A DNA stretch of 64,000 nt from Actinomycetes bacterium (lineage in GTDB: Bacteria > Actinomycetota > Actinomycetes > Actinomycetales > Dermatophilaceae): NCBI GenBank assembly GCA_029778715.1, contig JAKOPT010000089.1, positions 1 to 64,000 of the forward strand. The letters are read 5' to 3'. The stretch's first letter is position 1, and the number at the start of each line of letters is the position of its first letter. The translations under genes were made by a program, and so were the position numbers. Shown piece by piece: positions 1 through 64,000 of the stretch. Under the pieces are notes generated by a model. That model saw only the letters and a list, made by a program, of their open reading frames with translations, did not search any database and was not told the origin of the DNA.

Positions 1-186
1 GGGGTTGCGACCCGTGCGCGGTGCCCGGTCCACGGCCTCGAAGGTGCCGAAGCCGGTGATCCCCACACTCCCTCCGTGGGCCACTTCTCGGATGATGTGG
101 TCGAAAATCGCCTCGATCGCATCGATTGCGGCCTTGCGTGAACCCAGGCGCCCCTCAAGTGCCTGGGCCAGTTCTGCCTTGTTCAT
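1..186 (-). CDS. hup: HU-family DNA-binding protein, 3' part outside window
   Basis: Histone-like nucleoid protein that binds and bends DNA. Reading the minus strand from the ATG at 186 gives 62 codons open to the window edge. They begin MNKAELAQAL and contain the HU signature GITGFGTFEA followed by the arm RAPRTGRNP. The visible part matches the N-terminal two thirds of a roughly 90-residue HU. Whether the protein has a Lys/Ala-rich actinobacterial tail cannot be seen. It lies downstream of leuD in the same direction with a 113-base gap, so it probably has its own promoter. Confidence 0.9.
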   Translation of the reverse strand, partial: MNKAELAQALEGRLGSRKAAIDAIEAIFDHIIREVAHGGSVGITGFGTFEAVDRAPRTGRNP

Positions 187-299
187 GTGCGCTCCATCGC
201 CGTTTGGGTGGGGCCGAGCCGATCCTGGCTATTGCTGCACTCTCGACCTCACGTCCGACGTTATGCGGCAGGAGGCTCCGCGTCCACCACCGGCCCCAT

Positions 300-893
300 T
301 CAGGGCGCGGCGGTCACCGGTTTCCAGGCCGGCCGGGTCGCCTCGTATGCCGTGATGTCGCCCTCGTGACGCAGCGTCAAGGAGATGTCGTCGAGACCCT
401 CCAGGAGGCGCCACCGGGTGTAGTCGTCCACCTCGAACCCGGCCACGATGTCCCCCGCCGTGACGGTGCGCGAGTGCAAGTCGACGGTGATCGAGGCACC
501 GGGATGGTTGTCGAGGTACTTCCAGAGCAGTTCGACATCGTCCTGGCTGCACACCGCGGTGAGCAGGCCCTGCTTGCCGCTGTTGCCGCGGAAGATGTCG
601 GCGAACCGGCTGGAGATGACGACCTTGAAGCCGTAGTTCATGAGCGCCCAGACGGCGTGTTCGCGCGAAGACCCCGTGCCGAAGTCCGGACCGGCCACCA
701 AGACCGAGCCCGCGGCATACGCCGGGTCGTTGAGGACGAACGTGTCGTCGCGACGCCAGGCGGCGAACAGGCCGTCCTCGAAGCCGGACTTGGTGACCCG
801 CTTGAGGTATTCGGCCGGGATGATCTGGTCGGTGTCGACGTTGCTGCGGCGCAACGGAACACCGATGCCGGTGTGGGTGGTGAAGGCGTCCAT
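300..893 (-). CDS. leuD: 3-isopropylmalate dehydratase small subunit
   Basis: Small (swivel) subunit of isopropylmalate isomerase, which converts 2- to 3-isopropylmalate in leucine synthesis; in pathways starting with CimA the same enzyme acts on citramalate. The 197-residue protein carries [15 protein letters not shown] near the N terminus and the substrate loop [17 protein letters not shown]. The ATG at 893 (MDAFTTHTG) is preferred over an in-frame ATG 33 bases upstream that lies inside the end of leuC. The gene starts two bases after the leuC stop, so translation is coupled and the two subunits are made together. Confidence 0.97.
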
Positions 894-894
894 G

Positions 895-2322
895 TCAGTT
901 CCCCTTGGGTGCGGACTCGGCGGCAACCGGGTCGAGGTCGGCGGGACTGGAAAGGGTGCCGCGGACGGCGGTGGCGGCGGCGACCTGGGGGCTGACGAGG
1001 TGAGTGCGGCCTCCCTTGCCCTGGCGGCCCTCGAAGTTGCGGTTGCTCGTCGACGCGCTGCGCTCGGTGGGGGCGAGTTTGTCGGGGTTCATGGCCAGGC
1101 ACATCGAGCAGCCCGGGAGGCGCCATTGCGCCCCGGCCGCCTCGAACACCTCGCCGAGGCCCTCGGCCTCGGCCTGGAGGCGCACCCGTGCCGACCCGGG
1201 GACGACGAGCATCCGGACGCTGTCGGCGACCCGGCGACCCTTGAGGATGTCCGCGACGGCGCGCAGGTCCTCGATCCGCCCGTTGGTGCAGGACCCGACG
1301 AACACGGTGTCGACGGCGACCTCGCGCAACGGGGTGCCCGCCGCCAGGCCCATGTAGTCGAGGGCGCGCTGCGCGGCGGCCTTGTCGTTGTCGTCCCCCA
1401 TGAGTTCGGGGTCAGGCACGGCTGCACCCAAGGGGGCACCCTGACCGGGGTTGGTGCCCCAGGTGACGAAGGGCGTGAGGGTGGCCGCGTCGAGGACGAC
1501 CTCGGCGTCGAAAGTGGCGTCGTCGTCGGTGCGCAACTCCCGCCAGGCGGCGACCGCGGCATCCCAGTCGGCTCCGGCAGGGGCATGGTCGCGGCCCTGG
1601 AGGTAGGCGAACGTGGTCTCGTCGGGAGCGATCATGCCGGCGCGCGCGCCCGCCTCGATCGACATGTTGCAGATGGTCATCCGGGATTCCATGGACAGGG
1701 CGCGGATCGCCGACCCGCGGAACTCCAGGACGTAGCCCTGTCCCCCGCCGGTCCCGATCTTGGCGATGACCGCGAGGACGATGTCCTTGGCGCTCACCCC
1801 CGCGGGCAGGTCGCCCTCGACGGTGATCGCCATCGTCTTGAACGGTTTGAGCGGCAGCGTCTGGGTGGCGAGCACGTGCTCGACCTCGGAGGTGCCGATG
1901 CCGAAGGCCAGGGCACCGAAGGCGCCGTGCGTGGACGTGTGACTGTCGCCGCAGACGACGGTCATCCCCGGCTGGGTGAGCCCGAGTTGCGGGCCGACGA
2001 CGTGGACGATGCCCTGCTCGGCATCGCCCATCGGGTAGAGGGTGATCCCGAACTCCGCGCAGTTGGCGCGCAGGGTGTCGACCTGGGTCTTGGACACGGG
2101 GTCGGTGATCGGCCCGGGCGTGGTGGGAACGTTGTGGTCCTCGGTCGCCAGGGTGAGTTCGGGCCGACGCACCGGGCGCCCCGAGAGGCGCAACCCGTCG
2201 AAGGCCTGCGGGCTGGTTACCTCGTGGAGGAGGTGCAGATCGATGTAGAGCAGGTCGGGTTCACCCTCGCCGCGTCGCACGACATGCGACTCCCACACCT
2301 TCTCCGCCAGGGTTCTGGCCAT
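895..2322 (-). CDS. leuC: 3-isopropylmalate dehydratase large subunit
   Basis: Aconitase-type [4Fe-4S] large subunit of isopropylmalate isomerase, 475 residues, normal for the family. The cluster ligands are visible as [11 protein letters not shown] and the pair in [18 protein letters not shown] and [13 protein letters not shown] are the other aconitase signatures. A purine-rich GGAAGG lies about nine bases before the ATG. It heads a leuCD operon and is divergent from ndgR, whose product is known in other actinobacteria to regulate leuCD. That regulatory link is inferred here from position and family. Confidence 0.97.
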
Positions 2323-2456
2323 CGTCCACGCCTTCCGTCGGGTATGCCGTGTTCGCGCCTGCCCACACCCGCGGGCACCGGCGACCTCTCCGACCTTGAC
2401 ACGGCATACCGGGGAGCGAACTTGCGTCTCATGAGTCGAGACGGCAGTATCAGGAC
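2323..2456. promoter_or_regulatory. Divergent leuC/ndgR promoter region
   Basis: A 134-base spacer between divergent leuC and ndgR. On the plus strand TTGCGT (2422-2427) and CAGTAT (2445-2450) are 17 bases apart. The predicted transcription start falls on the ndgR ATG at 2457, which would give a leaderless mRNA. Between the two boxes is the inverted repeat GTCTC-N7-GAGAC (2427-2443), placed where an autorepressor could bind. Two inverted copies of the window-wide octamer also lie here, near 2342 and 2402. The operator assignment is inference. Confidence 0.55.
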
Positions 2457-3200
2457 ATGGACATCACGAGTGGGGTCGGCGTGCTCGACAAGGCCGCCAT
2501 CGTTCTGGGTGCCCTCGAAGCGGGCCCGTCGACGCTGGCGCAGTTGGTGACGGCGACCGGATTGGCCCGCCCGACGGCGCACCGACTGGCCGTGGCGCTG
2601 GAGCATCACCGGCTCGTCGCCCGGGATCTGCAGGGCCGCTTCGTCCTCGGCCCGCGCCTGGGTGAGCTCGCCGCCGCAGCCGGCGAGGACCGGTTGCTCG
2701 CCGCGGCCGGGCCGGTCCTCGGAGCGTTGCGCGATCACACGAACGAGTCCGCGCAGCTGTTCCGCCGCCAGGGCGACCACCGCGTGTGCGTGTCCGCCGC
2801 GGAGCGGCCGGTCGGGTTGCGCGACTCGATCCCGATCGGGGCGAGCCTGTCGATGCTCGCCGGCTCCGCGGCCCAGGTGCTCCTTGCTTGGGAGGAGCCG
2901 GACCGCCTGCACCGGGGGCTGCAAGGGTCGGCGTTCAACGCGACGACCCTCTCCGGGGTGCGCCGGCGGGGCTGGGCCCAGTCGGTCGGCGAGCGCGAGC
3001 CCGGGGTGGCGTCGGTGTCGGCGCCGGTGCGCTCCCCCTCTGGTCGAGTCATCGCGGCGGTGTCGATTTCGGGGCCGATCGAGCGGCTGACCCGCCAACC
3101 AGGGCGCCTGCACGCCGCCACCGTCATGGCCGGGGCCAACAAACTGACCGAGGTCCTTGCCCGCCACGCCGCGGCCCAGGACGAGGCCCACGGCGCCTGA
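2457..3200 (+). CDS. ndgR: IclR-family transcriptional regulator (NdgR/LtbR type)
   Basis: DNA-binding regulator of 247 residues. The N-terminal winged helix-turn-helix spans roughly residues 8-70 ([28 protein letters not shown]). The IclR effector domain follows, with [24 protein letters not shown] and the [21 protein letters not shown] segment. Its position divergent from leuCD is the hallmark of the NdgR/LtbR subgroup, which controls leucine and other amino acid genes in Streptomyces and Corynebacterium. No ribosome binding site is needed if the predicted start at 2457 is correct, because the promoter lies 7 bases upstream. Regulation of leuCD by this protein is inferred. Confidence 0.9.
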
Positions 3201-3230
3201 CGCGCCCGCCTCTACCGCCCCTCCCGTCCC

Positions 3231-3306
3231 CCCTTTCCCGCCTGAAGTGCCTACCGTCAACTTCGCACCCCAAATGTTCGGGCGCGAAGTGCCCCTTTCC
3301 CACCGC
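3231..3306 (+). repeat. Dispersed 76-bp palindromic repeat, copy 1
   Basis: This stretch downstream of ndgR matches 57440-57515 read on the other strand, almost throughout. Its core is an imperfect hairpin (ACTTCGCACCC ... GGGCGCGAAGT, 3260-3290), flanked by CCCCTTTCCCACCGC. It may also act as the ndgR terminator. Two copies 54 kb apart in one window suggest a genome-wide family. Confidence 0.75.
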
Positions 3307-3345
3307 AAGTTCCGCCACGCCACACCAAGTTCCGCCACGCCACAC
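3306..3345 (+). repeat. Two exact 20-bp tandem repeats
   Basis: CAAGTTCCGCCACGCCACAC occurs at 3306-3325 and again at 3326-3345, followed by a degenerate third unit to about 3375. It directly abuts the dispersed 76-bp repeat. No coding function is apparent. Confidence 0.8.
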
Positions 3346-3440
3346 CTCGGCACCGTAAGTCCCGCCACGCCACGACACGCCCCGCCCCGGCACCGCAGCC
3401 GCGGCACCACGCCTGAGCGACGCCACGGCATACACGACGA

Positions 3441-3466
3441 AGACCCCCTCGCGAACGAGAGGGTCT
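3441..3466 (-). terminator. Hairpin terminator after tRNA-Glu
   Basis: AGACCC ... GGGTCT with an inner CTCG/CGAG pair forms a strong stem five bases beyond the 3' end of tRNA-Glu on the minus strand. There is no long U tract, as is common in actinobacteria. It could also stop plus-strand transcription from ndgR. Confidence 0.7.
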
Positions 3467-3471
3467 TGACG

Positions 3472-3544
3472 TAGCCCCGACGGGATTCGAACCCGCGCTA
3501 CCGCCTTGAGAGGGCGGCGTGCTAGGCCGCTACACAACGGGGCC
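3472..3544 (-). tRNA. tRNA-Glu (anticodon CTC)
   Basis: The minus strand folds into a 73-base cloverleaf. The seven-pair acceptor stem is GGCCCCG with CGGGGCT (first pair G-U). The anticodon stem is CCGCC/GGCGG with loop CTCTCAA, giving anticodon CTC. The T arm contains GGGTTCGAATCCC and the discriminator is A. The 3' CCA is not encoded. Confidence 0.96.
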
Positions 3545-3637
3545 CTAGCTGTTGCCCGGAGGCAACGGAGAAGAACCTTACCGTTCGACGGGGGTCTTCT
3601 CGAAATCGCAGCGGCCGGTGGGCCGTTGACGATCTGG

Positions 3638-3709
3638 CTGGGGTACCAGGACTCGAACCTAGAATGAGTGAACCAGAATCACTAGTGTTGCCAATTACAC
3701 TATACCCCA
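3638..3709 (-). tRNA. tRNA-Gln (anticodon CTG)
   Basis: A 72-base cloverleaf on the minus strand. The acceptor begins TGGGG and pairs with CCCCA, the anticodon stem is AGTGA/TCACT with loop TTCTGGT (anticodon CTG), and the T arm contains AGGTTCGAGTCCT. The three bases after the discriminator (3637-3635) read CCA, so the tail may be encoded. It lies 93 bases upstream of tRNA-Glu in the same direction, and the two are probably cotranscribed. GatA and GatB, encoded at the far end of the window, are the enzymes that amidate mischarged Glu-tRNA-Gln. Confidence 0.96.
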
Positions 3710-3757
3710 AGGGGTATGCCGCCCGGCCGGGGCCGAGAGGCGAACCGAGGGACGATC

Positions 3758-4321
3758 CTAGCTGGCGGGCGGCATTCCGCCCAAATCGTCGGGCGAGAAC
3801 GCGACCGTGAACGGCTCGGCGACGGCGAACCGCTCCCCGCCCGCGACATCGGCCACGACGGCATACGCGCCGTCTACCAGAGCCCACGCCGTGATCCGGG
3901 GTTCGTCGGGATCGACAACCCAGTAGTGAGCGCACCCAGCGCTTTCGTAGCGAGACCGTTTGAGCACGAGGTCGATGCGGCGCGTGCTCGGCGAGAGGAT
4001 CTCGATGGCCAGCAGCGGCGCGGTGGGGAGGTCGCGGCGGGTGAAGTCGGCGATGGGCGCCACGAGAAGATCGGGCTGCAGGACCGAACGGTCGTCCAGG
4101 GCGACATCGAAGGGCGCGAAGAGCATTTCCAAGTGGCGGGGAAGCACTCGACTGAGGATGAGGTGCAGCCTGGCGAGCGCACGTTGGTGCGGCCAAGAGG
4201 GGGCCGGGGTCACGATGAGCACGCCGTCGATGAGTTCATAGCGGTGCCCATCGTCGGGCATCGCCTCCAGATCGGCCCTGGTCAGGGGCCGGCTGCGCGG
4301 CAGCGTGGTCATGACTGTCAT
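3758..4321 (-). CDS. Uma2-family (DUF820) PD-(D/E)XK nuclease-like protein
   Basis: Protein of 187 residues with the Uma2 architecture: RYELIDGVLIV near residue 28, a conserved QPDLLV at about 83, and EILSPSTRRIDLVLKRSRYESAGCAHYWVVDPDEPRITAW in the second half. The Asp, Glu and Lys of the PD-(D/E)XK-like active site are present. The fold is that of a restriction-type endonuclease, but the cellular role of the family is not established. A second in-frame ATG at 4312 (MTTLPRS) is an equally possible start. It stands alone between the tRNAs and the HAD gene. Confidence 0.85.
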   Translation of the reverse strand: MTVMTTLPRSRPLTRADLEAMPDDGHRYELIDGVLIVTPAPSWPHQRALARLHLILSRVLPRHLEMLFAPFDVALDDRSVLQPDLLVAPIADFTRRDLPTAPLLAIEILSPSTRRIDLVLKRSRYESAGCAHYWVVDPDEPRITAWALVDGAYAVVADVAGGERFAVAEPFTVAFSPDDLGGMPPAS

Positions 4322-4435
4322 GGTCCCCCATCTCGTCTCTCGATGTCACCCCTCGAGTGTGGCGCGGCTGCTCCTCTCGCCTCTGGAGTTATCCACAGCC
4401 CGCCGCTTCGCCGAATCGCCGACCGGACCAGGCGG

Positions 4436-5236
4436 TCAGCGGTGCCCCGACTGGGCCCGAAGGCCGCCACCCGTCTCGCGAAGACCAAGAAGTCCCGGGA
4501 CCTCGGCCAGTGAACCGATGACCGGTATGCCGCGAGCCAGGGCGGCCGCTCGGCGCGCCGCCGTCGCCACCACCTCGCCAGCCGGGTCACCGTCGTCGCG
4601 CACCAACCAGGCGGAGGCGAGCCCGGCCTCGCTGGCCCCGAGGGCATCGCTGGTCCATTCGTCGCCGACGTAGAGCACGTCCTCGGGGTCACTGCCGAGT
4701 TCTGCGCACGCGTGCCGGAAGACCGACGCCTCCGGTTTCCCGACCCCGAGACAGTCGCGCGAGCACACCGCGCCGATGAGTCCGGTCAGGCCGGTCGCGG
4801 CGACCTTGCCGACGGTGTAGGCGGTGGCGGAGTTGGTGAGCACGCGCACGGGGACTCCGTTCTCGGCGCACCAACGTAGCAACGGCACCGTGTCGGCAAA
4901 TGCCGTCAGGGTCGCGTCGAAGGCCGGCCCGTAGGCGCCCTCGAAGACGGCGAGGGCATCCTCGGGCACGGGTTCGGCCACGACGCTGGCAGCGTCGACG
5001 AGCCGCGCCCAACGCATCTGCGGAAACGTCAACTCACCCGCGACGAAACGCCGGAAGGCCCCGAGCGGATCGCTTCGGAAGCGCAGCGCGGCCGCCGTGG
5101 CCACGGCCGGCGACAGCTGCGGCCACACCGCCCGCACCCCGGCCCGGCCGGCATACTCCATGGCCGTGCGGGTGTCCCAGAGGGTTCCGTCGGCGTCGAT
5201 GAGGAGCGCGCGACGGCGGGGTTGGGCGGACGGCAT
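4436..5236 (-). CDS. HAD-family hydrolase (putative phosphatase)
   Basis: Haloacid-dehalogenase phosphatase of 266 residues. Motif I is LLIDADGTLWD, with Asp nucleophile and Asp general acid. Motif II is VLTNSAT, the motif III Lys is in GVGKPEASVFRHA, and motif IV is VLYVGDEWTSDALGASEAGL. A helical cap lies between motifs I and II. The substrate is unknown. The start codon lies within a copy of the CGGCATAC octamer. It follows gltX by 20 bases in the same direction and is probably cotranscribed. Confidence 0.9.
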   Translation of the reverse strand: MPSAQPRRRALLIDADGTLWDTRTAMEYAGRAGVRAVWPQLSPAVATAAALRFRSDPLGAFRRFVAGELTFPQMRWARLVDAASVVAEPVPEDALAVFEGAYGPAFDATLTAFADTVPLLRWCAENGVPVRVLTNSATAYTVGKVAATGLTGLIGAVCSRDCLGVGKPEASVFRHACAELGSDPEDVLYVGDEWTSDALGASEAGLASAWLVRDDGDPAGEVVATAARRAAALARGIPVIGSLAEVPGLLGLRETGGGLRAQSGHR

Positions 5237-5256
5237 ACGGACCGGGGCAGAGGTGC

Positions 5257-6804
5257 TCAGAGGGTGGCTCGCAAGGCCGACAACCGGTTCAGGGTCGCCG
5301 TCTTGCCGAGGATCTCCATGGACTCGAAGAGCGGCGGGCTCACCCGCGCCCCCGAGACGGCGGTGCGCAGCGGCCCGAACGCGAAGCGGGCCTTGATCCC
5401 TAGGCCGTCGACGAGGGCGCCGCGCAGGGCGGCCTCGATGGTTGCTGCGGTCCAGGCGGTTTCGCTGCGCAGCGGGCCGTGGCCGTGGTCGTCGATGTCG
5501 CCCAGGACCGCGGCAGCGGCATCGAGCACCTCACCAGCCCGCTCCCCCAGGCCCGCGCGAGCATCCTCAGCGATCTCGAGCGCATCATCCGCGACGAAGA
5601 AGGGCCGGACCAAGGCAGTCGCCTCGGTGAGGTGCGTGATGCGGGTCTGGATGAGTTCGGCGACGGCGCGCAGCCGCGCCAACTCGCTCAACGACGGCTG
5701 CGCGGGCAGCACCTCGTCGGCGATCAAGAAGGGTAGGAGGCGGCCCGCGAAATCGCCGAGGTCGAGGCCGCGGATGTAGACCCCGTTGAGCCAGTCGAGC
5801 TTCTTGAGGTCGAAGATCGGGCCGACCGGGTTGACCTTGCGCCAATCGAAGCGCGCACTGAAATCCGCGAAATCGAACACCTCCACGTCGTTACCGTCGG
5901 CATCCTGCGCCGGCGGGTAGGCAAGCAAGGCGAGAAAGTTGACGAGCGCCTCGGGAAGGTAGCCCTGCTCCTGGAACCAGGTGAGCCGCGCGGCCGGGTT
6001 CTTGCGCTTGGAGATCTTCGACTTGTCCTCGTTGCGCAGCAGCGGCATGTGGGCAAACCGCGGCGGGGTCAGCCCGAACCACCGGTAGAGCAGGATGTGC
6101 TTGGGGGTCGAGGAGATCCACTCCTCGCCGCGCACAACATGGGTGATCCCCATTTCGTGGTCGTCGACGACGACGGCGAGGTGATAGGTGGGGAACCCGT
6201 CGGCCTTGAGGATGACCTGGTCGTCGGGTCGCGGTGCGGACACCTGGCCGCGGATGAGGTCGTCGAACTCGACCTCGACATCGTCGGGGATGAGCATCCG
6301 CACGACCGGGGTTTCGCTGAAACCGGGCAGCGCCGCCCGCTCCTCGCGGGTCTTGCCGTAGCAGAGCCGGTCGTAGCCGGTGGGTTGCTTGGTCTTCTGC
6401 TGGATCTCGCGCATCTGAGCCAGGCGCTGCGTCGAGCACCAGCACTGATAGGCCTTGCCCTCGGCGAGCAGCCGCTCGACGTAGGGGCGGTAAGTGTCCA
6501 GCCGCTCGCTTTGCCGGTAGGGCGCGCATGGCCCGCCGACGTCGGGCCCCTCGTCCCAGGTCAGGCCCAGCCAGCCGAGAGTGTCGAACACCTGGCTCTC
6601 GCTGTCGGCCCGGAACCGGGCCCGGTCGGTGTCCTCGATCCGCAGCAGGAAGCGTCCGGTTTGCTGCCGCGCAAACGCGACGTTGAAGAGCGACATGTAT
6701 GCCGTCCCGACATGGGGGTCGCCCGTCGGGCTGGGTGCCACGCGCAGGCGAACGGCACCGGGCAGGTCGGGGATCTCCGGCAGGGCGGGCGCGCTGGTCG
6801 TCAT
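5257..6804 (-). CDS. gltX: Glutamate--tRNA ligase
   Basis: Class I aminoacyl-tRNA synthetase, 515 residues, that charges tRNA-Glu (and tRNA-Gln in organisms using the GatCAB route). The HIGH-like motif is RVAPSPTGDPHVGTAYMSLFN near residue 25, IEDTD follows at about 57, and the KMSKS-like loop is KISKR. HVVRGEEWISSTPKH is the other family signature. Its natural substrate tRNA-Glu is encoded 1.7 kb away, and gatA/gatB are in the same window. The MTTSAPALPEIP start is supported by the homologous block beginning soon after. Confidence 0.97.
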   Translation of the reverse strand: MTTSAPALPEIPDLPGAVRLRVAPSPTGDPHVGTAYMSLFNVAFARQQTGRFLLRIEDTDRARFRADSESQVFDTLGWLGLTWDEGPDVGGPCAPYRQSERLDTYRPYVERLLAEGKAYQCWCSTQRLAQMREIQQKTKQPTGYDRLCYGKTREERAALPGFSETPVVRMLIPDDVEVEFDDLIRGQVSAPRPDDQVILKADGFPTYHLAVVVDDHEMGITHVVRGEEWISSTPKHILLYRWFGLTPPRFAHMPLLRNEDKSKISKRKNPAARLTWFQEQGYLPEALVNFLALLAYPPAQDADGNDVEVFDFADFSARFDWRKVNPVGPIFDLKKLDWLNGVYIRGLDLGDFAGRLLPFLIADEVLPAQPSLSELARLRAVAELIQTRITHLTEATALVRPFFVADDALEIAEDARAGLGERAGEVLDAAAAVLGDIDDHGHGPLRSETAWTAATIEAALRGALVDGLGIKARFAFGPLRTAVSGARVSPPLFESMEILGKTATLNRLSALRATL

Positions 6805-7220
6805 GGGTAGACAGCCTAGGCGAGCGCAACCGCTGACCTCGAAGGCGAATCCCCCGCTCCGGCCCCCTGGGTGGGCGAATCCCCAAGCGGATCACCCCGC
6901 TACACCGACCCAATGGACCACCTGGAACACGGGCGTTCGGCACTCATCCAAGCAGGAGCAAGCCCGGTGTGCGTGCCATGGGTGCGGCATACGGCTCGTT
7001 CGGCACTCACCGCGGTACCAGGGACGCGGTGCCGGGCACCGGAGGCGGGTGATGAGGGGCAGGGGTATCTCGGCAGAGTGCGGGCCCGCGCTTCCCGTGC
7101 GTGTCACCGTGCAGCGAGTGCGGGGATCGCGACGCGTACTGCGCCGATCGTCAGGCCGGTGGGCCCCCTGCCGTCAGCGACTGGGACTTCAATCACCGTT
7201 CGGCGCAACAGACCCGCCGT
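6805..7220. other. Non-coding spacer with one hairpin repeat
   Basis: About 415 bases between gltX and the toxin-antitoxin remnant, with no convincing gene. At 6969-7010 there is a hairpin-like element, GTGCC ... GGCAC around a CGGCATAC octamer and the phrase GGCTCGTTCGGCACTCA. The same pattern recurs at 18981-19018 and twice at 47981-48104, so this belongs to a dispersed repeat family. Confidence 0.6.
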
Positions 7221-7238
7221 CGTATCCCATAGGATACG
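7221..7238. promoter_or_regulatory. Palindromic operator upstream of toxin-antitoxin pair
   Basis: CGTATCC-CATA-GGATACG is a perfect inverted repeat with 7-bp arms, eight bases before the ancestral GTG start of the toxin reading frame. It is AT-rich for this genome. Such sites are typically bound by HigA-type antitoxins for autoregulation. That role is inferred from position. Confidence 0.6.
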
Positions 7239-7246
7239 CTCGCATC

Positions 7247-7560
7247 GTGCACATCCTGACCACGGATAGTTGCGACAAATGGATCCGAAAGCCCAAGGAC
7301 GGCAGGCCCGGGCGCGGATCAACCTTGCGGTGCGCCGTTGTCAGGTCGAAGGCCGTCTCGTTGGAGACATTGGGCCGGTCGGCAACCAGGTAAACGGAAT
7401 GCGCTTCCACTTTGGGCCCGGCTACCGGATCTACTACCTGCACGGCGCCGAGACCGTCGTCCTGCTGCTCATCGGTGGAGCCAAGTCCACCCAGTCGGCC
7501 GACATCAACAAGGCCAAGGAACTGGCAGCCCACTTCCGACAGGAGAACTCATGGCCATGA
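7247..7560 (+). pseudogene. RelE/HigB-like addiction module toxin, apparently frameshifted
   Basis: The C-terminal part (about residues 20 onward) is typical of the HigB/RelE-type killer family: GRQARARINLAVRR, VGNQVNGMRFHFGPGYRIYYLHG, VVLLLIGGAKSTQSADINKAKELAAHF. The expected N terminus is present but in another frame, from the GTG at 7247: ILTTDSCDKWIRKPKDG. Adding one base near 7302, where AAGGACGGCAGG would read AAGGACCGGCAGG, restores one continuous protein. An alternative is a shortened toxin beginning at TTG 7270 or ATG 7279. The 3' end overlaps the antitoxin start by 10 bases. A sequencing error cannot be excluded. Confidence 0.7.
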
Positions 7561-7847
7561 CCATCCGCCGCTGGGATGCCAGCGACTACCTTGAGACGAC
7601 CGAAGACATGCTCGCCTACCTCGACGAGGCCGCCCGCAGTGGCGACCCGGCCCTGCTGCGGGCAGCGCTGGGGGACATCGCCAAGGCCAAAGGAATGGCC
7701 GAAATCGCGCGCGCGGCCGGGGTCGGACGCGAATCCCTCTACAAGTCGCTCAGCAGCACCGGCAACCCTTCCTTCCAAACGATCGTCAAGGTCATCGACG
7801 CCCTCGGGGGGCAGATCAGCGTGACCCCGAAGACGCCCGCCGCCTAG
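7551..7847 (+). CDS. HigA-type helix-turn-helix antitoxin
   Basis: Putative addiction-module antidote of 98 residues. It starts at the ATG at 7551 (MAMTIRRWDASDYLETTEDM), with AGGAG a few bases upstream. The HTH region is GMAEIARAAGVGRESLYKSLSSTGNPSFQTIVKVIDALGG-like, spanning roughly residues 48-90. The family binds and neutralises the RelE-like toxin and represses the operon. Here it is intact although the toxin frame looks broken, a pattern expected when a module decays. It probably binds the palindrome at 7221-7238. Confidence 0.88.
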   Translation: MAMTIRRWDASDYLETTEDMLAYLDEAARSGDPALLRAALGDIAKAKGMAEIARAAGVGRESLYKSLSSTGNPSFQTIVKVIDALGGQISVTPKTPAA

Positions 7848-7897
7848 CCGCCACCCGGGTCAAGTGGGCTTTCAGTCTTGCTTCGTGGGGTAGTGGC

Positions 7898-7945
7898 TTG
7901 CCGGAAGCGTGGTGGTCGTTGGGACGACCACCACGCTTCAGGCAA
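7898..7945. terminator. Long hairpin between convergent genes, repeat-family member
   Basis: TTGCCGGAAGCGTGGTGGTCGT, loop TGGG, ACGACCACCACGCTTCAGGCAA forms a stem of about 21 pairs with one mismatch between the convergent antitoxin and kinase-like genes. Its core (GGTCGT ... ACGACCACCAC) recurs in the hairpin at 59996-60047. It could serve as a bidirectional terminator. Confidence 0.75.
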
Positions 7946-7994
7946 TCGCGGGGAACGGTAGCGCCTGGGCCGACCTCGTTGTTCTTGAGGGTGG

Positions 7995-8891
7995 CTAGGC
8001 CAGGAGCGCGCGCAGGACGCGCGGGCTCTCGCGGCGCAGCGCGGTGTCGGGGCCGCCGGCGACGAGGACGGCATGGCGCAACGCCCAGGCCCGAGCGCGT
8101 GCCCAGGTGTCCGCGTCGTAACCGCCCAACCGGGTCGCCTCATCGACGAACGCAGCCGTTCCGTCACCCTCGAACACCGTCCACGCGGCCGAAAGGTCCA
8201 CCGCCGGGTCCCCTGCTGTCGAGTCACCCCAGTCGATGAGGGCCAGCGGACCGAAGAGGACATTGCCGGCGTGCACATCCGCGTGGATAGCCATCGGGTC
8301 ACGATCCCATGCCGGTGCTCCTGCCCACCTCGACCAGGCCGCCTCGAGATCGGCCACGTGGCACTCGGCAGCCTCGATCGCGACGCGTGCGGCAACCCAG
8401 TCCGGTGGTGGCCGATCCCCGATGTGGCCGGTGCGATAGGAGTTGACCGGCGCAGCCGCGGCATCCCCGCGGCGATGGAGCGCAACCAGCGCCCGCGCCA
8501 GCAGCCGCGCCTCCTCGGCGCGCCGCTGCGCCGGAACGTCGAACGCCACCGTCCCGGGCAACCAGGGCACGACGGAGAACCGCCACGGATAGGCCGCGGA
8601 CGGCATACCGACAAAGACCGGCACCGGCGCGCCCACCGCGACCCCGGCCGCCGCGAACACCGCCGCCACGCCGGGCAACACCCGATGCTCGGCGAGCGCG
8701 AGTTCGCCCCCGATCGCGTGGTGAGGCACCCGGACGAGCAGGTCGTCACCGAGCGCGAAGACGGTGTTGTCCCAGCCCTGGCGGAACGACGACAGCACCC
8801 GGCCACCGATCAACTCCGGGCATTGCTCGCCAAGGAGCCGCGCCACCATTTCTGCGGTGACCGCCAGCTGCCCATTGCCCGCGCCGGTCAT
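7995..8891 (-). CDS. Aminoglycoside phosphotransferase-family kinase-like protein
   Basis: Protein-kinase-like fold phosphotransferase of 298 residues. The catalytic loop is HADVHAGNVLFG (Asp and Asn present) and the metal-binding IDWGDSTAGDPAVDLSA is the DFG equivalent. The N lobe has RQGWDNTVFALGDDLLVRVP, which supplies the lysine-strand region. The family includes antibiotic kinases but also many small-molecule kinases. Resistance should not be assumed, and the substrate is unknown. It starts five bases after the FAH-family gene stop, so the two form an operon. Confidence 0.85.
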   Translation of the reverse strand: MTGAGNGQLAVTAEMVARLLGEQCPELIGGRVLSSFRQGWDNTVFALGDDLLVRVPHHAIGGELALAEHRVLPGVAAVFAAAGVAVGAPVPVFVGMPSAAYPWRFSVVPWLPGTVAFDVPAQRRAEEARLLARALVALHRRGDAAAAPVNSYRTGHIGDRPPPDWVAARVAIEAAECHVADLEAAWSRWAGAPAWDRDPMAIHADVHAGNVLFGPLALIDWGDSTAGDPAVDLSAAWTVFEGDGTAAFVDEATRLGGYDADTWARARAWALRHAVLVAGGPDTALRRESPRVLRALLA

Positions 8892-8896
8892 GACGC

Positions 8897-9667
8897 TCAG
8901 TGCCGCACAAACGGATTACTCAACACTCCGATGTCCTCGATCTCGACCTCGACCCGTTGGCCCGCCTCGACCGGCCCCACCCCGGCCGGCGTGCCGGTCA
9001 AGATGACATCGCCGGGCAACAACGTGAACGCCGCTGAGGCATAGGCGATCAGCTCGCCGACCCCGAACACCATGTCCGCGGTGGTGCCGTCCTGGACGAC
9101 CTCACCGTCGCGCCGCGTCACCAACCACAGCGCGCCGGGGTCGAGGTCGGTCTCGATCCACGGCCCGAGCGGGCAGAACGTGTCGAACCCCTTGGCCCGG
9201 CTCCACTGCCCATCGCTGCGCTGCAGGTCGCGCGCGGTCACGTCGTTGGCGCAGGTGTAGCCGAAGATCACCTTGGCGGCATCCTCGGGCGCGACATCCT
9301 TGGCCACCCTCCCGATGACGACCGCCAACTCCCCTTCGTAGTGCACCTCGCGGGACTGCGGCGGCATGACGATCGGGTCACCCGGCCCCACGACTGCGGT
9401 GTTGGGCACGAGGAACATGAGCGGCTGCGCCGGCGGCGTGCCCCCCATCTCGGCGGCGTGGTCGGCGTAGTTCTTGCCGATCCCGATGACCTTGCTGCGC
9501 GGGATGACCGGGGCGAGCAGGCGCACGTCGGCCACGGCATACGTCGCCCCCGTCAGTTCGATCCGCTGGTAGAGCGGGTCGCCGGTAATCTCGGCCAGTT
9601 TCTCACCGGCGCCGTCGACCAGGCCGAAGCGCGGGTCGTCGCCCACGGTGAATCTCGCAATCCGCAT
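8897..9667 (-). CDS. Fumarylacetoacetate hydrolase family protein
   Basis: FAH-family metal-dependent hydrolase or isomerase, 256 residues. The domain begins at about residue 58 with VIGIGKNYADHAAEMG. Metal ligands are expected in HYEGELAVVIG (Glu pair) and in ANDVTARDLQ (Asp). The C-terminal VILTGTPAGVGPV is a strong signature. Relatives act on acylpyruvates, oxaloacetate or 2-hydroxyhepta-2,4-diene-1,7-dioate, and the reaction here cannot be fixed. Location next to gltX is common in actinobacteria. It is probably cotranscribed with the downstream kinase-like gene. Confidence 0.9.
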   Translation of the reverse strand: MRIARFTVGDDPRFGLVDGAGEKLAEITGDPLYQRIELTGATYAVADVRLLAPVIPRSKVIGIGKNYADHAAEMGGTPPAQPLMFLVPNTAVVGPGDPIVMPPQSREVHYEGELAVVIGRVAKDVAPEDAAKVIFGYTCANDVTARDLQRSDGQWSRAKGFDTFCPLGPWIETDLDPGALWLVTRRDGEVVQDGTTADMVFGVGELIAYASAAFTLLPGDVILTGTPAGVGPVEAGQRVEVEIEDIGVLSNPFVRH

Positions 9668-9708
9668 ACGACGAGCCTAGCGAGGCGCGCCGACAGCGGT
9701 CTGGGACC

Positions 9709-10593
9709 ATGGGCGGCGTGCTCGACGTGCTCCCCTTCGACGTGTGGTCGGCCCGCGCCGCCGCTCACGAGGCGGCCGTCGCCGAGCGCACCGCCGCCCG
9801 CCTGGCCCGCCGGGACCGGGGGCTGAAACACCCGGTCGAGGACTTCCTGTTCGACTACTACGGGTTCGCGCCCGGCCGGCTCTCGAGGTGGCACCCCGGC
9901 CCAGGGGTGGGGCTGGCCGGGGCGGCCGGTATGCCGCGCGCCTCCTGGCGCTGGTACGTCACGGTGGGCGATGTGGTCACCCTCGACGAGCGTGCGTTCC
10001 TCGCCGAGCGGCGGCATACCGTCGAGTTCGTGCGGAACTTGGTGAGCGCGACCCTGTCCCGGCCCCCGGCGCTCGGGTGTTTCGGGCTCCACGAGTGGGC
10101 GATGGTCTACGGCATCCCGGCCGACGGGGTGCGTCACGAGGCGTGGCCGCTGCGCTTGGGCTCAGCCGGAAGTGACGCGGTGACGCGGACGCACGCCATC
10201 CGGTGTACGCACTTCGACGCGTACCGGTTCTTCACCCCGAGCGCGGCGCCCCTCAACGCGCTGCAGCCGACCAGGGCGACCCAGGTGGACCTGGAGCAGC
10301 CGGGCTGCCTGCACGCGGGCATGGACATCTACAAGTGGTGCATCAAACTCACCCCCTGGGTGCCGAGTTCGCTGACCCTGGCGGCCTTCGACCTGGCCCG
10401 CGAGATCCGGTTGCTCGATATGCAGGCATCGCCCTACGACCTGAGCGCACTGGGCATCGCGCCGGTGCCGATCGAGACCGCAGCCGGCAAGTCCACCTAC
10501 GTGGCGCGCCAGCGCGAGTTCGCCGAGCGATCCAATGCATTGCGGACACGTCTGCTCGCCCTCATCGAGCCCGCCCTCACATCGAGAGAGTGA
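9709..10593 (+). CDS. Conserved actinobacterial protein annotated as 3-methyladenine DNA glycosylase
   Basis: Protein of 294 residues with the recognisable blocks KHPVEDFLFDYYGFAPGRL, GCFGLHEWAMVYG, IRCTHFDAYRFFTP, LNALQPTRATQVDLEQPGCLHAGMDIYKW and YDLSALGIAPVPIETAAGK. This family is routinely annotated as 3-methyladenine DNA glycosylase, but I see no helix-hairpin-helix or other known glycosylase motif, so the activity is uncertain. Its 3' end carries the phrase GAGTGAGACACGC, also found in the hairpin at 48221-48285. A decayed copy of its C-terminal part lies at 11459-11545. Confidence 0.8.
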   Translation: MGGVLDVLPFDVWSARAAAHEAAVAERTAARLARRDRGLKHPVEDFLFDYYGFAPGRLSRWHPGPGVGLAGAAGMPRASWRWYVTVGDVVTLDERAFLAERRHTVEFVRNLVSATLSRPPALGCFGLHEWAMVYGIPADGVRHEAWPLRLGSAGSDAVTRTHAIRCTHFDAYRFFTPSAAPLNALQPTRATQVDLEQPGCLHAGMDIYKWCIKLTPWVPSSLTLAAFDLAREIRLLDMQASPYDLSALGIAPVPIETAAGKSTYVARQREFAERSNALRTRLLALIEPALTSRE

Positions 10594-10680
10594 GACACGC
10601 ATCAGCAGCGACTCCGCAGCGTGCCTGCCACATGCGACCGAACAGCAAGGCGGCCATGCGAAGGCCGCCCATGGCTTCCC

Positions 10681-10701
10681 ATATAGCATTTCCTGCTATA
10701 T
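10681..10701. promoter_or_regulatory. Palindromic operator/promoter of the XRE gene
   Basis: ATATAGCA-TTTCC-TGCTATAT is a perfect inverted repeat with 8-bp arms in otherwise GC-rich DNA. Its right arm contains an extended -10 (TGCTATATT). The XRE start at 10709 follows six bases after this -10, which implies a leaderless transcript. Autoregulation by the XRE protein is inferred. Confidence 0.6.
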
Positions 10702-10708
10702 TGCGACA

Positions 10709-11224
10709 ATGAGCGAGCGGGGAGAATTGCTTCACGAGGCGATGACGGCAACTGGCACCAGCCAGAGACAGCTGTCCTTGCTGAGCGGCGTGCATCAGCC
10801 GAGCATTAGCCAATTCGTCTCTGGGCGAGTCGATTTCAGTGATGCCATGTTAAGCCGGCTCCTGGAGTGCATGGGGTTGCGCTTACAGGTGACACGTCGG
10901 TCCGTGCCGCCTGAATTGACCCGGGCCGAGCGCCGCTCGTGGAGGCTCCACCAACAACTTGCGCTCCATCTGAGCACGGAGAAACTTGATGAGTGGCGGC
11001 CCGCCATTGAGTCGCGGCTCGACCATCTAGGCCTCCACGTCACTGGTCAGCCACACTCCCGCAACGTGAGCCGCTGGCGACAACTCGTCAGCGATGGCGA
11101 CCTTCGCGGCATCCGGCACGCCCTGACGGGCCTGGACCGGCACAGCATCGAGATGCGCGAAGTCTCTCCACTTGGGGGCTTCCTCCCCCAGGAAGAACGC
11201 CAACTCGCGCTGACCAGCATCTGA
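10709..11224 (+). CDS. XRE-family helix-turn-helix regulator, putative antitoxin
   Basis: Protein of 171 residues. The N-terminal lambda-repressor-type HTH covers residues 8-60 (EAMTATGTSQRQLSLLSGVHQPSISQFVSGR). A helical C-terminal half of about 100 residues ends GFLPQEERQLALTSI. The stop codon overlaps the ATG of the next gene (TGATG), so the pair is translationally coupled. The XRE plus nucleotidyltransferase arrangement resembles known toxin-antitoxin-like pairs in actinobacteria. GC content is visibly lower than in neighbouring genes, suggesting acquisition. Confidence 0.82.
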   Translation: MSERGELLHEAMTATGTSQRQLSLLSGVHQPSISQFVSGRVDFSDAMLSRLLECMGLRLQVTRRSVPPELTRAERRSWRLHQQLALHLSTEKLDEWRPAIESRLDHLGLHVTGQPHSRNVSRWRQLVSDGDLRGIRHALTGLDRHSIEMREVSPLGGFLPQEERQLALTSI

Positions 11225-11448
11225 TGCGCCGAGATCAACTCGAGCACGCCATCCGAACCGCGTGCCAGATCATCGGGGCCGAGTCGGTCATCGTTGTCGG
11301 ATCGCAAGCGATCCTCGGTTCTGTTGCTGAAGGCGCCCTCCCGGCCGAGGCAACCATGTCTCTGTAAGTCGACATCCTGCCCATCGCCGATGACGGGGCG
11401 ACCACCGCGGAACTCGCCGACCGGATTGAGGGAGTCGCGTTGTGGTAG
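11224..11448 (+). pseudogene. DUF6036-like nucleotidyltransferase remnant with internal stop
   Basis: The frame starting at the coupled ATG reads MRRDQLEHAIRTACQIIGAESV followed by the motif VVGSQAILG, the Gly-Ser of the nucleotidyltransferase active site. It then hits TAA at 11365 exactly where a Glu would be expected, in MSL-stop-VDILPIADD; GAA to TAA is one substitution. The frame continues for 26 more codons to TAG at 11446. The remaining roughly two thirds of the expected protein is missing, so both point mutation and truncation are present. The module is probably non-functional. Confidence 0.75.
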
Positions 11449-11458
11449 GCCTGCTCGG

Positions 11459-11545
11459 CTGATGCTCGCGGCGTTCGACCTGACTCGCGAATTCCGGCTG
11501 TTCGACATCTTCGATGCCCTGGAACTGCCGTCCGCCCACCCCTAG
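11459..11545 (+). pseudogene. Decayed C-terminal fragment of the 9709-10593 gene
   Basis: The frame LMLAAFDLTREFRLFDIFDALEL resembles LTLAAFDLAREIRLLDMQASPYDL in the intact gene 1 kb upstream, then ends at a stop. No start or N-terminal part remains. The XRE/nucleotidyltransferase module thus lies between an intact gene and a diverged copy of that gene's 3' portion, as after insertion or duplication. Confidence 0.65.
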
Positions 11546-11554
11546 GCTCCGGCC

Positions 11555-11944
11555 ATGGCTGCGCGCATCGCGAATCTGTGCTTCGACGCCCACGACCCCT
11601 GGTCTCAGACGCAGTGGTGGGCAGGGGTGCTCGAGGATTTCGTGATGCCCGATGCGGCTGAGTTCCCGCAGGGGCCAGGCGACGACGAGTGTGGGCTGCA
11701 GGGCCCTGCCGGTCAGTGGCTGCTCTTCCTCGCGGTGCCCGAGGGCAAGAGCGTGAAGAACCGCATGCACCCCTGCCTGCGCCCCACCGACCGTGACCGG
11801 GACGCGGAGGTCGACCGGGTTCTTGCCCTGGGAGCGACCCTGGTGGCCGACCACCGGGACGGCCCGGACCGCGGTTGGGCCGTGCTGGCCGACCCCGAGG
11901 GCAACGAGTTCTGCATCCTGCGCCGGCTCGACGGGAGCGACTGA
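11555..11944 (+). CDS. VOC (glyoxalase/bleomycin-resistance-like) family protein
   Basis: Single-module VOC protein of 129 residues beginning IANLCFDAHDPWSQTQWWAGVLEDF, with the paired beta-alpha-beta pattern and the C-terminal signature VLADPEGNEFCILRR. The middle KNRMHPCLRPTDRDRDAEVDRVLALGA provides a typical His ligand position. The family includes metal-dependent isomerases and binding proteins, and no substrate can be assigned. It follows the decayed module by 10 bases and has no partner gene. Confidence 0.85.
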   Translation: MAARIANLCFDAHDPWSQTQWWAGVLEDFVMPDAAEFPQGPGDDECGLQGPAGQWLLFLAVPEGKSVKNRMHPCLRPTDRDRDAEVDRVLALGATLVADHRDGPDRGWAVLADPEGNEFCILRRLDGSD

Positions 11945-12052
11945 CAGTCCGGGGTTCGGATCGAACGTCCGCGACAGTGACCAAGATCGGTGGCTGCGCG
12001 ACCCCTCAACGCACCCTGCCCTCCTGAGGAGAGTTGCGGCGCCTTCCTCTCG

Positions 12053-12805
12053 CTACGCGGCCTCCACGAACCAGCCGTCGGTCAGGATGGGCACCTGCTC
12101 GCTCGCATCGAGCGCAGCGGCCATGGCGACATCGGCGGCATACCCCCGCTCGACCAACTCCCGCCCGCTCGCGCAGTCACGCAGAACCTCCGGGATTCGA
12201 TCGCGCACCCCGAGGTATGCCGCCCGCGCCAGTTCCGCTTCGGGACTCACCGACAGCGTCAAATCGAGACCGAGAAGCGCGTCCACCCGGGCACCGACGG
12301 CCACGATGTCCTCGAAGGCGGGGCGCAACTCGTCGGTGTCGGACCAGCGCTCGCCCGCAGCGACGAACGCGACCGGTCCCCCGCGGCCTGCCACCCACCG
12401 GGCGACCGCGCCGACGTTGCGCATACACCCGGCCACGACCGCGACCCCCGTCGCCGCCAACTCCGCGCAGATCGTGGACCCGTTGGGCGAGGGCAACACG
12501 GCCTTGTCCACCCCGACCACGCGCGCCAACGACACCGGGAACAGACTGACCTGGTCCGGGGCGGCATTCTGGCGAGGCACCGCCAGGAGCGCTCCCCGTG
12601 CGGCTGCCTCGGCGCCCGCCCGCTCGTCGCGCCACCGGAAGGGGCGCACCGCGATCCCCCTCTCGAGGGCAACGCTCACGCAGGTCGTGAAGGACAAGGT
12701 GTCGACGACCACCGCCGTCGACACCCCACCGGCCACCTCGAGGGCCCCACGCAGCCCGTGCTCGGCGCGCACGGCATACGGGGTTTGATCCCACGGGGAG
12801 CCCAT
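12053..12805 (-). CDS. 2-phosphosulfolactate phosphatase (ComB) family protein
   Basis: ComB-like Mg-dependent acid phosphatase of 250 residues. Family motifs are VVVDTLSFTTCVSVALERG near residue 33, LPSPNGSTICAEL at about 103, and the C-terminal SGRELVERGYAADVAMAAALD. ComB proper makes sulfolactate in coenzyme M synthesis, a pathway not expected here, so the real substrate in actinobacteria is unknown. The start is 16 bases downstream of the cimA stop, and it is probably cotranscribed with cimA. Confidence 0.85.
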   Translation of the reverse strand: MGSPWDQTPYAVRAEHGLRGALEVAGGVSTAVVVDTLSFTTCVSVALERGIAVRPFRWRDERAGAEAAARGALLAVPRQNAAPDQVSLFPVSLARVVGVDKAVLPSPNGSTICAELAATGVAVVAGCMRNVGAVARWVAGRGGPVAFVAAGERWSDTDELRPAFEDIVAVGARVDALLGLDLTLSVSPEAELARAAYLGVRDRIPEVLRDCASGRELVERGYAADVAMAAALDASEQVPILTDGWFVEAA

Positions 12806-12821
12806 CGGAACGGGACCGACC

Positions 12822-14432
12822 TCAGCGGGGGCTGACGCCCGCGCGGATCAGGCCGTAGGTGACCGCCTCGATGAGGGCCTCCCAACTGGCCTGGAGGATG
12901 TTGGCCGCGACCCCGATCGTCGTCCAGGTCGTCGTCGCGTCACTGGTCTCGATGAGGACCCGGGTGACGGCGTCGGTGCCGTGCGAGGTTTCGAGGATGC
13001 GCACCTTGTAGTCGACCAACTCGAAGTCCTCGATCTCGGGGTAGGCCCGGCGCAGCGCCGACCGCAACGCCTGGTCGAGGGCGTTGACCGGACCGTTGCC
13101 CTCGCCGGTGCGCACGTAGCGCTTCTCCCCCGCGACCAGTTTGACCGTCGCCTCGGAGAGGGCCGCGTCCTCGGCGCGGGCGTCGGTGATGACCCGCCAC
13201 GACTCGACCTCGAAGAACTCGGGCAGGCCACCTTCGAGTTCGCGGCGCAGCAACAGGTCGAACGAGGCGTCCGCGGCATCGAAGGTGTAGCCGCGCAACT
13301 CCTTGTCCTTGACCGTCGCGAGCACCCGCTTGGTGTGGGCGCTGTCCTCCTCGTCGTCCGCGTCGAGGGCGAAGCCCAACTCACGCGCCTTGAGTTCGAT
13401 GCTCGCCCGGCCGGCCATATCGGAGACGAGCATCCGCATGTCGTTGCCGACGGCCTTGGGGTCGAGGTGCTGGTAGAGGTCGGGGTCGACCTTGATCGCG
13501 CTCGCGTGCAGGCCCGCCTTGTGGGCGAACGCGCTCGCCCCGGTGTACGGCTGGCGCGAGTACGGCGGGACGTTGGTCACCTCGCTGATTGCGTGGCTGA
13601 TCCGGGTCGCTTCCTGGAGCCGGTGTGGCTCGAGCAGCTCGAAGCCCTTCTTGAGCTGCAGGTTCGCGACGACGGTGACGAGGTTGGCGTTGCCGGTGCG
13701 CTCGCCGTAGCCGTTGACGGTGCCTTGGACATGGCGCGCCCCGGCGTCCACGGCCGCCATCGAGTTGGCGACCGCGCAGCCGGTGTCGTTGTGACAGTGG
13801 ATACCGACCCGAGCCGCTTCGTCCGCCCCCAGCCCGAGCGTGGAGACGACATCGTGGACGACGTCGGCGACCTGACTCGGCAGCATCCCGCCGTTGGTGT
13901 CGCACAGGGCGAGCACCTCGGCGCCGGCGTCGGCGGCGGCGCGGAGGGCCTCGAGAGCGTAGGCGCGGTCGACGGCATACCCGTCGAAGAAATGCTCGGC
14001 GTCGAGGAAGACCCGGCGGCCCTCGCCCCGCAAGAAGCTCACCGTGTCGCGGATCATCTCGAGGTTCTCGGCCAAGGTGGTGCGCAGCGCCCGCTCGACG
14101 TGACCGGTGTGCGACTTGGCCACGAGGGTGACGACGCTGGCCTGGCTGTCGAGCAGGGCCCGCACGAGCGGGTCGGAATCGGCGCGCCCGCCGGCCCGCC
14201 GGGTCGCCCCGAAGGCGGCGAGGGTGGCGTTGCGCAGGCTCAGCTCGCGCGCGGCGCGGGCGAAGAACTCGGTGTCCTTGGGGTTGGCCCCCGGCCAGCC
14301 GCCCTCGATGAACCCGACCCCCAGGTCGTCCAGGTGCGCGGCGATCGCCAACTTGTCGTGGACGGAGAGGTTGAGCCCCTCCTGTTGGGCGCCGTCGCGC
14401 AAGGTCGTGTCGTAGACGTGCAGGTCGCTCAT
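12822..14432 (-). CDS. cimA: (R)-citramalate synthase
   Basis: Condenses pyruvate and acetyl-CoA to citramalate, opening a threonine-independent route to 2-ketobutyrate and isoleucine. The 536-residue protein has the DRE-TIM barrel start YDTTLRDGAQQEGLNLSVHDKL, the metal site IHCHNDTGCAVANSMAAVDAGA and GTVNGYGERTGNANL. A C-terminal LeuA-type allosteric domain begins near residue 395. Length and N-terminal block fit CimA better than 2-isopropylmalate synthase. LeuCD and LeuB in the same window catalyse the next steps. The ATG at 14432 is chosen because the block starts there. A leader peptide and terminator lie 250-350 bases upstream. Confidence 0.93.
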   Translation of the reverse strand: MSDLHVYDTTLRDGAQQEGLNLSVHDKLAIAAHLDDLGVGFIEGGWPGANPKDTEFFARAARELSLRNATLAAFGATRRAGGRADSDPLVRALLDSQASVVTLVAKSHTGHVERALRTTLAENLEMIRDTVSFLRGEGRRVFLDAEHFFDGYAVDRAYALEALRAAADAGAEVLALCDTNGGMLPSQVADVVHDVVSTLGLGADEAARVGIHCHNDTGCAVANSMAAVDAGARHVQGTVNGYGERTGNANLVTVVANLQLKKGFELLEPHRLQEATRISHAISEVTNVPPYSRQPYTGASAFAHKAGLHASAIKVDPDLYQHLDPKAVGNDMRMLVSDMAGRASIELKARELGFALDADDEEDSAHTKRVLATVKDKELRGYTFDAADASFDLLLRRELEGGLPEFFEVESWRVITDARAEDAALSEATVKLVAGEKRYVRTGEGNGPVNALDQALRSALRRAYPEIEDFELVDYKVRILETSHGTDAVTRVLIETSDATTTWTTIGVAANILQASWEALIEAVTYGLIRAGVSPR

Positions 14433-14680
14433 CGCGTCGTTTCGTTTCGTCGGTGATAAGTGGGTATGCCGCGGGGCCGGCCCATGTGCCCCGCCGGTGG
14501 GCGGAGTGCCGGGCGGGGTGCCGCCCGGGCCGGCGTCGGTGCGTGTCCGACGCCGCCCCGGGCCACACCGGGCGGTGGTTGTTCGATCACGGTCTCGACC
14601 GGCGCTACCGCTGCGGTCCGGAGGTGGTGGACCATCAGCCCTTGCCATCTCGGGCCGCCCGGTTGCGGTGACGTCCCGAC

Positions 14681-14736
14681 AAAGCAAAAGACCCCCCGGG
14701 TGTGGGAGGTCTGCGCGACGAGGAGTCTCGTCGCGC
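14681..14736 (-). terminator. Attenuator hairpins upstream of cimA
   Basis: Read on the minus strand after the leader peptide stop, there is a perfect 10-bp hairpin (14713-14736; arms GCGCGACGAG). It is followed by a second stem, AGACC ... GGTCT (14690-14712), and then TTTTGCTTTG. This is the order expected of an attenuator with an upstream pause or competing hairpin and a terminator. Control of cimA by it is inferred. Confidence 0.65.
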
Positions 14737-14780
14737 TAGTCGATAATGAGAGCCGCGGTGGCGGCAGTCACGAATATCAC
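14736..14780 (-). CDS. Leader peptide controlling cimA (putative)
   Basis: A 14-codon frame, GTG start to TAG: MIFVTAATAALIID. It is rich in Ile, Val, Leu, Ala and Thr and includes the very rare ATA codon and ATT. A GAGAG element lies seven bases upstream. The stop codon sits at the base of the first attenuator hairpin, so ribosome stalling at the Leu-Ile-Ile codons would change folding. Too short for homology support; evidence is composition plus context. Confidence 0.6.
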   Translation of the reverse strand: MIFVTAATAALIID

Positions 14781-14810
14781 GGCAACACTCTCGCATGCGG
14801 CCCCCAGGCC

Positions 14811-14845
14811 GCCGGGAGGTGTCCACATGGTGGCCACCTCCCGGC
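14811..14845 (-). terminator. Hairpin downstream of aminotransferase gene
   Basis: GCCGGGAGGTG ... CACCTCCCGGC, an 11-bp stem with a 13-base loop, lies 29 bases beyond the aminotransferase stop on the minus strand. There is no U tract. It also separates that transcript from the cimA leader. Confidence 0.6.
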
Positions 14846-14873
14846 ATACCCCCGTCCCGGGATGCGCCGGTTC

Positions 14874-16295
14874 TCAGGCGCGCAACGCCACCGCGAGGTC
14901 GCGGAAGTGCGAGGTGAGCATTTCCATATCGGCCTGCGTGTGGGCCAACGAGACGAGCCACTGCTCGTCGAGACCGGGCGGGGTGAGGATGCCCCGGTTG
15001 ACGCCCCAGAGCCAGGACAACTCGGCCAACCGGAAATCGGTCGCCTTGTAGTCGCGGTAGTTGCGCACCGGAGTCGGCGACCAGGTGACGCAGCCCTTGA
15101 CGCCGAGCCCGACCGTGTGCGCCGGCAACTCGAACTCGGTGATGATCTGGTCCATCGCGTCCATCTCGCCGACGTTGATCGCCTCGGCGGCGTCGAGGGC
15201 CTCGTGGGTGCAGATCTCGTCGACGGCCTTGGCGGCGGCCATGACGAGCGGGTTGCCGTTGTAGGTGCCGAAGTGGGCCATCCGGTTGTCGACGACGACC
15301 TCCATGACCTCGCGCTTGCCCCCGAACGCCGCCAGCGGCAGTCCGCCGCCAATCGACTTGGCCAAGGTGACCAGGTCGGGCTGGACGCCGAGGCGCTGGG
15401 TGGCCCCGGCATACCCCGCGGTCAAACCGGTCTTGACCTCGTCGAAGATGAGGACGACGCCGTAGCGGTCGCACAGGGCGCGCACGCCGGGCAGGTAGCC
15501 CTCGTCGGGGACGACGATCGAGAGGTTCTCGATGACCGGCTCGACGACGAACGCGGCGATCTCCGACCCGTGCGCGGCGAACACCCGCTCCAACTGGCCC
15601 AGGTCGTTGTAAGCGACGACGTGGACGGTGCCCGCCTCGACGTCGAAGGGCACCTGCGGCGTCGGGTTGTCGGCCGGGCCGATGTCGGCAAGATCGGGCT
15701 TGACCGAAATCTGGAGCCCGTCGTAGCCCCCGTGGTAGCCGCCCTCGATCTTCACGATCGCCTTGCGGCCGGTGAAGGCCCGGGCGCACCGGATGGCATA
15801 CATGAGCGACTCGGTGCCCGAGTTGGTGAACCGCAGCATGTCGAGGTGGAAGCGCTCCCGGAACCGCTCACTCATCTCGGTCGCCTGGGGCGAGGGCGTG
15901 ACGAAGAGGGTGCCGGTCTCCTCCAAAGCGCGCTCGACGTGCTCGACGACGACCGGGTTGAGGTGGCCGACGAGCATGGCGCCGAAGCCCATGGACAGGT
16001 CGAGAAGCCGGTTGCCGTCGACGTCGGTCAACCAGGCGCCGCGCGCGGACTGGATGGTGATGGGGTAGGGATCCCAGTGCTGGAACGAACTCGTCACCCC
16101 GAGGGGCAGGCTCTGGCTGGCCCGCTGGTTGTGAGCACCCGAGGCCTGTGACCAGGTCCCGAAGCGTTCCCATTCGGCGGCGAGCAGCCGCTCGGCGCGC
16201 GCGGAATCCACGGCGGTCCAGGACTGCGGGAGCCACCGGCGGGTGCCGGGGTCGTGCTCGGGATGGGGGGCGGCGGAGGCGGACGGGTTCGTCAT
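14874..16295 (-). CDS. Class III PLP-dependent aminotransferase
   Basis: Aminotransferase of 473 residues from the glutamate-1-semialdehyde aminomutase/omega-transaminase group. PLP-binding features are RFTNSGTESLMYAIRCARAFTGR, EGGYHGGYDG, LIFDEVKTGLTAGYAG (Asp to the pyridine nitrogen) and the catalytic Lys in LVTLAKSIGGGLPLAAFGG. There is no glutamyl-tRNA pathway context, so a heme role is unlikely. An amine, GABA or beta-alanine substrate would fit the amine cluster 4 kb away, but this is inference. The ATG at 16295 is chosen; a second ATG at 16322 is possible. It is divergent from the MFS gene. Confidence 0.88.
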   Translation of the reverse strand: MTNPSASAAPHPEHDPGTRRWLPQSWTAVDSARAERLLAAEWERFGTWSQASGAHNQRASQSLPLGVTSSFQHWDPYPITIQSARGAWLTDVDGNRLLDLSMGFGAMLVGHLNPVVVEHVERALEETGTLFVTPSPQATEMSERFRERFHLDMLRFTNSGTESLMYAIRCARAFTGRKAIVKIEGGYHGGYDGLQISVKPDLADIGPADNPTPQVPFDVEAGTVHVVAYNDLGQLERVFAAHGSEIAAFVVEPVIENLSIVVPDEGYLPGVRALCDRYGVVLIFDEVKTGLTAGYAGATQRLGVQPDLVTLAKSIGGGLPLAAFGGKREVMEVVVDNRMAHFGTYNGNPLVMAAAKAVDEICTHEALDAAEAINVGEMDAMDQIITEFELPAHTVGLGVKGCVTWSPTPVRNYRDYKATDFRLAELSWLWGVNRGILTPPGLDEQWLVSLAHTQADMEMLTSHFRDLAVALRA

Positions 16296-16514
16296 GGTGG
16301 GCCCTTTGCGCGTCGGTGTCATGGCGATGGTCGAGCCATTGTGGCCCATCACTGTTGATTTCGTCACCTTTTCGTCGAAACGGCTACGGATTACTGACCA
16401 GAAAGCGGCTTCGAGCCACGGATCGCGAAGACCACACGCTTCGCTGAGCGCCGGCCCAGCCGTGGGCACCGACCGGGCTCGACGGCATACCCTCCGACGA
16501 GAGATGCTGTCGCC

Positions 16515-17888
16515 GTGACCTCGACCTCGCCCGAGCACCCCCAGGAGGGCCCGCCGCGCGCGTTCGCCCCGTCGCCACCTGCGCGGATGTCCGCCGGCGC
16601 GATCCTGGTCCTGCTCACCTTGGCGAACGTCCTCAACTTCTACGACCGGGCCATCCCGGCGATCATCGTCGAACCGATCAAGGCCGAGTTCGGGCTCACC
16701 GACGGGCATGTGGGCGTCATCAGTTCGTCGTTCACGGTCGTGTATGCCGTCGCCGGCATCCTCCTCGGCCGGCTCGCCGACCGCGGTTCGCGGCGCACCG
16801 TGATGGCGGGCGGGCTGGTCACCTGGAGCCTGTTCACGGCCTTGACCGGTGCGGCCTGGGGGCTGGTGGCGATCATCGTCTTCCGCCTCGGGGTGGGTAT
16901 CGGCGAAGCGTCCTATGCCCCAGCCGCCAACGCGACCGTCTTCGACACCTTCCACCCCGATCATCGGTCGCGGGCGATCAGCATCATGCAGTTGGGGATG
17001 CCCGGCGGGCTGCTGTTGGCCTTCTTGACCGTCGGACCGCTCGTGCAGGCGACCGGGTCGTGGCGGGTTCCGTTCTTCGTCGCGGCCGTTCCCGGGCTCG
17101 TTCTCGCGGCACTGCTGTGGCGAATCCCCGAACCCCAGCCCGGCGGCGCGGAGGACGAGACGCTGCGCGACTATCGGGCGACCAACACTCTCGATGCGCT
17201 CCGGCACCTCGTCTCCGTCCGCACCGTGGTGTGGCTCATGGTCTCCTCGGTGGGCACCCAGATCGCCTCGTATGCCGTGGCCACCTTCCTCGTGCCCCTC
17301 CTCCAGCGCTATTTCCACCTCCAACTGGGGCGCGCCTCGATGAGCACCGGGGTCGTCTTGGGGATCACCGGGGTCAGCGGGCTGCTCCTCGGAGGGTTTC
17401 TCGCCGACCGGGCCAGCCGACGGTCGCCTCGGGCCCGCCTGCTAGTCGGCGTCCTCGGTCTCTCGCTCTCGGCGCCCCTGGTACTGCTGGCCCTGCTCGT
17501 GCCTCGCCACCAGCCGCTGCTCTTCTCGCTCGTCCTCGGGCTGGGCTGGTTCTTCAACTACTTCATGACGAGCGCCTGGGTGCCGGCGCTGGCCGATGTC
17601 GTCGAGCCGCACCTGCGGGCCACGGCGGTGGCCCTCAACTTCGCCGTCGGGTATCTCGGCGGCGCCGCGCTGGGCCCGATTCTCGCCGGCTACCTCTCCG
17701 ACTGGTTCGGGCACCGCTCGCAACTGCATCCCCTCGCGGGTCAACTGTCGGCGCAGGCCATCGGGCTGCACCGCTCGTTGCTCGTCATCGTGCCCGCGGC
17801 GCTCGCGTGGGCAGCGGTGGCCGGGTGGTTGGCGAGTCGGCATATCCAGGCCGATCATCAGCGGTTGGTGGCGCGGTCCGCGCCCTGA
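16515..17888 (+). CDS. MFS transporter (spinster-type)
   Basis: Major facilitator of 457 residues with 12 predicted membrane helices. Signatures are LANVLNFYDRAIPAIIVEPIKAEFGLTDGHVG in helix 1 and loop, the A-motif GRLADRGSRR between helices 2 and 3, and RLGVGIGEASYAPAANATVFDTF in helices 4-5. The start is GTG at 16515. A GAGAGATG stretch about ten bases upstream may be the ribosome binding site. Substrate unknown. The 3' end overlaps the convergent sigma-factor gene by 104 bases. Confidence 0.9.
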   Translation: MTSTSPEHPQEGPPRAFAPSPPARMSAGAILVLLTLANVLNFYDRAIPAIIVEPIKAEFGLTDGHVGVISSSFTVVYAVAGILLGRLADRGSRRTVMAGGLVTWSLFTALTGAAWGLVAIIVFRLGVGIGEASYAPAANATVFDTFHPDHRSRAISIMQLGMPGGLLLAFLTVGPLVQATGSWRVPFFVAAVPGLVLAALLWRIPEPQPGGAEDETLRDYRATNTLDALRHLVSVRTVVWLMVSSVGTQIASYAVATFLVPLLQRYFHLQLGRASMSTGVVLGITGVSGLLLGGFLADRASRRSPRARLLVGVLGLSLSAPLVLLALLVPRHQPLLFSLVLGLGWFFNYFMTSAWVPALADVVEPHLRATAVALNFAVGYLGGAALGPILAGYLSDWFGHRSQLHPLAGQLSAQAIGLHRSLLVIVPAALAWAAVAGWLASRHIQADHQRLVARSAP

Positions 17889-18666
17889 CCAGGTCGGCGA
17901 TGGGGGAGGGCACCACCGAGTTGGGGTCCCGGGCGTCATCGGCGCCCCGGAGCCGGCCGGCGGCGTCGCGGACCCCGACGAGGGCGGCATACAGTGCCGG
18001 ACAGGTGGGACAGGCGCCGAGGTGCGTTTCGACGGCGACCCGGCGGGCCGGGGCCAACTCGTCGGCGAGGTAGTCGCCGATGAGGGAGCGGGCCTTCCAG
18101 CAGCGCAACGGAACCTCGGGGGTGGGGCGACGACGGTCGATCTGCCCGTCGAGGAGGGAGACCAGGGCGGTGCGGCCGCGGCGCAGCCGTTGCTTGGCGG
18201 CGGGGAGCCCGATGCCCTGGATGGCCGCGATCTCGGCGACGGTCAGCCCCTCGACATCGTGGAGGAGCACGGCCGACCGCATGGGGACCGGGAGATGGGC
18301 GAGCGCGTCCCGCAAATCGTCGCCGACCTCGACCCGGTGCAGGACCGCGTCGAGGTCGACGGTGTAGGCGTCATCGCGCCAACTCGCTTCGATGCGAGCC
18401 ATGAGGTCGGCATCTTCGGTGGGCACCGACCGGTCGCGGCGGCATACGTCGAGGAAGCGGTGGTGGAGCATCCGGTGCAACCAGGTGCGCAACGACGATT
18501 CGCCACGGAAGGTGTCGGCACGGGCCAGGGCCCGTTCGACGACATCCTGGACGAGGTCGTCGGGGTCGACGCCGCTGCGGGTGCCCACCAGGTGGCGGGC
18601 GTACCGGTGCAGACCGGGCAACTCGGCCAGGAGGTCGTCGTGGGTGTAGCCGGGAGTGCTCACCAC
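17785..18666 (-). CDS. ECF-type sigma-70 factor with C-terminal zinc-finger domain
   Basis: RNA polymerase sigma factor of 293 residues. Region 2 is YARHLVGTRSGVDPDDLVQDVVERAL plus FRGESSLRTWLHRMLHHRFLDVCRR. Region 4 is LPVPMRSAVLLHDVEGLTVAEIAAIQGIGLPAAKQRLRRGR. After residue 190 comes a putative anti-sigma-type zinc-binding module, RCWKARSLIGDYLADEL ... ETHLGACPTC (Cys, His-X3-Cys-X2-Cys), in the same polypeptide, followed by a Pro/Arg-rich tail. The module may regulate the factor in cis through redox or zinc. The tail coding region overlaps the MFS gene 3' end, so the true stop should be checked. Confidence 0.85.
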   Translation of the reverse strand: MVSTPGYTHDDLLAELPGLHRYARHLVGTRSGVDPDDLVQDVVERALARADTFRGESSLRTWLHRMLHHRFLDVCRRDRSVPTEDADLMARIEASWRDDAYTVDLDAVLHRVEVGDDLRDALAHLPVPMRSAVLLHDVEGLTVAEIAAIQGIGLPAAKQRLRRGRTALVSLLDGQIDRRRPTPEVPLRCWKARSLIGDYLADELAPARRVAVETHLGACPTCPALYAALVGVRDAAGRLRGADDARDPNSVVPSPIADLVRARTAPPTADDRPGYADSPTTRPPLPTRAPRAR

Positions 18667-18683
18667 CCCAGGCTACGAGGAGG

Positions 18684-18884
18684 TCAGTTCTTCGTCTTGC
18701 AGGTGTTCACGCCGACGAGCCGGTAGAGCGGGCAGAAGCCGACGATGGCGGTGAGGACCATGATCGCGGCAACGATCCACAGGATCACCGAGAGGATGCC
18801 GGCGGTCTTGATGGCACCGAGGATGGCAAGCACGGCGACGATGATGCGGACGATGCGGTCGGGGGTGCCGACGTTGGCGGACAT
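18684..18884 (-). CDS. DUF2892 small inner-membrane protein
   Basis: Protein of 66 residues beginning MSANVGTPDRIVRIIVAVLAIL, with two hydrophobic helices (about residues 12-30 and 33-50) and the ending GFCPLYRLVGVNTCKTKN. This is the YgaP-like DUF2892 signature with two cysteines. Its function is unknown; relatives accompany rhodanese or redox proteins. It lies 17 bases upstream of the sigma-factor start and is probably in the same transcript. Confidence 0.88.
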   Translation of the reverse strand: MSANVGTPDRIVRIIVAVLAILGAIKTAGILSVILWIVAAIMVLTAIVGFCPLYRLVGVNTCKTKN

Positions 18885-18980
18885 GTGGGGCGCGCCTTTC
18901 GTTGGGGGCTGTAGGGGCCTGACACCTCATAGACGCACGAGGGCGGCGCAGGGATACATCGCCCGCCGGCGCCCTCACCT

Positions 18981-19018
18981 GCGTGCCAAAGGCGCCGTAT
19001 GCCGCTCCCTCGGCACGC
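18981..19018. repeat. Dispersed hairpin repeat with octamer
   Basis: GCGTGCC ... GGCACGC arms enclose GGCGCCGTATGCCGCTCCCTC. Related copies are at 6969-7010 and, in tandem, at 47981-48104, where the octamer is changed to GTATCCCG. It sits downstream of the MBL gene and upstream of the DUF2892 gene. Confidence 0.65.
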
Positions 19019-19041
19019 ACCCGCGACGCCCCGCCCCCGAT

Positions 19042-20175
19042 TCAGGCGATGGGGCGCCACCACGTCGTGCCGGTGGGCGGGGACGCAACGTCGAACCGCT
19101 CACCCGGGCGCGGGGTTGCCACGGTCACCCCCTGTTCGACCGCGGCGGCCAGCACCCGTTCGATCGGCTCGGACCACGCATGCAGGGCCAGGTTGAACGT
19201 CCCCCAGTGGACGGGCAACAGCACGGAACCACCGACGTCGACGTGAGTGCGCACCCCGTCCTCGGGGGTCATGTGGATCGTCGGCCAGGCCGCACCGTAG
19301 GCCCCGATCTGGACGAGGGTCAGATCGAACGGCCCGAAGTCGGCCCCCACTCGCGCGAACCCCTCGAAGTATCCCCCGTCACCGGAGTAGAACACCCTGT
19401 GCTCAGGCCCGGCGATCACCCAGGACACCCATTGGGTGCTGTCGCGACCGAACCCGCGCCCGGAGAAGTGCTGCGCCGGGCAGGCCCGCAGCTGGATGTC
19501 GCCGACCTTGGTGTCCTCGTCCCAGTCGAGGTCGACGATCCGCGACTCGGACACTCCCCACGCCGCCAGATGCGCACCCACTCCCAGCGGGACGACGAAC
19601 AGGCAGCCAGTATGACGCCCCAGCCAGGTGATCGTCGGCTCGTCGAGGTGGTCGTAGTGGTCGTGGGAGATGACGACGGCGTCGATGCGCGGCAGTTCGC
19701 CCAACTCGACGGGGTTGGGGTGCAACCGCTTCGGTCCGATGTGCGCCGAGGGCGAGACCCGCTCCCCCCATACCGGGTCGATGAGGAGGCTGGTCCCGTC
19801 GATTTCAAGGAGCACACTCGAGTGGCCGTACCAGGTGGCGAACAACCCCTCCCCGGCCACCTCACGCGCCTCTCCTCCGGTCCGCACGATGGGCACGATC
19901 CCCCGTGGTCGCCGCTGCTCGTCCCCGAAGAGCATGCCCTTGGCGACGTCGCTCATCGGCGCGGCTTCGGTGGGGCCGCCGAGGGGGCCGTTGTGGAACT
20001 TGCCGTCGCGGAAGTGCGGGGATGCCGCCACCCGGGCCGCCCGCTCGCCACTCGGGGTGCCGCCCATGGCCCGCGGCACTCCGCGCACGGCCTGGACGAC
20101 CCCGCTCGCGCCCGCAACGGCCGCAATCGCCAGCGCTCGCAGGCCCCAACTCGTCACCTTGGCGTTCTGCGTCAT
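19042..20175 (-). CDS. MBL-fold metallohydrolase (UlaG/NAPE-PLD-like)
   Basis: Metallo-beta-lactamase-fold enzyme of 377 residues. An N-terminal hydrophobic segment (GLRALAIAAVAGASGVVQAV, residues 11-30) may anchor it in the membrane. The metal site is VVISHDHYDHLDEPT (HxHxDH), with further ligands in CPAQHFSGRG, VFYSGDGGYF and LLPVHWGTF. The WYGHSSVLLEIDGTSLLIDPVW motif is typical of the UlaG/NAPE-PLD-like branch. The substrate is unknown; phosphodiester or lactone hydrolysis is usual. The ATG at 20175 is chosen from the MTQNAK block. Confidence 0.88.
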   Translation of the reverse strand: MTQNAKVTSWGLRALAIAAVAGASGVVQAVRGVPRAMGGTPSGERAARVAASPHFRDGKFHNGPLGGPTEAAPMSDVAKGMLFGDEQRRPRGIVPIVRTGGEAREVAGEGLFATWYGHSSVLLEIDGTSLLIDPVWGERVSPSAHIGPKRLHPNPVELGELPRIDAVVISHDHYDHLDEPTITWLGRHTGCLFVVPLGVGAHLAAWGVSESRIVDLDWDEDTKVGDIQLRACPAQHFSGRGFGRDSTQWVSWVIAGPEHRVFYSGDGGYFEGFARVGADFGPFDLTLVQIGAYGAAWPTIHMTPEDGVRTHVDVGGSVLLPVHWGTFNLALHAWSEPIERVLAAAVEQGVTVATPRPGERFDVASPPTGTTWWRPIA

Positions 20176-20266
20176 GCCCTCAGTGTGCGGGTGCAGCCTG
20201 TGCGTTCGCTGTCCGAAGACGATGCCACTGCCGGGCGAAACACCGCGGCGGGCTTGACGATGCGCG

Positions 20267-21013
20267 TCAGTTTTCGATGGTGTGGGCGGCCTCCACCAGG
20301 GCGCGGAAGAGTCGGTTGTCCTCGCCGGCCTCGGGGTGCCACTGCACGGCCAGCCGGAACCGGGACTCCGGGTCTTCCATCGCCTCCGGGGTGCCGTCGG
20401 CATGCCACGCGCTGAAGACGTATGCCGCCTCGCCGAGCGAGTCGGCACACACCCCCTGGTGGTGGTACGTCGGGACGTCGAGCACCGCCTCGCCGAGGAC
20501 CGAGGCCAGCAGCGAGCCCGCGACCGGGGCGACGGGGTGCGCGGCATACCGGCCCAACTCGGGTAAATGCTCGAGGTGACCGACACGGTCGGGCAAATGC
20601 TGCTCGATGGCCCCACCGGCCGCGACCGCCATGATCTGCATCCCGCGGCAGATACCCAACGTCGGCAGGTCGACCGCGTGCGATACCCGGGCCAGCGACA
20701 ACTCCCAGGCGTCGCGGTCCGGGCGGGGCGCCTGCGCCGTCGCATGGGGCGCCGCCCCATAGCGGCTCGCCTCGATGTCGGCCCCGCCAGCGAGGATCAG
20801 CCCGTCGACCCGGGCGAGCACGTCGCGCGCCAGGTGATCGTCGGCGTCGAGGCGGGGCGGCAGGATGACCGCCGCCCCGCCCGCGGCCTCGATGTGGTCG
20901 ACGTACATGTAGGGCAGCACGACCGACCACTGCTGGACCCAGGGGTCACGGTCGATCTTCTCGACGTAACAGGAAATGCCGATCACCGGCCGGTCGCGCT
21001 GCGTCATGGTCAT
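20267..21013 (-). CDS. Gamma-glutamyl-gamma-aminobutyrate hydrolase-like class I glutamine amidotransferase
   Basis: PuuD-like enzyme of 248 residues. The triad is visible as Cys in LGICRGMQIMAVAAGG and His-Glu in AVQWHPEAGEDN. LILAGGADIEASRYG is the PuuD-type substrate block, and THE-like YHHQGV follows. The family removes the gamma-glutamyl group from gamma-Glu-GABA or similar amides. It ends the amine cluster and would release the product that the glutamine synthetase-like enzyme (23584-24951) had masked. It is 54 bases after the SDR gene in the same direction. Confidence 0.9.
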   Translation of the reverse strand: MTMTQRDRPVIGISCYVEKIDRDPWVQQWSVVLPYMYVDHIEAAGGAAVILPPRLDADDHLARDVLARVDGLILAGGADIEASRYGAAPHATAQAPRPDRDAWELSLARVSHAVDLPTLGICRGMQIMAVAAGGAIEQHLPDRVGHLEHLPELGRYAAHPVAPVAGSLLASVLGEAVLDVPTYHHQGVCADSLGEAAYVFSAWHADGTPEAMEDPESRFRLAVQWHPEAGEDNRLFRALVEAAHTIEN

Positions 21014-21067
21014 GCCTAACGTCGTTGGGGAGTCACGTCACGACACCAGGGTGTCAGAGCACGGGGC

Positions 21068-21835
21068 TCAGAGCGGGGTGACATACGCCCCAGAGATGCC
21101 GCCGTCGACGAGGAAGGTGTTCGCCGTCATGAAACTGGACTCGTCGCTGGCGAGGAAGAGGACCGCGTTGGCCATCTCCTCCGGCTCCCCGAACCGCCCC
21201 ATGGGCACGTGGACGAGTCGGCGCGCGGCCCGCTCGGCGTCCTTGGCGAAGAGCTCCTTGAGGAGCGGGGTGTTGACCGGTCCGGGGCACAGGGCGTTGA
21301 CCCGCACCCCCTCGCGGGCGAACTGCACGCCCAGTTCGCGGGTCATCGAGAGCACCCCACCCTTGGACGCCGAGTAGGAGATCTGCGAGGTCGCCGCCCC
21401 CATGACCGCGACGAACGAGGCGGTGTTGATGATCGAGCCGGACTTCTGCTCGAGCATGTAGGGCAGAACGGCCTTGCAGCACAGGTAAACCGAGGTGAGG
21501 TTGACCAGTTGAACCTTGTCCCAGGCCTCGAGGTCGGTGTCGAGGATCGAGTCGTCCTCGGGCGGGGAGATGCCCGCGTTGTTGAAGGCGATGTCGATGC
21601 GCCCGTAGGTGTCGAACGCGGTCTTGAACAGGGCGTCGACATCGGCCTTGTCGGCGACGTTGCAGTGGACGTAGATGCCGCCCACTTCCGCGGCGATCTG
21701 GGCCCCCAGTTCGTCGTTGAGGTCCGCGACGACGACCTTGGCGCCTTCTTCGGCGAACCGGCGCACCGTCGCCAAGCCGATGCCCGAGCAGCCGCCGGTG
21801 ACGACCGCGACCTTGCCCTCGATGCGTCCAGCCAT
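21068..21835 (-). CDS. Short-chain dehydrogenase/reductase
   Basis: NAD(P)-dependent SDR of 255 residues. The nucleotide-binding motif is VVTGGCSGIGLATVRRFAEEGAK, Asp of VVADLND suggests NAD preference, NNAG is present, and the catalytic Ser-Tyr-Lys lies in NTASFVAVMGAATSQISYSASKGG. The FabG-like C terminus is LVDGGISGAYVTPL. Within the amine cluster it could oxidise an alcohol intermediate, as expected if the substrate were an amino alcohol. That is inference. The start at 21835 (MAGRIEGK) fits the family; an upstream ATG adds 23 non-conserved residues. Confidence 0.9.
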   Translation of the reverse strand: MAGRIEGKVAVVTGGCSGIGLATVRRFAEEGAKVVVADLNDELGAQIAAEVGGIYVHCNVADKADVDALFKTAFDTYGRIDIAFNNAGISPPEDDSILDTDLEAWDKVQLVNLTSVYLCCKAVLPYMLEQKSGSIINTASFVAVMGAATSQISYSASKGGVLSMTRELGVQFAREGVRVNALCPGPVNTPLLKELFAKDAERAARRLVHVPMGRFGEPEEMANAVLFLASDESSFMTANTFLVDGGISGAYVTPL

Positions 21836-21910
21836 GATGTGAGTCTCTCTTTCGTTGGGGTTGGTTTTCGTATGCCGGGTGCCGGCGACCGCAGTCGCCG
21901 GCACCGCGGG

Positions 21911-23296
21911 TCAGCTCTGGGTGTCGAAGAACACGTTCTTGGTCTCGGTGAAGGCGTCGAGGGCATCCGGACCGAGTTCGCGCCCGATGCCGCTGGCCTT
22001 GAACCCGCCGAACGGCGTCGAGTAGCGCACCGAGGAGTGGCTGTTGACCGACAGGTTGCCGGCCTCGACGCCGCGGGCCACCCGGATGGCCCGGCCCACG
22101 TCGCGGGTCCAGATCGAACCGGAGAGCCCGTATGCCGTGTCGTTGGCCAGGGCGAGCGCCTCGGCTTCGTCCTCGAAGGGCATGACGGAGACGACCGGCC
22201 CGAAGATCTCCTCACGCCAGGCCCGGTCGTCGGCGCCGCGGGCGAAGAGCACCGTCGGGGGGTACCACCAGCCGGCCCCCTGCGGAGCCGAGCCGCGGAA
22301 CGCGACCTCGGGCGCGGCATACCCGGACTTCTCGGCGTCCTCGACGAACGACCGCACGGTGTCCCGCTGACCGGAGGAGACCAGCGGGCCCATCTCCGTG
22401 GCCTCGTCCTCGGGGTCCCCGACCCGCACCGCGGTGATGGCTTCCTCGAAGCGGGCCATGAAGGCGTCGACGACACTGCGCTGGACGAGGATGCGGCTGC
22501 GGGCACAGCAGTCCTGGCCGGCGTTGTCGAGGAAACTCATCGGGGCGCTGGCCGCGGCCGCCTCGAGGTCGGCGTCGGCGAAGACGATGTTGGCGCTCTT
22601 GCCGCCGAGTTCGAGGGTGACCCGCTTGAGCTGGTCGGCGGCCTTGCGCATGATCCCCTGTCCGACAACGGTAGACCCGGTGAAGCACACCTTGCGGACG
22701 TCGGGGTGGGTGACGAACCGTTCGCCGACGATCGAGCCCTTGCCCGCGAGGATCGTGAACACCCCTTCGGGAATGCCGGCCTCCAGGGCGAGTTCGCCGA
22801 GCCGGAGCGCCGTGAGCGGGGTGAGTTCGGCGGGTTTGAGGACGACGGTGTTGCCGGCGGCCAGGGCCGGGGCGAACCCCCAGCCGGCGATCGGCATCGG
22901 GAAGTTCCACGGGACGATGACCGAGACCACCCCGAGCGGCTCCTTGAAGGTCACGTCCAGGCCGCCGGCCACCGGGATCTGGCGCCCGAAAAGCCGCTCC
23001 GGTGCCGCGCTGTAGTAGCGCAGCACGTTGACGACGTTCCCGGCCTCCCAGCGGGCGTTGCCGATCGTGTGACCGGCGTTGGCGACCTCGAGACGGGCCA
23101 GTTCCTCGGTGTGGGCCTCGACGACGTCGGCGAACCGGCGCAGCAGCATCCCCCGGTCCGCCGGCGTGACCGCCCGCCAGGCCGGGCCCACCGCGACGGC
23201 GCGCGCGATGGCCGCGTCGGTCTCCTCGACGCCGACGAGGTCGATCGTCGTGACGATCTCCTCCGTGGCTGGGTTGATGACGTCATGGGTGGGCAT
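21911..23296 (-). CDS. Aldehyde dehydrogenase (PuuC-like)
   Basis: NAD-dependent aldehyde dehydrogenase of 461 residues, slightly shorter at the N terminus than the usual 480-500. Conserved features are VPWNFPMPIAGWGFAPALAAGNTVVLKPAELTP, FTGSTVVGQ, the general base in TLELGGKSANIVF, the catalytic Cys within NAGQDCCARSRILVQ, and EEIFGPVVSVMPF. It probably oxidises the aldehyde left after amine oxidation of a gamma-glutamylated amine. It is in line with the SDR and PuuD-like genes and is preceded by the repeat array at 23365-23564. Confidence 0.92.
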   Translation of the reverse strand: MPTHDVINPATEEIVTTIDLVGVEETDAAIARAVAVGPAWRAVTPADRGMLLRRFADVVEAHTEELARLEVANAGHTIGNARWEAGNVVNVLRYYSAAPERLFGRQIPVAGGLDVTFKEPLGVVSVIVPWNFPMPIAGWGFAPALAAGNTVVLKPAELTPLTALRLGELALEAGIPEGVFTILAGKGSIVGERFVTHPDVRKVCFTGSTVVGQGIMRKAADQLKRVTLELGGKSANIVFADADLEAAAASAPMSFLDNAGQDCCARSRILVQRSVVDAFMARFEEAITAVRVGDPEDEATEMGPLVSSGQRDTVRSFVEDAEKSGYAAPEVAFRGSAPQGAGWWYPPTVLFARGADDRAWREEIFGPVVSVMPFEDEAEALALANDTAYGLSGSIWTRDVGRAIRVARGVEAGNLSVNSHSSVRYSTPFGGFKASGIGRELGPDALDAFTETKNVFFDTQS

Positions 23297-23364
23297 GGGG
23301 GTCGGCTCCTTATGGTTCGACGGGCTGGATTTCGGCGGGGTATGCCGTTGGGTCGGGTGGTCGT

Positions 23365-23564
23365 GTCAACAATCCACCTATTGGTCAGTTGTTGACGGGT
23401 CTGGGCGGGCGGCCCTGTCAACAATCCACCTATTGGTCAGTTGTTGACGGGTCTGGGCGGGCGGTCGTGTTAACAATCCACCTATTGGTCAGTTGTTGAC
23501 GGGTCTGGGCGGGCGGGCTAGGGGGTCGATCCGTCAACAATCCACCTATTGGTCGGTTGTTTAC
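23365..23564. repeat. Four copies of a 32-bp palindromic repeat
   Basis: GTCAACAATCCACCTATTGG plus TCAGTTGTTGAC occurs at 23365-23396, 23417-23448, 23469-23500 (GTTAAC start) and 23533-23564 (ends TTTAC). The outer 8 bases are inverted repeats (GTCAACAA/TTGTTGAC) and the centre has CCA ... TGG. The first three spacers are near-identical 20-mers (GGGTCTGGGCGGGCGG...), so the unit is a 52-bp tandem. Further copies are at 28265, 53411 and 53475. It fills the gap between the glutamine synthetase-like and ALDH genes. Confidence 0.92.
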
Positions 23565-23583
23565 GGGGGGTTTGGTCGGTTGG

Positions 23584-24951
23584 TTACAGGCGTTCGAAGC
23601 CGCGGACGAGTTCCCAGTCGGTGACGGCGGCATTGAAGGCGGTCAGTTCGATGTCGGCGGCGTTGACGTAGTGGTCGACCACATCGTCACCGAAGGCGGC
23701 CCGGGCGATCTGCGACCCGGCGAGCAGGTCACGCGCCTGGGCGAGGGTGTGGGGCACGTGCGGGACGTCCGCGGCATACGCATTGCCGACCAACTCCGGT
23801 TCCAACTCCAACTCGTGCTCGATGCCGTAGAGGCCGCCGGCGAGCATGGCCCCGACCGCGAGGTAGGGGTTGACGTCGCCGCCGGGGACCCGGTTCTCCA
23901 TCCGCAGCCCGGACCCGTGGCCGACGACCCGCAGCGCGCAAGTGCGGTTGTCCCGGCCCCAGGCGACGGCCGTCGGCGCGAACGAACCGGGCTGGAAACG
24001 CTTGTAGGAGTTGATGTTCGGGGCGTAGAAGAACGAGAACTCGCGCAGCGTGGCGAGCACGCCGGCGAGGAAGCGGTCGAAGAGAACCGACTGCCCCCCG
24101 GGCCGGTCGCCGTCGGCGAAGACCGCGCTCCCGTCCTGGCCGCGCAGCGACAGGTGGATGTGGCAGGAGTTGCCCTCGCGCTGGTCGTACTTGGCCATGA
24201 AGGTGATCGACTGGCCATGGGCGGCGGCGATCTCCTTGGCGGCGTTCTTGTAAATGACGTGGTTGTCGCAGGTGCGGACCACCTCGTCGTAAAGGAAGGC
24301 GATCTCGTGCTGGCCGAGGTTGCACTCGCCCTTGGCCGACTCGACGGTGAGCCCGGCGCGATACATCTCGTTGCGGATGTCGCGCAGCAGCGGCTCGACC
24401 CGCGTCCCGCCGAGGATCGAGTAGTCGACGTTGTAGCGGTTGGCGCCGGTGAGCCCGCGATAGCGCGCATCCCAGGCCTGCTCGTAGGACTCTTCGAAGA
24501 CGATGAACTCCAATTCGGTCCCCGCGAGCGCCACGAACCCCAGATCCGCGGCCCGGGCCACCTGAGCCTTGAGGAAGTCCCGGGGCGAAGGCCGCACGGG
24601 CCCCGACCCGTCCAGCCAGGCCAGGTCGCATTGGATGGTCGCCGAGTTGGCCTGTCCGGGGGTGCGGCGCAGCGTGTCGAGATCGAGCACAAACTCGAAG
24701 TCCCCATACCCCTTCTCCCACGACGACATCTCATAGCCGCCGACGGTGTTCATCTCGACGTCGACGGCGAGCAGATAGTTGCACCCCTCGGTGCCGTGGG
24801 CGAGCACCTGGTCGAGGAAGAACTGGCCGTGCAGCCGTTTGCCTTGCAGTCGGCCCTGCATGTCGGTGAAGGCCACGATGACGGTGTCGATCTCGCCCGA
24901 GGTGATCTCGGTGCGCAACTGCTCCAGGGTCAGCGTGGGGGCTGGGCTCAT
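23584..24951 (-). CDS. Glutamine synthetase-like gamma-glutamyl ligase (PuuA/GlnA3 type)
   Basis: GS-fold ATP-dependent ligase of 455 residues. A short N-terminal beta-grasp (residues 9-100, with DMQGRLQGKRLHG) precedes the catalytic barrel, with metal and substrate motifs GTELEFIVFEE, ESAKGECNLGQHEIAF, GNSCHIHLSLRGQDG (Asn-His-His) and NSYKRFQPGSFAPTAVAWGRDNR. RMENRVPGGDVNPYLAVGAML is the C-terminal signature. No adenylylation-site Tyr block of GlnA is visible, and the context is catabolic. It probably gamma-glutamylates an amine rather than ammonia. The substrate is not determinable from sequence. Confidence 0.88.
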   Translation of the reverse strand: MSPAPTLTLEQLRTEITSGEIDTVIVAFTDMQGRLQGKRLHGQFFLDQVLAHGTEGCNYLLAVDVEMNTVGGYEMSSWEKGYGDFEFVLDLDTLRRTPGQANSATIQCDLAWLDGSGPVRPSPRDFLKAQVARAADLGFVALAGTELEFIVFEESYEQAWDARYRGLTGANRYNVDYSILGGTRVEPLLRDIRNEMYRAGLTVESAKGECNLGQHEIAFLYDEVVRTCDNHVIYKNAAKEIAAAHGQSITFMAKYDQREGNSCHIHLSLRGQDGSAVFADGDRPGGQSVLFDRFLAGVLATLREFSFFYAPNINSYKRFQPGSFAPTAVAWGRDNRTCALRVVGHGSGLRMENRVPGGDVNPYLAVGAMLAGGLYGIEHELELEPELVGNAYAADVPHVPHTLAQARDLLAGSQIARAAFGDDVVDHYVNAADIELTAFNAAVTDWELVRGFERL

Positions 24952-25020
24952 CTCGGGCTGCCTTTCGGTGGATGGGTTTCGGATGCGGGACGGATGGGGG
25001 GAGGGATGGGTCGGGGCCGG

Positions 25021-25794
25021 CTAGCCGATGAGGCCGCGCAGCAGGGCGGCGGTGCCGTCGCAGTGTTCCTCCATGACACGCCGCGCCTCCTCGGGGTCGC
25101 CGGCGAGGATGGCGCGCACCATCGCCTGATGCTGGTCGTCGGAGTGGTCGATGTTGCGGCGCATGACGGGGATGGCGCCGAGCAGTTCGCCGAGCGCTGC
25201 CTGGGCGCGGGTGACGGCCTCCATGAGCATCGGCGAACCGGCGACCGTCGCGATGGCCAGATGGAGGCGGGAGTCGGCGAGCCGGTGGCTGGGTTCCACG
25301 GCCACACACGCCTCGTCGAGGGCCTGCTGGAGCCAGGCTCGCTGGTCGGCGGCCAGGGTCCGGGTCGCGGCCAGCGCCGCTGCCCCCGGCTCGACGATCC
25401 GGCGGAAGTCGAGCGCATCGGCGAGAGCCGGCCCCATGCGGACCGCGGGGGTCCGCGGCGGGGTGGGCACGGCATACGTGACCACCGAGCCTCCCCCGCG
25501 GCCCCGGCGCGTCGTCACCAACCCGGAATCGCGCAACGCGGCGATCGCCTCGCGCAAGGTGTTGCGGCTGACCCCGAGTTGTTCGGCGAGGACCCGCTCG
25601 GGCGGCAGGAGTTCGCCGTCGCGCAAGACGCCCAACCGGATGGCGGTGGCCAATTGCTCGACCGTGGTCTCGAAGGCGTTGCCGGCCGCCGGGCGCAGCA
25701 CGGCCCCCGGCAACGAGGCGGGCAACGATTCGGCGAGCACCCCTTGATCCAATACCGCCGCTCGCCGCGCGTCAATGGTCCGGTTAAGAACCAT
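25021..25794 (-). CDS. GntR/FadR-family (FCD domain) regulator of the amine cluster
   Basis: Regulator of 257 residues. A winged HTH is at about 45-110 (LATAIRLGVLRDGELLPPERVLAEQLGVSRNTLREAIAALRDSGLV). The all-helical FCD effector domain runs from about 140, with metal-site candidates in ADSRLHLAIA and DSDDQHQAMVRAI-like stretches. Its ATG abuts the stop of the flavoprotein gene, and a 22-bp palindrome covers the start codon. The same palindrome occurs 90 bases upstream of the permease gene, so it probably regulates itself and the first gene of the cluster in response to the amine or an acid metabolite. The start may be further downstream. Confidence 0.88.
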   Translation of the reverse strand: MVLNRTIDARRAAVLDQGVLAESLPASLPGAVLRPAAGNAFETTVEQLATAIRLGVLRDGELLPPERVLAEQLGVSRNTLREAIAALRDSGLVTTRRGRGGGSVVTYAVPTPPRTPAVRMGPALADALDFRRIVEPGAAALAATRTLAADQRAWLQQALDEACVAVEPSHRLADSRLHLAIATVAGSPMLMEAVTRAQAALGELLGAIPVMRRNIDHSDDQHQAMVRAILAGDPEEARRVMEEHCDGTAALLRGLIG

Positions 25795-25795
25795 T
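25774..25795. promoter_or_regulatory. Operator 1 for the GntR/FCD regulator
   Basis: AATGGTCC-N6-GAACCATT, an inverted repeat with 8-bp arms and one mismatch, overlaps the regulator start codon (25792-25794). It is identical in both arms and spacing to 31029-31050. AT-rich sites of this kind are unusual at this GC content. Binding by the regulator is inferred from the paired occurrence. Confidence 0.75.
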
Positions 25796-28341
25796 TAGAA
25801 CCGGACTCGCTCGAGGCGCACCCCGTCGGGGTCGTAGGGCGCCCGCAGGCTCACCACGAGCGGCAGCCGCTGCCCGGCGAGGTCGACTTCCCAGTCCCCG
25901 GCACGCACCCACTCGGCGTTGGCCAGCCCCTCCCGCGGCCCGACGAGCGCCAGCCCGACGCTGCACCCGACGGTGGCCCCGTATGCCGCGCTGCTCACCT
26001 GCCCGACCGGCTCACCGTTGCGCAGGACGAGTTCGCCACCCCAGAGGTATGCCGCGGGGTCACCGACCGTGAACGACACGACCCGTCGCCGGGGGCCGCT
26101 GGCCCGCACGCGCTCGGCCGCCTCCTGCCCGAGGAAGTCGGCCTGCTCGCCCCGGTCGAGGACGAACCCGAGCCCGGCCTCGATCGGACCCACCTCGGGG
26201 GTCAGTTCGCGCCCGAAGGCTCGGTAGCCCTTTTCGAGGCGCAGCGCTTCCAGGGCGTAGTAGCCGGCCGGCGCGATGCCGAGGTCTTCCCCGGAGGCGA
26301 ACAGGTCGGCATACACCCCGGCGGCCTGGTCGACCGGGACGTACAACTCCCAGCCGAGTTCGCCGACATAGGTGATCCGGGTGGCGCGCACGGTCGCCCG
26401 GCCCAGGTCGATCTCCGCGCTGTAGCCGAACGGGAAGCGCTCGTCCAGGTCGGCCCGGGTCAGCCGGGACAGGAGGGTGCGCGAGTTCGGACCCATGACG
26501 CCGAACACGGCATACCCGCTGGTCACGTCGACGAAACTCACGGGTGCGGCCTCGTCGGGCACGTTTCGGCGCAGCCAGTCGAGGTCGCGGACGGTCGTAG
26601 CGGCGCTGCTCACGACGAGGAACTGATCCTGGGCCAGGCGGGTCACGGTGACGTCGGCTTCATAGGTGCCGCGGGCGTTGAGCCACGCGGTGTAGACCGC
26701 CCACCCGTCCGGGCCGTCGATGTCGGCGCTGCAAACCCACTGGAGGGTCTCGAGCGCACCAGGGCCGGTGACGAGGTACTTCGAGAACGACGTCTGGTCG
26801 AAGACGGCGACGGCGCCGCGGCATACCTCTTGTTCGGCGCGCGCCCAGGCGACCCACTCGGGGGTGTCCCACGAGTAGGAGAGGCGCGGCTCCACCCCGG
26901 CGGGAGCGAAGACGTTGGCCCGCTCCCACCCGTTGCGCGACCCCATAACCGCGCCCTGCGCCCGCAGCGTGTCGTGGACCGGGGAGCGGCGCTGCGGGCG
27001 ACCCGACTCGAACTCGCGGTTGGGCCAGGGGATCGCATAGTGCAGGCCGAGGACCTCCCCGACCCGCGAGCGCAACCACGCTGGGTTGGCCTGGAGCCGG
27101 GAGAAGCGCCGGATATCGACGGCGGCGAGGTCCATCGTCGGTTCGCCCTCGACGATCCATTCGGCAAGGGCCCGGCCGGCGCCACCGGCGGAGGCGATCC
27201 CCACCGAGTTGAAACCGGCTGCGACGTAGAAGTTGTCGAGTTCGGGGGCCAGCCCGAGGATGAACTGGTTGTCCGGGGTGAAACTCTCCGGGCCGTTGTA
27301 GAACTTGCGGATCCCGACCTCGGCGAGCACGGGGAGCCGGTGGACGGCGCTGTCCATGAGGATCTCGAAGTGCTCCCAGTCCTCGTCGAGCAACTGGAAC
27401 TCGAAGGGATGGGGAATGGCATCGGGGGCGACCCACGGCTTGGCCTCGGGCTCGAAGCCACCGACGAGCAGCCCGCCGACCTCCTCCTTCACATAGGTGT
27501 AGCCGTCCGGGTCGCGCAGCACCGGCAGGTCGGGGTGGACGCCCTCGATCTGGTCGGTCACGACGTAGAAGTGCTCGGCCGAGTGGAGCGGCACGCTCAC
27601 CCCGACGCTCGCGGCGAGCGCGTTCGCCCACTGGCCGGTGGCGTTGACCACGATCTCGGCCTCGACCTCGCCGTGATCGGTGCGCACGCCGGTGGCGCGG
27701 CGCCGGCCATTGGTCGTGTGCCAGAGCACCTCGGTGACGCGGACCCGTTCGGCGATCCGCACGCCGTGCTGCCGAGCGCCCTTGGCCAGCGAAAGGGTGA
27801 GGTCGGTGGGGTTGGCGCGGCCGTCCCCCGGGAGCCAGATGGCGCCGACCAGGTCGTCGTCGCGGATGAGGGGGTAGCGCTCCTTGGCCTGGGCTGGGGT
27901 GAGGAGTTCGCAGTCGAGGTCGTATGCCGCGGCCGTCGCCACCGTGCGCCGCAACTGGACCATCCGGTCGGGGGTGCGGGCCACGGTCAGCCCCCCGCAG
28001 ACGCGGTATCCGGTGGCCAGCCCGGTTTCGGCTTCCAGGCGCGCGTAGAGCTCGGTGGAGTAGCGCACCAGGCGGGTGCCGGCCTCACTGGCGCGCAACT
28101 GCCCCACGAGGCCGGCGGCGTGCCAGGTGGTGCCGCACGAGAGGCTGCCTTGTTCGAGGAGGAGCACATCGGTCCAGCCGAGGTGGGCCAGGTGGTAGGC
28201 GATCGAGGTGCCGATGACGCCGCCGCCGATGATGACGACGCGCGCCCGGCTGGGCAGGGCGCCGGTGAACAATCCACCTATTGGTCGATTGTTAGCCGCC
28301 GGGGCAGTTCCCGGGTGCGGGGAACCGGTTGCGGTGCTCAT
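25795..28341 (-). CDS. FAD-dependent oxidoreductase fused to GcvT (dimethylglycine/sarcosine dehydrogenase-like)
   Basis: Two-part flavoprotein of 848 residues. The N-terminal DAO domain has the dinucleotide motif VVIIGGGVIGTSIAYHLAHLG (about residues 35-55), SCGTTWHAAGLVGQLR (the region of covalent flavin attachment in relatives), and FYNGPESFTPDNQFILG. From about 430 comes a GcvT folate-type domain: VFDQTSFSKYLVTGPGA, GVMGPNSRTLLSRL, YVGELGWELYVP, EALRLEKGYRAFGRELTP. It probably oxidises an N-methylated or secondary amine and may pass one-carbon units to folate. Residues 17-26 (NNRPIGGLFT) are encoded by a 32-bp genomic repeat. The start overlaps the upstream gene (ATGA). Confidence 0.9.
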   Translation of the reverse strand: MSTATGSPHPGTAPAANNRPIGGLFTGALPSRARVVIIGGGVIGTSIAYHLAHLGWTDVLLLEQGSLSCGTTWHAAGLVGQLRASEAGTRLVRYSTELYARLEAETGLATGYRVCGGLTVARTPDRMVQLRRTVATAAAYDLDCELLTPAQAKERYPLIRDDDLVGAIWLPGDGRANPTDLTLSLAKGARQHGVRIAERVRVTEVLWHTTNGRRRATGVRTDHGEVEAEIVVNATGQWANALAASVGVSVPLHSAEHFYVVTDQIEGVHPDLPVLRDPDGYTYVKEEVGGLLVGGFEPEAKPWVAPDAIPHPFEFQLLDEDWEHFEILMDSAVHRLPVLAEVGIRKFYNGPESFTPDNQFILGLAPELDNFYVAAGFNSVGIASAGGAGRALAEWIVEGEPTMDLAAVDIRRFSRLQANPAWLRSRVGEVLGLHYAIPWPNREFESGRPQRRSPVHDTLRAQGAVMGSRNGWERANVFAPAGVEPRLSYSWDTPEWVAWARAEQEVCRGAVAVFDQTSFSKYLVTGPGALETLQWVCSADIDGPDGWAVYTAWLNARGTYEADVTVTRLAQDQFLVVSSAATTVRDLDWLRRNVPDEAAPVSFVDVTSGYAVFGVMGPNSRTLLSRLTRADLDERFPFGYSAEIDLGRATVRATRITYVGELGWELYVPVDQAAGVYADLFASGEDLGIAPAGYYALEALRLEKGYRAFGRELTPEVGPIEAGLGFVLDRGEQADFLGQEAAERVRASGPRRRVVSFTVGDPAAYLWGGELVLRNGEPVGQVSSAAYGATVGCSVGLALVGPREGLANAEWVRAGDWEVDLAGQRLPLVVSLRAPYDPDGVRLERVRF
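28265..28296. repeat. 32-bp palindromic repeat copy inside a gene
   Basis: GTGAACAATCCACCTATTGG plus TCGATTGTTAGC differs from the consensus at a few arm positions. It lies in the N-terminal coding region of the flavoprotein and is read in frame as NNRPIGGLFT with the codons CGA CCA ATA GGT GGA TTG, all rare here. Flanking codons have normal GC-rich usage, which supports insertion into the gene. Confidence 0.88.
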
Positions 28342-29243
28342 CGACCCTCCCCCACCGTGTCGAGAAGCCTCCCGAACCCGGGCGCCGTCATCGCCGCACG
28401 CGCCCGCTCGAACTTGTCCATGGCCCAACTCCAAAAGTCGTAGTCGATGTCGCCCAGCCCGGCTTGGATCGTGCCCCAGAGGGTCCACGCGTAGGCACTG
28501 ACGATGCCCCACACGGCCGCCCGTGCAGTGGCCACCGGATCCTCGCGCCCGACGTAGGCGCTGACCAGTTCGGTGAGGTCATCGGGCCCGAGATGGGCCT
28601 CCTGGATGAGGTTGCCCAACTCGAAACTCGCCTCGTTCATACCGCTGTACTCATAGTCGATGATCCAGATCCGGTCGCCGGTGTCGAGAAAGTTCGCGGC
28701 GAGCAGGTCGTTGTGGCAGGGCACGAGCGGTTCCGGGTGCGCCCCCAAAGCCGCCGCCATCCGGGCCGCAAGCGGCGCCAACGCGGCATACCCCTCCGGC
28801 ATCCGCCAGCCGTGCTCCCTCATGACCGCCTCGTACCGCCGCTGGATGGCGAACATGTCGAACCGACCGACGAACTCCGGGCCCGCGTGGAGGGTGCGCA
28901 CCGCGGCGGCCACCCGCGGCAGGTTCGCCCCGACGAGTGCGTCGTCGTAGGTCAGCGCGTCGGGGATGAACTCGACGACGAGGATGCCCTCCCCGCGCCG
29001 GTGGTCCACGACCCCCGGACCGACTCCCGCTCGGGCGGCAGCGCGGGTGTTGCGCATCTCCTGGTCGCGGTCGATGGCCAACAGCCCGCTGCTCGCCGGT
29101 GAGATGCGCACGACGACGTCGTGGGCGGCCGTCCGCACCCGGTAGTTGCGGTTGGTCAGCCCGCCGGGCAGGGCCGTGATCTCACGGTCCTGCCCGGCGA
29201 GCGCCGGTATGCCGTCCAGTTGGCGATCGAGGTCTGTCGCCAT
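28338..29243 (-). CDS. Choline/ethanolamine kinase-like phosphotransferase
   Basis: Protein of 301 residues with the kinase-like fold. The catalytic loop is CHNDLLAANFL and the metal-binding motif is IWIIDYEYSGMNEASFELGN, closely resembling choline/ethanolamine kinases (IDxEY rather than the IDWGD of aminoglycoside kinases). GGLTNRNYRVRTAAHDVVVRI is the N-lobe nucleotide loop with the same flavour as LicA. Its place between an amine permease and an amine-oxidising flavoprotein suggests an amino-alcohol substrate. Its stop overlaps the next start by 4 bases. Confidence 0.85.
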   Translation of the reverse strand: MATDLDRQLDGIPALAGQDREITALPGGLTNRNYRVRTAAHDVVVRISPASSGLLAIDRDQEMRNTRAAARAGVGPGVVDHRRGEGILVVEFIPDALTYDDALVGANLPRVAAAVRTLHAGPEFVGRFDMFAIQRRYEAVMREHGWRMPEGYAALAPLAARMAAALGAHPEPLVPCHNDLLAANFLDTGDRIWIIDYEYSGMNEASFELGNLIQEAHLGPDDLTELVSAYVGREDPVATARAAVWGIVSAYAWTLWGTIQAGLGDIDYDFWSWAMDKFERARAAMTAPGFGRLLDTVGEGR

Positions 29244-29291
29244 GGCGTGCTCCCGTGTCGAAGGGGTGGCGGTGGGGTCAGTGGGCCGCGG

Positions 29292-30938
29292 TCAGCGCGA
29301 GTCGCCCTCGTCCCCGCCCCACTCGTGGATGGTCCCACCGTGGGCGGTCTGCCCGTGGTGTTCGAGGGCGATCTCGTCGGCCGACGACACGCCCGTGGGC
29401 AGGTCCACGGTGGTCTTGGGCCCGGTGAACCACTTCTTCGCCGACAGGTGCCAGCCGACCCACAGCAGGATCAGGGTGCCGCCGGTGAGGATGGGGGCAT
29501 AGTTGACGTACTTCCATTCGAAGGCCTCGTTCCACGGCACCGCCGCGGGAGTGAAGGGCAGGATGAAGTAGACCGAGATGACCGCGATCTCGAGGATGGC
29601 GATGGGAGCCATCCACTTCCACTTGCTGCCCAAGTTCCACGAACCCTGTTTGAAGGAGTTGCCGGCGCGCCAGCGCAGGAAGATCGGGATGGCGAAGGCC
29701 AGGTAGAGGCCGATGACGGCCACCGAGACGACGGCGTAGAAGGCGACCGGGACGGGGGCCCCATTGATGTCGACGGGCACCAGGGCCGGCACCGTGATGA
29801 CCGCAGCGACGATCGAGGAGATGAGGACGGCGTTGGCGGGCACCTTGTCCTTGTTGAGCCGCGCCCACAGGGAGGCCCCAGGGACGGCGCCGTCACGGCT
29901 GAAGGCGAAGAGCATCCGACTCGTCGAGGTCATGCAGGCGGTGGTGCAGAAGAACTGGCCCACACTGGCGATGAGCAGCACCGTGCCGGCCCAGCCCGAC
30001 GACAGCGCTTGCGCGAAGATCGTCGCGACGCCACCGCCGGCCTTGGTGAGCGCATCGGGGTCTTGGACGGCGAAGACGAAGGAGAGGAGCAGGATCCACC
30101 CACCGATGGCCGAGTAGAAGATCGACTGCCAGATGCCGCGAGCCGCGCCGTTGGCCGCCCCCTGGGTTTCCTCCGACAGGTGCGCCGAGGCGTCGAAGCC
30201 GGTGATCGTGTACTGGGTGAGGAGGAACCCGAGCGGGAGGACGAGGAACCAGTAGGTGAAGCCGCTGGTCGAGCCGTCGGCGAAACCACTGTTGTTGATA
30301 CGCATGGTGAATACGTCGGCCACGCTCATGTGCGACTTGGGCAGGATCACCAGGATGAGGATGACGGCCGCGGCGCCGAAGACGTGCCACCACACGGAGA
30401 TGTTGTTCATGACCGCCATGAGGTGGCCGCCCCAGATGTTGACGGCGGCGGTCAGGGCCAGCACGACGAGGAACATGACGAACACCCGGGTCAGCGAGTA
30501 GCCCGCCGCCCATGACTCGCTGAAGGTGCTGAACGTGAGGTCGAAGAAGGTGGCGCAGCCGTAGGCCACCGAGGCGTCGACGGCGAGCAGGCCGATGAGG
30601 TTGAGCCAACCGGTGTAGTAGCCGGCCTTGGCCCCGCCGAGTTTGGCGGCCCACCAGTAGATGCCGCCCGAGGTCGGGTATGCCGATACCAACTCGGACA
30701 TGCACAACCCGATGACGAGGATGAAGATGGAGATCAGGGGCCAGCCGATGGAGATAGCCACCGGCCCGCCGTTGTTCCATGCCTGGCCGAAGGTCGTGAA
30801 GCAGCCGGCGAGGATCGAGATGATGGAAAACGAGATCGCGAAGTTGCTGAACGCAGACCAGGTCCGGTTGAGCTCCTGCTTGTAGCCGAGTTCGGCGAGG
30901 AGGGCCTCGTCGCTCGATTGCGTGACACCACTGCTCAC
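29292..30938 (-). CDS. APC-superfamily amino acid/amine permease
   Basis: Integral membrane transporter of 548 residues with 12 predicted helices. It begins LAELGYKQELNRTWSAFSNFAISFSIISILAGCFTTF, typical of the GABA/choline (ACT) branch, with SELVSAYPTSGGIYWWAAKLGG in helix 3 and ITGFDASAHLSEETQGAANGAARGIW in the helix 7-8 loop. It is the first gene of the eight-gene amine cluster. The 22-bp operator at 31029-31050, 91 bases upstream of the ATG, probably controls entry into the whole transcript. GABA, choline, ethanolamine or a polyamine are possible substrates. Confidence 0.9.
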   Translation of the reverse strand: MSSGVTQSSDEALLAELGYKQELNRTWSAFSNFAISFSIISILAGCFTTFGQAWNNGGPVAISIGWPLISIFILVIGLCMSELVSAYPTSGGIYWWAAKLGGAKAGYYTGWLNLIGLLAVDASVAYGCATFFDLTFSTFSESWAAGYSLTRVFVMFLVVLALTAAVNIWGGHLMAVMNNISVWWHVFGAAAVILILVILPKSHMSVADVFTMRINNSGFADGSTSGFTYWFLVLPLGFLLTQYTITGFDASAHLSEETQGAANGAARGIWQSIFYSAIGGWILLLSFVFAVQDPDALTKAGGGVATIFAQALSSGWAGTVLLIASVGQFFCTTACMTSTSRMLFAFSRDGAVPGASLWARLNKDKVPANAVLISSIVAAVITVPALVPVDINGAPVPVAFYAVVSVAVIGLYLAFAIPIFLRWRAGNSFKQGSWNLGSKWKWMAPIAILEIAVISVYFILPFTPAAVPWNEAFEWKYVNYAPILTGGTLILLWVGWHLSAKKWFTGPKTTVDLPTGVSSADEIALEHHGQTAHGGTIHEWGGDEGDSR

Positions 30939-31028
30939 GTTGTGCGCCCCTTAAGGTTCTCCGACGGACCACCCGCCGGTGTGGAAGTGAGGTGCGTCAC
31001 AGAAAACACCCGCCGACCCGGCCCTGTC

Positions 31029-31050
31029 AATGGTCCTTTCACGAACCATT
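31029..31050. promoter_or_regulatory. Operator 2 for the GntR/FCD regulator
   Basis: AATGGTCC-N6-GAACCATT upstream of the permease, with the same arms and spacing as 25774-25795 and a different 6-base centre (TTTCAC versus GGTTAA). The flanking TC before the left arm is also shared. It marks the probable promoter region of the amine cluster. Confidence 0.75.
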
Positions 31051-31111
31051 CGGTGGGCGGGTCGGCGGGTGCGAAGTCAGCAGTGAGTCAAGCGCACAGA
31101 GCCCCGACCTG

Positions 31112-31133
31112 GTATGCCGCGGGCGCGGCATAC
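31112..31133. terminator. Hairpin made of two inverted octamers
   Basis: GTATGCCGC-GGGC-GCGGCATAC forms a 9-bp stem directly downstream of the superoxide dismutase stop on the minus strand. It consists entirely of two inverted copies of the window-wide octamer. A terminator role for sod is likely. Confidence 0.6.
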
Positions 31134-31159
31134 GGCGCCGGATCACCCTGCGCGCGAAC

Positions 31160-31753
31160 TCAGCCTTTGGCGGCGGCGAAGCGGGCGGCGACGTCCTCCC
31201 AGTTGACGAGCGACCACAGCTTGCCGACGTAGTCGGGGCGGACATTCTTGTACTGGAGGTAGTAGGCGTGCTCCCAGGCGTCGAACACGAGGATCGGGAC
31301 CGAGCCGATGCCGACGTTGCCGTGGTGGTCGTAGACCTGAGTGATGATGAGGCGCTTGCCGAGCGGCTCCCACGCGAGGACGCCCCAGCCGGAGCCCTGG
31401 ACACCCTGGGTGGCGGTCGTCAGTTGCGCCTTGAAGGCGTCGAAGGTCCCGAAGTGCTCGTCGATGGCCGCACCGAGGTCGCCGTCGGGGCGGTCGCCGC
31501 CGTCCGGGGAGAGGTTGGTCCAGAAGATCGAGTGCAGGACGTGGCCGGAGAGGTTGAAGGCGAGGGTCTTCTCGAGACCGACGAGCCCGCCGAGTTCGCC
31601 CTTGTCGCGGGCTTCGGCCAGTTGCTCGAGGGTGTCGTTGGCGCCCTTGACGTATGCCGCGTGGTGCTTGTCGTGGTGCAACTCCAGGATCTGGCCGGTC
31701 ATGGCCGGCTCAAGCGCGGCGTAGTCGTAGGGCAGGTCGGGCAGGGTGTACAT
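31160..31753 (-). CDS. sodA: Superoxide dismutase (Mn/Fe type)
   Basis: Converts superoxide to hydrogen peroxide and oxygen; 197 residues, normal length. Metal ligands are His in [17 protein letters not shown], His in [13 protein letters not shown], and Asp/His in [16 protein letters not shown]. The Gly-His in NLSGHVLHS together with [10 protein letters not shown] favours manganese or cambialistic use over strict iron, though this cannot be settled by eye. The ATG at 31753 ([14 protein letters not shown]) is supported by the family start. Monocistronic, with a hairpin after the stop. Confidence 0.95.
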
Positions 31754-32054
31754 GCGAACTCCTCGCGGCAGACGGTGGTCGCTTTCGAGCCTACCGTCCC
31801 GCCGTACGAGCGTCACTCGCCCGACCCCGGTGGGGTGCCCCCGCAACTGAGGGCTGGGATGCAAGAGGCGCATCCTGGTGCGCCCTTTGCATCCCAGCCC
31901 AATGAACCTGTCGTTGGCCGGGTGTAGTGCGTCGACCGTGAGGAGCACCTCCTGAAGAGCATGAACGATGCCCCACACCCTGCGACGACCGTCGCAAGGC
32001 ACCCAAGGCCCTCTTGTTGCACCTATGCCGATGTGACAGACTGGGGATCTAGTT
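31754..32054. other. Non-coding spacer upstream of sod
   Basis: About 300 bases between the divergent sod and NYN genes. It holds the 50-base cruciform at 31851-31900. It ends in a short stem GGGGA-TCTAG-TTCCCC (32043-32058) that overlaps and would compete with the following terminator. No gene is visible. Confidence 0.5.
31851..31900. repeat. 50-base intergenic cruciform
   Basis: GGGCTGGGATGCAA ... TTGCATCCCAGCCC are perfect 14-bp arms, with an inner GGCGCA/TGCGCC pair and a small loop. It may terminate transcripts or belong to a palindromic repeat family; no second copy is seen in this window. Confidence 0.75.
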
Positions 32055-32087
32055 CCCCACCGTCCCTCGGGACTGGTGGGGTTTTTT
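32055..32087 (+). terminator. Rho-independent terminator in front of the NYN gene
   Basis: CCCCACC-GTCCC-TC-GGGAC-T-GGTGGGG followed by six T is the most canonical intrinsic terminator in the window. It points toward the NYN gene and lies 17 bases before its start. An alternative stem GGGGATCTAGTTCCCC just upstream shares its left arm, so an attenuator or a short upstream RNA is plausible. Confidence 0.75.
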
Positions 32088-32104
32088 CTTCCCACGGAGG
32101 ACCT

Positions 32105-32775
32105 GTGTCCGAGTTGCGCACGGTCATCGTTGTTGACTACCAAAACGTCCATCTCACGGGACACTCCAGGTTCGAGGCGACGCGATGGCGGCCGAAGCAC
32201 GAAGCCCTCATCGATCCGCTCCACTTCGCTCATCAACTACTGTCACAACGCAACTCACGGCAACGCGAGGGCTGGCCATCCGCTTCATTAGCGCTCGTTG
32301 ATGTCTATCGTGGGCTTCCAAGCCCCGATCATGAGCCGGCCGCTTACGCCCGCAACCTGGCCCAGAAGCGCCACTGGGAGCGCGACGGGAGAGTCCGTGT
32401 GACCCATCGCCCCCTCCGCTATCGCTACGAACGCGACGAGTCGGGTATACCGGTTCGAGACCCCCAAACCGGTCTCAAAATCCCGGTCGGGCCACCCACC
32501 GAGAAGGGCGTTGATGTGATGTGCGCGCTCGCCTTGCTCCGACACGCACAAGCTCCGACGTTGACCTCGTCATCCTCGCGTCTCTCGATAGCGACCTGAT
32601 CCCTGCACTTGACGAAGTTTCTAGCCTCGGGAAGCGCGTCGAGACATTCTCGTGGTGGAACCCGAGGCTGCGGGGTTTTGAGATGCATCTCAGTGACCCG
32701 GAGAAGCGGGTTTGGAACACCCGGCTCAACGAACAGGCGTTTCTTCGCTGTCTCGACACCACCAACTACACGTAG
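32105..32775 (+). pseudogene. NYN/PIN-like ribonuclease-domain gene, frameshifted
   Basis: From GTG 32105 (GGAGG five bases upstream) the frame reads [19 protein letters not shown] (Asp and Asn of the NYN active site) and reaches PTEKGVDVMCALALLRHAQ. It then loses homology. The continuation SDVDLVILASLDSDLIPAL, with the second Asp pair, and the C terminus FSWWNPRLRGFEMHLSDPEKRVWNTRLN are found one frame over. A one-base deletion near 32556 explains this. Joined, the protein would have about 224 residues. NYN proteins are metal-dependent RNases. Alternatives are a sequencing error or a programmed shift. Ends within the 3' end of the convergent HAD gene. Confidence 0.75.
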
Positions 32776-33575
32776 GGCTCGAGGGTCGCGGCCACGCCGT
32801 CGTCGTCGTTGGCCGGGCACACGGCATCGGCCTCGGCGAGCACGTCCGGGTGGGCGTTGGCCACGGCATACCCGACCCCGGCCCACCGCAGCATCGGCAG
32901 ATCGTTGGGCATATCCCCGAAGGCCCACACATCAGCCGCCGCGATCCCGAGCCGACCGCACCACTGCTCCAGGGCGACCGCCTTGGTCACCCCCCGCGGG
33001 TTGATCTCGGCCAGGCCGTGGGCGCCGGAGTAGGCCAGGTGACCCCGCTCCCCCACGATCGCATCCACCAGCGCGAAGAACTCCGCTACCGGTATGCCGG
33101 GAGCGAGCGCAAGCAGTTTGCCGACCTGACCGTCGCCGATTGCCGCTCCGTGACCCCGATGGACACGGTCGGCCCCGGACCTGCTGTGCGGGTCGGGCCA
33201 ACCGTGCTCGAGGTAGGGGCCGTCGGCGCGCTCGGCGGCGAAGAAGACGCCCGGGATGGCGGCGCGCAGGTCCTCGACGAGCGCGAGCAGCAGGGCCGCG
33301 TCGAAGACATGCGCGTCCAGCAGCCGCCTCCCACCCACGTCGTAGACGAACGCCCCATTCCCACAGATCGCGACGCCTCGCGGGCCGACGACGTGCTCAA
33401 GATCGTGGAGCCAGCGCGGCGGGCGGGCCGTGACGATCAACGTTTCCACCCCCCGGTCCGGCAGCGACTGCCAGACCCGCGCCGAGCGCGCCGACACCGA
33501 ACCGTCCGAGCGCACGAACGTCCCGTCGAGATCGGTGGCGACCAGGGCGGGGGTGGCGCGCGGTGGTGAGCTCAC
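32766..33575 (-). CDS. Cof-type HAD phosphatase
   Basis: HAD type IIB phosphatase of 269 residues. Motif I is LVATDLDGTFVRSDGSVSARSA, motif II VETLIVTARPPRWLHDLEHVVG, the motif III Lys is in INPRGVTKAVALEQWCG, and motif IV is VWAFGDMPNDLPMLRWAGVGYAVANAHPDV. The alpha/beta cap lies between II and III. The start is GTG at 33575; a longer frame would run back into ilvE. It follows ilvE by 31 bases and is likely cotranscribed. The substrate is probably a sugar or nucleotide phosphate. Confidence 0.9.
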   Translation of the reverse strand: MSSPPRATPALVATDLDGTFVRSDGSVSARSARVWQSLPDRGVETLIVTARPPRWLHDLEHVVGPRGVAICGNGAFVYDVGGRRLLDAHVFDAALLLALVEDLRAAIPGVFFAAERADGPYLEHGWPDPHSRSGADRVHRGHGAAIGDGQVGKLLALAPGIPVAEFFALVDAIVGERGHLAYSGAHGLAEINPRGVTKAVALEQWCGRLGIAAADVWAFGDMPNDLPMLRWAGVGYAVANAHPDVLAEADAVCPANDDDGVAATLEPYV

Positions 33576-33606
33576 GGCATACCGGTATCGCGGCGGCGAC
33601 CGACCC

Positions 33607-34701
33607 TCAGGCGAGGCGCTGCATCCAGGAGTAGGTGTCCTCGCTGCGGCCCTGCTGGATCGACAACAACCGGGCGCGGATGCCGCGGGTGACCTCGCCG
33701 CCGTGCTCGCCGGCGGTCGAGGGCGCCGAACCACCCTCCCACCGCAGCTCACCGATCGGGGTGACGATCGCGGCCGTGCCGCACGCGAAGACCTCAAGGA
33801 TCTCGCCGCTGGCGACCCCGTCCTTCCACTCCTGTACCTCGATGCGGCGCTCGACCGGCGTCAAGTCGAACTCCTTGGCCAACTCCAACACCGACATGCG
33901 CGTGATGCCCGGCAGGATGGTGCCGGTCAGCTCGGGGGTGAGAAGGTGGCCGTCCTTGGTGACGAAGAAGACGTTCATCCCGCCGAGTTCGTCGACGTAC
34001 GTCTGGGTGGCACTGTCGAGGAAAACCGCCTGGTCGCAGCCGTTCGCCGCCCCCTCGATCTGGCCGGCGAGGGCGCTGGCGTAGTTGCCGCCGCACTTGG
34101 CCGCGCCCGTGCCCCCGGCACCGGCGCGCGCGTAGTGCTGGCTCACCCAGAGCGTGATCGGCTTCGGGCCGCCGACAAAGATCGAGGCCGCCGGGGAGGC
34201 GATGACCGAGTACTTGACCTCGGTCGAGGGCCGCAGGCCGAGGAAAGCGGCGCTCGCGTACATGAACGGGCGCAGGTAGAGACTCTTCTCCCCGCCATCG
34301 GCCGCCGGCACCCACGCCTCGTCCGCCTCGACGAGGATGCGCAACGACTCGACGAAATCCTCGACGGGCAACTCGGGCAGCGCCATCCGGCGGGCCGAGG
34401 AGTTGAGCCGCTCGCCGTTCTTGTCGGGCCGGAAGGTCCACACCGTGCCGTCGGGGTGCCGGTACGCCTTGAGGCCCTCGAAGATCTCCTGGGCATAGTG
34501 GAGGACCGCCGCCGCCGGCGACATCGTGATCGGCCCGTATGCCGTGAGCTCCCCCTCGCCCCAGCCCTCGTCCTTGCGCCAGGTCGCCGTGACCATGTGG
34601 TCGGTCATGAACTGCCCGAACCCGGGGTTGGCCAGGATTTCAGCGCGACGCTCGGCGCTCGTCGGGTGCGGGTTGAGGGTCGCGGCGAACGACAGGGACA
34701 T
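33607..34701 (-). CDS. ilvE: Branched-chain amino acid aminotransferase
   Basis: Fold-type IV PLP enzyme of 364 residues, catalysing the last step of Leu, Ile and Val synthesis. The catalytic Lys is in GTGAAKCGGNYASALAGQ. Family blocks are LHYAQEIFEGLKAYRHPDGTVWTFRPDKNGERLNSSARRMALPELP, YLRPFMYASAAFLGLRPS and VDELGGMNVFFV, ending FACGTAAIVTPIGELRW. The ATG at 34701 matches the actinobacterial MSLSFAATLNPHPTS-type start. It is downstream of leuB by 150 bases, in the same direction. Confidence 0.96.
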   Translation of the reverse strand: MSLSFAATLNPHPTSAERRAEILANPGFGQFMTDHMVTATWRKDEGWGEGELTAYGPITMSPAAAVLHYAQEIFEGLKAYRHPDGTVWTFRPDKNGERLNSSARRMALPELPVEDFVESLRILVEADEAWVPAADGGEKSLYLRPFMYASAAFLGLRPSTEVKYSVIASPAASIFVGGPKPITLWVSQHYARAGAGGTGAAKCGGNYASALAGQIEGAANGCDQAVFLDSATQTYVDELGGMNVFFVTKDGHLLTPELTGTILPGITRMSVLELAKEFDLTPVERRIEVQEWKDGVASGEILEVFACGTAAIVTPIGELRWEGGSAPSTAGEHGGEVTRGIRARLLSIQQGRSEDTYSWMQRLA

Positions 34702-34851
34702 GAAGGGTCCTTCCAGCGGCGATGACGGACGCCGCCCAGCCTAGCCGGGCCGCGTCCGGGTGAGCGGTATCCCAGACGGCGCCGGGATCGGGAAAAGGCC
34801 GCGCCTCAGATCGAGACCCCGTCGAGCGTCAGTTCGGGAGCAGTCAGCGCG

Positions 34852-35916
34852 TCAGAGCAGTGCGGCGATGGCGTCGCCGACCTGCGCGGTGCTACGGACG
34901 GCACTCCCCCGCTGCGCGAGGTCCGCGGCCACGGCGGCCTCGATCCGGGCCGCCGGCTCGGCATGGCCCAGGTGCGCAAGCAGCATCGACACCGACAAGA
35001 TCGCGGCCGTCGGGTCGGCCTTGCCCTGCCCGGCGATGTCGGGCGCGGACCCATGGACCGGCTCGAACATGCTCGGGTGCTCGCCCGAGGGGTTGATGTT
35101 GCCGCTCGCGGCCAAGCCGATGCCACCGGAGATGGCGGCGGCGATGTCGGTGATGATGTCGCCGAAGAGGTTGTCGGTGACGATGACGTCGAAGCGTCCA
35201 GGATCGGTCGCCATGAAGATGGTCGCGGCGTCGACGTGCTGGTAGGCCAGGGTCACCTCGGGGAACTCGGCCGCCACCGCCTCGACGGTGCGCCGCCACA
35301 GGTGCCCGGCGTGGACGAGCACGTTGTGCTTGTGGACGAGGGTGAGGTGCTGGCGCGGCCGGGCCTGGGCCCGCGCGAAGGCGTCCCGCACGACCCGCTC
35401 GACCCCGAACCGGGTGTTGACGCTCACCTCGGTGGCGATCTCCTGGGGGGTGTCGACCCGCAGCGCTCCGCCGTTGCCGACATAGGGCCCCTCGGTGCCC
35501 TCCCGGACGACGACGAAGTCGATGCCATCGGGCGCAACCCGCTCCACGGCCAGCGGGGAGTCCACGCCCGGGTAGAGCTTGGCCGGGCGCAGGTTGACGT
35601 AGTGGTCCATGGCGAACCGCAGCGGCAGCAGCACCCCACGCTCGAGCACCCCGGACGGCACGGTCGGGTCGCCGATCGCGCCGAGCAGGATGCCGTCGTG
35701 CCCGTCGAGTTCGGTGACGACCGAGGCCGGCAGGGTTTCCCCGGTCCGGTGCCAGCGGGCCGCACCCAGGTCGTATGCCGTGGTGCTCACGCTGAGCCCG
35801 GCCGCGCCCGCGACCGCGTCGAGCACCTTGAGTCCCTCGTCGACGACCTCGGGGCCGATGCCATCACCCCCGATGACGGCAAGGTTGAGCAAGGTCTTCA
35901 CACCGGTGTCAGCCAT
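34852..35916 (-). CDS. leuB: 3-isopropylmalate dehydrogenase
   Basis: NAD-dependent oxidative decarboxylase of 354 residues. It acts on 3-isopropylmalate in leucine synthesis and on 3-methylmalate in the CimA route. Motifs are [61 protein letters not shown], the metal-site [18 protein letters not shown], and [31 protein letters not shown] at 35916 is preferred over an ATG 48 bases upstream. It is 57 bases downstream of the indolepyruvate oxidoreductase gene, whose transcript it may share. Confidence 0.96.
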
Positions 35917-35973
35917 GCTCCCGAGGGTAGGCCGACGTCTTGTCATGCGGACGGCCCGTCCCACATCACGGAA

Positions 35974-38900
35974 TCACCGATCGAGTGTCTCGCCGAGGTC
36001 GACGTCGAGGCCGGGCAGTCCCATCTCGGCCAGGGCCGCGGCATACCGGGCGACATTGGCGAGTTTGACCTCCTCGTAACCGCGCACGAGGTCCGGGAGT
36101 TCGGCGAACGCGACCGCCGACTCGTACGTCGCGGCCGTCAGCGAACCTACCAAACCGTGCAGGGTCACCCGGTAGTGGCGGAGCAGTTCGCGCTCGACCC
36201 GGCGCACCTTGGCCCGCCCGAACGGGTCGAGACCGGTCCCCCGGAGCCGTTTGAGCCTGGCGAGCGCCTTGAGCGCCCCATGGGTCGGACCGGAGAAACC
36301 GATCTTGCGTGCCTGACCCACCGCGCGCAGCATCGGCGGGTGCAGCCGGAAGGTGAGATTGGTGCCCCCGGGCACCGCGGCCTGGGCCAGCTCACCCGCC
36401 CGCGGCCGGGTGAGCAGCCGCGCCACTTCGTATTCGTCCTTGTATGCCGTGAGCTTGAACAGGTAGCGCGCCACCGCCTCGCTGAGCCGGGTGGACTCGG
36501 TGATGGCCCGCTCGGCCCGCCACACCGCATCGACCATCCGGACGTAATCCTCGGCGCAGGCACGATCGGCGAAGCCCACGAGTTCGGCCGCGCGGATCTC
36601 GGCCAGCCGCCGGGTCTCCCCCGCGAACGCGGCGGTCGCCAGGGTCGGCACCAGCCGCACCGGGTCATCAGCGACGACCGGCACGACGGCCGGGGTGGCC
36701 GACGCGACCGCCGCCGCAAAGGCCTCCGGGTCGGCCACGCTGAGCCGCCCCCAGGCGAAGGCTGCCGTATTCGCGGCCACCGCAACCCCGTTGATCTCGA
36801 GGGCCTCGAGGACGGCGGCCGGGGGCAGCCGCAAGGCCCCCGACTGGACCGCAGCCCCGACGAGGAGCAGGTTGGCCGCGGTCGTCGAGCCCAGCAGCGC
36901 ATCCGCAGCCGCCAACATGTCGAGCGTATGGGTCGCACCCACCGCGGTCGCGAGCCGGCGGAGTTGCTCGGCCATCGACGTCTGGTGCAGCGAACGGTCG
37001 TAGACCTCCGGCCCGGACGGTGTCGGCGAGGTCGAGGCGACGGCCACGGTCCGCGCGGGGTCCCCGTAGCGCAGGTTGCTCGGTTCGACCGCGGTCAGCA
37101 GGTCGAAGGCGAGGATCGCGTCGGCATGACCGGTGGTCACCCGGTTGGAGGGTTCGACCGGGCCGTCCGCGGCATACCGCAGATGCCCGATGACCGGGCC
37201 GGCCTTCTGCGCCAACCCGATCTGGTCGAGCAACTCCACGGCATACCCGGCCCGCAACGCCGCGGTCGCCAACACCTGGTTGACGGTGACGATCCCGGTG
37301 CCACCGACCCCGGTGAGGAGGACCGATTGGGTGCCCACCGGCACCGACCACGTCGGTTCGGGGACGTCCGGCGGGGTCGGCAGGTCGGTGCGCCGGGCCC
37401 GCCCCGCGGCCGGGTCGACCTCGACGGTCATGAACGCCGGGCAGTCTCCCGCGAGGCAGGAGTAGTCGGTGTTGCACGTCGTCTGGTCGATGCGGGTCTT
37501 GTCGCCGAACTCGGTGGGCAGCGGCTGCACCGACAGGCAGTTCGACTTGATGCCGCAGTCGCCGCAGCCCTCGCAGATGTCCTCGTTGATGACGACGCGG
37601 GTGTCCCGGGTCGGCAAGGTGCCCCGTTTGCGCTGCCGGCGGGCGTCGTTGGCGCAGTGCTGGTCGTAGATGAGGACCGTCACGCCGGGGATGTCGCGCA
37701 GCCGCACTTGGGCCTCGTCGAGGCGGTCACGCGGCCACAGCAGGGTGCCGGGGGCGAGGTCGCGGGCCCGGTGCCGTTCGGGTTCGTCGGCGACGACGAT
37801 GATTTCGGCGACGCCTTCGGCCGCCAGTTTGTGGGTGATGTCGGGTATGCGGCGTGCCCCTTGCGCGTCCTGGGCGCCGGTCATGGCGACGACGTCGTTG
37901 TGGAGGAGTTTGTACGTGATGTTCACTCCGGCGGCGACCGCGGCCTGGATCGCCAACTGGCCGGAGTGGAAGAAGGTGCCGTCGCCGAGGTTCTGGAAGA
38001 TGTGCCGGGTCGACGTGAACGGCGCCTGGCCGATCCACTGGGCACCTTCGCCACCCATCTGGGTGAAGCCGGTGACCGCCGAGTCGGTGCGTCGCGACAA
38101 GGTGACGAGAGTGTGGCAGCCGATGCCGCCGCCGGCGAGCGAGCCCTCGGGGACGGCGGTCGAGCGGTTGTGGGGGCAACCGGAGCAGAAGTAGGGCGTG
38201 CGGCTCACGGGCAGGAGCGGCAGGGCGGGGCGCTCCGGCGGGGTCGAGGCCAGCGGCACCCGGTCGCCGAGGACCCGCCGCAGGGGGCCGATGAGCCGGC
38301 CGGGAGTGAGTTCCCCGTCGGCGGGCACGAGCGGGTGCCCGAGCCGGTCCCGTTTGCCGATGACCGCGGGTCGATCCGCCTCCGGGAGGTCGTAGAGCGC
38401 GTCGCGGACCTGCGATTCGAGGAACGCGGTCTTGTCCTCGACGACGAACAACTCCGCCAAGCCGCGGGCGAAGTCGCGGACCTCGGCGACGTTGAGCGGG
38501 GAGATGAGGCCGACCCGCAGCGCGCTCACCCCATGCTTGGCTAGCACGTCGTCATCGGCCCCCACGTCGAGGAGTGCCTGGGCGAGAGAGTCGTAGGCCG
38601 GCCCGGTCGCGAGCAGCCCGATCCGCGGGTTGGGCGGGGCGAGCCGGACGACATCGAGGGGGTTGGCCGCGGCATACGCCTGGACCATGGCCGCCCGGGG
38701 TCCGACGAATTCGGCCTCGACGGCGACCACCCGGGCGCTGCCGACGACCGGCGGGCTTTGCCGGTAGCTCCACGGTCGGCCCTCCCAGTCCAGCGTCGGC
38801 GTCACCGGCTCCACCTGGGTATCGGCTCCGTCGACGACCCAGGCGCCATCGGCGAGGTCCGCGACGATCTTGACCGCCACCGGCGTGCCGCAGGCCCGGG

Positions 38901-39462
38901 AGAGGGCGACAGCGTGCAGCCCGAAGGTGACCAGTTCGCCGGCGTTGCGCGGGAGCAGGACCGGTATGCCGAGCGCGGCCAAGGAACGTTCACTCACCGC
39001 CGGGACGGTCGAGGATTTCGCCGCCGGGTCGTCCCCGACGAGGAGGACGACACCACCGCGGGGGTGGACGCCGTACATCGCCAGGTGCCGGAGCGCGTCG
39101 GTCGCCCGATCGACCCCTGGGCCCTTGCCATACCACACCCCCACGACCCCGTCCCTGCCGACGAACCCGCCGGGCAGTTCGATTTGACTGCCCCACACCG
39201 CAGTTGCGGCGAGCTCCTCGTTGACGCCGGGCTCGAAGTGGATGGCGTTGTCGGCGAGGACCTGCGGCATACCGGCGAGCATCTTGTCGACGCCACCGAG
39301 CGGGCTGCCTTGGTAGCCCGAGACGAAGAACGCCGTGTCGAGGCCGTGGCGGGCATCGAGAGCGCGCTGTTCGACCAGGAAGCGGGCAATGGCCTGCACC
39401 CCGGTGAGGAGCACGGGCGGGGCACCGGCCCGGTAACGGTTGTCGAGGTCGTAGGCCACCAT
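35974..39462 (-). CDS. Indolepyruvate ferredoxin oxidoreductase, fused alpha/beta subunits
   Basis: TPP- and Fe-S-dependent 2-oxoacid oxidoreductase of 1162 residues that decarboxylates aryl- or branched 2-oxoacids to acyl-CoA with ferredoxin. Residues 20-260 form the pyrimidine-binding part. The TPP domain follows, with YFCSGCPHNRSTAVPEG and GEGAQWIGQAPF and LLHNDVVAMTGAQDAQG. A cysteine cluster CEGCGDCGIKSNCLSVQPL plus TCNTDYSCLAGDCPAF provides Fe-S ligands. The gamma-type domain (LLTGVGGTGIVTVNQVLATAAL) is at about 720-900. This fused form is the usual one in actinobacteria and proteobacteria. Its place beside BCAA genes would allow catabolism of excess 2-oxoacids. Confidence 0.93.
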   Translation of the reverse strand: MVAYDLDNRYRAGAPPVLLTGVQAIARFLVEQRALDARHGLDTAFFVSGYQGSPLGGVDKMLAGMPQVLADNAIHFEPGVNEELAATAVWGSQIELPGGFVGRDGVVGVWYGKGPGVDRATDALRHLAMYGVHPRGGVVLLVGDDPAAKSSTVPAVSERSLAALGIPVLLPRNAGELVTFGLHAVALSRACGTPVAVKIVADLADGAWVVDGADTQVEPVTPTLDWEGRPWSYRQSPPVVGSARVVAVEAEFVGPRAAMVQAYAAANPLDVVRLAPPNPRIGLLATGPAYDSLAQALLDVGADDDVLAKHGVSALRVGLISPLNVAEVRDFARGLAELFVVEDKTAFLESQVRDALYDLPEADRPAVIGKRDRLGHPLVPADGELTPGRLIGPLRRVLGDRVPLASTPPERPALPLLPVSRTPYFCSGCPHNRSTAVPEGSLAGGGIGCHTLVTLSRRTDSAVTGFTQMGGEGAQWIGQAPFTSTRHIFQNLGDGTFFHSGQLAIQAAVAAGVNITYKLLHNDVVAMTGAQDAQGARRIPDITHKLAAEGVAEIIVVADEPERHRARDLAPGTLLWPRDRLDEAQVRLRDIPGVTVLIYDQHCANDARRQRKRGTLPTRDTRVVINEDICEGCGDCGIKSNCLSVQPLPTEFGDKTRIDQTTCNTDYSCLAGDCPAFMTVEVDPAAGRARRTDLPTPPDVPEPTWSVPVGTQSVLLTGVGGTGIVTVNQVLATAALRAGYAVELLDQIGLAQKAGPVIGHLRYAADGPVEPSNRVTTGHADAILAFDLLTAVEPSNLRYGDPARTVAVASTSPTPSGPEVYDRSLHQTSMAEQLRRLATAVGATHTLDMLAAADALLGSTTAANLLLVGAAVQSGALRLPPAAVLEALEINGVAVAANTAAFAWGRLSVADPEAFAAAVASATPAVVPVVADDPVRLVPTLATAAFAGETRRLAEIRAAELVGFADRACAEDYVRMVDAVWRAERAITESTRLSEAVARYLFKLTAYKDEYEVARLLTRPRAGELAQAAVPGGTNLTFRLHPPMLRAVGQARKIGFSGPTHGALKALARLKRLRGTGLDPFGRAKVRRVERELLRHYRVTLHGLVGSLTAATYESAVAFAELPDLVRGYEEVKLANVARYAAALAEMGLPGLDVDLGETLDR

Positions 39463-39505
39463 GGCGACAACCTAGACCCGCGGCACTGCCACCGGCTACG
39501 ACCGC

Positions 39506-39544
39506 GAAGGCCCCCGCCGGGCATCGTGCCGGTCGGGGGCCTTC
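39506..39544. terminator. Strong hairpin after small gene
   Basis: GAAGGCCCCCG ... CGGGGGCCTTC with an inner CCGG/CCGG pair forms a long GC stem between the small ORF at 39591-39671 and the indolepyruvate oxidoreductase start. It would insulate the two units on the minus strand. Confidence 0.7.
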
Positions 39545-39590
39545 GATCGCGGAATCCGTATGCCGCGCGCTGGGGTGCCCGTCGCTGGGG

Positions 39591-39671
39591 TCAGTCTTCG
39601 GTGTGGCCCTGGTCGCGCAGGTCCATGGACTCCTGCAGCGCCTGGCGGGCCGCCTTGGCCTCTTCGCTCAT
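39591..39671 (-). CDS. Possible small acidic peptide gene (26 codons)
   Basis: Short frame starting ATG at 39671 with the purine-rich GAGAGGAACC 4-13 bases upstream. It encodes MSEEAKAARQALQESMDLRD plus QGHTED and is followed 47 bases later by a strong hairpin. The predicted product is a single charged amphipathic helix. I do not recognise the family. The combination of ribosome binding site, helical composition and a dedicated terminator argues for a real gene, but length gives little statistical support. Confidence 0.5.
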   Translation of the reverse strand: MSEEAKAARQALQESMDLRDQGHTED

Positions 39672-39934
39672 GATGGTTCCTCTCGCCCGGGTGGGCCATG
39701 CGGAATGGGGGTCTTTGCGGTCGTTGGCTCTGCCCGGTGGGACGAGCCGGTCAGCGGCACGGGATCGCCGTGGCGAGCAACTGACCTATCGGACCGCGCG
39801 GCAGCCACCGATGGTGTGGGGCCGCCGCTGCACGGTGTCGAGAATACGAGGACGTCCTAGTACTTCCGGTCGAGTTCCACATCGTGGACGGTGATCCACA
39901 TCACGAGACGACTGTATGCCGTCTCCGATGCGGC

Positions 39935-40294
39935 TCAGCGTGGGCTCGGGCAGCCGGTGGGGTCGCAAGTGGAGATCGGGAGCACTTCGACCGGCCGCGG
40001 CACGGAAGCCGCGACCGTCACCAACACAACGACCAAACTCACCGTCATCGCGACACCCAAGGCCATCGACCACCGCAGCCCCCAGCCGCGGCGCCGCCCG
40101 ACGAACCACAGCAGGAGGAGGCCGAACACGGTCCCCAGCTCCACGGCATACGGAAACCAGAGGGCCAGCAGGCTCAAGACGAGACCGGCGAGCGCGACCC
40201 GCCACCACGACGGCTCCCGGTCAACCCCGGGCCGGCACTCGACCTCGTCGGCTGCGTTCGGGCCGCCGGCGCGTTCGGGAGGACAACTAGACAT
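39935..40294 (-). CDS. Hypothetical membrane protein
   Basis: Protein of 119 residues with three hydrophobic segments (about 33-46, 50-64 and 75-93). It has a hydrophilic N terminus and a Cys-containing tail ending STCDPTGCPSPR. No known domain is recognised. Its start is three bases from the serA stop, in the same direction, so it is probably cotranscribed with serA. Function unknown. Confidence 0.65.
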   Translation of the reverse strand: MSSCPPERAGGPNAADEVECRPGVDREPSWWRVALAGLVLSLLALWFPYAVELGTVFGLLLLWFVGRRRGWGLRWSMALGVAMTVSLVVVLVTVAASVPRPVEVLPISTCDPTGCPSPR

Positions 40295-40296
40295 CG

Positions 40297-41883
40297 TCAG
40301 TCGAGATCGGCGACCCGGACGGTCGCCGCGCCGATCTCCTTCTCGATCGCCGACACCAAATGTGCCGGGATCGCGCTGTCGACGGTGAGGGCCACGAGGG
40401 CCATGCCGGTGCGGTCATCGCGCGAGACCTGCATCCCGGCGATGTTGATCGAGGCGTCGCCGAGCATCTGACCCAGGGCGCCGATGACGCCGGGACGGTC
40501 TTCGTAGGTGTAGAAGACGAGGTGCTGCGAGATCGGGATTTCCAGGTCGAACCCGTTGACGCCGGTGATCTTCTGGACCATCTTCGGCCCGGTCAGCGTG
40601 CCCGCGACCGACACGACCGTGCCGTCGGCCATGGTGCCGCGCAGAGTCGTCACGTTGCGGAAGTCCTCGGCGACCGAACTGGTCACCAACCGGGTCTTGC
40701 AGCCCCGGTCGGCGGCGAGGAGCGGGGCATTGACGTAGGTCACGGGCGTCTCGGTGACGTCGGCGAAGAGCCCTTTGAGCGCGGACAACTCCCAGATCGA
40801 GACGTCGTGGCGGGTGATCTCGCCGCGGACGTCGACATCCAACTGCACCGGCACCCCACCGGCGATGGCGGTGAAGATGCGACCCAACTGCTCGACGAGG
40901 TCCATGCCGGGGCGCACTTCCTCGGCCACCGTCCCGCCGGACACATTGACCGCGTCGGGCACCAGGTCGCCGCTGAGCGCGAGCCGCACCGACCGGGCGA
41001 CCGCGACCCCGGCCTTCTCCTGGGCCTCCTCGGTGCTCGCCCCCAAGTGCGGGGTGACGACGACCGCCTCGTGCTCGAAGAGCGGGCTCTCCGTGCACGG
41101 CTCCTTGGCGAACACGTCGAGCCCGGCCCCGCCGACCCGCCCTTCGGCGATGGCCGCGGCGAGCGCCTCCTCGTCCAGCACCCCACCGCGGGCGGCGTTG
41201 ACGATCCGCACCGTCGGCTTGACCTTCGCGAGGGCCTCCTTGCCGATCAGGCCCATCGTTTCGGCGTTCTTGGGGAGGTGGATCGTGATGAAGTCGGCCG
41301 TCTCCAGGAGTTCGTCGAGCCCGACCAGCCGCACCCCCAACTGCCCGGCCCGCTGCACCGTGGCGTAGGGGTCGTAGGCGACGAGCTCGACGCCGAACCC
41401 CTTGAGCCGCTCGGCGACCAACTGCCCGATCCGCCCGAACCCGACGATGCCGACGGTCTTGTCGAGCAGTTCGACCCCGCCGTAGGCGCTCCGCTTCCAC
41501 TTCCCGCCCTTGAGAGCCTGATTGGCCGGGGCGATGTTGCGGGCGGCGGCGATGAGCAGCCCCACGGCCAACTCGGCGGCGCTCGTGATGTTCGAGGTCG
41601 GCGCGTTGACGACCATGACGCCGGCCTGGGTGGCCGCCGGGATGTCGACGTTGTCAAGGCCCACCCCGGCGCGCGCGATCACCTTCAATTGCGGTGCGGC
41701 AGCGATGGCTTCGGCGTCCATCTTGGTGGCGGACCGGATGAGGACCGCGTCGACATCGGCGAGCGCCGGGAGGAGTTGGGAGCGGTCGGCGCCGTCGGTG
41801 TGGCGGATCTCGAAGTCGGGGCCGAGGGCCTCGATGGTCGCGGGGGAGAGTTCTTCAGCGAGCAGGACCACAGGCTTGGTCAC
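40297..41883 (-). CDS. serA: D-3-phosphoglycerate dehydrogenase
   Basis: First enzyme of serine synthesis, 528 residues, the long actinobacterial form. The substrate-binding N terminus contains LIRSATKMDAEAIAAAPQLKVIARAGVGLDNVD. The NAD-binding motif is VGIVGFGRIGQLVAERLKGFG, the active-site Arg is in VNAARGGVLDEEAL, and the His is in VVTPHLGASTEEAQEKAG. An allosteric intervening domain runs from about 315 to 450 and a C-terminal ACT domain (VFYTYEDRPGVIGALGQML, GMQVSRDDRTGMALVALTVD) binds serine. It lies between the ilv genes and leuB, a common arrangement in actinobacteria. Confidence 0.97.
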   Translation of the reverse strand: MTKPVVLLAEELSPATIEALGPDFEIRHTDGADRSQLLPALADVDAVLIRSATKMDAEAIAAAPQLKVIARAGVGLDNVDIPAATQAGVMVVNAPTSNITSAAELAVGLLIAAARNIAPANQALKGGKWKRSAYGGVELLDKTVGIVGFGRIGQLVAERLKGFGVELVAYDPYATVQRAGQLGVRLVGLDELLETADFITIHLPKNAETMGLIGKEALAKVKPTVRIVNAARGGVLDEEALAAAIAEGRVGGAGLDVFAKEPCTESPLFEHEAVVVTPHLGASTEEAQEKAGVAVARSVRLALSGDLVPDAVNVSGGTVAEEVRPGMDLVEQLGRIFTAIAGGVPVQLDVDVRGEITRHDVSIWELSALKGLFADVTETPVTYVNAPLLAADRGCKTRLVTSSVAEDFRNVTTLRGTMADGTVVSVAGTLTGPKMVQKITGVNGFDLEIPISQHLVFYTYEDRPGVIGALGQMLGDASINIAGMQVSRDDRTGMALVALTVDSAIPAHLVSAIEKEIGAATVRVADLD

Positions 41884-42071
41884 GACGGATTCCTTTGACG
41901 GCGGCGGACCCCGGCACAGCAGTTCAGCGAATCGGTATGCCGTGCACGGGCTGACGATGTCGGGTCACCTCGAGCGGGCAACCCCCGTGGCACGCCGATG
42001 TGCCGCTTCCCATCGTAGGCCGCGCCCACGATGCGGACGCGAGCGCTCGGCATACGGACTCATGATCCTCG

Positions 42072-42599
42072 TCACGGGGCGGGCGAACCGTCCGTCCCAC
42101 GCGCCTCGGCCAACGCCTGCGCCGCCCGCGCTCGCGCGCGCCGGTCCAGCCACCGCGAATACCAGACCAGCGCCACGACCACCCCGGCCGCGAGCACCGC
42201 AACCCACCACGGGAGGCGGCCGAGCACGGCATCGATGACCGCGAACCCCACTGTCGTGTAGACCGTCGCCCAGAGGACGGCGCCGACGATGACGGCCGGC
42301 TGGAAGTAGCGCTGGGGCATCCGCATGGCACCGGCCGAGAAGTTGATCGCCGACTGGACCCCGACGGTGAGGAAGCCGAGAGACACCATCGGCGGGCCCG
42401 CGCGGCGAACCCAGCGTTCGGCTCCGCGGACGACTGGGGAGTCCAGGTAGTGGGCCCAGCGGGTACGCGCGCCCCCGGCCCGAGCCCCGCGCCCGACGAG
42501 GTAGGTCGCGTTGCCGCGGGCGTAGGCGCCGAGGAACAGCACGACGAACACCACCCACACCGGCCACCCCTGGAGGAAGCCGGGCTGGGAAGTGCTCAT
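42072..42599 (-). CDS. DedA-like (VTT domain) membrane protein
   Basis: Membrane protein of 175 residues with four to five helices. The block YARGNATYLVGRGARAGG ... SLGFLTVGVQSAINFSAGAMRMPQRYFQPAVIVGAVLWATVYTTVGF follows the DedA/VTT pattern: charged re-entrant region, Gly-rich turn, then Pro before the last helices. DedA proteins influence membrane composition and lipid carrier flipping. The ATG at 42599 (MSTSQPGF) is chosen because upstream codons look non-coding. It is divergent from the helical-repeat gene. Confidence 0.75.
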   Translation of the reverse strand: MSTSQPGFLQGWPVWVVFVVLFLGAYARGNATYLVGRGARAGGARTRWAHYLDSPVVRGAERWVRRAGPPMVSLGFLTVGVQSAINFSAGAMRMPQRYFQPAVIVGAVLWATVYTTVGFAVIDAVLGRLPWWVAVLAAGVVVALVWYSRWLDRRARARAAQALAEARGTDGSPAP

Positions 42600-42717
42600 C
42601 GCGTCAGTGTCCCAAACTCGGCGCCCACCTCGCACATCGGCGTGGGGCGCCCAGAAGCGGCGGCGCTGGCCAGCGGCTACCCTGCCTGCAGGCGGTTGGT
42701 AAGGAGAACGCCAGGTG

Positions 42718-43602
42718 ATGGCAACAACGCCCGAGGAGATCCTGGACGCTCTCGCGTCCGCCGACGACCTGCGCACGGTGGTGCGGACCCTCACGGCGAC
42801 AGCCCCCCTGCCGGCCCTGGTCGAAGCGATACGACGCGCTTCGGCCGCCCACGTCCGAGGGGTTCTCTATCGCGTAGTTGCCGATGTGCGCGCCGTCGAA
42901 GCGCTTGACGTGCTCGTGAGCGGCCTCACGAGCGACGCAGCCGCCGAACGCTCGACTGCTGCAGGTGCGCTGGGCACGATCGTCGGTTATCCGGGGGCGC
43001 ACCCGACACCGGCTCAGGTGGCTCGGGCCCGTCGGGCGCTGCTGGCGGCGCTCACCGCGGAAGCGGTGCCAGGGGTGCGGGCGAGTTTGCTGGCGGCACT
43101 GGCCCTGTGCGACAACACGAGCGACATAGCACTGCTCGAAGCCGGTGCCCTGGCGTCGGACCCAGCGATCAGGAACCAGGCACGCTGGGGCCTGGCGCAT
43201 CTTCGGCGCGACCGCCGAATCGACACGGCTGCCCTCGTCTTCCCTGCGCGCACGCCCCTCCCCGAACAGGTGCGGGCGATCTTGCTACTTGTCGCGAATC
43301 ACCTTGATGATGAACGAGATATCTTGTTGAGCCAGATCGAGCATCTGGTCCTGTTGCAGGGCAGTCCCGAGCAAATGACCTTCTATCTACCCGCCGATGC
43401 CCCACGACTGGGCCGGCCAGATGGTCCCCTTCCCCTCGACATCACCCAACGGGACGAGCAGGCAGCACCACTGGCCGACCTCACCCTCTACCTCGAGGGA
43501 GGGCAACTGAGCGCCCTCGAGCGCAGTCCCCGCGACGACGTTCCCGACGCCCGGAGCATCGGCCCGGCGTGGCCGCCCGTCGGGCGCGTCACGATCGGGT
43601 GA
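42718..43602 (+). CDS. Hypothetical helical-repeat protein with small C-terminal domain
   Basis: Protein of 294 residues. Residues 1-190 are almost entirely Ala/Leu/Arg-rich helices in HEAT-like pairs (ALDVLVSGLTSDAAAERSTAAGALGTIVG, VPGVRASLLAALALC). The last 80 residues change composition (YLPADAPRLGRPDGPLPLDITQRDEQ, LTLYLEGGQLSALERSPRDD) and resemble C-terminal strands seen in some bacterial immunity-like proteins. AAGGAG at 42701-42706 supports ATG 42718 or GTG 42715. Function unknown; codon use is slightly less GC-biased than in neighbours. Confidence 0.7.
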   Translation: MATTPEEILDALASADDLRTVVRTLTATAPLPALVEAIRRASAAHVRGVLYRVVADVRAVEALDVLVSGLTSDAAAERSTAAGALGTIVGYPGAHPTPAQVARARRALLAALTAEAVPGVRASLLAALALCDNTSDIALLEAGALASDPAIRNQARWGLAHLRRDRRIDTAALVFPARTPLPEQVRAILLLVANHLDDERDILLSQIEHLVLLQGSPEQMTFYLPADAPRLGRPDGPLPLDITQRDEQAAPLADLTLYLEGGQLSALERSPRDDVPDARSIGPAWPPVGRVTIG

Positions 43603-43628
43603 CACCGACCCGGGGGTGGCGGGAAGAT

Positions 43629-43672
43629 CGATGCCGAAGGACCCACCGTGATCGGTGGGTCCTTCGGCATCG
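43629..43672. terminator. Bidirectional terminator between convergent genes
   Basis: CGATGCCGAAGGACCCACCG, loop TGAT, then the exact complement forms a perfect 20-bp stem between the helical-repeat gene (plus) and ilvC (minus). It closes the ilvBNC transcript. Confidence 0.85.
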
Positions 43673-43702
43673 GTCCTTATCTGTTATGACGTGTGCCGGA
43701 CG

Positions 43703-44845
<1,143 letters not shown>

Positions 44846-45358
44846 CTAGGGCTTGGTGAGGGCGCGGTCGGTGATCGACCGGGGGCCTCGTCCGATGGCG
44901 ACCATGCCCGACTGGACGAGTTCTTTGATGCCGTAGGGCTCGAGGACGTCGAGCAGGGCGCGCAGTTTGTCGCGGTTGCCGGTGGCCTCGATGGTGAGGG
45001 ATTCGGTGGCCACGTCGACGACCTTGGCCCGGAACATCGAGACCATTTCGAGGACCTGGCTGCGGGTGGCCGGGTCGGCCTTGACCTTGATGAGCATGAC
45101 CTGGCGTTGAACCGAGGAGCCGGGTTCAAGTTCGACGACCTTGAGCACCTCGACGAGTTTGTTGAGTTGCTTGGTCACCTGCTCCAAGGGCAGGTCTTCG
45201 ACGTCGACGACGACGGTCATCCGCGAGATTTCGGGGATTTCGGTCTCACCGACGGCCAGGGAGTGAATGTTGAAGCCCCGCCGGGAAAACAACCCGGCGA
45301 TCCGGGCGAGGACACCCGGCTTGTTCTCGACGAGCACGGACAGCGTGTGCGTGGACAT
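44846..45358 (-). CDS. ilvN: Acetolactate synthase small (regulatory) subunit
   Basis: Regulatory subunit of acetohydroxyacid synthase, 170 residues. The N-terminal ACT domain is LSVLVENKPGVLARIAGLFSRRGFNIHSLAVGETE, which forms the valine-binding site in relatives; the C-terminal domain has LIKVKADPATRSQVLEMVSMFRAKVVDV. ATG 45358 is chosen because it has AGGGAAG nine bases upstream. A GTG at 45367 that overlaps the ilvB stop is the alternative. Translation is coupled to ilvB. Confidence 0.96.
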   Translation of the reverse strand: MSTHTLSVLVENKPGVLARIAGLFSRRGFNIHSLAVGETEIPEISRMTVVVDVEDLPLEQVTKQLNKLVEVLKVVELEPGSSVQRQVMLIKVKADPATRSQVLEMVSMFRAKVVDVATESLTIEATGNRDKLRALLDVLEPYGIKELVQSGMVAIGRGPRSITDRALTKP

Positions 45359-45363
45359 GGCGG

Positions 45364-47304
45364 TCACTTCCCTGCGGGGGTTGCGGGGTGGGCGGGGTCG
45401 CGGTGGGCGGCGGTGGCCGGTCCGCGGCTCTCGCGTGAGACTCCGCCTCCGCCCTCGCGGTCATCCCCCGGCGCCCCCGACTCCTCCCGGTCCCATTGCG
45501 GGGCGGTGTCCTTGGCCACCTGGATCAGGTCGTTGCTCACCCCAGCGGGCACCATCGGCCAGACCATCGCGTCGCGGTGAACGACGAAGTCGATGACCAC
45601 CGGCCGGTCGTTGATGGCCATCGCCGCCTCGATCACGGCGTCGACATCCTCGGGACGCTCGCAGCGGAGCCCCGCGCACCCGTAGGCCTCGGCCAGTTTG
45701 ACGAAGTCCGGCACCCGCTCCCCCGCGTGCGAGGTGTGCAGGTCGGTGTTGCTGTAGCGCTCGTTGTAGAACAGCGTCTGCCACTGGCGCACCATGCCGA
45801 GCGAGGAGTTGTTGATGACGGCGACCTTGATCGGGACGTCGTTGATGACGCAGGTGGCCAACTCCTGGTTGGTCATCTGGAAGCAGCCGTCGCCGTCGAT
45901 GGCCCACACGACCCGCTCGGGCTGGGCGACCTTGGCGCCCATCGCGGCCGGGACGGCATACCCCATGGTGCCCAGGCCGCCGGAGTTGAGCCAGGCGTTG
46001 GGACGTTCGTAGTCGACGAACTGGGCGGCCCACATCTGGTGCTGGCCGACGCCGGCGACGTAGACCGCCTCGGGGCCGGCAATCGCGCCGAGTCGCTGGA
46101 TGACGTACTGGGGAGCGAGGGGGGCGTCGTCGGGGCCGGGTTCGGTCCAGCCGAGGGGGAACATCTCCTTCCAGCCGGCCACCCGCTCGCGCCAGGCGGC
46201 GTAATCGCCGACATGACCGGCCTCCATGTCGTTGTCGACGGCCTCGATGAGGTCGGCGAGGACGGCCTTGGCATCGCCGACGATCGGGATGTCGGCCTTA
46301 CGGTTCTTGCTGATCTCGGCGGGGTCGATGTCGGCGTGGATGACCGCGGCTTCGGGCGCAAACGTCGACAACTGGCCGGTCACCCGGTCATCGAAACGGG
46401 CGCCGATGCAGATGATGAGGTCGGACTTCTGCAACCCGGTGACCGCGGGCACCGAGCCGTGCATGCCCGGCATACCCAGGTGGAGCGGGTGGCTGTCGGG
46501 GAGGGCGCCGCGGGCCATCAGCGTGGTGACGACCGGGATTTGGGTGAGTTCGACGAACCGGCGCAACTCCTCGCTAGCCCGGGCCCGGATGACGCCGCCG
46601 CCGATGTAGAGGATCGGCCGCTCGGCCGCGGCGATCGCGCGGGCCGCCTCGCGGATCTGCTTGCTGTGCGGGCGCAACACCGGTCGATAGCCGGGAAGCT
46701 CGATGCGCGGCGGCCAGGAGAACGTCGTCTTGGCCTGCAGGGCGTCCTTGGAAATGTCGACGAGCACCGGGCCTGGACGGCCGGTCGCGGCGATATGGAA
46801 GGCCTCGGCGATCACCCGGGGGATGTCGGCGGCGTTGGTGACGAGGTAGTTGTGCTTGGTCACCGGCATGGTGATGCCGCGGATGTCGGCCTCCTGGAAG
46901 GCGTCACTGCCGATCGCCGCCGAGGTGACCTGGCCGGTGATCGCCACGATCGGCACCGAGTCCATGTTGGCGTCGGCGATGGCCGTGACGAGGTTGGTCG
47001 CCCCCGGCCCCGAGGTCGCCATGCACACGCCCACCTTGCCCGAGGCGGCGGCATACCCCTCGGCGGCGTGCCCGGCACCCTGCTCGTGGCGAACGAGGAT
47101 GTGACGCACCTTGACCGAGTCGAGCAGCGGGTCGTAGGCCGGCAGGATCGCCCCGCCGGGAATCCCGAAGACCGTGTCGACGTCCATCGCCTCGAGCGAG
47201 AGGACGAGCGACTGGGCGCCGGTCACCTCGATCGGGGTCCGCGGACGGGTGTGCTGGGCCATCTGCGCCGGTGACGGGGTCACGCGCGCGCCGGACTCGC
47301 TCAT
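45364..47304 (-). CDS. ilvB: Acetolactate synthase large (catalytic) subunit
   Basis: TPP-dependent synthase of 646 residues making acetolactate or 2-aceto-2-hydroxybutyrate. Motifs are [19 protein letters not shown], the catalytic Glu in [22 protein letters not shown], the FAD-binding middle domain, and the TPP motif in [33 protein letters not shown]. It is first in ilvBNC and is preceded by a classic leader-peptide attenuator (47402-47499). Corynebacterium ilvBNC is known to be attenuated in this way. Confidence 0.97.
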
Positions 47305-47401
47305 GCGGTTTCACTTCCTTGACTTGCCGGGGTCCTGCTTTCGCACGGAACGGGTCGGCCGTGCGTCCTTTTGTCTCTGGTCCTGTGCGCCACGGGTGCA
47401 T

Positions 47402-47473
47402 AAAAAAACCTCCGGTCTCGTGGCGAGAGACAACGGAGGAGCGCGCCTGAGGTGATGCCGGATTCAGGCGCGC
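47402..47473 (-). terminator. ilvB attenuator: competing hairpins and terminator
   Basis: Minus-strand order: a perfect 10-bp hairpin with arms GCGCGCCTGA (47441-47473) that overlaps the leader stop codon, then CCTCCG ... CGGAGG with inner GTCTC/GAGAC (47409-47439), then seven U residues (47402-47408). The second stem is a strong intrinsic terminator about 100 bases before the ilvB start. Confidence 0.85.
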
Positions 47474-47499
47474 GGCGGAAGTACGAGCAACAGGGCCAC
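47464..47499 (-). CDS. ilvB leader peptide
   Basis: Eleven codons from GTG to TGA: MALLLVLPPRA, with four Leu and one Val codons in a run of five. Its stop lies inside the first attenuator hairpin, so stalling on scarce Leu or Val tRNA would leave the terminator unformed or formed differently. Composition and position make this assignment strong despite the length. Confidence 0.75.
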   Translation of the reverse strand: MALLLVLPPRA

Positions 47500-48357
47500 G
47501 CCACGACTCTGGTCGGGGCCCAGGGGGCGTGTCAACACGCGAGAGGCCGATCCCACATGTCGGACGTATGCCGTGTCTCACGTTGCGCTCTTCGATCCCG
47601 TATGCCGTGCGCGCGCGCCGCGCTCCTCGGCTCTCGGATGCCGCGTGCCCCCGCGCCTCGAGTAGCCCTCGCGCGCCCGCGTTCCCCCGTCTCGTCGCCC
47701 CACGCCCCCGCGCGCCGAGTTGCTCTCGCGTGCCCAGGTTCCCCGTCTCGTCGCCCCACGCCCCCACGCCCCCACGCCCCCGTCGGCCCTCCCCCGTCTC
47801 AAAGTCCCGCGTCCCTTCGCGCGCCTCCACCTCAAGCGAAGGAGTGAGACACGCTGACGATGAACCGTTTCGGGGTGTGGGTTTCGTGCTGGTTGCAGTC
47901 GGGCCGATGGCGGGTGATGAGGGGCGGAACCGGTGCGGAGGGGACAGCGCCGGCGGGGACGGGGGCTCGTTCGACACGCACAACCCAGGACCGTCCCCCA
48001 CACGCGTGTCAAGGGTGCCGTATCCCGCTCGTTCGGCACGCACAACCTAGGACCGTCCCCCACACGCGTGTCAAGGGTGCCGTATCCCGCTCGTTCGGCA
48101 CGCATCCCACAGGCTGGTGCTGGGAGCGGAGAGCGAGGAGGTGAAGGTGAGCAGGTGGGTGCCCACGGTGCTCGGGGGGCTCGTGTGAGTTCGCCGATGG
48201 TGAAGGCCGACCACGGTTCGCCATCGAAGGAGTGAGACACGCCGGGGATGCGGCGATTTCTCGGCGTGTCTCACTCCTTCGATGGGCGGGACCACCGCGT
48301 CTGACCGACCCCTTGCAGCAAGCGCGGAGGTGCAGCGGCACCTGACACACTTCAGGG
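47500..48357. repeat. Repeat-rich non-coding spacer upstream of ilvB
   Basis: About 860 bases without a credible gene. From 47630 to 47800 the DNA is a degenerate C-rich tandem (GTCTCGTCGCCCCACGCCCC appears twice). A 62-bp unit is repeated at 47981-48042 and 48043-48104, each with GGTGCCGTATCCCGCTCGTT and GGCACGC. A perfect 24-bp-arm hairpin is at 48221-48285, and a lone arm of it (GCGAAGGAGTGAGACACGC) is at 47836-47854. Two octamers lie near 47569 and 47599. Long frames here are products of base composition. Confidence 0.75.
48221..48285. repeat. Perfect inverted repeat, 24-bp arms
   Basis: The left arm begins CCATCGAAGGAGTGAGACAC (48221-48244) and the right arm (48262-48285) is its exact complement, with a 17-base loop. 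The phrase GAGTGAGACACGC also appears at 47843-47855 and at the 3' end of the gene ending at 10593, so the arm is itself a dispersed sequence. Confidence 0.88.
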
Positions 48358-48753
48358 ATGGCCAGGGCCGGGCGTGCTGTCATGTTCGTCGATGGAGACT
48401 GCGGGTTCTGCCTGCGCACCGCCGCGCAGATCCACCGGCTCGGTGTCGACGTCCAGGCGCGAGTCCTGCAAGATCAGGACCTCGCGGGGGCCGGTATTGA
48501 CGAGGCGCGCGCCCTGCGTGAGATCGCCGTCATCGACGCGCACGGGGCGATTCACTATGGCTACCTCGGCTGGGCGGCGATCCTGGCGACCGGCCCGTGG
48601 CCCTGGCGAGCCCTTGGCGTGGTCATGGGCCGCGGCCCGGGAGCGGCAGTGGCGCGGGCGGCATACCGATGGGTGAGCGAGAACCGGACCCGACTGCCTG
48701 GCGGTACGCTGCATGTGCGTTGCCGGCCGCCGATGCCCCCGGAGCGTCCCTAG
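48358..48753 (+). CDS. DCC-family thiol-disulfide oxidoreductase-like protein (DUF393)
   Basis: Protein of 131 residues. It starts MARAGRAVMFVDGDCGFCLRTAAQIHRLG, with the Asp-Gly-Asp-Cys-X-X-Cys signature of the DCC/YuxK family. The middle contains ALREIAVIDAHGAIHYGYLGWAAIL and the typical AYRWVSENRTRLPG. Predicted redox function on small proteins or quinones is not established. It has no RBS-rich leader. It is convergent with the DinB gene, four bases apart. Confidence 0.85.
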   Translation: MARAGRAVMFVDGDCGFCLRTAAQIHRLGVDVQARVLQDQDLAGAGIDEARALREIAVIDAHGAIHYGYLGWAAILATGPWPWRALGVVMGRGPGAAVARAAYRWVSENRTRLPGGTLHVRCRPPMPPERP

Positions 48754-48757
48754 CCCC

Positions 48758-49249
48758 TCAGAGGACCAGGTGTTGACGGCCGTCGACGAGTTCGACCGCG
48801 GCATCCAGATGACCAGCGTGACAACTGATTTCGGTGAGTGCATGGAGGAGAACCGCACGCGCGGAGCACAGGCGCCAACCACCGAACACGTCGTCGGGCC
48901 ACCACGCCGGTGCCGCATCGAGGTCGACAGTGGCGAGCACCCGATCGGCCTGCTCGGCCTGGGCTTCGTAGAGGGCCAGCACCTCTCTCGGCGAAAGGCC
49001 TGCCGGCGGCTTCCAACCATCCCCGTCCAGCGCTGCGATCGCCGCCTCGTCGGCGCCCAGAACGCACCGGAACCAGAACATCTCGTCATCCACGGCCAGA
49101 TGGTGGATCAGGGCGATCACGCTCCATCCTGACGGCAACGGGGCAGCGAGCAACTGCTGGTCCGTCAGTCCTTCGAGTGCCTTTCGGATATGCCGTCGTT
49201 GGGCAGCCTGGTGGGCGAGGAGTACGTCCATTTCTGGCCTGGGGCTCAT
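48758..49249 (-). CDS. DinB/DUF664-family protein
   Basis: Four-helix-bundle protein of 163 residues. It has SGWSVIALIHHLAVDDEMFWFRCVLG in the first half and VLLHALTEISCHAGHLDAAVELVDG near the C terminus; the His residues at these sites form the metal centre of DinB proteins. ATG 49249 (MSPRPEMD) is chosen. Many actinobacterial members are mycothiol- or bacillithiol-type S-transferases, but the substrate is unknown. Confidence 0.85.
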   Translation of the reverse strand: MSPRPEMDVLLAHQAAQRRHIRKALEGLTDQQLLAAPLPSGWSVIALIHHLAVDDEMFWFRCVLGADEAAIAALDGDGWKPPAGLSPREVLALYEAQAEQADRVLATVDLDAAPAWWPDDVFGGWRLCSARAVLLHALTEISCHAGHLDAAVELVDGRQHLVL

Positions 49250-49349
49250 GGTCTTTCGCCTTTCCACGCGACGTAGGCAGGTTCGTTACCCTCCCTTGAG
49301 CAGCACTCCTACGCCACCTTCGGCCGGGCCTATGGCGGCCTCGGCGAAG

Positions 49350-51194
49350 TCAGGGGACGCGGCGGACGGCGCCGTCGGAGGCGGAAGTGGCCATCGCGGC
49401 ATACGCCCGCAGCGCCGCCGAAATCGGGCGGTCACGGCTCACGGGCGTCCACGGATGCGCCCGAGCCTCCTGCGCCGCCCGGCGCGAGGCCAACTCCTCA
49501 TCGCTCACGTCGAGGTGCAGCGAGCGGCCCGGGATGTCGATGACGATCCGGTCCCCATCCTCGATGAGGCCCACCGGGCCACCCGAGGCCGCCTCGGGCG
49601 AGATGTGCCCGATGGAGAGCCCGGAGGTCCCGCCGGAGAAACGCCCGTCGGTGATGAGGGCGCACTGCTGCCCGAGACCGCGCCCCTTGAGGAAGGCCGT
49701 GGGGTAGAGCATCTCCTGCATCCCCGGCCCGCCCTTGGGGCCCTCGTAGCGGATGACGACGACGTCGCCGGGCCCGACGCTCTTGTCGAGGATGCCGTCG
49801 ACTGCGCCCTCCTGGCTCTCGAAGACCCGCGCCACCCCTTCGAAATGCCACACGTTCTCCGGCACGCCCGCGGTCTTGACGACGCACCCGTCGGGGGCGA
49901 TGTTGCCGTGGAGCACCGCGAGGCCGCCGTCCGCGGTGTAGGCGTGCTCCCGGTCCCGGATGCAGCCCTGCGCCGCGTCGAGGTCGAGGCTGGCCCACCG
50001 GTTGGTCGTGGAGAACGGCTCCGTCGTGCGCACCCCACCGGGGGCCGCGTGGAAGAGGTGGTATGCCGCCTCGCTCGCCGCCCCGCCGCGAACGTCCCAC
50101 TCCCCCAACCACTCATCAAGCGAGGGGGCATGGATCGCATGGACGTCCCGCTCAAGCAGCCCGGCCCGGTCGAGTTCGCCGAGCAGCGCGGGGATGCCGC
50201 CCGCGCGGTGGACGTCCTCCATGTGGAAAAGCTGGCTGTTCGGGGCCACCTTGGCCAGGCACGGCACACGTCGCGAGATGGCGTCGATCTCGGCGATCGA
50301 GAAGTCGACGTCCGCCTCGCGCGCGGCGGCGAGCAGGTGGAGCACGGTGTTCGTCGAGCCGCCCATCGCCACATCGAGGGCGACCGCGTTGCGGAAGGCC
50401 GACGGGGTGGCGATGCTGCGCGGCAGCACCGAATCGTCGTCGTTGTCGTAGTAGCGGTGGGCCAGTTCGACGGCTAGCTCCCCGGCACGCACAAACAGGT
50501 CGCGGCGCGCGGCGTGGGTGGCGAGCACCGAGCCGTTGCCGGGCAGCGAGAGCCCGATGGCCTCGGTGAGGCAGTTCATCGAGTTGGCGGTGAACATTCC
50601 CGAACACGACCCGCACGTCGGGCAGGCGGACCGCTCGATGGCCCCGATCTGCTCGTCGCTGTAGGAGTCGTCCACCGCGGCGACCATGGCGTCGACCAGA
50701 TCGAGCTTGCTGTGGACCAACCCCTCGACGGCCGTAGTCTTGCCCGCCTCCATCGGCCCCCCGGAGACGAACACAGCCGGGATGTTGAGGCGCAGCGCAG
50801 CCATGAGCATGCCCGGCGTGATCTTGTCGCAGTTGCTGATGCACACGAGGACATCGGCGCAGTGCGCGTTGACCATGTACTCGACGCTGTCGGCGATGAG
50901 TTCACGGCTCGGCAGCGAGTAGAGCATCCCCGAGTGCCCCATGGCGATCCCGTCGTCGACGGCGATCGTGTTGAACTCGCGCCCCACTCCCCCGTCCGCC
51001 GCCACCGACTCGGCGACGAGCTGCCCGAGGTCCTTGAGATGGACGTGCCCGGGCACGAACTGGGTGAAGCTGTTGGCGATCGCGACGATCGGTTTGCCGA
51101 AGTCGTCGTCGGTCATCCCGGTCGCCCGCCACAGGGCGCGGGCACCGGCCATCGTGCGACCGTGGGTGGAGGTCCGGGAGCGCAGTTCGGGCAT
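49350..51194 (-). CDS. ilvD: Dihydroxy-acid dehydratase
   Basis: Fe-S dehydratase of 614 residues producing 2-oxoisovalerate and 2-oxo-3-methylvalerate. Cluster and metal ligands are in [16 protein letters not shown] and [39 protein letters not shown] and [24 protein letters not shown] are further signatures. ATG 51194 ([26 protein letters not shown]) fits the family start. It is a separate transcript from ilvBNC, which lies 3.9 kb away across the repeat-rich spacer. No leader peptide is apparent upstream. Confidence 0.97.
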
Positions 51195-51323
51195 GACCCC
51201 GATCCTAGGTCCGTATGCCGCCCGCTCACCTCCCGCGCTCAGCCCGCGGCGCGGTTCGCCAGACTCCCAGGCCAGCGGCGCGGCATACGGACGCAGCGCG
51301 GCATACGCAATCGACGGCACGCG

Positions 51324-51371
51324 GAAAGTCGCGTTGGCGCGCACAAATTTGTGCGTGCCAACGCGACTTTC
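51324..51371. repeat. 48-bp near-perfect palindrome without loop
   Basis: GAAAGTCGCGTTGGC-GCGCACAAA followed immediately by TTTGTGCGT-GCCAACGCGACTTTC. The 24-bp arms differ at one position and there is no spacer. It lies between arcC (stop 51411) and the ilvD start, next to two direct octamers at about 51282 and 51299. It is too symmetric for a simple terminator. Confidence 0.85.
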
Positions 51372-51410
51372 TGCGCGCCAACCAAACGGGACGCCGGGGC
51401 CCGGCGAGCC

Positions 51411-52322
51411 TCAGCCGGAAATGCGGGTGCCCGCGCCCTCGACGCCAGCGACGATGTCGGCGATGTCGTCCAGCGATCCGATCACCGCGGTCTTGCCCGT
51501 GTTGGCGGCAAACCGGCTGGCCGCCAACACCTTCGGGCCCATCGAGCCGGCCGGCAGCACCGCGGGGTCCAACTCCTCGGGGGTTGCCGCGTCGATCTTC
51601 CGCGCCTCGGGGGTGCCGAACCCGGTGTACACCCCGTCGACGTCGGTGGCGATGACGAGCAGGTCGGCCTCCAACTCCTCCGCGAGCAACGCCGAGCAGA
51701 GGTCCTTGTCGATGACGGCCTCGACGCCGTGGAGTTTGCGGTCGCCGTCGTACATCGTCGGTATGCCGCCCCCACCAGCGCAGATGACGACCGTGTCGGC
51801 CTCGAGGAGTTTGCGGATCGGGCGCAACTCGAAGATCCGCTGCGGCTCGGGGCTGGCCACGACGCGGCGGAAGTGCGGGCCGTCGGGGGCGATCGACCAG
51901 CCCTTCTCCGCCGCGAGGGCCCGAGCCGTCGCCTCGTCGTAGATGGGACCGATGGGCTTGGTCGGGTGCGCAAACGCCGGGTCGTCGGCGGCCACCTCGA
52001 CCTGGGTCAGGATCGTGGCCAGCGACTGCTCGAAGGGCACGAGGTTGCCGAGTTCCTGCTCGATGAGGTAGCCGATCATCGCCTCGGTCTCGGCGCCCAG
52101 AACGTCGAGCGGGTAGGGGTTGACCTTGTCGTAGGCCGCTTGCTGGAGCGCGAGCAGGCCGACCTGGGGGCCGTTGCCATGGGCGACGACCACCTCGTTG
52201 CCGGGGACGACCTGCGCGATCTTCTCGCAGGCGGTGCGGACGTTGGCGCGTTGGTTCTCGACCTCCATGGGTTCGCCGCGGCGAAGAAGAGCGTTGCCGC
52301 CCAAAGCAATCACGATGCGCAT
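51411..52322 (-). CDS. arcC: Carbamate kinase
   Basis: Makes ATP from carbamoyl phosphate in the arginine deiminase pathway, 303 residues. Signatures are [78 protein letters not shown] and [15 protein letters not shown]. It is last in the arcD-arcA-arcB-arcC order, 27 bases after arcB. Confidence 0.97.
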
Positions 52323-52349
52323 GAGGACTCCTTGGCTGCTAGCGGCGGC

Positions 52350-53354
52350 TCAGGCGAGGGTGGCCACGAGAATGGCCTTGATCGTGTGCATCCGGTTCTC
52401 GGCCTGCTCGAAGGCGATGTTGTAGTTCGACTCGAACACGTCCTCGGTCACCTCGATGCCGTTGGCCAGGTGCGGGTACTGCGCCGCGATCTGGGCGCCC
52501 ACCTTGGTCTCGCTGTTGTGGAACGCCGGCAGGCAGTGCATGAACTTCACCCGCGGGTTGCCCGCGGCCGCCATCAATTCCGGGGTCACCTGGAAGGGCA
52601 GCAACTCCTCGATGCGCTCGCCCCACGTCTCGATCGGCTCGCCCATGGACACCCACACGTCGGTGTGGACGTAGTCGACACCGCGCACCGCCTCATGCGG
52701 GTCGTCGGTGACGAGGATGCGCGCGCCCGACTCGGCGGCGAACCCCTCGCACATCTGGACCAGTTCGGGTGCCGGCCACAGGTCCTTCGGTGCCCCGATC
52801 CGCACGTCCATGCCCAACTTGGCGCCGACGAGCAGGAGCGAGTTGGCGACGTTGTTGCGCCCGTCGCCGACGAAGGCAAAGGCGATCTCGTGGAGCGGCT
52901 TGGACGTGTGCTCGGTCATGGTGAGCACGTCGGCGAGCATCTGGGTCGGGTGGAACTCGTCGGTGAGCCCGTTGTAGACCGGCACCCCCGCGAACTCCGC
53001 GAGTTCGTCAACGGTGTGCTGGGAGAAGCCGCGGTATTCGATGGCGTCGTACATCCGCCCGAGGACCCGCGCGGTGTCCTTCATCGACTCCTTGTGCCCG
53101 ATCTGGCTGGAGGCCGGGTCGATGTAGGTCACGTGCGCGCCCTGGTCATAGGCGGCCACCTCGAAGGCGCACCGCGTGCGGGTCGAGGTCTTCTCGAAGA
53201 TGAGGGCGATGTTCTTGCCCTTGAGGCGCGGCACCTCGTCGCCGGTGTACTTGGCCCGCTTGAGGTCACGGGAGAGGTCGAGCAGGTAGTGCAGGTCCCG
53301 CTCGGTGTGGTGGACGAGGGAGAGGACGTTGCGGTTGCGGTTGTTGAAGGGCAT
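52350..53354 (-). CDS. arcB: Ornithine carbamoyltransferase, catabolic
   Basis: Splits citrulline with phosphate into ornithine and carbamoyl phosphate, 334 residues. The carbamoyl-phosphate site is [41 protein letters not shown] and [12 protein letters not shown] bind substrates, and FMHCLPAFH carries the catalytic Cys. The anabolic ArgF is similar in sequence; the catabolic assignment rests on its place between arcA and arcC. Confidence 0.95.
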
Positions 53355-53410
53355 GTCGGGCTCCTTGCGACGTTCTCGGTGAGTGGTGGGTGATGGCTGT
53401 GGCCGGGGCC

Positions 53411-53506
53411 GTCAACAATCCACCTATTGGTCGAATGTTGACGGCGGGGTGAGGGCTGGGACCGGGCCGGCCGTGTCAACAATCCACCTATTGGTCGAAT
53501 GTTGAC
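53411..53506. repeat. Two more copies of the 32-bp palindromic repeat
   Basis: GTCAACAATCCACCTATTGG plus TCGAATGTTGAC occurs at 53411-53442 and 53475-53506, between the arcB start and the arcA stop. The inverted arms are slightly weakened (AATGTTGAC). They are followed by a hairpin in which GCCGTGGGCTC and GAGCCCACGGC pair (about 53540-53627), probably the end of arcA. Confidence 0.9.
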
Positions 53507-53636
53507 GGCCGGCTGGCTTGGGTCAGGGGGACGTGGTCGGATGCCGTGGGCTCTCGGATGCCGTGGGCTCTCGTATGCCGCGCCGCCGCCGGTTGGCCGG
53601 CCCCGGGGCGGCGAGCCCACGGCATACGGAAAAACC

Positions 53637-54947
53637 TCAGGTGTAGAGCGGGTCACGCACGATGGGGCAACTCATGCAGCGGCCACCGCCACGGCCGCGG
53701 CCGAGTTCGGAGGCCATGATGGTGATGACCTCGATGCCGGCCTTGCGCAGCTGGGTGTTGGTGTGGGTGTTGCGGTCGTAGCCGACGACGACGCCGTCGT
53801 CGAGGGCGAGCACGTTGTTGCCGTCGTCCCATTGCTCGCGCTCGGCGGCATACGAGTCCCCGGCGGTCCACACGGTGTTGAGTTTGACGCCGACGGCTTC
53901 ACTGACCGAGTCGACGAGCGACTTTCCGGTGGGGCGCAGGTCGAGACCGTCTGGGGCCGACTCATCCGGGCGCAGCACGAAGGTGACCGTTTCGGAGACG
54001 ACCGGCCGATAGGCGGTGACGACGTCGTGGGAGCAGAACGTGAACACCGTGTCGAGGTGCATCGCCGAACGTTTGCGCGGCAGGGCGGCGATGAGGATCT
54101 GCTCGGCGGCCCCGGCGAGGAAGAGTTCCTGGGCCAGTTGCGAAATGGCCTGGTGGGAGGTGCGTTCGCTCATGCCGACGAGGAGCACGCCCTTCTTCAG
54201 CGGCATGACGTCGCCGCCCTCGATGCTCGTCTGGCCCTTTTCGAAGCCCTGGATCGGCATCCCGAGTTCGTCGTAGTCGCCGATCCAGATGGGGAAGTCG
54301 AAGGCAGTGAACCGGGGGTGGAACTTGTAGACCGCGGACGTGAGGAGGGTTTCCTGGCGGCGGGCCGACCAGTACATCGGGTTCTGCATCACCCCGTTGA
54401 AGACCCACGCGCTGGAGTCGCGGGAGAACTGGGTGTTGGGCAGCGGCGGGAGGATGAAACCGGGGTCGGCGAGATTGTCGCGCAGCGCGGCAAGGAAGGA
54501 CCCGGCGGTCTCGGCGGGGACGTCGTCGTAGGTGACCCCGCCGATGAGGAACTCGGCGAGCTTTTCGGGGACCAGGCTTTCCATCCAGGCCCGGGTCTCG
54601 CCCATGAGACCCAGACCGACCCGGTGCGGGGAGATGCGCCGGTCGAGGATCCAGTCGCGGGCGTTGGGGTCGGCCACCACTTCGGCGAGGAGTTGGTGCA
54701 GTTCGAGGACCTCGATGTCGCGGTCGTGCATCTTCGCGGCGAAGTCGAAGTGGTCGCGCTTGGCTTGGGCGACCCAGAGGACGTCGTCGAAGAGGAGTTC
54801 GTCCATGTTGCCGGGGGTGAGGCGCTCGTGGGCCAGACCGGGGGAACAGACGAGGACCGTTCGCAGGCGGCCGGCCTCGCTCCACACACCGGGGGCGGGC
54901 AAGGCGGGGGTGATGGTGGCGTCGTGCGCCGAGTTCGAGGTGGTCAC
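53637..54947 (-). CDS. arcA: Arginine deiminase
   Basis: Converts arginine to citrulline and ammonia, 436 residues from the chosen start. Catalytic elements are visible: [54 protein letters not shown] (His-X-Asp) and the C-terminal nucleophile in [17 protein letters not shown]. The GTG at 54947 is preferred because AGAAGG lies about 12 bases upstream; a GTG at 54956 is the alternative. The N-terminal conserved block starts about residue 17. It lies 45 bases downstream of the arcD-like gene. Confidence 0.95.
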
Positions 54948-54991
54948 GATGACCACGTCCCTTCTGGGGTTGAGCGTGGGTGAGGTGCGGA

Positions 54992-56446
54992 TCAGACGGA
55001 GATGTTGCCGCGGATGAGTTCGATGACGCCGTAGATCGCGGCGAGGGTGACGAGGGCGACGAAGATCAGGTCGCGGGTGGTGAAGACCTGCCGGCCCGCG
55101 GACTTCCGGGCGATGACGTAGAGGACGGTGCCCACCAGGTAGGCGATCGCCGCGACGAGGACGTAGGACAGGCCACCGGCGTAGACCAGCCAGAGGGCGT
55201 ATGCCGTGGCCACGGCTCCCACGACGAGGTCCCGGATCGTGAACTCCCCACGGCCGGTGACGGCCAGGACGAGTGCGTAGAGCGCGGACCACAGGTAGGG
55301 CAGCAGGATGAGGGAACTGGCGAGCAGGATCAGGCCGGTGTAGGTCGAGGAGTTGAAATAGGTCCAGATGAGCATGGCCTGGACGCACAGGTTGGTCAGC
55401 CAGAGGGCGGCGGTGGGGCTACCGGCCTTGTTGACCTTGCCGAAGACCGCGGGCAGGTTGCCGTCGCCGGCGGGGACCCGCAGGATCTCGGCGCAGAGGA
55501 GCACCCAGGCGAGGAGGGCGCCGAGGACCGAGATGATCAAGCCGATGCCGACGAAGCTCGCGCCCCAGGGACCGACGATGTGCGCCAGGACTCCACCCAT
55601 GGAGGGGTCGGCCAGGGCGGCGATCTCGGCTTGCGGCATGGCGCCATAGGCGAGCAAGTTGACCAGGAGGAGCAGGGCCAAGACGAGAGCGAAACCCATG
55701 ACGGTCGCCTTGCCGACGTCCGAGCGTTTGGCGGCCCGCTGGCTGTAGATCGAGGCGCCCTCGACACCGATGAACACCCACACGGTGACGAGCATCATGT
55801 TCTTGATCTGGTCCATCGTGGTGCCGAGCGCAGCAGTGCCGCCATCAGACGCGGGGACTTCGGTCACCCGGCCCCAGAAGTCGGCGGTGAAGATGCCGGC
55901 CTTGAAGGCGACCGCGGCCATGATGACGAAGGCGACGATCGGGATGATCTTGGCCGCGGTGACGACGGCGTTGAGGAGCGAGGCGCTGTGCACTCCGCGC
56001 AGGACGAGGGCGTGCACGAGCCACAAGACGATCGAGGCCGCGATGATGGCGGCCGCGGTGTTGCCCTTGCCGAAGACGGGGAAGAAGTGGCCCAAGGTGG
56101 CGAAGAGCAGGACGAAGTAGCCGACGTTGCCGATCCAGGCGCTGATCCAGTAGCCCCAGGCCGAGGTGAAGCCGACGTAGTCACCGAATCCCGCACGGGC
56201 ATAGCCGTAGACGCCGCCCTCGATACCGGGCCGGGCCACACTGAGGCGCTGGAACACCAGGGCCAGGGTGAGCATCCCGACGCCGGTAATCGTCCAGCCG
56301 ATGAGGAGCGGGCCCGGCGCGGCGCTGAGCGCCATTTGGGAGGGCAGTCCGAAGATTCCACCCCCGATCATGGAACCGACGACGAGAGCGGTGAGTGCCG
56401 CTAGCGGCAACCCTCGCTCCTGGACCGACCGCGTGTCTGTAGACAT
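54992..56446 (-). CDS. arcD: APC-family basic amino acid antiporter (arginine/ornithine exchanger type)
   Basis: Membrane transporter of 484 residues with 12-13 helices. It has [39 protein letters not shown] in helix 1, [38 protein letters not shown], and [31 protein letters not shown] in helix 6 to loop 7, all typical of the APA basic amino acid/polyamine branch. As first gene of the ADI operon it probably exchanges arginine for ornithine. ATG 56446 (MSTDTRSV) is chosen over an upstream ATG at 56473. Confidence 0.88.
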
Positions 56447-56823
56447 CGCAGCACCACCTTCTGCGCACTGCATTGTGCAATATGCCCTGTTTGGGCGGGT
56501 TTGGGGATGCTATGAGTATACTCCTTGCGGTCGATAGGGCGCACATTGCCTTGCTCACTGGATCAGCGGGGCGAAGGTCGAGCGATGGCGGGCAGGAGCG
56601 GCAGCCGACTGATGGGGCCCCCACGCGCCGGTGGAGCGGTGGCACTCGATCCTGTCGGCCAGCGTCTCGACGCGGACTCCCACGCGCGGGTGGACGGCGG
56701 AGGCCCACGGCATACCGCGTCGTTGTGACGACGCCGGGTCGGGAGACAAGGGCCCGGACCCGAGGACCACGGCATACCGACCGAGGGGCCCCGCCCCCTG
56801 GGGCCGTCCGGCGCGGGTGGCGC
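56447..56823. other. ADI operon promoter region and non-coding spacer
   Basis: About 375 bases without a gene. On the minus strand, AGTATA read as TATACT (56515-56520) is the best -10 box in the region, about 70 bases before arcD. An AT-rich inverted repeat GCAC-TGCATT-GTGC (56465-56478) lies between it and the start and could be a regulator site. Further out are two direct octamers (about 56707 and 56771). Confidence 0.5.
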
Positions 56824-57348
56824 CTAGCCGCGCGCGATGTGGAAGCGGTCGAGGACGGCGTCGCCGAAGTCGAGGTCGCGCCAGCGACCCGAGAAGCGCA
56901 GCAGCGCCAACCCGGTGGTGGGGAAGCCGTTGCCCATGGCCTCGTGGGCGGCGATGCTGCCCTGGCCGTCGGCAAGGAGGGAGGCCAGCGCGGGCAGACC
57001 CGGAGCATGGGCGATCACCATGACGACGTTGGCGTCTTCGTCGGCGTCGCGCACCACGTCGAGGATCGCCTCGGGCGAGGCGTTGTAGAGGCGCCGGTCG
57101 ACATGGACATCGGCCTCGGCGCACCCGCCGGACCACACACCTTCGGCGGTCTGCTGGGTGCGGGTACTCGAGGAGCACAGCACCTCGTCGATGCCGACGC
57201 CGTGCTCGTGGAGCCACTGACCCGCCGCCTCGGCGTCGCGGACCCCGGCGTCGGTGAGTTCTCGCTCGAGGTCACCTGCCCCTCGCAGGTCGACGGCCTC
57301 GGCGTGCCGGAGGAGGACGAGGAGTCGATCTTCAGCAGCGGTGGTCAT
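56824..57348 (-). CDS. SixA-like histidine phosphatase
   Basis: Histidine phosphatase superfamily protein of 174 residues. The RHG-type motif is LLVLLRHAEAVDLRG, LCSSSTRTQQTAEGVWSG supplies the second Arg region, and VVMVIAHAPGLPALASLLADG the second catalytic His. The short length and single domain fit the SixA/phosphohistidine phosphatase branch; the substrate is unknown. ATG 57348 (MTTAAEDR) is chosen. No link to the neighbouring ahp genes is evident. Confidence 0.88.
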   Translation of the reverse strand: MTTAAEDRLLVLLRHAEAVDLRGAGDLERELTDAGVRDAEAAGQWLHEHGVGIDEVLCSSSTRTQQTAEGVWSGGCAEADVHVDRRLYNASPEAILDVVRDADEDANVVMVIAHAPGLPALASLLADGQGSIAAHEAMGNGFPTTGLALLRFSGRWRDLDFGDAVLDRFHIARG

Positions 57349-57439
57349 GTACCGATAGTGCTCCCACTGGGCCCGTGCCCGCCAGCCCTGAAGTGGCACC
57401 GCGTGATGCGGGCGACGGGTGGGCGGGTATCGGCGACTG

Positions 57440-57515
57440 GCGGTGGGAAAGGGGCACTTCGCACCCCGACTGTCGGGGTGCGAAGTGGACGGTGGGCGGT
57501 TTAGGCAGGAAAAGG
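57440..57515 (-). repeat. Dispersed 76-bp palindromic repeat, copy 2
   Basis: Reverse-strand match to 3231-3306. Here the core is a perfect hairpin, ACTTCGCACCCCGA-CTG-TCGGGGTGCGAAGT (57456-57486; 14-bp arms), flanked by GGTGGGAAAGGGGC and by ACGGTGGGCGGTT. It lies directly after the ahpF stop and may terminate ahpCF. Confidence 0.8.
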
Positions 57516-57528
57516 GAGACGGGTGGGG

Positions 57529-59118
57529 TCAGGCGGACACCGGCGCCGGAGCCGGGGTGCGGATCAGGTGGTCGAAGGCCGACAGGGCCGCCGTGGCCCC
57601 GGAGCCGCTGGCGATGGTGATCTGCTTGTAGGGCACAGTCGTGCAGTCGCCGGCCGCGAACACCCCGGGGATGTTGGTGGCCCCGCGACCGTCGATGACG
57701 ATCTCGCCGCGCGCGCTGACGTCGAGGACGCCCTTGACCCATTCCGCGTTGGGCAGCAGCCCGATCTGGACGAACACGCCGTCGAGGTCCATGGTCACGG
57801 CCTCGCCGCCCTCGCGCGGCTCGCACACCAACCCGGTGACCTTGGTGCCGTCCCCGATGACGGCCGTCGTGCGCCGGCCCAGCTCGACACTCGTGTTGGG
57901 CAGGCTGGTCAACTTGTCCTGGAGCACCTGGTCCGCGCGCATCTCGTCGAGGAACTCCACGACGGTCACATGCCCGACGATGCCCGCGAGGTCGATGGCG
58001 GCCTCGACCCCGGAGTTGCCACCGCCGATGACCGCGACCCGCTTGCCCTTGAAGAGCGGCCCGTCGCAATGCGGGCAGAACGTCACGCCCTTGTTGCGGT
58101 AGGCCTCCTCGCCCTCGCAGCCCATGGTGCGCCAACGGGCGCCGGTCGCGACGATGACGGTGCGGGCCTGGAGCGAGGCGCCGGAGGCCAGGGTCACCGT
58201 GTGGTAGCCGCCGGTCTGCGTCGCGGGCACGAGCGCGGCGGCCCGCTGCCCGATGATGACCTCGACGCCGTACTCACGGACGTGAGCCTCGAGGTCGGCG
58301 GCCATCCGCGGTCCTTCGGTATGCCGCACACTCGGGTAGTTCTCGATGCCGACCGTGTCGTTGAGTTGGCCACCGAAGCGCTCGGCGACGACAGCGGTGC
58401 GAATCCCCTTGCGCGCGGTGTAGATCGCCGCACTCGCCCCGGCCGGGCCGCCGCCGATGACGAGCACCTCGAAGGGCTCCATCGCGTCCACCTTGGCTGC
58501 GGCCTTGGCGTCGGCGCCCTCGTCGACCTTGCCGAGAATGTCGGCCAGACTCATCCGGCCCTGCCCGAACACGTCGCCGTTGAGGTAGACCGTCGGCACC
58601 GCCTGGATGCCGCGCTCGGCGACCTCGTCCTGGAACACTCCGCCCTCGATGGCGACGTGCGAGATGTGCTCGGGGTTGAGCACGCTCATGATGTTGAGAG
58701 CCTGGACGACATCGGGACAGTTCTGGCACGACAAGGACATGTAAGTCTCGAAGTGCAACGGCTTGCGCAGCCCACGCACCTGCTCGGCGATCTCGTCGTC
58801 GACCTTGGGCGGGTGGCCCCCGACGTGGAGCAGGGCGAGCACGAGCGAGGTGAACTCGTGGCCGAGCGGGATGCCGGCGAAGGTCACCTCGACGTTGGTG
58901 CCCGTCCGCACGATCCGGAACGATGGGCGCCGGGTCGCGGCGTCGGCGGCGTCGCTGCGCTCATGGGTGACCAGGTCGGACAGGCCGGCGATCTCGTCGA
59001 GCAGGTCGGCGAGCTCGTGCGACTTGGGCGAGTCGTCCAGGGCGCTGACCAGCGCAATCGGGTGGCGCAGGTTGGTCAGGTAGCTGCGCAGTTGGTCCGT
59101 CAGGGTCGCGTCGAGCAT
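57529..59118 (-). CDS. ahpF: Alkyl hydroperoxide reductase subunit F
   Basis: FAD- and NAD(P)H-dependent reductase of AhpC, 529 residues. The N-terminal thioredoxin-like half has [16 protein letters not shown] (CxxC). From about 210 comes the FAD domain [27 protein letters not shown]. The second redox pair is [34 protein letters not shown], and the C-terminal FAD motif is [31 protein letters not shown] 59118 ([10 protein letters not shown]) is chosen. It follows ahpC with a strong hairpin between them, which may lower its expression. Confidence 0.96.
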
Positions 59119-59150
59119 CGGGTGTCCTTTTCGGGCGCGGTCAGGGCGCG

Positions 59151-59191
59151 GTGAGGTATGCCGCGAGCGGCGGGCTCGCGGCATACCTCAC
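59151..59191. terminator. Hairpin of inverted octamers between ahpC and ahpF
   Basis: GTGAGGTATGCCGCGAGC, loop GGCGG, then the exact complement: a perfect 18-bp stem containing one octamer in each arm. It sits 28 bases beyond the ahpC stop and 32 bases before ahpF. It may act as a partial terminator or mRNA stabiliser giving more ahpC than ahpF. Confidence 0.8.
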
Positions 59192-59219
59192 CCTTCGCGA
59201 GGGAGAGATCGGCGAGTTG

Positions 59220-59783
59220 TCAGATCTTGCCGACGAGGTCGATCGAGGGCTTGAGGGTGGCGGCGCCCTCTTCCCACTTGGCCGGGCAGACCTCACCGGG
59301 GTGGTTGCGGACGTACTGGGCGGCCTTGACCTTGCGGACGAGTTCGGCGGCGTTGCGGCCGACGCCCTCGCAGGTGACCTCCATGACCTGGATGATGCCG
59401 TCGGGGTCGACGAGGAAGGTCGCGCGGTCGGCGAGACCCTGGCCTTCGCGCATGTTCTCGAAGTTGTTGGTGATGACGCCGGCCGGGTCGCCGAGCATGT
59501 AGTACTTGATCTTGCCGACCGTCTCGGAGTCCTTGTGCCAGGCGGCGTGGACGTGGTGGGTGTCGGTGGAGACCGAGTACACCTCGACGCCGAGCTTCTG
59601 GAGTTCCTCGTACTGGTCGGCGAGGTCACCGAGTTCGGTGGGGCAGACGAAGGTGAAGTCGGCGGGGTAGAAGAAGAAGATCGCCCACTTGCCGAGGACG
59701 TCCGACTCGCTGACCTCGACGTACTCGCCGTTGTGGAAGGCCTGAGTGGTGAACGGCTTGATGGGGGTGTTGATGAGGGACAT
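59220..59783 (-). CDS. ahpC: Alkyl hydroperoxide reductase subunit C (peroxiredoxin)
   Basis: Typical 2-Cys peroxiredoxin of 187 residues that reduces hydrogen peroxide and organic peroxides. The peroxidatic Cys is in [21 protein letters not shown] and the resolving Cys in [26 protein letters not shown] and [12 protein letters not shown] are family blocks. ATG 59783 ([11 protein letters not shown]) is standard. Upstream a TAATCT -10-like box and a small TGGA-N5-TCCA inverted repeat (about 59815-59830) may be the promoter. No adjacent oxyR is visible. Confidence 0.97.
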
Positions 59784-60312
59784 GGGTGTCCGGCTCCCTT
59801 GCACTCGGTTTTTTGGAGTGATTCCAGATTAGCAGGTATGCCGCGGTGCCGCACCCCCCGGGTGCAGACCCAGTTGGTCGGTGTCGGCCCGGCGCCGGGA
59901 GGCGGCATATCGAGCGCGCCATCGTCACCGGCGTCCCCCGCGACCACCCTGGTGTCGTCGCGCTGGGCCCGAGCCCCTAGTGAGCCACGGAGCGTGCTTG
60001 GCTGAAGCCTGATGGTCGTCCCCACGACCACCACTCATCAGCCAAGCGGCCATCGGCCCTCCCAGCGCGCTCTGCTTCGGGTTACCGTGCAGCACGCGGG
60101 GTGATCACACCGAACCGGAGAGCCACCGAGCGCGGGGCCATCCTGCGGCTCGCTACCGTGCAGTACGTGGGGCGATCACACCACTTTTCGCAGGGAAGCC
60201 CGCACGAGGCGCGGCCCCGCCCCACGCCCCACGCCTCAGGGGCCACCTGCGCCCCGCAAGGACCTCACCCAGTTGTCGGGCGGCACGCGGCAGCCAGGTC
60301 GTCGACCGTGGC
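59784..60312. repeat. Non-coding spacer with hairpin and tandem repeats
   Basis: About 530 bases with no credible gene. A hairpin at 59996-60047 has outer arms GCTTGGCTGA/TCAGCCAAGC and the inner core GGTCGT ... ACGACCACCAC shared with 7898-7945. Two 29-base direct copies starting TACCGTGCAG and ending GATCACACC lie at 60083-60111 and 60154-60182, 71 bases apart. Confidence 0.75.
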
Positions 60313-60978
60313 TCACTCCCTCGATGACCGCTGCTGGTGCAGGGACCACGCCAGTCCGAGGAGACACAGCGCGCACGAGACGATGGTCAAACACCGGCTC
60401 ACCGCGGCCGTGCTGCCTCCGATATCCAGGTGGGGGTGGTCCGTCGCCCAGCGCCAGGTGGTCATGGCGTTGAAGAGGAGGTATGCCGGCACGGCGAGGG
60501 TGGCCAACAGCGCGAGGACCCCACCATGGCGGCGCAGGACGCCGAGCCCGGCTACGAGGGCCGAGAGGACATGCGCGATGACCAACCAGACAACGACATC
60601 CCAGATCAACGCCGCCCAATCGGTGCCCACGGCATACCCGGATGGTGGGTTTCCCAGAAGGTCGGGTGGAAGCGGCAAGTTCGTATAGACGCCGGCGTGA
60701 AAGTCGCTTGCGTAGTAGGCGAGGATGGCGGCGGTGTAGAACGCCGAGCCGCGCCCGAAACTCAAACGCCACGTCAGGGCCGACCACTGCACGAGCGCCC
60801 CGACCGCCAGCCAACCCCAGACGACACCGATGACCTTCGAGACATACACGGGAGCCGGGCCACCACCATGGTTGGCCCAGGAGTTCCACGCCCCGAAGGC
60901 CGCCCCACCGAGGACGAGTGCCATCAGGGTCCATCGAGTCGACGCGGACCCATGAGGACGGGTAGCGGCGACGGCCAT
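60313..60978 (-). CDS. Hypothetical multi-pass membrane protein (Pr6Pr-like)
   Basis: Protein of 221 residues with about six hydrophobic segments (roughly 16-32, 47-67, 80-92, 120-142, 150-168, 192-210). Charged or polar loops include AYYASDFHAGVYTNLPLPPD. The layout and the FHAGVYTNLP-type loop resemble the six-helix Pr6Pr membrane family common in actinobacteria. No enzymatic motif is seen. ATG 60978 (MAVAATRPHG) is chosen. It is 70 bases after gatB in the opposite end of the same strand order, so it is probably monocistronic. Confidence 0.7.
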   Translation of the reverse strand: MAVAATRPHGSASTRWTLMALVLGGAAFGAWNSWANHGGGPAPVYVSKVIGVVWGWLAVGALVQWSALTWRLSFGRGSAFYTAAILAYYASDFHAGVYTNLPLPPDLLGNPPSGYAVGTDWAALIWDVVVWLVIAHVLSALVAGLGVLRRHGGVLALLATLAVPAYLLFNAMTTWRWATDHPHLDIGGSTAAVSRCLTIVSCALCLLGLAWSLHQQRSSRE

Positions 60979-61047
60979 GACTCGATTCTGGCCAACTTCC
61001 GCGCGCCGGGTGCTCAGGGACGGCCCTGAGTCACCCCTGAGCAAGGG

Positions 61048-62574
61048 CTACTGGGTGAGGCGCTCCAAGATCAGGGAGCGGGCCGCCGCCGCGTCGGCCT
61101 GGCCTTTCATCGCCTTCATCACCTGACCGATGAGGGCCCCGACCGCCTGGACCTTGCCCTCGCGAATCTTGGCGGCCACATCCGGGTTGGCGGCGATCAC
61201 CTCGTCGACGGCCGCCTCGAGGGCGCCGCTGTCCCGGTTGAGTTGCAGGCCCCGGGCATCGGCCACCTGGGTCGGCGAACCTTCCCCGTCGAGCACGCCC
61301 TCCCACACCTGGCGAGCCATCGCGTCGTTGAGGCGCCCACCCGTGACCAAACCCTCCAACTCGACGACGAGCGCCGGGCCCACACCCAGCCCCACGGCAT
61401 ACGAGGAAACGTCCTGACCGGCGGCGTTGGCGCGCCGGGCGATCTCACCGGACCACCACTTGCGGGCGCCCGCCGGAGTCGCCCCGGCCGCCACGCTCTC
61501 CTCGATGAGGTCGAGGAGACCGGCGTTGAGGACGTCGCGCATCTCCAGGTCGCTGAACCCGTATGCCGTCTGCAGCCGTTTCCTGCGCTGGGCCGGCGGC
61601 TCGGGCAGGCTGGCCCGCAACTCCTCGACCCACTCCGGGGCGGGCGCGACCGGGACGAGGTCGGGCTCGGGGAAGTAGCGGTAATCCTCGGCGTCGGACT
61701 TCACGCGCCCCGCCGTCGTGATCCCGGTGTCCTCGTGCCAGTGCCGGGTCTCCTGCGTCACCGCTCCCCCGGCCGCCAGGATCGCGCCGTGACGGCACAT
61801 CTCGTAGCGGACCGACCGCTCGACCGAGCGCAACGAGTTGACGTTCTTGGTCTCCGAGCGGGTTCCGAACTCCGCGACACCCTTGGGCATCAGCGACAGG
61901 TTGACGTCGCAGCGCATCGAGCCCTGCTCCATCTTGACGTCGGACACGCCGAGCGCCTTGACGAGGTCGCGCAGGGTGGCGACGTAGGCGCGCGCCACTT
62001 CGGGGGCCCGCTCCCCCGCCCCGACGATCGGCTTGGTGACGATCTCGATGAGGGGGATGCCGGCCCGGTTGTAGTCGACGAGCGAGTGCGTCGCCCCGTG
62101 GATGCGGCCCGTGGCACCGCCGACGTGGAGGGACTTGCCGGTGTCCTCCTCCATGTGCGCCCGCTCGATGTCGACCCGGAACGTCGAGCCGTCCTCCAAC
62201 TCGACGTCGAGGTGGCCGTTGAAGGCGATCGGCTCGTCGTACTGGCTGGTCTGGAAGTTCTTGGGCATATCCGGGTAGAAGTAGTTCTTCCGGGCAAACC
62301 GGCACCACGATGCGATCTCGCAGTTGAGCGCCAGCCCGATCCGGATCGCCGACTCGATGCCGATGGCGTTGACGACGGGCAGCGCGCCGGGCAACCCCAG
62401 GCACACCGGACACACCTGGGTGTTGGGGTCGGCCCCGAAGGTCGTCGCACACCCGCAGAACATCTTGGTCGCCGTGCCGAGTTCGACGTGGACTTCCAGC
62501 CCCATCACCGGGTCGTATGCCGCGACGACCTCGTCGTAGGCCATGAGGGCTTCGCCCGTGCTCACCTGCGTCAC
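61048..62574 (-). CDS. gatB: Aspartyl/glutamyl-tRNA amidotransferase subunit B
   Basis: Subunit of GatCAB that binds and phosphorylates misacylated Glu-tRNA-Gln (and Asp-tRNA-Asn), 508 residues. Family blocks are [74 protein letters not shown] and [14 protein letters not shown]; paired Cys residues form the zinc site. The YqeY-like helical tail runs from about 400. It starts two bases after the gatA stop. The tRNA-Gln in this window is a substrate of the complex. Confidence 0.97.
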
Positions 62575-62576
62575 GA

Positions 62577-64000
62577 TCAGGCCTCCTTGGTCTCGGTCAG
62601 GGCCGGGATGCGGTGCAGGAGGGGCCCTCCCCAGGCGTGGTGGAGGCGCTGCTCCAAGGCCGAGCCCACGGCATACAGTCGCTCGTCCTTCATGGCCGGG
62701 GCGAGAATTTGGAAGCCCACCGGGAGCCCGTCCTCGCCGGCCAAACCGCAGGGAAGGGAGATCCCCGGCACACCGGCGAGGTTGGCCGGGATCGTGGCGA
62801 TGTCCTGCATGTACATCGACAACGGGTCCGACAACTTGGCCCCCAACGGGAACGCGGTCGTCGGTGCGGTGGGCGAGACGAGCACGTCGGCCTGCTCGAA
62901 GGCAGCGGCGAAATCGGCGGCGATGAGACTGCGGACCTTCTGCGCCGAGCCGTAGTAGGCGTCGTAGTAGCCCGAACTCAGGGCGTAGGTGCCCAAGATG
63001 ATGCGGCGCTTGACCTCGTCGCCGAAGCCCGCGTCACGGGTGGCCGCCATGACCTGCTCGGCGCTCGGGTCGTCGATGCCCTCGGGGAAGACCCGTAGCC
63101 CGTAGCGCATGGCGTCGAACTTGGCCAGGTTGCTGCTCACCTCGCTCGGCATGACGAGGTAATAGGCGGCCAGGGCATAGACGAAGGAGGGGCAGGACAC
63201 CTCGACGACCTGGGCGCCGGCATCGACGAGGTGCGCCAGGGATGAATCGAAGCGTTCGCGCACCCCGAGTTGGAATCCGTCGCCGGTCAATTCGGTGATG
63301 ATGCCGATCCGCATCCCGGAGACATCGGCATTCCGGGCCGCCTCGACGACCGCCGGAACGGGCCCTGCCAGCGATGTCGAATCCATCGGGTCGTGGCCAC
63401 CGATGACGCTGTGCAACAAGGCTGCATCAAGGACCGAACGGGTGCAGGGACCGGCCTGGTCGAGGGAGGAAGCCATGGCGATGAGGCCGTAGCGCGACAC
63501 GCCACCATAGGTCGGTTTGACCCCGACGGTGCCGGTGACGGCCGCGGGCTGACGGATCGATCCGCCGGTGTCCGTGCCGATCGCCAGTGGGGCTTCGAAG
63601 GCCGCGAGCGCCGCCGCCGATCCGCCGCCCGAACCGCCCGGAATCCGGGTCAGGTCCCACGGGTTGCGCGTCGGGCCGTACGCCGAGTGCTCCGTGGAGG
63701 AGCCCATGGCGAATTCGTCCATGTTGGTCTTGCCGAGGATGGGCATCCCGGCGTTCTTCAGCCGGGTGACGAGGGTGGCGTCATAGGGCGGCACCCAGCC
63801 GCGCAGAATCGCGCTGCCGGCCGTGGTCGGCAGCCCGCGAGTGACGACGACGTCTTTGACGGCAATCGGCACCCCGGCGAGGACATGGACATCGTCGCCG
63901 GCGGCCCGGAGCTTGTCGACCTCGGCGGCCGAGCGCAGCGCCCCCTCGGCGTCGACATGGAGGAAGGCGTGGACCTGGTCATCGACGGCGGCGATGCGAT
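62577..64000 (-). CDS. gatA: Aspartyl/glutamyl-tRNA amidotransferase subunit A, 5' part outside window
   Basis: Amidase-signature subunit of GatCAB that releases ammonia from glutamine. The frame is open to the window edge; the visible N-terminal sequence is [20 protein letters not shown]. The catalytic Lys is in [20 protein letters not shown], cis-Ser in [19 protein letters not shown] and the Ser nucleophile in [26 protein letters not shown]. About 474 residues are visible, so only some 20-30 are missing. gatC is expected just beyond the edge. Confidence 0.96.

Follow-up and report, generated by a model that had tools for sequence, protein, structure and literature searches.

A dyad-symmetric DNA site of about 34 bp has spread, among the genomes searched, within one species only. 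We think, with modest confidence, that this site has multiplied there in the fashion of REP elements and is read as duplex DNA by a putative oligomeric protein that recognises its sequence; both this protein and its role are proposals, set out below together with what was seen of how copies spread. The window, i.e. the whole stretch of 64,000 nucleotides analysed, carries seven copies, listed here with the genes around them.

23365..23396, plus strand: element copy 1 of the first array, 2 of 32 bases off the family consensus
23417..23448, plus strand: element copy 2 of the first array, 52 bp centre-to-centre from copy 1 (about five helical turns)
23469..23500, plus strand: element copy 3 of the first array, 52 bp from copy 2
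23533..23564, plus strand: element copy 4 of the first array, 64 bp from copy 3 (about six helical turns)
23574..23587, minus strand: possible half-site adjoining copy 4, 14 bp with 1 mismatch to GTNNACAAYCSACC, which may be chance
28265..28296, plus strand: lone element copy, in frame in the 5' coding part of a minus-strand oxidoreductase gene
53411..53442, plus strand: copy 1 of a pair in the gap that separates the arginine deiminase gene from the ornithine carbamoyltransferase gene
53475..53506, plus strand: copy 2 of the pair, in the same intergenic gap, 64 bp from copy 1
21911..23296, minus strand: aldehyde dehydrogenase gene, downstream of the first array (context)
23584..24951, minus strand: glutamine-synthetase-like gene, its end 19 bp from the first array (context)
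25795..28341, minus strand: FAD-dependent oxidoreductase/GcvT-type protein, whose N-terminal extension includes the 28265 element
52350..53354, minus strand: ornithine carbamoyltransferase gene (context)
53637..54956, minus strand: arginine deiminase gene (context)

A sequence-only reading of the window had reported these seven copies, four in tandem from 23365, one at 28265 and two within 53411-53506, and all were found there, each with zero or one mismatch to a 20-mer of the element; 100 dinucleotide shuffles of the window yielded none. As that reading had said, the copies are AT-rich unlike their surroundings, averaging 45% GC against 70% for the DNA read. Their consensus is the near-palindrome of 32 bp with a flanking pyrimidine and purine, Y-GTNNACAAYCCACCTATTGGTCGRWTGTNNAC-R. 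To call the centre conserved and unpaired, as was done before, is too simple: an inner dyad, ACC-N4-GGT, is found there, coaxial with the outer arms GTNNACAA/TTGTNNAC, and the element folds accordingly. Both ends read GT...AC and pair with each other, with positions -1 and +1 being merely Y and R. A possible resemblance of the arm TTGTNNAC to a DnaA box we set aside because the congeners lack the site. Half-sites lying outside full elements show no excess over those of relatives (24 in 1.29 Mb, compared with 6 in 0.42 Mb of the congener G001 and 18 in 0.82 Mb of the congener G002). Beside the 53411 pair, at 53537-53628, a 17-bp tandem repeat (TCGGATGCCGTGGGCTC) with a nearby inverted copy forms a separate potential hairpin.

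In the source genome (G000; 3.08 Mb in 162 contigs, 82.7% complete, 2.34% contamination), the genome-wide search that the earlier reading had proposed returned 196 sites matching AACA-N4-ACC-N4-GGT-N4-TGTT with at most two mismatches, and none matching the reversed pattern. A stricter oriented pattern, with at most one mismatch, gave 141 sites in this genome and none in 57 related genomes, G001 and G002 among them; it had no exact match in public genome and viral collections, from which the source genome itself was possibly excluded. In the congeners (420 kb of G001, 816 kb of G002) no site lay within 11 mismatches of the element consensus, and phage and plasmid records gave weak partial matches at best (E >= 3). 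The sequence-only reading had named as fatal to itself a lack of further copies in the genome and of relatives elsewhere; copies are many in the source genome, and none was found elsewhere in the collections searched.

A looser 12-base pattern, run on 186 genomes of the family, matched 159 sites in the source genome, exactly one in 24 of the 185 others and none in the rest, with its reversed control matching in 2 of the 186. We rejected the single-match genomes as carriers of the element: 14 of the 24 matches are a different palindrome, ACATACAACC-N4-GGTTGTATGT, probably an operator, which at loci L188 and L189 (around position 1500) stands beside an ArsR-like gene with an SRPBCC-like gene adjoining, both named by eye from their translations. 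The best titled relatives of one source-genome protein, at 80-82% identity, are from Knoellia, Phycicoccus and Pedococcus, which are members of the Intrasporangiaceae/Dermatophilaceae, the group to which the source species probably belongs. In the literature, as represented by titles and the beginnings of abstracts and by few subscription papers, we met no report of the element or of helically phased palindromic repeats.

To describe the family we read 1,294,590 bases (42%) of the source genome, comprising five large contigs whole or nearly so and, elsewhere, mostly pieces around hits, the small contigs being chosen for element hits. This sample holds 151 copies with at most 10 mismatches to the consensus and none of the reversed consensus, falling into 65 clusters (18 single copies, 23 pairs, 15 triples, 4 fours, 4 fives and 1 six). 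The same 32-mer recurs in up to 11 clusters, linked variants occur at several loci, and on two contigs the element comes with the same short spacer. Counted per 20 kb, clusters scatter in a Poisson-like way (mean 0.77, variance 0.75, 43 bins), and we therefore dropped the idea of a depletion around the origin, which had been seen on three contigs. As a description, the earlier term REP-like holds well for a short, mostly intergenic palindrome present in high copy, with the same variants at several loci.

With genes called by a simple codon-usage script, so that gene edges are approximate, we placed 46 of the 65 clusters in gaps between genes and 14 within a gene, while 4 overlap a gene in part and 1 sits at a contig edge; the 14 in-gene clusters comprise 38 copies, though 81% of the sequence is coding. 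Of the 46 intergenic clusters, a count that omits the overlapping, contig-edge and in-gene clusters, 30 sit in co-directional gaps (141 kb in all), 12 in convergent gaps (26 kb) and 4 in divergent gaps (49 kb), a distribution with chi-square p = 0.003. Promoter control by the element is unlikely because divergent gaps are short of copies. The lone copy at 28265 is counted among the 30 co-directional clusters, although the comparison with G001 places it in coding sequence. Within the oxidoreductase frame 25795-28341 it encodes NNRPIGGLF; the frame's start codon, at 28341, and the stop codon of the upstream kinase frame overlap, but a later start may apply. The claim that the window copies are in intergenic or 5' positions needs the correction that this copy is not intergenic and is inside the 5' coding part of its gene.

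All window copies do fall in amine or arginine catabolic operons, as had been noted, and elsewhere many stand beside unrelated genes. Beyond the window, where the annotation of neighbours covers fewer than half of the 65 clusters, copies are found within or next to genes encoding a peptide release factor, trigger factor, SURF1, a TsaD-domain protein, an NADH dehydrogenase subunit, a biotin-dependent carboxylase and a helicase. The proposed tie to nitrogen catabolism is, on this evidence, an accident of the window.

Relatives show what these places look like when the element is missing. For 14 of the 65 clusters we located both flanks within the 420 kb of G001; in 10 of these cases the source genome has the longer gap, and in the other 4 G001 has it, filled with other DNA in which there is no element. 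The 23365 array occupies a gap of 300 bp where G001 has 24 bp, the operon matching that of the window is free of the element in G001-G003, and the oxidoreductase of G001 and G003 has the same protein start with the stretch corresponding to the 28265 element (the N-terminal extension) missing. Element-free matching sites exist, then, in relatives, at an intergenic identity too low for exact junctions, such as a target-site duplication, to be read. In three of four in-gene cases compared with G001 the copies appear as in-frame extra loops or linkers (3 x 21 aa in the TsaD-domain protein, 5 x 14 aa in an ABC transporter, 3 x 21 aa in the helicase). The fourth is a MoaC/MoCF frame that is open in the source genome and carries a stop and a frame change in G001, and which may be a fusion or a calling error; there (L087:17278-18522) MoaC and MoCF_biosynth domains share one open frame whose linker holds a symmetric element copy. 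All 24 in-gene spacings are multiples of three. The same script gives a coding density of 81% for the source genome, 89% for the G001 sample and 83% for the G002 sample, the last cut into 20-kb pieces.

The pattern of base conservation speaks to how the site is recognised. Variability is mirrored between the left and right halves (entropy correlation 0.79, permutation p ~0.002), and constraint reaches position -1 (C or T in 130 of 151 copies) and position +1 (G or A in 138 of 151). Mismatches between the arms are frequent: of the 151 copies, 138 have C.C at 11/22, 66 have C.A at 9/24 and 41 have A.A at 8/25. The polarity of the family is fixed, with C11 opposite C22 and a TATT core. Arm covariation, which the sequence-only reading had suggested looking for, is confined to the mirror positions 3/30 and 4/29: on 88 unique sequences their coupling was reached by 81 and 142 of 2000 permutations, respectively, and it is stronger on cluster majorities (p = 0.0004 and 0.004; z 5.3 and 5.6). 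This coupling counts for a hairpin. The unpaired combinations 3/4, 23/24, 4/9, 29/30 and 11/15 are more strongly coupled than the mirror pairs, so that descent accounts for at least part of the coupling, yet others, e.g. 3/29, are weaker. By RNA folding, five window sequences reach -12.4 to -15.9 kcal/mol and one symmetric copy -23.8, and six single copies fold better than their shuffles (z -3.6 to -7.4). Terminator prediction at the first array, the sole array scanned, gave none, and Rfam reported two tRNAs and nothing else on the window. On balance, the copies resemble sites that a protein binds in duplex DNA more than they resemble hairpins.

Many arrays arose by local duplication of the element together with its spacer, which allows the divergence of the two to be compared. 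In 52 same-strand neighbour pairs, at least 40 bp apart and with spacers that could be aligned with no more than 35% difference, we counted 176 differences over 1718 spacer positions (10.2%) and 61 over 1664 positions of the whole element, with the better of two flanking spacers being used, a choice biased towards low spacer divergence. Constrained positions of the element differ at 18 of 1196 (1.5%) and free positions at 43 of 468 (9.2%), the constrained positions having been taken from the same data. Defining them from other clusters only removes that circularity: the 33 intergenic pairs then show 122/1111 (11.0%) in spacers compared with 37/1056 (3.5%) in whole elements (p = 1e-11), and the 19 in-gene pairs 8.9% compared with 3.9% (p = 4e-4). 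Conversion of the whole element fails as an explanation because free positions diverge as fast as spacers.

Neighbouring copies are also in helical phase. Scanning periods of 4-30 bp over centre-to-centre distances of neighbours outside the in-gene class, with controls jittered by up to 8 bp, we obtained a best period of 10.5 bp when each cluster contributed a single spacing (R = 0.66, n = 36) and a peak at 10.65 bp when it contributed all its distinct spacings (R = 0.65, n = 44), neither equalled by any of 5000 jittered sets. Spacings fall within a quarter turn of whole turns in 32 of 36 cases; removing one of two arrays with a common spacer leaves R at 0.66, and restriction to the 28 unique spacing values gives R = 0.52, equalled by none of 20000 controls. 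The signal is present in inverted neighbours (R = 0.86, n = 8; 0.84, n = 7, after removal of a related array), in same-strand pairs in which no homologous spacer was detected (R = 0.68, n = 21), in pairs with homologous spacers (R = 0.55, n = 17), and in the inverted pairs pooled with pairs in which no duplicated spacer was detected (n = 29, R = 0.71); the spacer comparison was ungapped, so that some of the 21 pairs may be old duplications, and a cluster may count repeatedly. In-gene spacings are phased as well (n = 14, R = 0.75), with 42, 63 and 84 bp fitting both frame and phase; 42 bp is a common spacing in the arrays.

Same-face spacing and base-specific dyads together suggest cooperative binding of an oligomeric protein. 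Such a protein would recognise the element sequence-specifically in double-stranded form and would bind neighbouring copies cooperatively on one face of the helix. Arrays may be kept through some effect that occupied arrays have, or it may be that only intact, in-phase copies propagate. At a guess from location, with convergent gaps preferred and divergent (promoter) gaps short of copies, the likeliest role would be that of a transcription roadblock or a local chromosome organiser rather than promoter control. A bolder form of this proposal, which we hold to be somewhat less likely than not, is that of a chromosome-wide protein-DNA array system born in one species: a protein, host or captured, and its 34-bp site would have spread together to at least 65 arrays and single sites, with same-face spacing actively kept, serving as dispersed roadblocks or chromosome organisers and tolerated in housekeeping genes as in-frame loops. 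Against a protein array stands the fixed polarity, which a purely symmetric binder does not need, though copies of recent shared origin could have it too. Nor is location specific to a protein array, because REPs elsewhere share the preference for co-directional and convergent gaps (PMC3733652).

We searched the source genome for an enzyme or a protein that might go with the element. The earlier suggestion of mobilisation by a RAYT finds no footing: the element lacks the unpaired terminal GTAG/CGTC tag, and the Y1/RAYT family (PF01797), one of the two transposase-type families searched, with PF00589, has 0 matches in this genome, 82.7% complete, in a search that was positive for 5 of 14 control genomes. 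As for a MITE with a partner transposon, three half-site pairs lie 0.5-2.4 kb apart in the 1.29 of 3.08 Mb read, none recognisable as terminal repeats around a gene. Eight intervals have copies on both sides and five of them hold a called gene, namely those for the release factor, trigger factor, SURF1, a Suc_Fer-like protein and a protein with a sub-threshold match to REase_MTES_1575. This last gene (L104:17990-18808), whose match to the nuclease-like domain is just below threshold, is flanked by four copies on one strand and one on the other, a position that could be chance or could mark a candidate partner. No regulator that might be an autoregulated binding protein was recognised by eye in the nearest genes of six array sites, all four divergent ones included. 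An extra ParB was rejected as binder, as a single ParB domain was found in the genome, of a kind also present in the relatives (one each in G002 and G003). Tyrosine recombinase domains number four, and the three loci of 2.8-3.5 kb checked, covering three domains and part of the fourth, contain no element copy; two of the domains are adjacent on a 3.5 kb contig (G000:C11; L147), possibly a repeated mobile unit.

Other explanations have to account for the same observations. The one we weigh most seriously, though we consider it unlikely, is a selfish REP- or MITE-like element that brings the host no gain and relies for its movement on a transposase or recombinase acting in trans and so far unrecognised; constraint and phasing would then reflect enzyme recognition and target capture beside an existing copy. 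Relatives lacking the element at matching places, identical 32-mers in up to 11 clusters with linked variants, in-frame copies inside genes and the Poisson scatter of clusters would all suit this reading. It is countered by the failure to find a Y1 transposase in the 82.7% complete genome, by the lack, within the 1.29 Mb read, of any two half-sites that enclose a gene in the manner of terminal repeats, and by elements diverging less than spacers after local duplication, which is unexpected for dead copies unless only intact copies duplicate. A hairpin acting in RNA or single-stranded DNA, be it an mRNA stabiliser, a terminator or a replication structure, appears improbable to us. Pairing is often broken at 8/25, 9/24 and 11/22, the unpaired neighbours 3/4, 23/24 and 4/9 outdo the mirror pairs in coupling, no terminator is predicted at the first array, and helical phasing would have no obvious meaning for RNA; in its favour are the better-than-shuffled folding of six single copies, the convergent and co-directional location and the mirror coupling at 3/30 and 4/29. 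The regulatory RNA hairpin that the sequence-only reading had offered as an option is weakened by the common arm mismatches and the lack of a predicted terminator at the first array, and keeps the support of that coupling.

It would take much to persuade us of an assembly or binning artefact: the assembly is indeed fragmented, incomplete and slightly contaminated (162 contigs, 82.7%, 2.34%), but copies occur on many contigs, the largest read included, with differing sequences and flanks, reading frames are kept in genes, and flanking genes align to relatives. Hardly credible at all is an operator for nitrogen-catabolism genes, e.g. of the adjacent GntR-type regulator. The window copies do adjoin amine and arginine genes and a GntR-type gene, but some 200 copies across the genome, many by unrelated genes, already contradict it, the matching operon in G001-G003 has no element, and divergent gaps are under-represented.

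Other repeats came to light in the same genome. The octamer CGGCATAC (GTATGCCG) occurs 4205 times, compared with 123 for its reversed pattern, and 96 times in the window (52 + 44), with balanced strands; there are 2410 and 2614 copies in the two congeners, many of 33 further family genomes searched have strongly raised counts, and none of 22 genomes from other families of the order has more than 167. Orientation alternates in 1243 of 1969 successive pairs in the 1.29 Mb, and among one-mismatch variants only CGGCATCC is common (320 vs 1991). Going by these counts, the octamer looks like a DNA-uptake-type or other recognition word of the family, for which titles and the opening lines of abstracts contained no report, though two papers contain its letters. 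Three further palindromic repeat families, beginning GATTCGAGGTAAAAACGC, GGTGGGAAAGGGGCACTTCGCACCCC and CGTACTTTCGAC, are present in the source genome (e.g. C105:107181, C157:57455, C157:250845); inner stems vary in the CGTACTTTCGAC family, which has a relative, CGTCTACTTTCGACTGT, in the congener G001 (G001:C1:28635).

Short palindromic repeats are usually accounted for as RAYT-driven hairpins, or not at all. Described here is a family in a genome where no RAYT was found, confined to one species among those searched and with a clear 10.5-bp spacing signal. The question whether such repeats persist for the sake of a protein binding them in duplex form thereby becomes testable, and both the phasing test and the comparison of element with spacer divergence can be applied to any repeat family that has arrays.

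We term the element REP-like, rather than a member of the REPs, because the tag is missing and no RAYT was found. GTAG- and CGTC-tagged REP elements form species-specific families with grouped copies, some inside ORFs, and the CGTC class has no dedicated transposase (PMC3733652). The element shares with REPs a short palindrome in high copy, a mostly intergenic place with co-directional and convergent gaps, intragenic copies and grouping; at 32-34 bp and 196 sites it is within the 20-40 bp, high-copy, mostly intergenic description of a REP by size and number. GTAG-tagged REPs carry an unpaired terminal tag, whereas the ends of the element pair and bear no such tag, and RAYT-mobilised REPs have a Y1/RAYT in the genome, whereas PF01797 was not found in this one. 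The element does not fit the CGTC-tagged form either, with its unpaired CGTC-type head, CCA-type tail, 8-9 bp stem and 4-5 bp loop: C often precedes GTC in the element, but this GTC is inside the arm and its third base is variable (C in 82 of 149 copies). Compared with tagged REPs, the element is conserved at most bases, the centre included, and its arrays are helically phased. REP-like sequences lacking terminal motifs are described for M. tuberculosis (PMC3733652), so an actinobacterial host is in itself not new. Rickettsia palindromic elements, according to the same paper, occur in frame in protein-coding genes, sometimes several per gene (PMC3733652). In-frame insertion relative to homologues is found here too (TsaD-domain protein, ABC transporter, helicase, oxidoreductase N-terminus), a likeness of location, and unlike the Rickettsia elements ours is mostly intergenic.

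Mycobacteriophage stoperators are many dispersed copies of a protein-binding site (PMC9283540). They are asymmetric, are bound by a monomeric repressor and belong to a phage genome, whereas the element is a dyad, forms arrays, is chromosomal and has a putative binder. There is also a possible likeness of action, since blocking transcription through a bound protein is among the roles suggested for the element.

The partition site sopC of plasmid F consists of tandem palindromic binding sites about four turns apart. The element resembles it in being a palindromic array with about four-turn spacing, 42 bp being frequent; sopC is a single plasmid locus, compared with 65 chromosomal clusters read here. 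As far as its letters and spacings can tell, the element has two features of a cooperative binding-site array, a base-specific dyad and neighbouring copies in helical phase.
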